In this document: piece by piece, positions 1 through 33,731 of the stretch
Layout: every line of letters begins with the position of its first letter
Numbering within the stretch: the stretch's first letter is position 1
Source of the DNA: Accumulibacter sp.
GTDB taxonomy: Bacteria; Pseudomonadota; Gammaproteobacteria; Burkholderiales; Rhodocyclaceae
Assembly: GCA_031280565.1 (NCBI GenBank)
Contig: JAITGN010000082.1
Coordinates: forward strand, 1-33,731
Length of the DNA: 33,731 nucleotides
Reading direction: 5' to 3'
Notes under the pieces: model-generated
Told to the model about the DNA's origin: nothing
The model's input: the letters and a program-made list of their open reading frames with translations, nothing else
The model's database searches: none
Made by a program: the position numbers and the translations under genes

Positions 1-93
1 GGCAGGCAGCGAGCGGCTGCGCGCAAACGACTGCAACTGCGCTCGCTCGTCATCGCTCAACACCAGTTCTTTCTTCGGCCTGCCTGTTCTCAT
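1..93 (-). CDS. IS630-family transposase, N-terminal part only (runs off window edge)
   Basis: Reverse-strand translation from ATG at 93..91 reads MRTGRPKKELVLSDDERAQLQSFARSRSLPA, typical of IS630-family transposase N-termini (MRTGRPK..LVL..EER..L...AR). Not in the ORF track because it is partial. Confidence 0.75.
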   Translation of the reverse strand, partial: MRTGRPKKELVLSDDERAQLQSFARSRSLPA

Positions 94-181
94 CGCGGTA
101 TCTCCGTTGCCAAAATACCTTATCGGCATGCACAATTAATGCCAGTTATCTGCAGGACAGGACACTAAAACACCCTGGAAT

Positions 182-206
182 AAAAAAAAGCGCGCTTCCG
201 CGCGCT
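182..206 (-). terminator. Rho-independent terminator (minus strand)
   Basis: Minus strand AGCGCGC-GGAA-GCGCGCT followed by a T tract (TTTTTTTT). Confidence 0.75.
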
Positions 207-375
207 GAAAGTACTGCCCCCAAAAAATGTTTGCTTCGGACTTGCGTGGTACGCCTCCGCGCCGATGAGTTTAAACCCGCGCTTTCAAAACCTGCTTCCG
301 GTGAATCCGGATAAAATGCCCCGAAAACGTCTGTCTGAAAGCGCTTCCATGAAGACCAATTCGCGCGATTCTCTG

Positions 376-393
376 TAAAATAGCTTGAGAACG
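376..393 (-). repeat. 18-bp motif CGTTCTCAAGCnATTTTA, copy A
   Basis: Minus strand CGTTCTCAAGCTATTTTA. Confidence 0.7.
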
Positions 394-498
394 TGTTCTT
401 ATTTTTCCAATTTTGGCTGTTTTTACAAGAGAACACTTCCGATGCCGTGTATTTTCAGTCGATACCAGTGTTGTCATAAGAGTCACCCTATCCCATAT

Positions 499-1629
499 TC
501 AAATGATTTCAAGATCGGCCCGTAAGGAACCAGCCGCCTTCATCGCCTGCAGGATTGAAAGTAAATCCTGTGGATTGGCGCCAAGCGCGTTAATTGCTTT
601 CACTACATCAGCAAGATTCGCGCCAGCTTTCACCGGCATCAGCGTTCCGGGCTGCTGATTGATTTCGATGTCCGACTGGCGCGTCGTCACGGTCTGGCCA
701 CCGGACAGCGCACCGGGCTGGCTAACCTGCTGTTCCGTATTGACGACGACGGAGAGCGAACCGTGCGCGACCGCGCAGGCTTCGATCATGACGGTCTGAT
801 TCATGACGATGGAACCCGTCCGCGGATTGATGATAACCTTGGCCATCGCCCTCACCGGACGGACTTCGATATTTTCGACGCGGCCCATGAAAGCAACGCG
901 CGCGCTCGCGTCTTCCGGCGCGGTCACGCGGATCAGCCGCCCATCGACCGCCTGCGCGATGCCCCTGCCCATTTCGCGGTTGATCGCTTCGATGACGCGC
1001 TGGGTCGTCCCGAAATCCAGCCCGTTCATTTCGTAATGAACAAACGGACCTTGCCCGAGACTGGTCAAAACTTCGCGTTCGACCATCGCTCCAGCGATGA
1101 TCCGCCCCGCAAGAAGATGATTGACGGTCGCGCGGCTGCCGCCCGCCGAGGCGCCCGCGCCGCCGACCATGAGACTGCCCTGCGCCTGCGCGTAAACCTG
1201 CCCGTCCGCGCCTTTGAGCGGCGTCAGCACAAGCGTCCCGCCGCGAAGGCTCTTGGCGTTGCCCATGGATGATACTGTCACATCGATTTGCTGGCCTATC
1301 CGCGCAAAAGGAGGAAGCGTCGCCGTCACCATGACAGCGGCAACGTTTTTCAGCTGAAGCGCCTGCGTTGTCGGCAGGGTCGTCCCGAGCTGCGCCAGCA
1401 TGTTGATGATGCCTTGCGTCGTAAACGGCGTCTGTGTCGTCTGGTCACCGCTTCCGTCAAGCCCGACGACGACGCCATAGCCGACGAGCTGATTGTTTCT
1501 GACGCCCTGGACGCTCGCCAAATCCTTGATTCTTTCGGCCCACGCCGCCTCTGGAGACACAAGCGGAAGGGCAAGAATTGCCGCTGTCCGAAAAATTTTG
1601 CCGAGTCGAGTCATCATTGCGTTCCCCAT
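499..1629 (-). CDS. flgI: Flagellar P-ring protein FlgI
   Basis: ERIKDLASVQGVRNNQLVGYGVVVGLDGSGDQTTQTPFTTQ and C-terminal LADVVKAINALGANPQDLLSILQAMKAAGSLRADLEII are FlgI hallmarks; operon position. A start at the internal MTRLGKI is possible. Confidence 0.97.
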   Translation of the reverse strand: MGNAMMTRLGKIFRTAAILALPLVSPEAAWAERIKDLASVQGVRNNQLVGYGVVVGLDGSGDQTTQTPFTTQGIINMLAQLGTTLPTTQALQLKNVAAVMVTATLPPFARIGQQIDVTVSSMGNAKSLRGGTLVLTPLKGADGQVYAQAQGSLMVGGAGASAGGSRATVNHLLAGRIIAGAMVEREVLTSLGQGPFVHYEMNGLDFGTTQRVIEAINREMGRGIAQAVDGRLIRVTAPEDASARVAFMGRVENIEVRPVRAMAKVIINPRTGSIVMNQTVMIEACAVAHGSLSVVVNTEQQVSQPGALSGGQTVTTRQSDIEINQQPGTLMPVKAGANLADVVKAINALGANPQDLLSILQAMKAAGSLRADLEII

Positions 1630-1652
1630 GTCAAATTCCCGGTTTTACGCCG

Positions 1653-2312
1653 TCAGAAAGGAAGAACGGAAAGGAAGAATCTCGACAGCCAGCCCATGAC
1701 CTGCGCTTCGCTGATGATTCCGCTTTCCTTGTATTCGATGCGGGCGTCCGCGACATTCGCCGAACTGATCGTGTTCGCCGCGCTGATGTAATAGGGATTA
1801 ACAACTCCCGAGAGCCGGATGTATTCGGTGCCCGTCCCAATCGATACCTGCTTTTCTCCCGATACCAGGAGATTGCCGTTGGGCAGAACCTCAATGATCG
1901 TCACAGCGATGTTGCCCGTAAAAACGTTCCGCGCGTTGGCCGAACCGCCGCCGTCGAAATTGTTTCCGGTTCCGGCTTCGAGCTGTAATCCCTGAAAAGA
2001 TTTGCCCGGCAATCCTACGATTGTCGGCACGGACGCCGTGATGCTCGATTCGCGCTTTGTCTTGGTATTTGAATTCGATGAAGCCGAAGTGGTTTCGGAA
2101 ATGACGATCGTCATCGTATCGCCAACATAGCGCGCGCGGCGATCCTCAAACAGCGCGCGCGAAGCGCCCGGCCGGTAAATGCTGCCATTGGACACCGAAA
2201 GCGCCGCGCCTTCCCGGGGCCTGACCGTCATCGGTTGATGAACATTGCTCGGCGGAACCGTCGTGCAGGCGCTTCCCAGAAGCGCCGCGAGCAGAAAAAA
2301 CGTCCTGTTCAT
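1653..2312 (-). CDS. flgH: Flagellar L-ring lipoprotein FlgH
   Basis: Lipobox LLGSAC; GSIYRPG..LFEDRRARYVGDTMTIVISETTSASSNSNTKTKRES; NGNLLVSGEKQVSIGTGTEYIRLSGVVNPYYISAANTISSANVADARIEY. Confidence 0.97.
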   Translation of the reverse strand: MNRTFFLLAALLGSACTTVPPSNVHQPMTVRPREGAALSVSNGSIYRPGASRALFEDRRARYVGDTMTIVISETTSASSNSNTKTKRESSITASVPTIVGLPGKSFQGLQLEAGTGNNFDGGGSANARNVFTGNIAVTIIEVLPNGNLLVSGEKQVSIGTGTEYIRLSGVVNPYYISAANTISSANVADARIEYKESGIISEAQVMGWLSRFFLSVLPF

Positions 2313-2328
2313 TGATCTCCACCGCCTA

Positions 2329-3111
2329 TCAGAGTTGTGTCAAACGCCCCAGCATCGCGTCCGATGTCGAGACGACCTTGGAATTCATTTCATACGCGCG
2401 CTGTGTCTGGATCATGCTGACCAGTTCCTCGGCCACATTGACGTTCGAAGCTTCGACATAGCGCTGATTCAACAGCCCGGCGCCGTTCAGTCCGGGCGTG
2501 TTCGGCGTGGGCGGGCCGCTCGCCCCTGTTTCCAGATACAGGTTTTCGCCGATGCTCTGCAGGCCGCCGACGTTGATGAACGTGGTGACCTGTATCGTGC
2601 CGATCTGCGTCGCCTCGACCGCCCCGGGCTGCGTGACACTGACAACACCGTCATTCGAAATCGTGACCGAGAGCGCGTCAGCGGGAATCGTGATATTGGG
2701 CATGAGCGGATAACCGCTTGCCGTCACGATTTGTCCCTGATTGTCCTTCTGAAAGGAGCCATCCCGCGTATAGGCCGTCGTGCCGTCGGGGAGCAGGATG
2801 GAAAGGAAGCCCGCGCCGTTGATCGCCACGTCGAGATCGTTGCCGGTCTGCATCAGATTGCCCTGGGTATGGATCCGCGCCGTCGAAACGGGACGCACGC
2901 CCGCACCAAGCTGAAGGCCGCCCGGAATCTGCGTGATTTGCGAGGACTGCGCGCCCGGCTGCCGGATCGTCTGATAGAGAAGATCCTCGAAAACCGCGCG
3001 GGCGCGCTTGAAGCCGTTCGTGCTGACGTTGGCCAGATTGTTCGCTATGACATCAAGACTGGTCTGCTGCGCGTCAAGTCCGGTTCGGGCAATCCAGAGC
3101 GATCTAATCAT
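2329..3111 (-). CDS. flgG: Flagellar distal rod protein FlgG
   Basis: [55 protein letters not shown]; ends in [36 protein letters not shown]. Confidence 0.97.
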
Positions 3112-3124
3112 GATCGTATTTCCA

Positions 3125-3868
3125 TCAAGAATTTATTGAAATAATCTGCGACGCTTTGTTGGCGTTCGCGTCAGCCGTTTGCAGCATCTTGATGTGCATT
3201 TCGAACTGGCGCGCGATGTTGATCAGATCAACCATCGATTCGACCACATTGACGTTGCTGCCTTCCAGCGTTTCCGGCGAAAGTTTCACCGTTTCGTCCT
3301 GCGCGAGCGGATTGCCGGATTTTGTGCGGAACAGTCCGTCGTTTCCACGCGCGAGGTCGCTTTCGGGCGGATTGACGAGTTTGATCCGTCCGAGCAGATT
3401 CACGTTGTTCGGAATGCCGAAGCGTGGAATCGCCGAAACCGTCCCGTCCGCGCCAATCGCTATGTTGTTGTCCGGCGGAACCGCGATTGGCCCGCCTTCG
3501 CTCAATACATTCAGGCCATCAGCGGTCTGGAGCACACCATTGGCATCAATTTTCAGGTTTCCGGCGCGCGTGTAGGCTTCCGTGCCATCGGGCGCTTCCA
3601 CCGCGATCCAGCCCGCGCCCTTGACGGCTACGTCAAGCGGGCGGCCTGTCGTCATCAGCGGCCCCTGCTCGAAATTGTCGCCGATCGACGCATCAACTGT
3701 GAAGACGCGCGTCGGCAACCCCTCTCCCTGAACGGGAACGGCGCGAAAACGGTGCTCGGCGGCACGGTAACCGATCGTCGAGACGTTGGCGAGGTTGTTC
3801 GCGACGCCCGCCTGCTGGAGGAAAGCGTGCCGCGCGCCTGTCATCGCGGTATAAATCAGCCGGTCCAT
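3125..3868 (-). CDS. flgF: Flagellar proximal rod protein FlgF
   Basis: [36 protein letters not shown]; ends in [34 protein letters not shown]. Confidence 0.95.
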
Positions 3869-3890
3869 CGTTCTGCCGCCTCAGCTCGCG

Positions 3891-5303
3891 TCAACGCAGA
3901 TTGACAAGCGTCTGCATGATCTGATCCTGGGTCTGGATCGTTTTCGCGTTGGCCTGGTAATTGCGCTGCATGATGATCATGTTGACCAGCTCCTGCGTCA
4001 GGTCGGTATTGGAATCCTCGACGGAACCCGATTGCAGCAACCCGCGCGTTCCGCCGCCCGGCTCGCCCTGGGTCGGCTGTCCGGAATCCCGCGTTTCGAT
4101 CCACATGTTGTTGCCGACGCTCTGAAGGCCGTTGGGATTCTTGAATTCCGAAAGAACAATCTGCCCCATGATCTTGGCTTCGCCATTGCTGTAATTGGCG
4201 CGCACATAACCCAGCGAATCGATGCTGATCTTGGTCAGCGAACCTGCCGTGTAACCGTCCTGAATCGCGCTGTCCTGATTGAACGGCAACCCGAACTGCG
4301 TCGTCTGCCCCATGTCCAGATGGAAGGCATAGGGAGGCGTGCCCGCGACCTGGCTGAACCACGGTTTTCCGGGAGGCGTATCGGACGTCAAGTTGTACGT
4401 CACGCCGTCACTGCCAAACGTGTTTGTCATGTCCAGCGGAAGGCGCGTGGAATAAGGTGGCGGCGGCGTATCCGGCGTTCCGTCCAGATTGAATTGCAGC
4501 ATATTGGTCGGAAAAGCGTTTGTCGTCGAATTGGGCACCAGGTATTTATTGTCGATGACGGTATAGACGTACCAAGTCCGGCTAGCCACACCGCTCTCTC
4601 CGGCGCGCACGTAATAATTGGTCAGCGTGTGCGACGCGCCTGTCTGATCGAAAACAGCGGCTGACGTCGACCAGTTATACATATTGGTATTGAACGAAGG
4701 CCCCCATACAAACGGATCCAGCGCCTGCCATTCGGGATCGGTAATTGGGCCCAGCGCCCTTTTGTCGCGGCTGTCGAGGTTCGCGCCAAGAATCAGGCCG
4801 CCCTGATCCTGGTTGATTCGTGTCCGCCAGCCCGTTTGCTCGCTTGGAATACTCGCGTTGCCCACGCTGAGCGCGCCGATAGACGCGCTATTGACGCTGA
4901 CACCGTCATGGGATGTGTAACCTGTCAGATAACCGCCGTTGGAATTGACGATGAATCCTTCGCTGTTCATATGAAACTGACCGTTGCGCGTGTAGTATCC
5001 CGTCTGATCGACCGGGTCTTTTTGCAGCCGGAAAAAACCATTGCCGTTGATCGCGATATCAAGCGGATTGTTCGTCGTCGTGATATTGCCCTGCAAAAAA
5101 GACTGTTGAACCGCGAGCAGATTGACACCGATGCCGATCTGGTTCGAATTCACCACTCCGTTCATGGCGCCCGCGTAAATATCGGCAAAATGCGCTTGTG
5201 AATTTTTAAAGCCCACTGTGCTGGCGTTGGCGATATTGTTGCCGATCACGTCCAGCGCGCGGGAATACGCGTTGAGGCCGCTTAATCCTTGTTGAAATGC
5301 CAT
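3891..5303 (-). CDS. flgE: Flagellar hook protein FlgE
   Basis: MAFQQGLSGLNAYSRALDVIGNNIANASTVGFKNSQAHFADIYAG; C-term LTQELVNMIIMQRNYQANAKTIQTQDQIMQTLVNLR. The ORF-track start (5420) runs into flgD; ATG at 5303 matches the family start. Confidence 0.95.
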   Translation of the reverse strand: MAFQQGLSGLNAYSRALDVIGNNIANASTVGFKNSQAHFADIYAGAMNGVVNSNQIGIGVNLLAVQQSFLQGNITTTNNPLDIAINGNGFFRLQKDPVDQTGYYTRNGQFHMNSEGFIVNSNGGYLTGYTSHDGVSVNSASIGALSVGNASIPSEQTGWRTRINQDQGGLILGANLDSRDKRALGPITDPEWQALDPFVWGPSFNTNMYNWSTSAAVFDQTGASHTLTNYYVRAGESGVASRTWYVYTVIDNKYLVPNSTTNAFPTNMLQFNLDGTPDTPPPPYSTRLPLDMTNTFGSDGVTYNLTSDTPPGKPWFSQVAGTPPYAFHLDMGQTTQFGLPFNQDSAIQDGYTAGSLTKISIDSLGYVRANYSNGEAKIMGQIVLSEFKNPNGLQSVGNNMWIETRDSGQPTQGEPGGGTRGLLQSGSVEDSNTDLTQELVNMIIMQRNYQANAKTIQTQDQIMQTLVNLR

Positions 5304-5319
5304 CTGTTTCTCCTGACGC

Positions 5320-5970
5320 TTAAATGACCTGCTGAACGTTTCTGAAATCGACAGTGCCCAAGGGGCCGAGATCCAGCAGGAAACTGTTGCCTGACCGGAT
5401 AAGAGCAGAAACCATGCCAAGTTGAAGCGGCGTCGCCCCCGTTACCGCTCTCCCGCCTCTTGTGGCCTCGACCGAGAATGTATATTGGCCGTCCGGCAAT
5501 TTTGTCCCGTCTCCGAGCGTGCCGTCCCAGCCGAAATTGAACGAGCCCGCGTCCCGCGCGCCGAGCGATTCCCGCTGAACTTCCGCACCGTTGCCGTCGA
5601 AAACATGAATGACCACGTTATCCGCCGCTTCCGGAAGATTGACGCCACCAAAAGCAAAACCGTCCTGTAGAACGATCCGTGACCCCGGAACCAGCACATT
5701 TTTTCCGATCAACGCCGCCGCCTGCATCGACTGGCTGATTCCAATGTCGTCGACGAGCGATTTGAGCGCCACGTTCAGGCGTTCGATCCCCTCAACCGTT
5801 TCCATCTGCGCAAGCTGGCTCGTCATCTGGGCGTTATCCATCGGATTGAGCGGATCCTGATTCTTGAGCTGCGTTGTCAACAGCGTAAGAAAACGTTCCT
5901 GGGTTTCTTTCACGTTCGGCACATAGCTTTGGCCGGAAGCGCCTGAAGAGGATTGTTGTACGGGTAACAT
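5320..5970 (-). CDS. flgD: Flagellar hook-capping protein FlgD
   Basis: RFLTLLTTQLKNQDPLNPMDNAQMTSQLAQMETVEGIERLN and FlgD Ig-like region; operon position. Confidence 0.95.
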   Translation of the reverse strand: MLPVQQSSSGASGQSYVPNVKETQERFLTLLTTQLKNQDPLNPMDNAQMTSQLAQMETVEGIERLNVALKSLVDDIGISQSMQAAALIGKNVLVPGSRIVLQDGFAFGGVNLPEAADNVVIHVFDGNGAEVQRESLGARDAGSFNFGWDGTLGDGTKLPDGQYTFSVEATRGGRAVTGATPLQLGMVSALIRSGNSFLLDLGPLGTVDFRNVQQVI

Positions 5971-6009
5971 AAGATGTCTCCTTTATTTATCGTCGCGCCG
6001 CCCGGGGAC

Positions 6010-6414
6010 TCATTGCCCCAGCGTCAGTGTTCTGAGCAGCAGCTGCTTGGCGGTATTCATCACATCCGCGTTCGTCTGGTAGGAACGCGACGCCGAAATC
6101 ATGTTGACCATCTCATCGACAACATTGACGTTCGGCATCATCACGTATCCCTTCGCGTCTGCCGCCGGATTGCCCGGATCGAAACGCAGTCTGCCCGGCG
6201 TTTCATCCTCGACCACGCGCCGCACGCGCACGCCAAGGGAGAGGTCGCCGTCGACCGGAACTGCCTCGAAAATAACGTGCCGGGCGCGATAGGCGCGCCC
6301 GTCCGGCCCCGCGACGCTGTCGGCATTGGCCAGATTGCTCGCCACGGCGTTGAGACGAATACCCTGCGCGGAAAGCGCGCTTCCCGATACATTGAATACG
6401 TTGAAAATACTCAT
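6010..6414 (-). CDS. flgC: Flagellar proximal rod protein FlgC
   Basis: MSIFNVFNVSGSALSAQGIRLNAVASNLANADSVAGPDG; C-term GYVMMPNVNVVDEMVNMISASRSYQTNADVMNTAKQLLLRTLTLGQ. Confidence 0.96.
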   Translation of the reverse strand: MSIFNVFNVSGSALSAQGIRLNAVASNLANADSVAGPDGRAYRARHVIFEAVPVDGDLSLGVRVRRVVEDETPGRLRFDPGNPAADAKGYVMMPNVNVVDEMVNMISASRSYQTNADVMNTAKQLLLRTLTLGQ

Positions 6415-6426
6415 CGAGAGACTCCT

Positions 6427-6831
6427 TTAATTACTCTGGGTCGCCGCGAGCAGCATTTTGACCTGGTGGGTCAGAAAAGACAGACCCGCTTCATAATGGA
6501 TCGCGTTCTCCGCAAACAGGCCGCGTTCGATATCCATATCCACCGTGTTTCCGTCAACGCTATCCTGCGACGGCGTCCGGTAATCCAGCCGGGCCGGCAA
6601 TACCGCCCGGCTCCCTTCGAGATGCCGCCGGTTTGTCAACTTCATCGAAAGCGAATCCCGGCCGCGTCCAGCGACCGCATCCTTGAGTACCGAGGCAAAA
6701 TCGAAATCCCGGGCCTTGAAATGCGGCGTATCCGCGTTCGCTATATTGCCCGCGAGAACTTGCTGGCGATGCGCGCGAAGTCCAACGGCGTTTGCCTGGT
6801 ACGCGAAAGCCGCGTCGAGTTTGCTGATCAT
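6427..6831 (-). CDS. flgB: Flagellar proximal rod protein FlgB
   Basis: MISKLDAAFAYQANAVGLRAHRQQVLAGNIANADTPHFKARDFDFASVLK; start taken as internal ATG at 6831, not the ORF-track 7026. Confidence 0.95.
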   Translation of the reverse strand: MISKLDAAFAYQANAVGLRAHRQQVLAGNIANADTPHFKARDFDFASVLKDAVAGRGRDSLSMKLTNRRHLEGSRAVLPARLDYRTPSQDSVDGNTVDMDIERGLFAENAIHYEAGLSFLTHQVKMLLAATQSN

Positions 6832-6864
6832 GGCTATCCAAAAAACAGTGATGCCACGCTCTTC

Positions 6865-6879
6865 GCAAATCCCGTGCCA
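6865..6879 (-). promoter_or_regulatory. Sigma-54 (RpoN) -24/-12 promoter for the flgB operon
   Basis: Minus strand TGGCACGGGATTTGC: GG-N10-GC spacing matches TGGCAC-N5-TTGC; about 33 bp upstream of the flgB ATG. Confidence 0.7.
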
Positions 6880-6952
6880 GTATCTCCAAACGACTGAAAA
6901 AAGGGGACATTCCCCGGCAGAACACACGCTTCGAAAAGAAAACGGAAGACAC

Positions 6953-6991
6953 TGCCGCGAGACGGCAAATGTCGAACGGCAAATATTGCCG
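6953..6991. promoter_or_regulatory. Tandem dyad sites, candidate enhancer-binding-protein sites upstream of the flgB promoter
   Basis: TGCCG-CGAGA-CGGCA (6953-6967) and CGGCAA-ATA-TTGCCG (6977-6991), sharing the direct repeat ACGGCAAAT; about 100-140 bp upstream of the predicted start site. Confidence 0.45.
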
Positions 6992-7083
6992 AACAAAAAA
7001 CTCTCAAAATCCTCCACGCGACGCATGCCGCGTGAAGGTCAATGACGGAGGAAAGCAGCGAAACGGGGCCTCGGCCCCCTTGT

Positions 7084-7252
7084 CATCGTAAAAGCAACTC
7101 CGGTTTGAAACCCCGGCCGCAAGAAAGGCGCGAAGGTTGAGACCGCTTGATCGGCCAGGGCGCTCGACCGCAGCCATTGGCAAGGGGCTTCTCTCCCCTT
7201 CTAATGACGTTAGACCGGCAACGGCTTCCGGGCTGCCGCCAATTTCATGCTG
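7084..7252 (+). repeat. Multi-hairpin repeat, copy 1 (decayed)
   Basis: Shares CATCGTAAAA..AACTCCGGTTTGAAACC, GCCATTGGCAAGGGG, AATGACGTTAGACCG and GC..AATTTC.TGCTG with the copies at 12676 and 32395. Confidence 0.85.
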
Positions 7253-8075
7253 CGGCCAGTCTCTTGGGCAGTTCCTTGGGCCAGGGATAAAGAAACCAGG
7301 GACTTTCCGGCACTTTCAAAAGCCAGTCGGTTTTTTTGTTGATGAACGTGCGTCCCAGAATGGTGTTTGTGCCATCCTCTTTTTCCCCCTGCCGGTAGCT
7401 TTCGGCGTAATCCTCCCAGGAATCGAAAAGAGGAAACCCCAGGCTCACGATAGCGCTCATCCAGTCATAAACGGTGTCCCTGTCGATATACCCCAGCGCC
7501 GCGCTGACCGTCGCCAGGTAGGAAAAACGCGCCATCCAGAGCGCCAGCAAGGGTTTGCTCGACGAAAGCTCCTTGCCGTCCGGAAGAAGATTCTTCATTC
7601 TCCGAAGCGCGCCGCGCAACGTGTTCTCGTCCGCATCGTCATTTTCACCACAACCCTCACGCCCGATCGCATCGTCCAGCGTTTCTCCAAAAACAAGCGA
7701 CACAATGCAGCTTTCCACTTCGGAAAAACGTTCCCGCAATGTCGCGCGGTCTTCCACATCGAAATCCCGTTTGAGGTATCCGGCCATCTCCTCCAGGCAA
7801 TCTTCGTGAACTTCCATGCTTAACGAATAATAGGGTTTTCTGTTATCCCGCTTCGCCCGCGCCGCGTCGTCTACGAAAATTTCCCGCAGCGGCGCGCCAA
7901 GCAGAACGACAAAAATTTCTTCCGGCGAAAGCTGCGCGGTTTTTTCATCCAGCGTCCGCGCCAGAGCAGCCTTTGCCACTTCTTCCTTCGCGGCTTCCTG
8001 GGCAAGCTCTTCCCGGGCTTCGGCCACGCCTTCCATCACAGCGTCTTTGAGTTCCCTAAAAAAACTGAATATCAT
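7245..8075 (-). CDS. DUF1266-like protein
   Basis: 276-aa ORF; C-terminal LWMARFSYLATVSAALGYIDRDTVYDWMSAIVSLGFPLFDSWEDYAESYRQG resembles the DUF1266 pattern (family from memory). Confidence 0.55.
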   Translation of the reverse strand: MIFSFFRELKDAVMEGVAEAREELAQEAAKEEVAKAALARTLDEKTAQLSPEEIFVVLLGAPLREIFVDDAARAKRDNRKPYYSLSMEVHEDCLEEMAGYLKRDFDVEDRATLRERFSEVESCIVSLVFGETLDDAIGREGCGENDDADENTLRGALRRMKNLLPDGKELSSSKPLLALWMARFSYLATVSAALGYIDRDTVYDWMSAIVSLGFPLFDSWEDYAESYRQGEKEDGTNTILGRTFINKKTDWLLKVPESPWFLYPWPKELPKRLAAA

Positions 8076-8116
8076 GGTTGTTTCTCCTCCGGCACGAATG
8101 AACAGCCCTCACGGAC

Positions 8117-8149
8117 ACGCAACGCCCCGCAAGGAGCGTGAATTGAAGT
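8117..8149 (+). other. Solitary CRISPR-repeat-like sequence (type I-C-like, degenerate)
   Basis: ACGCAACGCCCCGCAAGGAGCGTGAATTGAAGT: near-palindromic CGCCCC..GGAGCG core followed by GTGAATTGAA, resembling the I-C 3' handle GTGGATTGAAAC. Only one copy seen. Confidence 0.25.
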
Positions 8150-8191
8150 ATGAAAGCCTCGGCAACAGGGCTTTCATCATATGGTTTTCCG

Positions 8192-9838
8192 TCAAAACAG
8201 TTTCTTCTGATTCCCGGCTTTTTGTTCTGCCTTCGTTTTCTTGAAGGTGATCGCGCCTTGCGACAGGTCGGGATAAAGCGCCTTTTTCGTCCCGTTCAAC
8301 AGGTCTTCGATGCCGAGAATCTGGAGCTTCGGAAAGGCTCCGTCGATGGTGGGACTTACGTAGTAGCCTTCCTTGATCGCGTCGGCCAGCATCGGCTTGC
8401 TGGGCGGGTTCAAGGTGACAAATACGCCGATCTCGGCCTTTTCGCGCTCCACGACGTGCGCCAGATCGCGGATCATCGCTACATTGACGTTCTCTCCGCC
8501 CTTGACCGAGACGACGATTTTCTTGTGCGCCTTCGGTTCGTCCTGAAAATAGATGAGGCCGTCGATGCCGCCGTCCGCGCCTTTTTTCCGTCCCTGATAC
8601 GGCTGCGCATTGACCAGCGAGCAGGCCCACCACTGGAACTGGTATTTGTCCCGCGCCGCCAGGTCGCACGCGCCGCTGAGGTCCCGGGGCGTGCCATGCA
8701 CATCGAAAGCGATGCCGGGAAAAGCGCCTTTCAGGCGTTTTTCGATCAGGGCAATCGCCAGATGCGTGATGTCGATGCCGATCCATTTCCGGCCCAATTT
8801 TTGCGCCGCATGTACCGCCGTGCCGCAGCCGCAGAAGGGATCAAGAATCACATCGCCTTCCTTGCTCGATGCCTGGATGATGCGCTCCAGCAGAGCCAGC
8901 GGTTTTTGCGTGGGATAGCCGAGATATTCGTCCGGCAGCACGGGCCGGATGTCGGCCCAATCGTTTTGCAGCGGCACACCCGGCATTTCGTCGAGGTAAC
9001 GCTTGTAGCGCGGAACACCCCCGTTTTTCGGAAAGTACAATCGCCCTTCCTCATAAAACTTTTCCATGTTCTCCCGCGAATAGGCCCAATAGCGGCCCTT
9101 GTAGGGACGCGTGCCGTGAAATTCGTAGGACACGTCGCCGCCGGGCCGGGCCGCCGTCAGGTCGCCGAGCTGGTAGCGCCGTCCGGTCTCCTCGTCGGTG
9201 TGCGAGTAGAAATTTTGGATGTATTCCTCATCGTAAGGCGTGTAGAGCCAGTTCCAGACCCAATTCTCGGACTTCGTGTAGAACAGGATGACGTCCCGGA
9301 TGTTGCCGGGCAATTTTCGCCCCTGTTTGGCGTCGTTGTGCGCGCTCGACCGCTTCCAGCTGATTTCACTGGCAAAGCGGGTTTTTCCGAAAACACCATC
9401 AAGCACAATCTTCAAATAATGACTGGCGACTGGATCACAATGCAGGTACAAGCTACCCGTCGGCTTCAGCACGCGGGAGAGTTCCAGCAAGCGCCGGGCC
9501 ATCATGACGAGATAGGCCATCATGTCGTTTTCGCGCAGGAAACGGCGCAAGGCCTGGATCATCTCGGCAACGTCCGTGTTACTGCTGCGCACGATTTCCG
9601 CATATTCCCGTTCGGCCTGTTCGCCCCACTCCCAGGAGTCCTTGAAGGCGACGATCTGCGCTTCGCTTCGTTCGCCTTTGGGCGAGGCAAAAAGGACGTT
9701 ATAGTCGCGGGCGCTGTTAAACGGCGGATCAAGGTAGATCAGATCCACCGATTCGTCCGGGAGTTGCCCCCGGAGAATATCCAGGTTGTCGCCGTAGTAC
9801 AAATGGTTTCCCGCGTCACTGGACATGTTTCGTTTCAC
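8192..9838 (-). CDS. Site-specific adenine DNA methyltransferase (beta-class motif order) with C-terminal Mrr-like PD-(D/E)xK domain
   Basis: [16 protein letters not shown] (motif IV) precedes [29 protein letters not shown] (motif I); [13 protein letters not shown]-term [31 protein letters not shown]...[20 protein letters not shown] resembles Mrr-type nuclease folds. Confidence 0.85.
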
Positions 9839-9976
9839 TCCTTGCCGAATTTCGCATTATGTCCGAATGGGGAAAACTTCGCACGCCCCGAAAATCAGGG
9901 CGCTTGACGCCGCAAATAAAGAATCTCATCCATGCGTTATTTTTCAACCGCCTTCCACCATGCCGCACTGTCCGGG

Positions 9977-10651
9977 TCACAACCATCCTTTTTCGGCAAA
10001 CGATACGATGGAACGGCCAGCCACGATGAAATGATCCAGCGTTTTCACGTCTACGAGGTTCAGCGTTTTTTTGAGCTGCCGCGTCAATTCCTTGTCCGCT
10101 TCCGAAGGTTCCACCGCGCCGGAAGGGTGATTGTGCGCGAAAACGACCGCCGCCGCGTTGCGCAATAACGCGTTCCTGACGATTTCTCGCGGATAGACGC
10201 TCGTGTGTGTCAAGGTACCCCTGAACAGTTCTTCAGAGACGATCAGATGATTCCGCGCGTCGAGCCAGAGCGCGAAGAAAACCTCATGCGTCAATCCGGA
10301 AAGATGCAGACGCAAGTAATCGCGTACCGTTTCCGGCGAGGAAAAAGCGGCGCGCAATGTCATCTCCTCGGCGAGCGAGCGTCTCGCCATCTCGAAAACT
10401 GCCTGCAACTGCGCGTATTTTGCCGGTCCCATGCCGGGAATCACTGAAAAATCGGAAAGTTTCGCGGAAAACAGGTTCGAAAGACTGTCAAAACGCGTGA
10501 GCAGGTCGCGCGCCAGATCCACAGCGCTCTTCCCCTTGACGCCGACGCGCAAAAAGATGGCCAACAATTCGGCATCGGAAAGCGCGGACGCGCCCCGCGC
10601 CAACAAACGCTCGCGCGGACGCTCACTTTTCGGCCAATTGGCAATCGACAT
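9977..10651 (-). CDS. radC: RadC family JAB/MPN domain protein
   Basis: [42 protein letters not shown] motif [18 protein letters not shown]. Confidence 0.95.
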
Positions 10652-10763
10652 CTCAAGGACTCGGTCAGCTCGGTTAGAATACGCCTCTTTGCGCCTCTTC
10701 GCGCTTCTTTGAATTTCGTTGACCCGCGTTCAACCTTCAACCCTATTTTAACGGGAATTTTGT

Positions 10764-11969
10764 ATGGAACTGGCAGAAAAACGCATCGCGCTTGGCGTTA
10801 CAGGGGGAATCGCCGCCTATAAATCGGCGGAGCTTGTCCGTCTTTTCGTCAAACAGGGCGCCTCAGCCCGGGTCGCCATGACCCGTGCCGCGACGCATTT
10901 CATCACGCCAACAACTTTTCAGACCTTGTCAGGCAAACGGGTATTTACCGATCTTTGGGATAACACTGTCGACAACGGGCTGACGCATATCAGTTTTTCA
11001 CGCGAGGCCGACGCGCTCGTCGTCGCTCCAGCCTCCGCGAACTTTATTGCAAAAGTGGCCAACGGGATCGCCGACGATTTGCTGAGCACCCTGACGCTGG
11101 CGCGCGATTGCCCGCTTCTGCTGGCTCCCGCGATGAACAGACAGATGTGGAAAAATCCCGCGACGCGGCGCAATATCGCCACGCTGCGCGCCGATGGCGT
11201 CACGATACTCGGCCCGGCAGACGGCGAGCAGGCGTGCGGTGAAATCGGCGAAGGCCGGATGATCGAGCCGGAAGAAATTCTTGAGGATGTCGTCGCTTTC
11301 TTCCAGCCAAAACATCTCGCCGGAAAAAAAGCGCTCATAACCGCCGGACCGACATTCGAAATGATCGACCCCGTGCGGGGAATCACCAATCTTTCGAGCG
11401 GGAAAATGGGGTTTGCCATCGCCCGCGCCGCCCGCGAATCCGGCGCCGAAGTCACGCTGATCAGCGGGCCGGTCAACCAGCCGACGCCGCGCGGCGTTTC
11501 GCGGATTGATGTCACGACCGCGCTGGAAATGCGTTCGGCTGTCCTGCGGCAGGCAAGCGGTCAGGACATCTTCATCGCCGTCGCGGCAGTCGCCGATTAC
11601 CGCCCGGAAGCCGCCACAGCGCATAAAGTCAAAAAAGACGCGAGCGCGCCGCCAACGATAAACCTCGTTCAGAATCCGGACATTCTGGCTGATGTCGTCG
11701 CGCTTCCGGATCCGCCGTTTTGCGTTGGTTTTGCCGCGGAGAGCCAAAATCTCGCCGAATACGCGGAAAAAAAACGCCGGGCGAAAAAAATCCCCCTGAT
11801 CGTCGGCAACCTGATCCAGGACGGTTTCGGCGGCGACGAGAATACGCTGGTTCTGTTCGACGAACACGGACAGACTCCGTTGGGACCCGCGCCGAAGATC
11901 CGGCTCGCGCGCAAAATCATGGAACGTATCGCGATACTGCTGAAGGAAAAAAACCATGCCACGTACTGA
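10764..11969 (+). CDS. coaBC: Bifunctional phosphopantothenoylcysteine decarboxylase/phosphopantothenate-cysteine ligase
   Basis: [68 protein letters not shown]. Confidence 0.96.
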
Positions 11970-12405
11970 TATCCGCCTGCTCGACCCACGCCTCAAAGAC
12001 ACTCTCCCGCGATACGCGACGCCGGGGTCGGCCGGAATCGACCTGCGCGCCTGCATCGACGCGCCGTGGCAAATCGCGCCGGGAGAAACCCTTCTCGTTC
12101 CGTCGGGGATCGCCATCCACCTCGGCGATCCAAAGCTGGCGGCCATTGTTCTGCCCCGGTCGGGCCTCGGTCACAAGCATGGCATCGTGCTGGGCAATCT
12201 TGTCGGCCTGATTGATTCCGACTATCAGGGCGAAATCATGATTTCGGTCTGGAATCGCGGCGCGGAAGTTTTCACGATCAATCCGCTTGAACGTCTCGCG
12301 CAGCTTGTCGTCGTTCCCGTCGTGCAGATCGAATTCAATGTCGTCGACGAATTTACGGCCAGCTCACGCGGAACGGGCGGTTTCGGCAGTACGGGCCAAT
12401 CCTGA
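11956..12405 (+). CDS. dut: dUTP diphosphatase
   Basis: [58 protein letters not shown]; overlaps the coaBC end by 14 bp. Confidence 0.97.
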
Positions 12406-12443
12406 ATCCTTTCAGACCTTTCCACTTTTCCCCTTTTATTCAA

Positions 12444-12477
12444 TTCATTGAAAATATTCCGGAATCTTTTCAATGAA
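12444..12477. repeat. 34-bp near-perfect palindrome
   Basis: TTCATTGAAAATATTCCGGAATCTTTTCAATGAA: 16 of 17 symmetric positions complementary. Confidence 0.9.
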
Positions 12478-12544
12478 ATCCCCTGTTTCCGGGAAACTCC
12501 AAAGAAAAAATCCGGAAAATATGGAAAATACAAAATAGCGCTTA

Positions 12545-12562
12545 CGTTCTCAAGCGATTTTA
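12545..12562 (+). repeat. 18-bp motif CGTTCTCAAGCnATTTTA, copy B
   Basis: CGTTCTCAAGCGATTTTA. Confidence 0.7.
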
Positions 12563-12607
12563 TATAATTCCAGGAATGATTTTCTGAATTTTTTTTGATT
12601 TCCCCTA

Positions 12608-12625
12608 CGATCTCAAGCCATTTTA
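12608..12625 (+). repeat. 18-bp motif CGTTCTCAAGCnATTTTA, copy C
   Basis: CGATCTCAAGCCATTTTA, one mismatch outside the variable base; 63 bp from copy B. Confidence 0.7.
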
Positions 12626-12675
12626 ATAAGGAAATAGACGAAAAACCGCTTGGAAACGATGTTTTATTTTTTATT

Positions 12676-12845
12676 CATCGTAAAACTAACTCCGGTTTGA
12701 AACCACGCCCTTCAGGGCGGTGCGGAGGTTGGACCCCCGGCCTGAAGGCCGGGGTTTCGACCGTAGCCATTGGGGAGGGGATGCAACCCCCTTCCCAATG
12801 ACGTTAGACCGACAGCCCTGAAGGGCTGTCGCTAATTTCTTGCTG
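12676..12845 (+). repeat. Multi-hairpin repeat, copy 2 (most intact)
   Basis: Four successive hairpins: CGCCCTTCAGGGCG; CCCCGGCCTGAAGGCCGGGG; CATTGGGGAGGGG-ATGCAAC-CCCCTTCCCAATG; GACAGCCCTGAAGGGCTGTC. Same ends as the other copies. Confidence 0.92.
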
Positions 12846-12934
12846 TGCGCGAATATGCACGGAGTTCGCCTGAGAGTCCGGCAAACTTCCATCGGCAGTG
12901 CTTGAAAAATCGCTCGCCGGAAACAGCGCGCGGA

Positions 12935-13195
12935 TCATTTGCGCCGCAAATAAAGCTCAAAAACGTCGTCATCCAGCCTAGACACTGAAAGCAGCGTGTT
13001 GCCCGTCTGTTTTGAAAACGCGCCAAAATCTCCGGAGACGCCCGGGTCGGTCGCAAGCACGCGTAATATCTGGCCGGAATCCATCTCGAAAAGCGCCTTT
13101 TTCGTTTTCAATATCGGCAGCGGACAATTCATCCCCTTGACATCAAGTTCCCTGTCGAAACGCGGCAGATCCACTTCCGTTTCCGAAGAGTTCAT
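12935..13195 (-). CDS. tusA: TusA-family sulfurtransferase
   Basis: MNSSETEVDLPRFDRELDVKGMNCPLPILKTKKALFEMDSGQILRVLATDPG: CPxP motif. Start taken at ATG 13195. Confidence 0.85.
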   Translation of the reverse strand: MNSSETEVDLPRFDRELDVKGMNCPLPILKTKKALFEMDSGQILRVLATDPGVSGDFGAFSKQTGNTLLSVSRLDDDVFELYLRRK

Positions 13196-13196
13196 T

Positions 13197-14687
13197 TCAG
13201 AAACCGCCGCTCTTCCGCAATTTTTCATCTTCCACCCGCAAGGCGCGCAATTCGCGCAGGCGTGCATCGACAACGGACTGTTCGTAAAAATTGCCGTCGG
13301 TCGCCTGCTGCGCGAACAGAAGCTGCTCAACCGCGAGATTCAAGAGGCCCCTCAAGGCATAGAATTCCGCCAGAGCACGATGCTGAAGCAGGCGCTTTCC
13401 TTGCGCGGCATAGATTTTCGCCTGGATTTCGTGAAGATTGGAGTCCGAAGAATTCGCCTGAAGCTGCGCGCTGACGAACCGCAACGCCTGGTCGTATTGA
13501 CGCAGGGAATGAAGCAGCCGCGCACAGCCATAGACAAGCCCTTTCGCGCGCGGATAACGCCGCAACGCTTCACTGTAAATGTTTTGCGCGCCTGAAGAAT
13601 CGCCAAGCGCCGCGCGAATTTCGGCGGCCAGCGAGGAAACCATCGCCGATGCTGCCCGGAGTTTCTGAACCGCCTCGATTTCTTTCTGCGCCGCCGCCGC
13701 GTTTCTGGCGCGCATGTGCGCTACCGCAAGTCCATAACGCGTCGCGGCCAGCGAGGTATATTTTTTTTCTTCCAGCCGCCGCGCAAACCCGGCGACCGCC
13801 TCATGCGGCAAATCCTGCATGGCGCGTAATTTCGCGCGAACGAACTCGAAATCCATGCTATTGACAATCTGCCGGTAGGCGGACGATTGCGCCCTGTTCT
13901 GCATGTCAGACAAGCGCTCGATTGTAAGCGGGTGAGAACGCAGGTAAACAGGGGCATTGCTTTCGTACAGGCGTCCCGCTCTTTGCAGGCGCTCGAAAAA
14001 GTCGGTCATGCCGCGAACATCGAACCCCGCCCTCTGGAGCATCTGGTAGCCCACGCGGTCGGCCTCCCGCTCGTATTCCCGCGTAAAGGCCAGTTGACTC
14101 TGCACGACGGCGGCCTGCGCGCCCATGATGCCCGCGGCGGCCGCGGATGAATTCGAACGCGCCGCCAGAACGCCCGCGAGCATCGCCAAAATGCTCGGTA
14201 ATGTCATCTGCTTTTGATTGGATATCTGTCTGACCAGATGGTTCTGGGTAACGTGGGCGACTTCGTGCGCAAGGACGCCGGCCAGCTCGGATTCGGATTG
14301 CGCGGTCAGAATCGTGCCGGAGTTGACGCCGATGAAACCGCCAAACATGGCAAAGGCATTGATCGAGCCATCCTGAATCGCAAAAAAATGAAAATTTCCC
14401 GTCGAGTCCGAACTGGCGGCCACAAGGCGATGACCCAGATAGTTGAGGTAATCGCTGACTTCCGGATCGTCGATATAGCCGGGTTCGTGCAGACGGATAT
14501 CGTTCATGATGCTTTCGCCAATTTTTCGTTCCATCTGCGCTGAAAGTTCGGCGCGCGCGGCTTCGCCAAGATCGGGAAGCCCATCGGCACGGGCAGGCAT
14601 GACAGGCAGCAGAATGGCCGCGAACGCGCCGGCGGCCGCCAGAATGCGAGTGACGCGCGTCAAACTGAAGAACGGGAAAGCTTTCAT
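13197..14687 (-). CDS. bepA: M48 family metalloprotease with C-terminal TPR-like region (BepA-like)
   Basis: Signal peptide; VLAHEVAHVTQNH (HExxH) and EREADRVGYQML; helical repeats in the C-term. Confidence 0.85.
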   Translation of the reverse strand: MKAFPFFSLTRVTRILAAAGAFAAILLPVMPARADGLPDLGEAARAELSAQMERKIGESIMNDIRLHEPGYIDDPEVSDYLNYLGHRLVAASSDSTGNFHFFAIQDGSINAFAMFGGFIGVNSGTILTAQSESELAGVLAHEVAHVTQNHLVRQISNQKQMTLPSILAMLAGVLAARSNSSAAAAGIMGAQAAVVQSQLAFTREYEREADRVGYQMLQRAGFDVRGMTDFFERLQRAGRLYESNAPVYLRSHPLTIERLSDMQNRAQSSAYRQIVNSMDFEFVRAKLRAMQDLPHEAVAGFARRLEEKKYTSLAATRYGLAVAHMRARNAAAAQKEIEAVQKLRAASAMVSSLAAEIRAALGDSSGAQNIYSEALRRYPRAKGLVYGCARLLHSLRQYDQALRFVSAQLQANSSDSNLHEIQAKIYAAQGKRLLQHRALAEFYALRGLLNLAVEQLLFAQQATDGNFYEQSVVDARLRELRALRVEDEKLRKSGGF

Positions 14688-14768
14688 CGAATCGGCGGAA
14701 AAACAGGGAATACCACATCCATGATACTACCGGATTTCCGTTCCACCGATATTTCGGGCCGCGGGCCG

Positions 14769-14794
14769 AAAAAAAAACCCGCCAGCGGCGGGTT
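14769..14794 (-). terminator. Rho-independent terminator after the cold-shock gene
   Basis: Minus strand AACCCGCC-GCT-GGCGGGTT followed by TTTTTTT. Confidence 0.85.
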
Positions 14795-14813
14795 CTCAAA
14801 AGCATCGTGGAAA

Positions 14814-15017
14814 TCAGGCTCGTGCAATATTCGACGCCTGTTTGCCTTTCGCACCCTGAGTCACATCAAAAGTGACCTTTTCACCCTCTTTAAGGGTTTT
14901 GAAGCCACTCATGGTAATTGCCGAAAAATGGGCGAAAAGATCCTCGCTGCCATCATCCGGAGTAATAAAGCCAAAACCTTTGGCGTCGTTGAACCACTTC
15001 ACAGTACCTGTTGCCAT
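14814..15017 (-). CDS. cspA: Cold-shock protein (CspA family)
   Basis: [34 protein letters not shown]; start at ATG 15017 rather than ORF-track 15098. Confidence 0.97.
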
Positions 15018-15205
15018 ATTGCACTTCCTTGAAAAAAGACGAGATTCGGGTCTTACCCCTTCATGTTTAGGATTCAGGACTCGCCCGATCGAAAACATTT
15101 GGCTTTGTACGCCTGTTCTAGCGGAAGCGTCAAGCGATTTCGCTCAATATCGTCAATCTTTTGAAAATCTGTAACAAAAATGCAAAAAAACAGACAACGC
15201 GGATG

Positions 15206-15233
15206 TTGCGCATTCAACCGCAGCCGGTAGAAT
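15206..15233 (+). promoter_or_regulatory. Candidate sigma-70 promoter for clpS
   Basis: TTGCGC-N16-TAGAAT; -10 ends 9 bp before the clpS ATG. Confidence 0.4.
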
Positions 15234-15242
15234 AGCTGCCTC

Positions 15243-15551
15243 ATGGGCAGACAACCTCAAAGTATCTCCGTACTGGAAACGCGGCGTTCCCGGGTTGCGC
15301 CGCCGCCTCTTTATACAGTCGTATTACTCAACGACGATTTCACGCCGATGGACTTTGTCGTCCTCGTGCTGCAAAAATTCTTTTCCAAAAGCCTCGAACA
15401 GGCCGAACAGATCATGCTCAGGGTGCACACGGAAGGGCGCGGCGTTTGCGGTATTTACCCGCGAGACATCGCCGCAACAAAAATCGAGCAGGTTACGGCA
15501 TTCGCCAGGAACAACCAGCATCCGCTCGCATGCGTCATGGAAGGAAACTAG
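15243..15551 (+). CDS. clpS: ATP-dependent Clp protease adaptor ClpS
   Basis: [55 protein letters not shown]. Confidence 0.97.
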
Positions 15552-17804
15552 ATGTTTACGCAAGAGCTTGAGGTCAGTCTGCACATGGCGTTCGTCGAGG
15601 CGCGCCAGAATCGCTATGAGTTCATCACGGTCGAGCATCTTTTGCTGATCCTGCTCGACAACCCTTCCGCGTCCGGGGCGATACGGGCCTGTGGCGGAAA
15701 TATCGAATGCCTGAGACGCGAACTGGCGGATTTCATCAATTCATATACCCCAAGAATCGGCGGTGACGCGGGGACTGAGACCCAGCCGACACAAGGTTTT
15801 CAGCGCGTGATCCAGCGCGCTGTCCTTCACGCTCAATCGTCCGGGAGAAAGGAAGTCAATGGCGCCAGCGTCCTTATCGCGATTTTCAGCGAAAAGGATT
15901 CGCATGCCGTTTATTATCTTGTCAAACAGAATATTTCACGGCTCGATATCGTCAATTTCGTCGCGCACGGAATCAGCAAGACTCCCGGGAAGCCTTCTTC
16001 CGAACAACCGGAACAGGAATCCGAACCGCATAAACCGGATTCGCTCGGAAGTTTCACGGTTAACCTCAACCGGCTCGCGTCACGGAGCGGAATTGATCCC
16101 CTGATCGGTCGCAGCGACGAAGTAGACCGCGTCATCCGGATTCTCTGTCGCCGCCGCAAAAACAATCCGCTTCTGGTCGGCGAGGCCGGCGTCGGGAAAA
16201 CAGCCATTGCCGAGGGCCTGGCCCGGAAGATCGTCGAAGGCAATGTCCCCGGAATTCTCTCCAACGCGACAATTTATGCGCTCGACATTGGATCGATGCT
16301 GGCGGGAACAAAATACCGCGGGGATTTCGAGCAACGCCTCAAATCTGTCGTCAAGGAACTGACCTGCCAGCCTCATGCGATTCTCTTCATCGACGAAATA
16401 CACACGCTGATCGGCGCGGGATCGGCTTCCGGCGGGACGCTCGACGCCTCCAACCTGCTCAAGCCGGCGCTTTCCAGCGGACATCTCAAATGTATCGGCG
16501 CGACGACCTATACTGAATTCCGCAGCGTTTTCGAAAAAGACCGCGCGCTTTCCCGCCGCTTCCAGAAAATCGACATTACAGAGCCTTCGACAGCCGATAC
16601 GATCGACATTCTGAAAGGCTTGAAGTCCCGCTTTGAAACGCATCACGGCATTAAATATTCTCCGGCTGCCCTCGTTTCGGCGGTTGAGCTTTCCGTTCGT
16701 TTCATTACCGACCGCTTTCTTCCGGACAAAGCGATTGACGTGATCGACGAGGCAGGCGCGGCGCAACATCTCTTGCCCCGTTCGAAGCAGAAAAAGACGA
16801 TCGGCAAACCGGAAATCGAAGAAGTCGTTTCAAAAATGGCGCGCATACCGTCAACCCGCGTTTCTTCCGACGACAAAGCCATTCTCAAAAACCTCGCCCG
16901 CGACATGAAATCCATCGTTTTCGGCCAGGACGCGGCAATCGAAGCGCTGACAAAAGCAATCCGGATGGCACGCTCCGGCCTCGGCGCGCCCGACCGGCCT
17001 ATTGGAAATTTTCTGTTTTCCGGACCGACCGGCGTTGGGAAGACCGAAGTGGCAAAACAGCTGGCCTATTTCCTGAATATCGACCTGCTGCGCTTTGACA
17101 TGTCCGAATACATGGAACGCCACGCCGTATCGCGGCTCATTGGCGCTCCGCCGGGATATGTCGGTTTCGACCAGGGAGGACTGCTTACCGAAGGCGTAAC
17201 CCGAAAGCCCCATTGCGTGCTCCTTCTCGATGAAATCGAGAAAGCCCATCCGGATATTTACAATATCCTGCTCCAGATCATGGATCACGGCACGCTGACG
17301 GACAATAACGGCCGTAAGGCCGATTTTCGCAATGTCATCATCGTTATGACGACCAATGCCGGACAGGAAGCCATTCAAAAAGCGAACATGGGCTTTTCCG
17401 CTACTCGCCAGCCCGGCGATGAAATGGCCGAACTCCGGCGGATTTTCTCGCCGGAATTCCGTAATCGCCTGGATGCCACCATTTCGTTCAAGCCGCTCGA
17501 TTATGAAATCATCCTGCGCGTCGTCGACAAATTCCTGATGCAGCTCGAACAACGCCTGAACGAAAAAAAGGTCGAAGTCACGTTCTCGGACACGGTAAAG
17601 CGCCATCTCGCCAAAAAAGGGTTCGACCCGTTAATGGGCGCGCGCCCAATGGCGCGCTTGATCCAGGATACAATCCAGGCCCCGCTCGCGGACGAACTCT
17701 TGTTCGGGAGATTGGCGAATGGCGGCCAGGTTTCCGTCGACATGGACGGCGGCGGAAATATCCGCCTGCTCTTCGAAGAAGAAGCGCTCGCGGAAACGGT
17801 CTGA
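15552..17804 (+). CDS. clpA: ATP-dependent Clp protease ATP-binding subunit ClpA
   Basis: Two AAA+ modules: GEAGVGKTAIAEGLA and SGPTGVGKTEVAKQLA; directly after clpS. Confidence 0.97.
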   Translation: MFTQELEVSLHMAFVEARQNRYEFITVEHLLLILLDNPSASGAIRACGGNIECLRRELADFINSYTPRIGGDAGTETQPTQGFQRVIQRAVLHAQSSGRKEVNGASVLIAIFSEKDSHAVYYLVKQNISRLDIVNFVAHGISKTPGKPSSEQPEQESEPHKPDSLGSFTVNLNRLASRSGIDPLIGRSDEVDRVIRILCRRRKNNPLLVGEAGVGKTAIAEGLARKIVEGNVPGILSNATIYALDIGSMLAGTKYRGDFEQRLKSVVKELTCQPHAILFIDEIHTLIGAGSASGGTLDASNLLKPALSSGHLKCIGATTYTEFRSVFEKDRALSRRFQKIDITEPSTADTIDILKGLKSRFETHHGIKYSPAALVSAVELSVRFITDRFLPDKAIDVIDEAGAAQHLLPRSKQKKTIGKPEIEEVVSKMARIPSTRVSSDDKAILKNLARDMKSIVFGQDAAIEALTKAIRMARSGLGAPDRPIGNFLFSGPTGVGKTEVAKQLAYFLNIDLLRFDMSEYMERHAVSRLIGAPPGYVGFDQGGLLTEGVTRKPHCVLLLDEIEKAHPDIYNILLQIMDHGTLTDNNGRKADFRNVIIVMTTNAGQEAIQKANMGFSATRQPGDEMAELRRIFSPEFRNRLDATISFKPLDYEIILRVVDKFLMQLEQRLNEKKVEVTFSDTVKRHLAKKGFDPLMGARPMARLIQDTIQAPLADELLFGRLANGGQVSVDMDGGGNIRLLFEEEALAETV

Positions 17805-17903
17805 CATTCTGGGCGCTTTTTCGCCCTCTTTCCGCTGTACCGACGCAATAAACCGCCGCTAACCGGTGTTGTTTCCAAACCGCGTTCGGAACCGGACTAC
17901 GCC

Positions 17904-18761
17904 TTACGCTCGCCTCTGGCGCAGCTCGGCTTCAATTCCCAGAAGCGCTTCTTTGGCGCCCACGGACAAAGCGATATCGCATGGCCGCATCGTTTGGGCC
18001 TCGCGCGGATTGATGCGAATCAGCGGCGCGTTCAGCGCGTGCCCAAACATGCGCACGGTGGGAATCGCGGTACCCGCGCCGATTTCCATAATGACTGGAG
18101 ATTCGACGCGCGCAAGCCAGTCACAAAGAGCCCGCCGCTGGGCGCGCTCGCGGGAATCAAGCCAGCCCCAATCACTGAACATGAGAATGTTGGGCCGCGC
18201 CAGTCCGCCACAGCGGGAGCAATGCGGGGGGACGTTAAGAAGATGAGAGCGCTCTTCATCAACAACCGGCTCGAAATCCTGCGCCGTCCAAATATCGTCC
18301 GCGCATCCGCTCATACACTGCAAGTAATGGATCGAGCCATGAGCCTCGCAAATCCGGTCATCCTGAAAACCGGCTTTCTGAAAGTGGCCGTCGACATTGC
18401 TGGTAAAAACAAACGCGCCTCCCGGCATCTGGCTGGAAAGATCAAGGAGGACACGAAAACCGTCATGCGGCTGTGTCGCGCGGTAAAGCTTCAGCCGGTG
18501 GCCATAGAATCCCCATGCGAGCTTTGGGTCTTCATCAAAACTCAGGGGACTGGCAATGTTTTCGAAGCGGATACGCGCTTTGCTCAACGCGGGATAGGCG
18601 CGCCAGAAGCCTTTCTGACCGCGAAAATCCGGCAGGCCCGAATCGACGCCCATACCCGCGCCAGCCGTAATAAGCAGGCTGTCTGCTTTTTCAATCAGCC
18701 TTGCCGCACGAACGATGTTCTCATCCATTGTTTCCAGAGCAGTTGTTTGGGATGTTTTCAT
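17904..18761 (-). CDS. SIR2 family NAD-dependent protein deacylase (TSNVD variant)
   Basis: LLITAGAGMGVDSGLPDFRG, FVFTSNVDGHFQKAGF, CEAHGSIHYLQC, Cys4 zinc motif (C..C / CSRC). Confidence 0.9.
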   Translation of the reverse strand: MKTSQTTALETMDENIVRAARLIEKADSLLITAGAGMGVDSGLPDFRGQKGFWRAYPALSKARIRFENIASPLSFDEDPKLAWGFYGHRLKLYRATQPHDGFRVLLDLSSQMPGGAFVFTSNVDGHFQKAGFQDDRICEAHGSIHYLQCMSGCADDIWTAQDFEPVVDEERSHLLNVPPHCSRCGGLARPNILMFSDWGWLDSRERAQRRALCDWLARVESPVIMEIGAGTAIPTVRMFGHALNAPLIRINPREAQTMRPCDIALSVGAKEALLGIEAELRQRRA

Positions 18762-18810
18762 TCCGAATCATGGTTTTGAAATATCCTGTCCGCGCCCGGC
18801 AGACAGCGTT

Positions 18811-20772
18811 TCAAAGCACTATCTGCGCGCCCAGCTCAACGACGCGGTTATACGGAATCCTGTAATATTCCGTAGCACTGCTGGCGTTCCGGTACATCGC
18901 CGCGAATATTTTTTTGCGCCAGAACGCCACTCCCTGCCTTCCCTTTTTTGGCATGACCGTCACCCGCCCGAGGAAAAATGATGCCTCCATCATTTCAATT
19001 TCGAGGCCGTGTTCCGCGCATTTTTCCAGAGCCAACGGAATATCCGGCTCATCCATGAAACCGTAATGCACAATCAGAGTATAAAAACCGTTTTTCAGCC
19101 AACGCAACTCGATACGGCGCCGCTCCGATATATGCGCTTTTTCGTGAAGCTTCACATGAAAGAACAAAACGCGCTCATGCAAAACCTTGTTGTGTTTCAG
19201 GTTGTGCAGCATGGCGTCGGGCACATGCTTGATATCCGACGTCATGAAAATGGCCGTTCCCGGAACACGCGTCAACGCCGATTCATCAAGCGTATCGATA
19301 AACTCGTCCATCCGGATCGATTGATCGCTGATGCGTTTGAACAAAAGCTGACGTCCCTGCCGCCACGTGCTCATCATGAAGAACGCCAACAGGCCGGCGA
19401 GCAGCGGAACCCAGCCTCCTTCGGGAATCTTCAGTGTCGCCACGGAAAACAGCGCTATTTCGAGGGTCAAGAAACAACCAAACAATGCGGCAGCTTTCAA
19501 CCATCCCCAGCGTTGCGCAATCACAACGATGGACAGGAGCGAGGTGCTCACCATCGCTCCGGTTACGGCGACGCCGTAAGCACCCGCCAGATTCTGGGTC
19601 GTCCTGAAACCGAGAACGAGAATAACGACCGCGCAAAATAAGCCCCAATTGACTCCCGGAAGATAAATCTGTCCCTGCGTTTTTTCCGAAGTAAACTTCA
19701 CATCGCAACGGGGAACAAATCCAAGCTGCATGGCTTGCCGGGTAATCGAAAACGCGCCGGAAATAACCGCTTGAGAGGCGATCACAGTCGAAATCGTGGA
19801 CAGGCCGATCAGCGGGTAGAGCATCCAGTCCGGCGCAAGCCGGAAAAAAGGATTATCGACACTCGACGGGTCAGAAAGCAACAACGCGCTCTGTCCGAAA
19901 TAATTGAGGAGGAGCGCGGGCAGCGCGAAACGGAACCATGCCAGTTGAATAGGCCTGCGGCCAAGGTGCCCCATGCCCGCGTACAGCGACTCCGCACCGG
20001 TTACCGCCAGAACAATCGCGCCCAGCGCGACAAACGCTATTGCGCGATGCCCGGTCAGAAAGTCGATCCCATAGCGCGGATCAAGCGCTCGCAGCACACC
20101 GGGATTGCCGACGAGCCTGAACAGACCGAGAAGCGCGAGCGTCAAGAACCATACGGCCATCACAGGCCCGAAAAGCCGCGCGACTGAATCCGTCCCCCGG
20201 TACTGGACATAGAACAGGCCAAAAAGCACGAGAATCGTGGAGGGAACGACATAGGGCTGAAAGGCCGGCATGGCAATTTCGAGACCTTCCAGCGCGGAAA
20301 GCACGGAAACCGCCGGAGCGACGATACCATCGCCATAAAACATTCCCGCGCCCAGAGCGCCGATGGTCAAAACAACGCGCCCAGTCCAGCGCCGTCCACG
20401 CGTAACGCTCATCGCCAGCGCCAACAAGGCCATAATCCCGCCTTCACCTCTGTTATCGGAACGCAGAACGAAAACGATATATTTTATCGATACGATGACG
20501 ACAAGCAGCCAGAAAATGAGCGACAGGACGCCAAGAACGTTCTCCGGCGTCAGGGCAAGCGGCGCGTCGCCTCCAAAAGCCGTTTTCAACGCGTAAAGCG
20601 GACAGGTGCCAATATCGCCGTAAACAATGCCAAGCGCCGCCAGCACAAGCCTGGCTTCGCCGGACAGCGCCGAATGATCTTTATCCGTGTTTTTCTGTAC
20701 GAGCTGCGCGCACCACTGCACGCAAAGATCAAGCGTCCGCCGCAGTTTGTCCCGAACGCGTCTGAACACCAT
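18811..20772 (-). CDS. kup: Low-affinity potassium transport system protein Kup
   Basis: LVLAALGIVYGDIGTCPLYALKTAF, multi-TM, YFGQSALLL. Start taken at ATG 20772. Confidence 0.95.
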   Translation of the reverse strand: MVFRRVRDKLRRTLDLCVQWCAQLVQKNTDKDHSALSGEARLVLAALGIVYGDIGTCPLYALKTAFGGDAPLALTPENVLGVLSLIFWLLVVIVSIKYIVFVLRSDNRGEGGIMALLALAMSVTRGRRWTGRVVLTIGALGAGMFYGDGIVAPAVSVLSALEGLEIAMPAFQPYVVPSTILVLFGLFYVQYRGTDSVARLFGPVMAVWFLTLALLGLFRLVGNPGVLRALDPRYGIDFLTGHRAIAFVALGAIVLAVTGAESLYAGMGHLGRRPIQLAWFRFALPALLLNYFGQSALLLSDPSSVDNPFFRLAPDWMLYPLIGLSTISTVIASQAVISGAFSITRQAMQLGFVPRCDVKFTSEKTQGQIYLPGVNWGLFCAVVILVLGFRTTQNLAGAYGVAVTGAMVSTSLLSIVVIAQRWGWLKAAALFGCFLTLEIALFSVATLKIPEGGWVPLLAGLLAFFMMSTWRQGRQLLFKRISDQSIRMDEFIDTLDESALTRVPGTAIFMTSDIKHVPDAMLHNLKHNKVLHERVLFFHVKLHEKAHISERRRIELRWLKNGFYTLIVHYGFMDEPDIPLALEKCAEHGLEIEMMEASFFLGRVTVMPKKGRQGVAFWRKKIFAAMYRNASSATEYYRIPYNRVVELGAQIVL

Positions 20773-21233
20773 CAAAACGGAATATCGTCGTCCATATCGT
20801 CAAAGCCTTGCGCTTTTTTCGCAGGGGCTGCTCGCGGAGCCGCCGGAGCGGCTGAAGCGGGTGCACCTGCATAATCGGCCTCGCCTCCGGAGGAAGCAGA
20901 CCGGCTGCCGAGCATTTGCATCTCGGCAGCCTCGATTTCTGTCGTATAGCGGTCCTGACCTTCCTTATCCTGCCATTTCCGCGTTCGAATACGGCCTTCA
21001 ATGTAGATTGCCGACCCCTTCCTCAGATACTGACTGACGATCTCGGCCAGACGGCGATAGAAAACCACGCGATGCCATTCTGTCATTTCACGCTTTTCAC
21101 CGGAATTTTTATCTTTCCAGCTTTCCGTGGTCGCCATGCGGATATTGGCCACGGCATCTCCGTTTGTCATATAACGGACTTCAGGATCGGCGCCAAGATT
21201 GCCGACAAGAATAACTTTATTGACCGATGCCAT
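20772..21233 (-). CDS. ssb: Single-stranded DNA-binding protein
   Basis: [60 protein letters not shown]-term DDMDDDIPF. Confidence 0.98.
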
Positions 21234-21660
21234 GATGTTCTCCAGAAAGATTCTCAAAACCGGGATTATAGCGGGCAATGACCGCGGCAGGCGCCACACC
21301 CCGCCCGTCACCGCAAACAAAAGACCCCCTCTCCCATTCATTGTAGCGGCGGCCATCCAAAAAGGCGGTCAAGGCTTCTTTCGCCCGCGATAAGTGCAGG
21401 CCGAAAGCGATTTTTACGGCAGCACTTTTTTGCCGAACCCGGTGTAAATCCATCAATTCCGTTCACGTGGCCACAGTGCCTCAATGAATCGGCAAGCGCA
21501 CTGGAATCAATCCCGGCATTTCTTTTCGAAACAGAAGTTTTTCGGCCAGCGCCGGTTACGATGGAATAAAATTCCGGCTTCCGAATTACGCTTTTTCGCA
21601 AGACACATCTATCAAATCCATTAAATCTATCGAACGAATCGATTCAATCGTGGAGTCGCA

Positions 21661-22893
21661 ATGATCTCAAAGAGTCTGATAAAAATTCCGCAAGGCGGTC
21701 AAAAAATCATCCCCGGACAGCGTGTTCCGGACAATCCGATTATCCCGTTCATCGAGGGCGATGGAACCGGCGTTGATATCACGCCTGTGATGATCAGGGT
21801 CGTCGACGCGGCCGTTGCCAAAGCCTATGACAGCCAACGGAAAATTCACTGGATGGAGGTCTATGCCGGGGAAAAAGCGCTAAAACTGTACGGCCCGGAT
21901 GTCTGGCTTCCGCCCGAAACGCTGGCAACCCTCAAGGAATATTCCGTCTCGATCAAAGGACCGATGACGACGCCGGTTGGCGGTGGAATCCGTTCGTTGA
22001 ATGTCGCCTTGCGCCAGGAACTTGACCTTTATCAGTGCGTCCGTCCGGTTCGTTATTTCAAGGGCGTTCCTTCGCCGCTCAAATCCCCGGAATTGTGCGA
22101 CATGGTGATCTTCCGCGAAAATACCGAGGACATTTACGCTGGGATCGAATGGGCCAACGGCACGGCGGAAGCAAAAAAAGTCATTCGCTTCCTCCAGGAA
22201 GAAATGGGTGTTGGAAAAATTCGCTTCCCGGAAACATCGGGTATTGGAATCAAGCCAATTTCAGTCGAGGGCACCGAACGTCTCGCGCGCGCCGCGATCA
22301 AATACGCGATCGCCAACAAACGCAAGTCGGTCACGATCGTGCATAAAGGCAACATCATGAAATTTACCGAGGGCAACTTTCGCGATTCGGCCTATGCGCT
22401 TGCCCGGCGTGAGTTCGGAGGAAAAGAGATCGACGGCGGCCCATGGCTTGAATTGCCGGAGGGTATCGTAATCAAAGACGTAATCGCAGACGCTTTCCTG
22501 CAGCAGATACTGTTGCGTCCGGCCGAGTACGACGTAATCGCGACGACCAACCTCAACGGCGATTACATTTCCGACGCGCTGGCTGCGCAGGTCGGCGGCA
22601 TCGGCATCGCGCCGGGAGGGAATATTTCCGACAGTTACGCCTGTTTCGAAGCGACGCATGGAACCGCGCCAAAGTACGCCGGCAAGGATTATGTCAATCC
22701 GGGATCCCTGATCCTTTCGGCCGAGATGATGCTGAAACATATCGGATGGCTTGAAGCCGCCTCGCTGATCGTCAAGGCAATGGAAGCCGCGATTCTGGAC
22801 AAAATCGTCACATACGATTTCGCGCGTCAAATGGAGGGCGCGACAGAAGTCTCGTGTTCCGGCTTTGGCCAGGCGATGATCGAACGTATGTAA
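21661..22893 (+). CDS. icd: NADP-dependent isocitrate dehydrogenase
   Basis: [63 protein letters not shown]. Confidence 0.97.
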
Positions 22894-22953
22894 GCCCCCC
22901 CAGGAGACAGGCTGCGACGCGCGGGATTTTTCGGCAGCGCGCGGCGGCCTGAA

Positions 22954-23451
22954 TCAGGGCGTCACTTCCGGCAAGATGGGAGAATCAAGCGAATGCGTGT
23001 CTGTGGCCGGGCGATCCATGTTCAGAAACTTCAGCTTTTCGGCGTCGCTCAGATTCGAATATTCCGCCCATTTTCGCTTGAGTTCCTGTTTTTTTTCGCG
23101 CGGCAATTGACGCGCCGTTTTGAAATTTTTGCGCGCCTCCTTCCTCTGCTCGAAGGTCAGCCTCTCCCATGCCTGCATTTGCGCCTGAATGCGGCGCTGT
23201 TCAGCGGGAGACTGGGAGGAAAAACGGTTGGAAATGCCAAGCCATCTTTTTCGGCGGGAATGCTCCATCGAATCCCAAGTGTCACTCAACGGAGCAAGCA
23301 CGATTTTTTGCTGTACCGTTAATTCGTTCCATGCGGGCTGGGGCGGTGTTGCCATGAGCGAAGCGCTCTCGGGAGCCGCGCATGCCGTCGAGACAAAGAT
23401 CACGCCGGAGAAAATCCCGGAAATCACTCTGATAAAGAGCGTTTTACCCAT
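22954..23451 (-). CDS. DUF3106-like protein
   Basis: Signal peptide plus WNELTVQQKIVLAPLSDTWDSMEHSRRKRWLGISNRFSSQSPAEQRRIQAQMQAWERLTFEQRKEARKNF, with a DUF3619/sigma neighbourhood. Confidence 0.75.
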   Translation of the reverse strand: MGKTLFIRVISGIFSGVIFVSTACAAPESASLMATPPQPAWNELTVQQKIVLAPLSDTWDSMEHSRRKRWLGISNRFSSQSPAEQRRIQAQMQAWERLTFEQRKEARKNFKTARQLPREKKQELKRKWAEYSNLSDAEKLKFLNMDRPATDTHSLDSPILPEVTP

Positions 23452-23798
23452 ATGTCAAAACCTTTGTCCGCAAACACGCCTATGGGCAATTCATCGGCAA
23501 GCAACTCGCTATCGATGGCACTCATTTCGCTAATTTCCCGGTCGGCGACCCAAAGCGCGGAACAGACAGTAACGCTCAAAAGCAACGCGAAAGAATACAG
23601 CACCCGCCATGCGGGCGAATCGTCGGGAAGAATGTAGCTGCCGACAGCCGTAAACAGCGGCCAGCGCGAAAACGGCTTTTGGCAGGCAAGCGCCTGTTTA
23701 CGCGCGGCCGCGAGACGCCCTGTCGTTTCAGAGGGCAGGTCGCGCAAGCCCTGGTTCAGGCATCGCGCGATTTTGAGGGCGAATTGATCTTCGTTCAC
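23424..23798 (-). CDS. DUF3619-like protein, GTG start
   Basis: VNEDQFALKIARCLNQGLRDLPSETTGRLAAARKQALACQ with a central TM helix; GTGA overlap with the sigma stop codon. Confidence 0.65.
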   Translation of the reverse strand: MNEDQFALKIARCLNQGLRDLPSETTGRLAAARKQALACQKPFSRWPLFTAVGSYILPDDSPAWRVLYSFALLLSVTVCSALWVADREISEMSAIDSELLADELPIGVFADKGFDIWVKRSLSE

Positions 23799-24358
23799 AA
23801 GGTAATTCCTTTTTCCTTCAAAGCTTTGGCCAGCGTATGGATGGCGCGTGAGCAGTGGGTTTTCACGCTGCCTTGCGAACACCCCATCGCCAATGCCGTT
23901 TCCGCGACATCCATTTCCTCCCAATAACGCATGAGAAAGGCTTCCCGTTGTCGTCGCGGCAAAATTTTTATTTCTTCCTCAATGGCGTTGAGAATCTGGA
24001 AGCGCAGCATTTTTTCTTCCGGGCCATCCTGTGCGCGATACTCCTGATCCCCGGCGATCATTTCAATCGCTTCCTGTTCTTCTTCCCGATCTAATGAAAA
24101 AGATGAAAACAGTTTTGTCCAGAGCGAACGGACTTTGTTCCTCCGCTGAAAATCCCGGATAGTGTTCTGCACGATACGTTGAAAAAGAGCGGGAAATTCC
24201 TTCGCGGGACGGTCGCCGTATTTTTTAGCCAGTTTCATCATGGATTCCTGTACGATATCAAGCGCTGATTCCTCGTCGCGCATCGCAAAAACCGCCTGTT
24301 TGAAAGCACGGCGTTCCGAGGCGATAAGGAAATCTGATAATTCTTGTGATGTAGCCAG
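23795..24358 (-). CDS. ECF-type RNA polymerase sigma factor, probable CTG start
   Basis: ALDIVQESMMKLAKKYGDRPAKEFPALFQRIVQNTIRDFQRR and LPRRQREAFLMRYWEEMDVAETALAMGCSQGSVKTHCSRAIHTL. In-frame sequence upstream of the ORF-track ATG (24283) encodes (M)ATSQELSDFLIASERRAFKQAVFA. Confidence 0.85.
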   Translation of the reverse strand: MATSQELSDFLIASERRAFKQAVFAMRDEESALDIVQESMMKLAKKYGDRPAKEFPALFQRIVQNTIRDFQRRNKVRSLWTKLFSSFSLDREEEQEAIEMIAGDQEYRAQDGPEEKMLRFQILNAIEEEIKILPRRQREAFLMRYWEEMDVAETALAMGCSQGSVKTHCSRAIHTLAKALKEKGITL

Positions 24359-24383
24359 GGCTCAATTCCTTGAAACAGACATT

Positions 24384-24427
24384 TGTCCACGGAGTGGACA
24401 TGGGAAATCTTGACCTATCGGGGTCAA
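24384..24427. promoter_or_regulatory. Two tandem dyads in the ilvB/sigma divergent intergenic region
   Basis: TGTCCAC-GGA-GTGGACA (24384-24400) and TTGACC-N6-GGTCAA (24410-24427). Confidence 0.45.
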
Positions 24428-24468
24428 GGCTTTAACGTTATAGGCTTTCTCAATTTCGACAAACGGGC

Positions 24469-26178
24469 GTGACCATGACCATGATGAACGGTGCTGAGAT
24501 TTTAATCAGGTGCCTACAAGAAGAAAAGGTCGAGTATGTATTCGGCTATCCAGGCGGAGCGGTACTCAACATTTACGATGAACTGTTCAAACAGGACAAA
24601 GTCAAGCACATCCTTGTCCGCCACGAACAGGCCGCCGTGCATGCCGCTGATGGATTCGCGCGCGCGTCCGGACGTGCCGGCGTCGCTATCGTGACGTCAG
24701 GCCCCGGCGCGACAAATGCGGTAACTGGCATCGCGACAGCGCATATGGACTCGATACCACTGGTTGTCATCTCGGGCCAGGTGGCGACTTCGCATATTGG
24801 CCAGGACGCTTTCCAGGAATGCGATACGGTCGGAATTACGCGGCACTGCGTGAAACACAATTTTTTGATCAAAAACGTGCGCGATATCGCAATAACATTA
24901 AAGAAAGCATTCTACATCGCCAGAACAGGCCGTCCGGGCCCGGTCGTCGTCGATATTCCGAAAGACGTAACGTCGGACAGGTACAGATTTGAATATCCGG
25001 CGGAACTGCAGATGCGCTCGTACATGCCGATAACAAAGGGACATTCCGGTCAGATCAGAAAGGCCGTAAACCTGCTGCTGAAAGCAAAACGTCCGGTTAT
25101 TTACGCGGGCGGCGGCGTTGTCTCGTCCAATGCGTCGGACCATCTTGTCGCCCTGGCGCGCCGCCTGAATTTCCCGGTGACCAACACGCTGATGGGGCTT
25201 GGGAGCTATCCGGGCACGGATTCCCTCTTCCTGGGCATGCTCGGAATGCATGGCACATTGCAAGCCAATATGGCCTCGCAGCATAGCGACGTTCTTCTGG
25301 CGATCGGAGCGCGTTTCGACGACCGTGTCATAGGGAACATCGAAAATTTTTCCGGGATGCAGCGCAAGATCATCCACGTCGACATTGATCCTTCGTCAAT
25401 TTCAAAGCGCGTTCGCGTGGATATTCCGGTTGTCGGTGACGTAGCCGACGTACTGGATGCGATGAACCGCCTGCTGGACGCGGAACAGGATATGCCGGAT
25501 GTCGGCGAATGGTGGAAAATGATCAAGGAATGGCGCGCCAAACAGTCGCTGAAATACAGCATGGGCAAAAGAATCATGCCGCAGTTTGTCATCGAGAAGC
25601 TCTGGGAAATAACAAAAGGCAAGGCGGTTATCGCTTCCGATGTCGGTCAACACCAGATGTGGACGGCCCAGTACTACAAATTCGACAAGCCGCGCCATTG
25701 GCTGAGTTCGGGGGGGCTTGGAACAATGGGGGTCGGATTGCCGTACGCACTGGGCGCGACGTTCGCCGGACTGGGCAAGCCTGTCGTCTGTGTTACCGGA
25801 GACGGCTCGATCCAGATGTGCATCCAGGAACTTGCGACAGCCAAACAGTATGGCTTGCCGATCAAAATAATTCTTCTCAATAATCATTTTCTTGGAATGG
25901 TACGGCAATGGCAGGAGCTGTTCTATGAAGGCCGCTATTCGCAGACCAATATGAATTTCCAGCCGGATTTCGTCCGGCTGGCCGAAGCGTATGGCCACGT
26001 TGGCATCCGCGTCGAACATCCCAAAGATATTGAGCCGGCCTTGCGGAAGGCTTTCGAAGATCACAAAAACGATCTGGTTCTGCTGGATATCCACACCTGT
26101 CCGGACGCCAACGTATTTCCGATGGTAGCTGCCGGCAAGGGGTTATCCGAACTGATGCTGGACAAGAACTCTCTGTAA
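24469..26178 (+). CDS. ilvB: Acetolactate synthase large subunit
   Basis: VEYVFGYPGGAVLNIYDELF, HEQAAVHAADGFARASGRAGVAIVTSGPGATNAVTGIATA; followed by ilvH and ilvC. Confidence 0.96.
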   Translation: MTMTMMNGAEILIRCLQEEKVEYVFGYPGGAVLNIYDELFKQDKVKHILVRHEQAAVHAADGFARASGRAGVAIVTSGPGATNAVTGIATAHMDSIPLVVISGQVATSHIGQDAFQECDTVGITRHCVKHNFLIKNVRDIAITLKKAFYIARTGRPGPVVVDIPKDVTSDRYRFEYPAELQMRSYMPITKGHSGQIRKAVNLLLKAKRPVIYAGGGVVSSNASDHLVALARRLNFPVTNTLMGLGSYPGTDSLFLGMLGMHGTLQANMASQHSDVLLAIGARFDDRVIGNIENFSGMQRKIIHVDIDPSSISKRVRVDIPVVGDVADVLDAMNRLLDAEQDMPDVGEWWKMIKEWRAKQSLKYSMGKRIMPQFVIEKLWEITKGKAVIASDVGQHQMWTAQYYKFDKPRHWLSSGGLGTMGVGLPYALGATFAGLGKPVVCVTGDGSIQMCIQELATAKQYGLPIKIILLNNHFLGMVRQWQELFYEGRYSQTNMNFQPDFVRLAEAYGHVGIRVEHPKDIEPALRKAFEDHKNDLVLLDIHTCPDANVFPMVAAGKGLSELMLDKNSL

Positions 26179-26190
26179 AGGAACTCCGGT

Positions 26191-27737
<1,547 letters not shown>

Positions 27738-27758
27738 CCTTTCATGAACGACAACCGC

Positions 27759-27798
27759 GCCGGTCACGCGCACAAGCGCATGGCCGGCCAGTTTTTTT
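27759..27798 (+). terminator. Intrinsic terminator/attenuator between ilvC and psd
   Basis: Hairpin GCCGGTCACGCGC-ACAA-GCGCATGGCCGGC (one mismatch, one wobble), then CAG and TTTTTTT, immediately followed by AGGAGG. Confidence 0.7.
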
Positions 27799-27809
27799 AG
27801 GAGGTTGAA

Positions 27810-28445
27810 ATGGACTATCCGCATCCCATCATCGCGCGGGAAGGTTGGCTGTTTATCGCGCTGGCGTTGGCAGCCGCTTTGCTCTCCTCGTTTTTCGACT
27901 GGATTTCCCTGCCTTTCTGGTTGATTTTCCTTTTTTGCGTGCAATTTTTTCGTGACCCTGGGCGCCGCATCGCCGGAGGGCCCAAAAGCGTTCTATCGCC
28001 CGCCGACGGACGGATCGTTGTCATTGAAGAAACCGAAGATCCTTATTTGAAACAGCCCGCGATCAAGGTCAGCGTTTTCATGAATGTATTCAATGTCCAT
28101 TCCAACCGTTCTCCGATCGCGTGCGTCGTGCGCCAAAAATGGTACAACCCCGGCGCTTTTTTGAACGCGGCGCTTGACAAGGCTTCGCTGGAAAACGAGC
28201 GTTGCGCCCTGCGGCTCGAAACGACGGATGGCCGTAATATCACTTGCGTCCAGATCGCGGGACTGATCGCGCGCCGCATTCTGAATTACGCGGAAAACGG
28301 GGTCTCGCTGGCGGCTGGCGAACGTTATGGGTTTATTCGTTTCGGTTCGCGGGTCGATCTCTATCTGCCACGCGACTCACAAGTGAAAGTCGTGATCGGC
28401 GAAAAAGTATCCGCCGCCAGCACGATAGTCGCCGAATTGTCGTAA
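27810..28445 (+). CDS. psd: Phosphatidylserine decarboxylase proenzyme
   Basis: [36 protein letters not shown] processing-site motif. Confidence 0.95.
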
Positions 28446-28485
28446 CAGCGGGCGGCGGACGCAATCCGCCGCCATTCCTTTCTCA

Positions 28486-30063
28486 TTACGTAAAAACGGC
28501 CTGTTCTTCCTCTTCCGGTAACGTCGTTGAAACTTCCTGCGGCGCGATCGAATAAATCTCGATCCGATTATTTTGCTCATCCAGCGCTGCTCTTCTGACC
28601 TCGCGAATTTCGAGATTCTCTTTTTCGACCATCAGAATAAGTTCGTCGGGACATTTTTTGAGCGACCCTGCAGGCACGACCAATAGCTCATTGGACCGCA
28701 AATTGGGGATGCTTGGCAGAACCAGCACGGACAGAGACGTCCCTTTACCATCCTCGCCATAACGAGGGATGCTTGCCGGAGCCGCCTGAGTCGCCAAAAT
28801 CTGAAGTCCGATTTCAAGGTCTTCCTGATTTTCAGATATGGCCCAGCGGACGATGCAAATTTGCCAGTGGCCGCCATTTTCCGGACAAATGGCGGCGATG
28901 TCACCAAGGGCGATGTCTCCGGTTTCGCCCGAAATATGCATAATAGACAAACCGTCCGGACTTTCATTAATGACCATCCAGAGGGAAGGTTCGACAGAAG
29001 CTTCCTCCCCATGCTGAAACAGGCGCCATAACGTATCGATCTGTGTGCAAAGCATGATGCGATATTTTTGATTCCGGCGGGGAAAACGGCGCTGTCCCGG
29101 GCTGCCGAGATAATTGACGAGGCGGCGCAGAACATTGATTCCCGCGGAAGTCGACGCGAAATCAGGCAACCCGATTTTGTCCGGGGAATAGCCCGACTCC
29201 AGCAGCTTCATATGTTTCTGCATGAGATTGACCAGCAGAAAACATGAAAAATAATGGGCATTGGAGCGAAGAAGAGGCTGCTTCCTGTTGCACGCAAACG
29301 CGGGCGCGTCGCATTGCGGGTTTATCCAGAATATTGAAGGCGCGTTATTTATGTTGTCGAGCGTCGTTACATAAACCTGATCGGAAAAAAGCCTGAAATA
29401 GGATGAAATGAAATTGATTTCTTCCGAATTAAAGGAAGGTGGCTGAATACACCCCATGAGAATCGTCGCGTAATAGACATCCCGCAAGCTGCTCAGCACG
29501 TTTTTCGGCGTATTTTTCGAAATTTTGGACAAAAAAGCGATTTCATACACATGATGCAATTGCTGCCACATCCCCACCGCCACAGGAGACGCTATTAGCA
29601 TGCTGAGATGAATATGGAGCGAAAACGCGTGCAGTATCTGCCAGAGCGCCCACTCATGAACTGACTGCGGCTCATCGATCCATCCCGCGTCGTTAATGGG
29701 CAACAGCTCCATCAGGTCATCGGCCAGCGATTGCAGAATATCTTGCATATTGCGAACCAGGTGCACCTTTTTTTTGGAAACGGGCAACGATGTCACGACG
29801 ATTTCCGGAATGAGCGCCTGAACAACATCCACGCTGCGGGTACAAAGGCTCCTGAGCAAAATCAGGCGTTCAAACGCCTGTACCTCGCTCAGATGCAATG
29901 TGGCAAGGTGTATTTTCAGGAAGAGCAGCTGATCCGCGGGATTTTTGGGCTGCGGCATATCAAGCCACGCAAGAATAGTATCTATACCGCTACTCTTTTT
30001 CGTATCCGAGAAAAGCGTATCGTCGGAAGCGGCGGCTTCTGGGCTGGAAGGCATATCGATCAT
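28486..30063 (-). CDS. Large uncharacterised protein with a PilZ-like C-terminal domain
   Basis: 525 aa; RRNQKYRIML..LWMVINESPDGLSI..GDIALGDIAAI..WQICIVRW resembles the PilZ RxxxR...(D/N)xSxxG pattern; N-terminal ~330 aa unassigned helical region. Confidence 0.5.
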   Translation of the reverse strand: MIDMPSSPEAAASDDTLFSDTKKSSGIDTILAWLDMPQPKNPADQLLFLKIHLATLHLSEVQAFERLILLRSLCTRSVDVVQALIPEIVVTSLPVSKKKVHLVRNMQDILQSLADDLMELLPINDAGWIDEPQSVHEWALWQILHAFSLHIHLSMLIASPVAVGMWQQLHHVYEIAFLSKISKNTPKNVLSSLRDVYYATILMGCIQPPSFNSEEINFISSYFRLFSDQVYVTTLDNINNAPSIFWINPQCDAPAFACNRKQPLLRSNAHYFSCFLLVNLMQKHMKLLESGYSPDKIGLPDFASTSAGINVLRRLVNYLGSPGQRRFPRRNQKYRIMLCTQIDTLWRLFQHGEEASVEPSLWMVINESPDGLSIMHISGETGDIALGDIAAICPENGGHWQICIVRWAISENQEDLEIGLQILATQAAPASIPRYGEDGKGTSLSVLVLPSIPNLRSNELLVVPAGSLKKCPDELILMVEKENLEIREVRRAALDEQNNRIEIYSIAPQEVSTTLPEEEEQAVFT

Positions 30064-30168
30064 AAACTATCCTTTATTGGTTATTTAATCTGGATGTTCC
30101 GAAGCCTTTGAGGGTAACGGCACACCATCCGTACCCCTCTCTTGTTCCAATAATAGCACCTTGATATA

Positions 30169-30186
30169 CGTTTTCAAGCCTTTTTA
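30169..30186 (+). repeat. 18-bp motif, degenerate copy D
   Basis: CGTTTTCAAGCCTTTTTA: two mismatches to the consensus; intergenic. Confidence 0.4.
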
Positions 30187-30340
30187 CATCATTCGCTTCG
30201 GTTTGCAAGCGATCGTTGAATCCACGGTCGTTCCAGCCCGATGCCCCGCAATTTTTTTGTATTTTTCATGCCTGGGCGCAGAAATATCTGCTCGTACAGC
30301 AACGCCATTCTGGATTCCGCGCCGGATGTAAAATAGACGG

Positions 30341-31723
30341 ATGTTTGACGATCGTTCAATGGACGCGGATTGCGCGCGATATTCAAAAATCATTACGGTT
30401 TCTTCGCTGAACCGCCTGGCGCGCGAGGCGCTTGAAAGCGTGTTTCCGTTGCACTGGGTGACGGGAGAGGTCTCGAATCTGGTTTCGGCCGCTTCGGGCC
30501 ACGTTTATTTCTCGTTGAAGGACAACTACGCGCAAGTACGGTGCATTATGTACCGGCAGCGCGCACAGCTGCTCGGCTGGCGGCTGGAAAACGGACAGCA
30601 TATCGACGTCCGCGCACACGTGACGCTTTACGAAGCGCGCGGCGATTTCCAGCTCAACGTCGATAACGCCCGAAAGACAGGCCAGGGAAATCTGTACGAA
30701 CAGTTTCTCCGGCTAAAAGAAAAGCTTGAACGCGAAGGGCTTTTTTTGCCGGAAAACAAACGGGAATTACCGGAATTTCCGCGCTGCCTCGGCATTGTGA
30801 CATCTCCACAGGCCGCAGCCCTGCACGATGTGCTAAGCACGCTCGAACGCCGCGCGCCGCATCTGGACATTATCGTTTATCCGGCGGCGGTTCAGGGGGC
30901 CGGCGCGGCTGAACAAATCGCCTCGGCGCTGTCCGTGGCAGGCATAAGGCAGGAATGCGATCTTCTGATTTTGTGCCGCGGCGGCGGCAGTCTCGAAGAC
31001 TTGAGCGCTTTCAACGATGAAAAACTCGCTCGCACGATTCACGCCTGTCCGATACCGCTCATTTCCGGCATCGGGCACGAAACCGACTTCACGATCGCTG
31101 ATTTCGTCGCCGACCAAAGAGCGCCAACACCGACGGCGGCGGCCGAACTGGCCGCGCCGGAGCGATCTGCCCTGACGCGTCTGCTGAATGACCACCGGCG
31201 ATCCCTGAAACGCCAAATCCAGCGTATTTTCGATCAGAAAAGCCAACGGCTGGACGGTTTGGCGCAGCGCCTGCTGAGTCCGGAACAACGGCTGGAACGC
31301 CAGCAGGAAAACCTGCTCGGTCTCCGGCATCGCCTTGTTTCCGCATGGGAATTGAGCCATGCGCGCCATCGGAACGTTCTGGCCGGCCTGACAAACCGCC
31401 TGTTTCTTGCGCAGCCGGATACCGGCCGTTTGGGGCGGCGCGTCGACGCGCTCGCCCTTCGCTTGCGCGGCGCGTTCAAAAAAAACAGGGACGACAGATT
31501 CGCCGGTCTCTCCAGACTGGAAGCCGGCCTTGCGCATCTGAATCCGGAAAAAGTGCTTGCGCGGGGGTATAGTATCGTTTCCAACAACAGAAATGGAATC
31601 ATTCAGGATAGTCGGCAATTGAAAACAAACGACTCTGTTGTCGTATCTTTTCATAGAGGGTCGGTTCGCGCCACCGTCATGTCGGTCACGCATGAAACCG
31701 GCGGCTTGCCGGAAGGAACATGA
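30341..31723 (+). CDS. xseA: Exodeoxyribonuclease VII large subunit
   Basis: FPLHWVTGEVSNLVSAASGHVYFSLKDNYAQVRCIMYR; LILCRGGGSLEDLSAFNDEKLARTI; GIGHETDFTIADFVADQRAPTPTAAAE. Confidence 0.96.
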   Translation: MFDDRSMDADCARYSKIITVSSLNRLAREALESVFPLHWVTGEVSNLVSAASGHVYFSLKDNYAQVRCIMYRQRAQLLGWRLENGQHIDVRAHVTLYEARGDFQLNVDNARKTGQGNLYEQFLRLKEKLEREGLFLPENKRELPEFPRCLGIVTSPQAAALHDVLSTLERRAPHLDIIVYPAAVQGAGAAEQIASALSVAGIRQECDLLILCRGGGSLEDLSAFNDEKLARTIHACPIPLISGIGHETDFTIADFVADQRAPTPTAAAELAAPERSALTRLLNDHRRSLKRQIQRIFDQKSQRLDGLAQRLLSPEQRLERQQENLLGLRHRLVSAWELSHARHRNVLAGLTNRLFLAQPDTGRLGRRVDALALRLRGAFKKNRDDRFAGLSRLEAGLAHLNPEKVLARGYSIVSNNRNGIIQDSRQLKTNDSVVVSFHRGSVRATVMSVTHETGGLPEGT

Positions 31724-31761
31724 ATAAAACAGCCTGGACAAGATCAAGGAGAACTCAAGTT

Positions 31762-32346
31762 ATGGAACATGTACTCCCTACACTCCCTTTTACCATGGAC
31801 GCTTTTACGCCCCATCTCTCAAAAGAAACATTCGAATATCATTACGCCAAGCATCATCAGGCCTACGTGAATGCGCTCAATGGTTTGATCAAGGAAAGCC
31901 GGTTTGAGAACGAATCTCTTGAAACAATCATTAAAAAAGCCCCTCCCGGCGCAATCTACAATAACGCCGCTCAAATCTGGAACCACAGCTTCTACTGGAA
32001 CAGCCTGAAACTGGACGCCGCTCCGCCGGCAGGCGCGTTGGCCGCGGCCATTGAGGGAAAATGGGGGACGCTCGACGAATTCAAAAAAGCATTTCAGGCA
32101 TCCGCCGTAGGCAATTTCGGCTCAGGCTGGACGTGGCTGGTCAAAAAACCGAATGCCTCGCTCGACATCGTCAACACCGGCCCGGCGGGCACGCCCCTGA
32201 CCTCGGCAAACAAGCCGCTGTTTACCATCGACGTCTGGGAACACGCCTATTACATCGACTATCGTAATCTGCGCGCGAAATATGTCGAAACCCTGCTCAA
32301 CAACCTCATCAACTGGGATTTCGTCGCGGAAAACTACGCCAATTAG
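31762..32346 (+). CDS. sodB: Superoxide dismutase [Fe]
   Basis: LPTLPFTMDAFTPHLSKETFEYHYAKHHQAYVNALN; NHSFYWNSL; VDVWEHAYYIDYRNLRAKYVE. Start placed at ATG 31762 with AAGGAG upstream. Confidence 0.96.
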   Translation: MEHVLPTLPFTMDAFTPHLSKETFEYHYAKHHQAYVNALNGLIKESRFENESLETIIKKAPPGAIYNNAAQIWNHSFYWNSLKLDAAPPAGALAAAIEGKWGTLDEFKKAFQASAVGNFGSGWTWLVKKPNASLDIVNTGPAGTPLTSANKPLFTIDVWEHAYYIDYRNLRAKYVETLLNNLINWDFVAENYAN

Positions 32347-32394
32347 GGCCGGGCGCTCTCGCACCCCTCCTTGCCGTTCGTGGCTCAAACCGGC

Positions 32395-32533
32395 CAGCAA
32401 GAAATTAGCGACAGCCCGGAAGGCGCTGTCGCTCTAACATCATTGGCAAGGGGATTGCATCCCCTTGCCAATGGCTACGGTCGAAACCCCGGCCTTCAGG
32501 GCGGGGTTTCAAACCGGAGTTAGTTTTACGATG
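32395..32533 (-). repeat. Multi-hairpin repeat, copy 3 (hairpins 1 and 2 fused)
   Basis: Reverse complement CATCGTAAAACTAACTCCGGTTTGAAACCCCGCCCTGAAGGCCGGGGTTTCGACCGTAGCCATTGGCAAGGGGATGCAATCCCCTTGCCAATG...GCTAATTTCTTGCTG. Confidence 0.92.
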
Positions 32534-32687
32534 AAAAAATCTGCCAAAAAACAGCGGTATCCCCTGTCTTTTTTCCCCATTTTCGTTAAAATCCCCTCCA
32601 TCGGTTTACGTACAAAAAGAGACGCTACGCCAGACGGGCCGAAACCGGAATTTGTGTTGCGAAATCAAGGAGTTCAAGGAGCGTGTC

Positions 32688-33333
32688 ATGAATTACCCCC
32701 CCCCCCGAGGGATTCTGTCCCTGGCCGCCTGCTAGCCTTCTCCCCACCTGCCTTCCAAAACGCGTAACGCCGTTCCGCTTGACAAGCGGAGCGGCGGCAT
32801 CCCTGTTCTCGACGGGGCGAATCTGGCCCAAACCATTCAGCCGGTTTTGGCCTGGTCGCAACAGTAGGGCGTTCGCAACAGGGGAAACCTGCTCACCCCC
32901 CTGTAAATACCTGCCCGACGAATATCAAGAAATCCTGAGCAACGGCGCAGGCCAGTGGGAAGCGATTCGCAATGCCACATTCGAGATCAGCGAAAGCGGC
33001 CTGTCGCCCAGCAGCGACGCGGTACAAGCGTTCGAGCAGAATGCCAAACAAGCCGCGATCAACCGGGCCAGCGCTGAAATGGCTTACAGGACATCCAGTC
33101 AGCGATTCAACGACATCCAGGTATTGCTGAATCGGGTCAACACAGCGCCGGACGCGAAAGACATTGCCGACCTGCAAGCGCGCATCCAGGCGGAACAGGT
33201 GATGATGCAGAACGAAGCCAATAAGCTGCAGGCGCTGGCCCTGCTCATGGCGGCGCAGCGCGACCTACAAGACCAGCAAGCGAAGGAAATCCGCATGAAT
33301 TCGGGGAAAGGCCCGATGCCCAAAGGCTGGTAA
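32688..33333 (+). pseudogene. Decayed VirB5-like type IV secretion protein
   Basis: Frame 1: MNYPPPRGILSLAAC*...GGIPVLDGANLAQTIQPVLAWSQQ*GVRNRGNLLTPL*; another frame then gives KYLPDEYQEILSNGAGQWEAIRN...QNEANKLQALALLMAAQRDLQDQQAKEIR. Two in-frame TAG, one frameshift and an apparent internal deletion. Confidence 0.75.
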
Positions 33334-33355
33334 TAAACAGTCACGGGGAGCAATC

Positions 33356-33655
33356 ATGGCGGCCAGCGATTTCCATTTTTACTCGCGCATATTCACCGAA
33401 TTGAGCGATGTGCTCTCGTCCTACGTGCAGGCCACAGCGAGCAGCGTTTGCGGCGCGATTTCGCCGGTCGCCACGACACTCCTCACGATCTACGTGATGT
33501 TGTGGGGCTGGTCGATGATGCGCGGCGGTGTCACGGAGCCGATCAGCAAGGTCTTGAATATTCTTCCGGGATTCAATGTTTTTGGCGCCGGGCGATATGG
33601 GCAGGGCTCAGAGACGATTTGGCCGGCACGAAGTTTAATCCGGGGGCTGTACTAG
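33356..33655 (+). pseudogene. Truncated VirB6/TrbL-like type IV secretion membrane protein
   Basis: FYSRIFTELSDVLSSYVQATASSVCGAISPVATTLLTIYVMLWGWSMMRGGVTEPI matches VirB6 N-termini, then diverges and stops at 99 aa. Confidence 0.7.
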
Positions 33656-33731
33656 ATTAGGGGTTTAAATGTCACACCAAGAGCGTAAAAGATGTAATTG
33701 CCGTGTTGGTGTGCCGTAATTGAATCGGAAT

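Follow-up and report, generated by a model that had tools for sequence, protein, structure and literature searches.

The three repeats in the window (the whole 33,731-nt stretch of Accumulibacter sp. contig JAITGN010000082.1 that was analysed) are copies of a short, gene-less mobile DNA element that is present about 90 times in the genome of the host, a presumed termite-gut bacterium. Very probably, these repeats are palindrome-associated transposable elements (PATEs), that is, non-autonomous IS200/IS605-type elements whose movement depends on a Y1 (HUH) TnpA supplied in trans, and the family displays every structural feature in the definition of PATEs that we took from work on Haloquadratum walsbyi (PMC3119063).

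As proposed in a sequence-only reading of the window, the three copies form a genuine family, found at the places, on the strands and with the ends that it gave, and they can be aligned over their full length around a 21-nt core (AACTAACTCCGGTTTGAAACC) with 3 matches in the window versus 0.00 expected from shuffles. Here, the ends are indeed conserved, but the unit starts at CG, with the preceding CAT belonging to a TTCAT target, and the G that was read as the last base is flank. Copies 2 and 3 are both located between genes, and copy 1 reaches with its right end into the 3' terminus of the ORF at 7245-8075, whose stop codon it provides, in agreement with the intergenic or 3'-edge placement that had been described. 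Also as claimed, the element lacks an ORF of its own and has no coding capacity, its units (58-170 nt) being too short for a transposase gene. Adjoining copy 3, the ORFs at 32779-33655 appear TrbJ/TrbL-like (conjugative transfer), as judged by eye only. Further copies with coinciding ends had been named in advance as the test that the family must pass, and these are plentiful in the host genome (2.16 Mb, 145 contigs, 92% complete), where we found 93 left-end matches (≤3 mismatches) versus 0 for the reversed-pattern control. Moreover, a BLAST-type search of the host listed 40 longer copies with 87-100% identity. Many host contigs start or stop within the element, and therefore the repeat breaks the assembly.

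Table 1. Positions of the three copies in the window and of the features of copy 2.
Feature	Position	Strand	Description and basis
Copy 1	7087-7251	+	165 nt; old and diverged; target mutated to GTCAT at 7082-7086
Copy 2	12679-12844	+	Complete unit of 166 nt, four-hairpin class; limits set by empty sites and by flanks (200 left, 132 right)
Copy 3	32396-32530	-	135-nt class, lacking one hairpin; TTCAT target on the minus strand at 32531-32535
Target pentanucleotide TTCAT	12674-12678	+	Flanking DNA, left cleavage site; 157/200 flanks and empty sites
Left-end linker	12679-12698	+	Complement is AAACCGGAGTTAGTTTTACG, which would lie ahead of the ATG if a gene began in the target; sequence and alignment
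Proposed left guide GAAA	12699-12702	+	5' of the first hairpin; co-changes with target between lineages; drawn from the IS608 model
Hairpin H1 (CGCCCTTCAGGGCG)	12706-12719	+	Candidate left imperfect palindrome; fold and alignment; in about half of copies
Long-range stem P1 (GGTTTGAAACC with GGTTTCGACC)	12693-12762	+	Encloses H1 and H2; 97% of cells paired, 26 sequences
Hairpin H2 (CCCCGGCCTGAAGGCCGGGG)	12735-12754	+	Folds
Hairpin H3	12768-12800	+	5 pairs with compensatory changes
Hairpin H4	12810-12831	+	Candidate right imperfect palindrome; 4 pairs with compensatory changes
Right terminus TTGCT	12840-12844	+	Proposed right cleavage site; flanks diverge immediately after

The unit extends from CGTAAAAC to TTGCT and is placed exactly 3' of TTCAT, and its empty sites reveal neither target duplication nor terminal inverted repeats. 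Left flanks diverge up to TTCAT, and right flanks diverge from the first base past TTGCT. In fact, TTCAT is present in 157 of 200 independent left flanks, as compared with 0.13% of all 5-mers, and the counts for its successive positions (T 174, T 196, C 187, A 192, and T 195) give way to little preference further out. On the right side, the +1 base is G in 78 of 132 flanks versus 32% after ordinary TTCAT sites (p = 1e-10). To identify empty sites, the joined flanks (with the element removed) were searched against all collected loci. Without its element, L026 matches L014 with 95% identity over 195 nt (junction TTCAT/C, the slash marking the insertion point), L005 matches the dispersed-repeat copies in L020, L030, and L058 at GTTCAT/ACTTCG, and L134 matches L114. 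Four complete insertions (135, 135, 155, and 168 nt) share one nucleotide position in a single dispersed repeat, and the insertion in L024 lies in a TTCAT that is equivalent to the H4 hairpin loop of related copies. The two ends of the element have no perfect inverted repeat in common. As a separate observation, a second dispersed repeat (core GTTCATACTTCGACAGGCTCAGCACGAACGG) contains TTCAT and serves as a landing site in host loci L005, L014, L020, L030, and L058.

The up to four stable hairpins of the sequence-only reading are borne out by folding, as copy 2 gives z-scores of -7.2 and -7.0 for its two strands as single-stranded DNA and -7.0 as RNA. A consensus made up of three helices (P1, H3, and H4) is 95.5% paired across 26 diverse copies and contains 62 double-change cells, as compared with 20 after shuffling and 3-13 for slid versions, and the pairing of all three helices is thus maintained via compensatory changes in this alignment. 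We also tried four separate local hairpins as the consensus, which fits the alignment more poorly than the P1 structure because H1 is found in only about half of the copies; P1 and the local H1/H2 pairing are alternatives. With H1/P1 on one side and H4 on the other, palindromes are located close to both ends without terminal inverted repeats. The copies fall into size classes of 58, 90, 135, and ~167 nt with one to four hairpins, each with intact ends at many separate sites, and therefore forms without P1 or H3 still spread. Under the IS608 model, the internal hairpin H3 is superfluous, which counts against the PATE explanation with its TnpA, and the compensatory changes of H3 could reflect template switching in palindromes rather than selection. 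In MS502-56 (L117, L136, and L169), we observed a truncated and a complete element separated by ~230 nt of foreign DNA, with varied right flanks and once in tandem, a compound that is as expected if any DNA between a left and a right end can move.

The target and the tetranucleotide 5' of the first hairpin change together, in that a TTCAT target goes with GAAA (Zoogloeaceae, Polaromonas, G330, G372, and N. gonorrhoeae) and a TTTAT target with AAAA (G063, G284, and G386). Here, the switch occurs within two families (G330 versus G386, and G372 versus G063/G284). The co-change has few independent switches behind it, and within Zoogloeaceae the guide is nearly invariant and the comparison uninformative. 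At the same place, the tnpA/tnpB IS605 elements of the order have AAAG with TTTAC and CAAG with TTGAC, and the rule is not followed cleanly by all of the decayed IS605 copies of the host. No right guide was identified under the same pairing rule, which we infer from the IS608 model, where the guide likewise stands 5' of the hairpin and, as in ISDra2, a +1 base preference is known (PMC5934647).

Taken together, the fixed 5' target that is retained, the lack of both duplication and terminal inverted repeats, the subterminal hairpins, and the +1 preference are characteristic of the single-strand transposition that a Y1 TnpA carries out, for which IS608 and ISDra2 serve as our comparison model (PMC5934647). 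Thus, the non-autonomous IS200/IS605-type ends suggested in the sequence-only reading are now well supported by site-specific insertion without duplication, by subterminal hairpins without terminal inverted repeats, and by guide-target co-change. On this model, TnpA would recognise H1/P1 and H4 in single-stranded DNA, GAAA (or AAAA) would base-pair with the target, and a single-stranded circle would reinsert 3' of TTCAT, with recombination between hairpins presumably giving rise to the short forms.

An autonomous element, with tnpA between both ends, was found in none of the fetched host left-end loci or the carrier loci examined, and so the full-length relative sought at the suggestion of the sequence-only reading did not come to light there, which counts against the PATE explanation. 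The PF01797 remnants of the host are of two kinds with ends that differ from those of the element, and its IS200/IS605 genes look decayed. In several carriers (G284, G042, and G004), PF01797 gave no match, another point against it, though MAG assemblies break at repeats; the sampled copies of G284 are 94-100% identical to one another and therefore spread recently. Several candidate partners were considered and set aside. The divergent tnpA/tnpB IS605 elements, the nearest in the order, have TTTAC or TTGAC targets and a TCAA end and do not share the ends of the element, nor do the IS200-like Y1 group or the C87-type Y1. The tnpA fragments beside copies in L049 and C12 stand in opposite arrangements, consistent with nesting, and the G044 hits with tnpA near a left end appear to be IS200/IS605 insertions next to or within a copy and not autonomous elements. 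Among other relics, contig G000:C30 (L058 and L313) has a divergent IS605 tnpA split by another insertion, and L070 (G000:C5) has a decayed tnpB, with a second copy of the tnpB 3' end ~1.2 kb downstream. No tnpA-bearing element with both ends turned up from which the family could be derived. An IscB-bearing element on a Polaromonas naphthalenivorans plasmid shares the left-end design (TCAT/...GTGAAACCCCGGCCTTCAGGCCGGGG). Judging from this likeness, a TnpA of one type may move the IscB-bearing element as well as the present ones.

Beyond the host, copies are found in part of its genus, and among public records, the left end is carried mostly by MAGs with a Zoogloeaceae or Accumulibacter label, along with MS502-56; going by isolate names, most of these MAGs come from termite guts. 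Nine of 398 genomes of the order (host included) have a match, these representing several families, and Polaromonas JS666 plasmid 2 contains one complete copy. Readable relatives follow the same plan in diverged sequence, namely, target, linker, GGTT(T)RAAACC, hairpins, and a terminal ...TTGCT. A related family occurs in two N. gonorrhoeae records, with 18-19 matching places per record, and in NZ_CP119140 (19 places; L330-L338), all four sampled copies are positioned exactly at the start codon of an open frame and have AAGGA upstream in the left end. Both of these records (NZ_CP119140.1 and NZ_CP119142.1, ~2.17 Mb) belong to a plasmid collection, though they appear to be misfiled chromosomes of N. 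gonorrhoeae. With the queries used, viral contigs and phages yielded no copies.

The complement of TTCAT is ATGAA, and 29 of 98 insertions (~30%) lie exactly on a start codon, as compared with 10% of ordinary TTCAT sites (p = 4e-7), with 9 of 98 being within genes versus 58% of background TTCAT sites (p = 1e-22), the site classes here coming from a crude codon-usage classifier trained on window genes, in which wrong frames often score above threshold. Among sites outside genes, the start-codon excess for these 98 classified insertions is not significant (p = 0.12), and therefore the safe claim is that insertion is tolerated at starts no less than at non-coding sites. When ten start-codon genes were compared with Pfam, nine matched a family, including UDP-glucose dehydrogenase (domain from residue 1), FtsX, HisI, FliR, and ProQ. 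In such genes, the ATG is preceded by the left end in its complementary reading, which is CCGGAGTTAGTTTTACG-ATG for the host family, CCAGTAAGGAATTTGG-ATG for G330, CCAAAAAGGAAACAGG-ATG for G372, and CCGAAAAGGAAATACG-ATG for gonococcus. The GGAG or AAGGA that it contains resembles a Shine-Dalgarno sequence, and this end of the element may act as a ribosome-binding site at start-codon insertions. No clear motif of this sort is found in the Polaromonas and G305 left ends. Moreover, the TTTAT lineages have AAGG at the same place, yet ATAAA provides no start codon, which weakens the argument for ribosome binding, and single-position conservation in the left end did not separate a ribosome-binding from a transposition role. 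Upon insertion at a gene start, the left end would become the new ribosome-binding region, with the 5' UTR replaced and the ATG kept. Tentatively, and with somewhat more doubt than confidence, we propose that this transposase-free element docks on start codons via TTCAT and, through the Shine-Dalgarno motif in its left end, provides a portable multi-hairpin 5' UTR with translation kept, and that the REP2-type repeats of Neisseria would then be domesticated members of this IS200/IS605-derived family.

Several other explanations deserve to be weighed against the PATE reading. The hairpin array could represent an omega RNA, a guide-RNA scaffold for IscB/IsrB or TnpB in trans, with the element retained via RNA-guided cleavage of empty sites, and the sequence-only reading had considered such a relic. 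ATGAA, as the complement of TTCAT, fits the NTGA target-adjacent motif of IsrB (PMC9581776), the left end does resemble that of the IscB element on the Polaromonas plasmid, and the internal helices stay paired through compensatory changes. However, Rfam HEARO (RF02033), which was detected on that IscB element as a positive control, is absent from the present elements; an Archaea_SRP match on them was weak and far below the gathering score. IscB was not found in the host or in most carriers, the only host TnpB is a single decayed fragment with other ends, and the 58-nt forms spread as well without internal hairpins, all of which makes this origin highly unlikely. No tnpB was found beside the elements. 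A structured RNA or regulatory 5' UTR that spread by some other route (e.g., recombination), with mobility being incidental, would account for the conserved structure and the many copies at gene starts, but precise empty sites, a fixed target, and coinciding ends at ~200 sites require site-specific mobility, and this already contradicted idea is barely credible.

REP/REPIN elements mobilised by RAYT (REP-associated tyrosine transposase, another Y1 branch) would likewise be numerous, palindromic, and mostly extragenic, and in several carriers there are genes for longer Y1 proteins, comparable in length to RAYTs. Yet the hairpins in the alignment lack the GTAG/CGTC tag that belongs to the REP definition (PMC8266576, PMC3733652), on either side of the RAYT-like genes that we examined there are other repeats and not element sequences, and the units have fixed left and right ends and a fixed pentanucleotide target. 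Consequently, we regard the REP-like element entertained in the sequence-only reading as most improbable. Its further suggestion of a MITE does not hold in the classical sense either, since this calls for terminal inverted repeats and target duplication, neither of which is present.

As a PATE, the element is ordinary in its class, with an interesting consequence on the host side. The findings bring to view a large PATE family in betaproteobacteria, in which a target-guide switch between relatives is visible as a natural form of the retargeting that was engineered in IS608. They also suggest how a gene can remain active after a selfish element has entered at its start codon, a route that would link IS200/IS605 derivatives to the regulatory repeats of pathogenic Neisseria.

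Among known systems, the IscB-bearing HEARO element of P. naphthalenivorans plasmid pPNAP01 has a left end of TCAT/...GTGAAA with CCCCGGCCTTCAGGCCGGGG and shares the target, guide, and hairpin design with the present family, but it encodes IscB, has HEARO RNA, and its other end is unlike. In the REP2 repeats of Neisseria, a ribosome-binding site is located directly before the ATG. As with the gonococcal copies of the present family, these are repeats upstream of genes, and the gonococcal copies may be REP2 repeats, an identity that we suspect. REP2 has been described as a regulatory repeat and not as an IS200/IS605 derivative, and is reported to affect pilC1 and crgA expression from its upstream position (PMC3898611). 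IS608 and ISDra2 share with the family an insertion 3' of a tetra- or pentanucleotide, a guide 5' of the left palindrome, and a +1 preference (PMC5934647), but they encode TnpA, and IS608 uses TTAC and TCAA instead of TTCAT and TTGCT. In the PATEs of H. walsbyi, as here, there is no transposase, no terminal inverted repeats, and no target duplication, and these elements show subterminal palindromes, a 4-5 nt targeting sequence kept on the 5' side, much shorter terminal-only forms, and hosts with few or no intact tnpA. While these PATEs are archaeal, and the likeness is one of description and not of sequence comparison, what we additionally observed in the present family is a covarying internal hairpin (H3), a 58/90/135/167-nt ladder of sizes, and placement at start codons.
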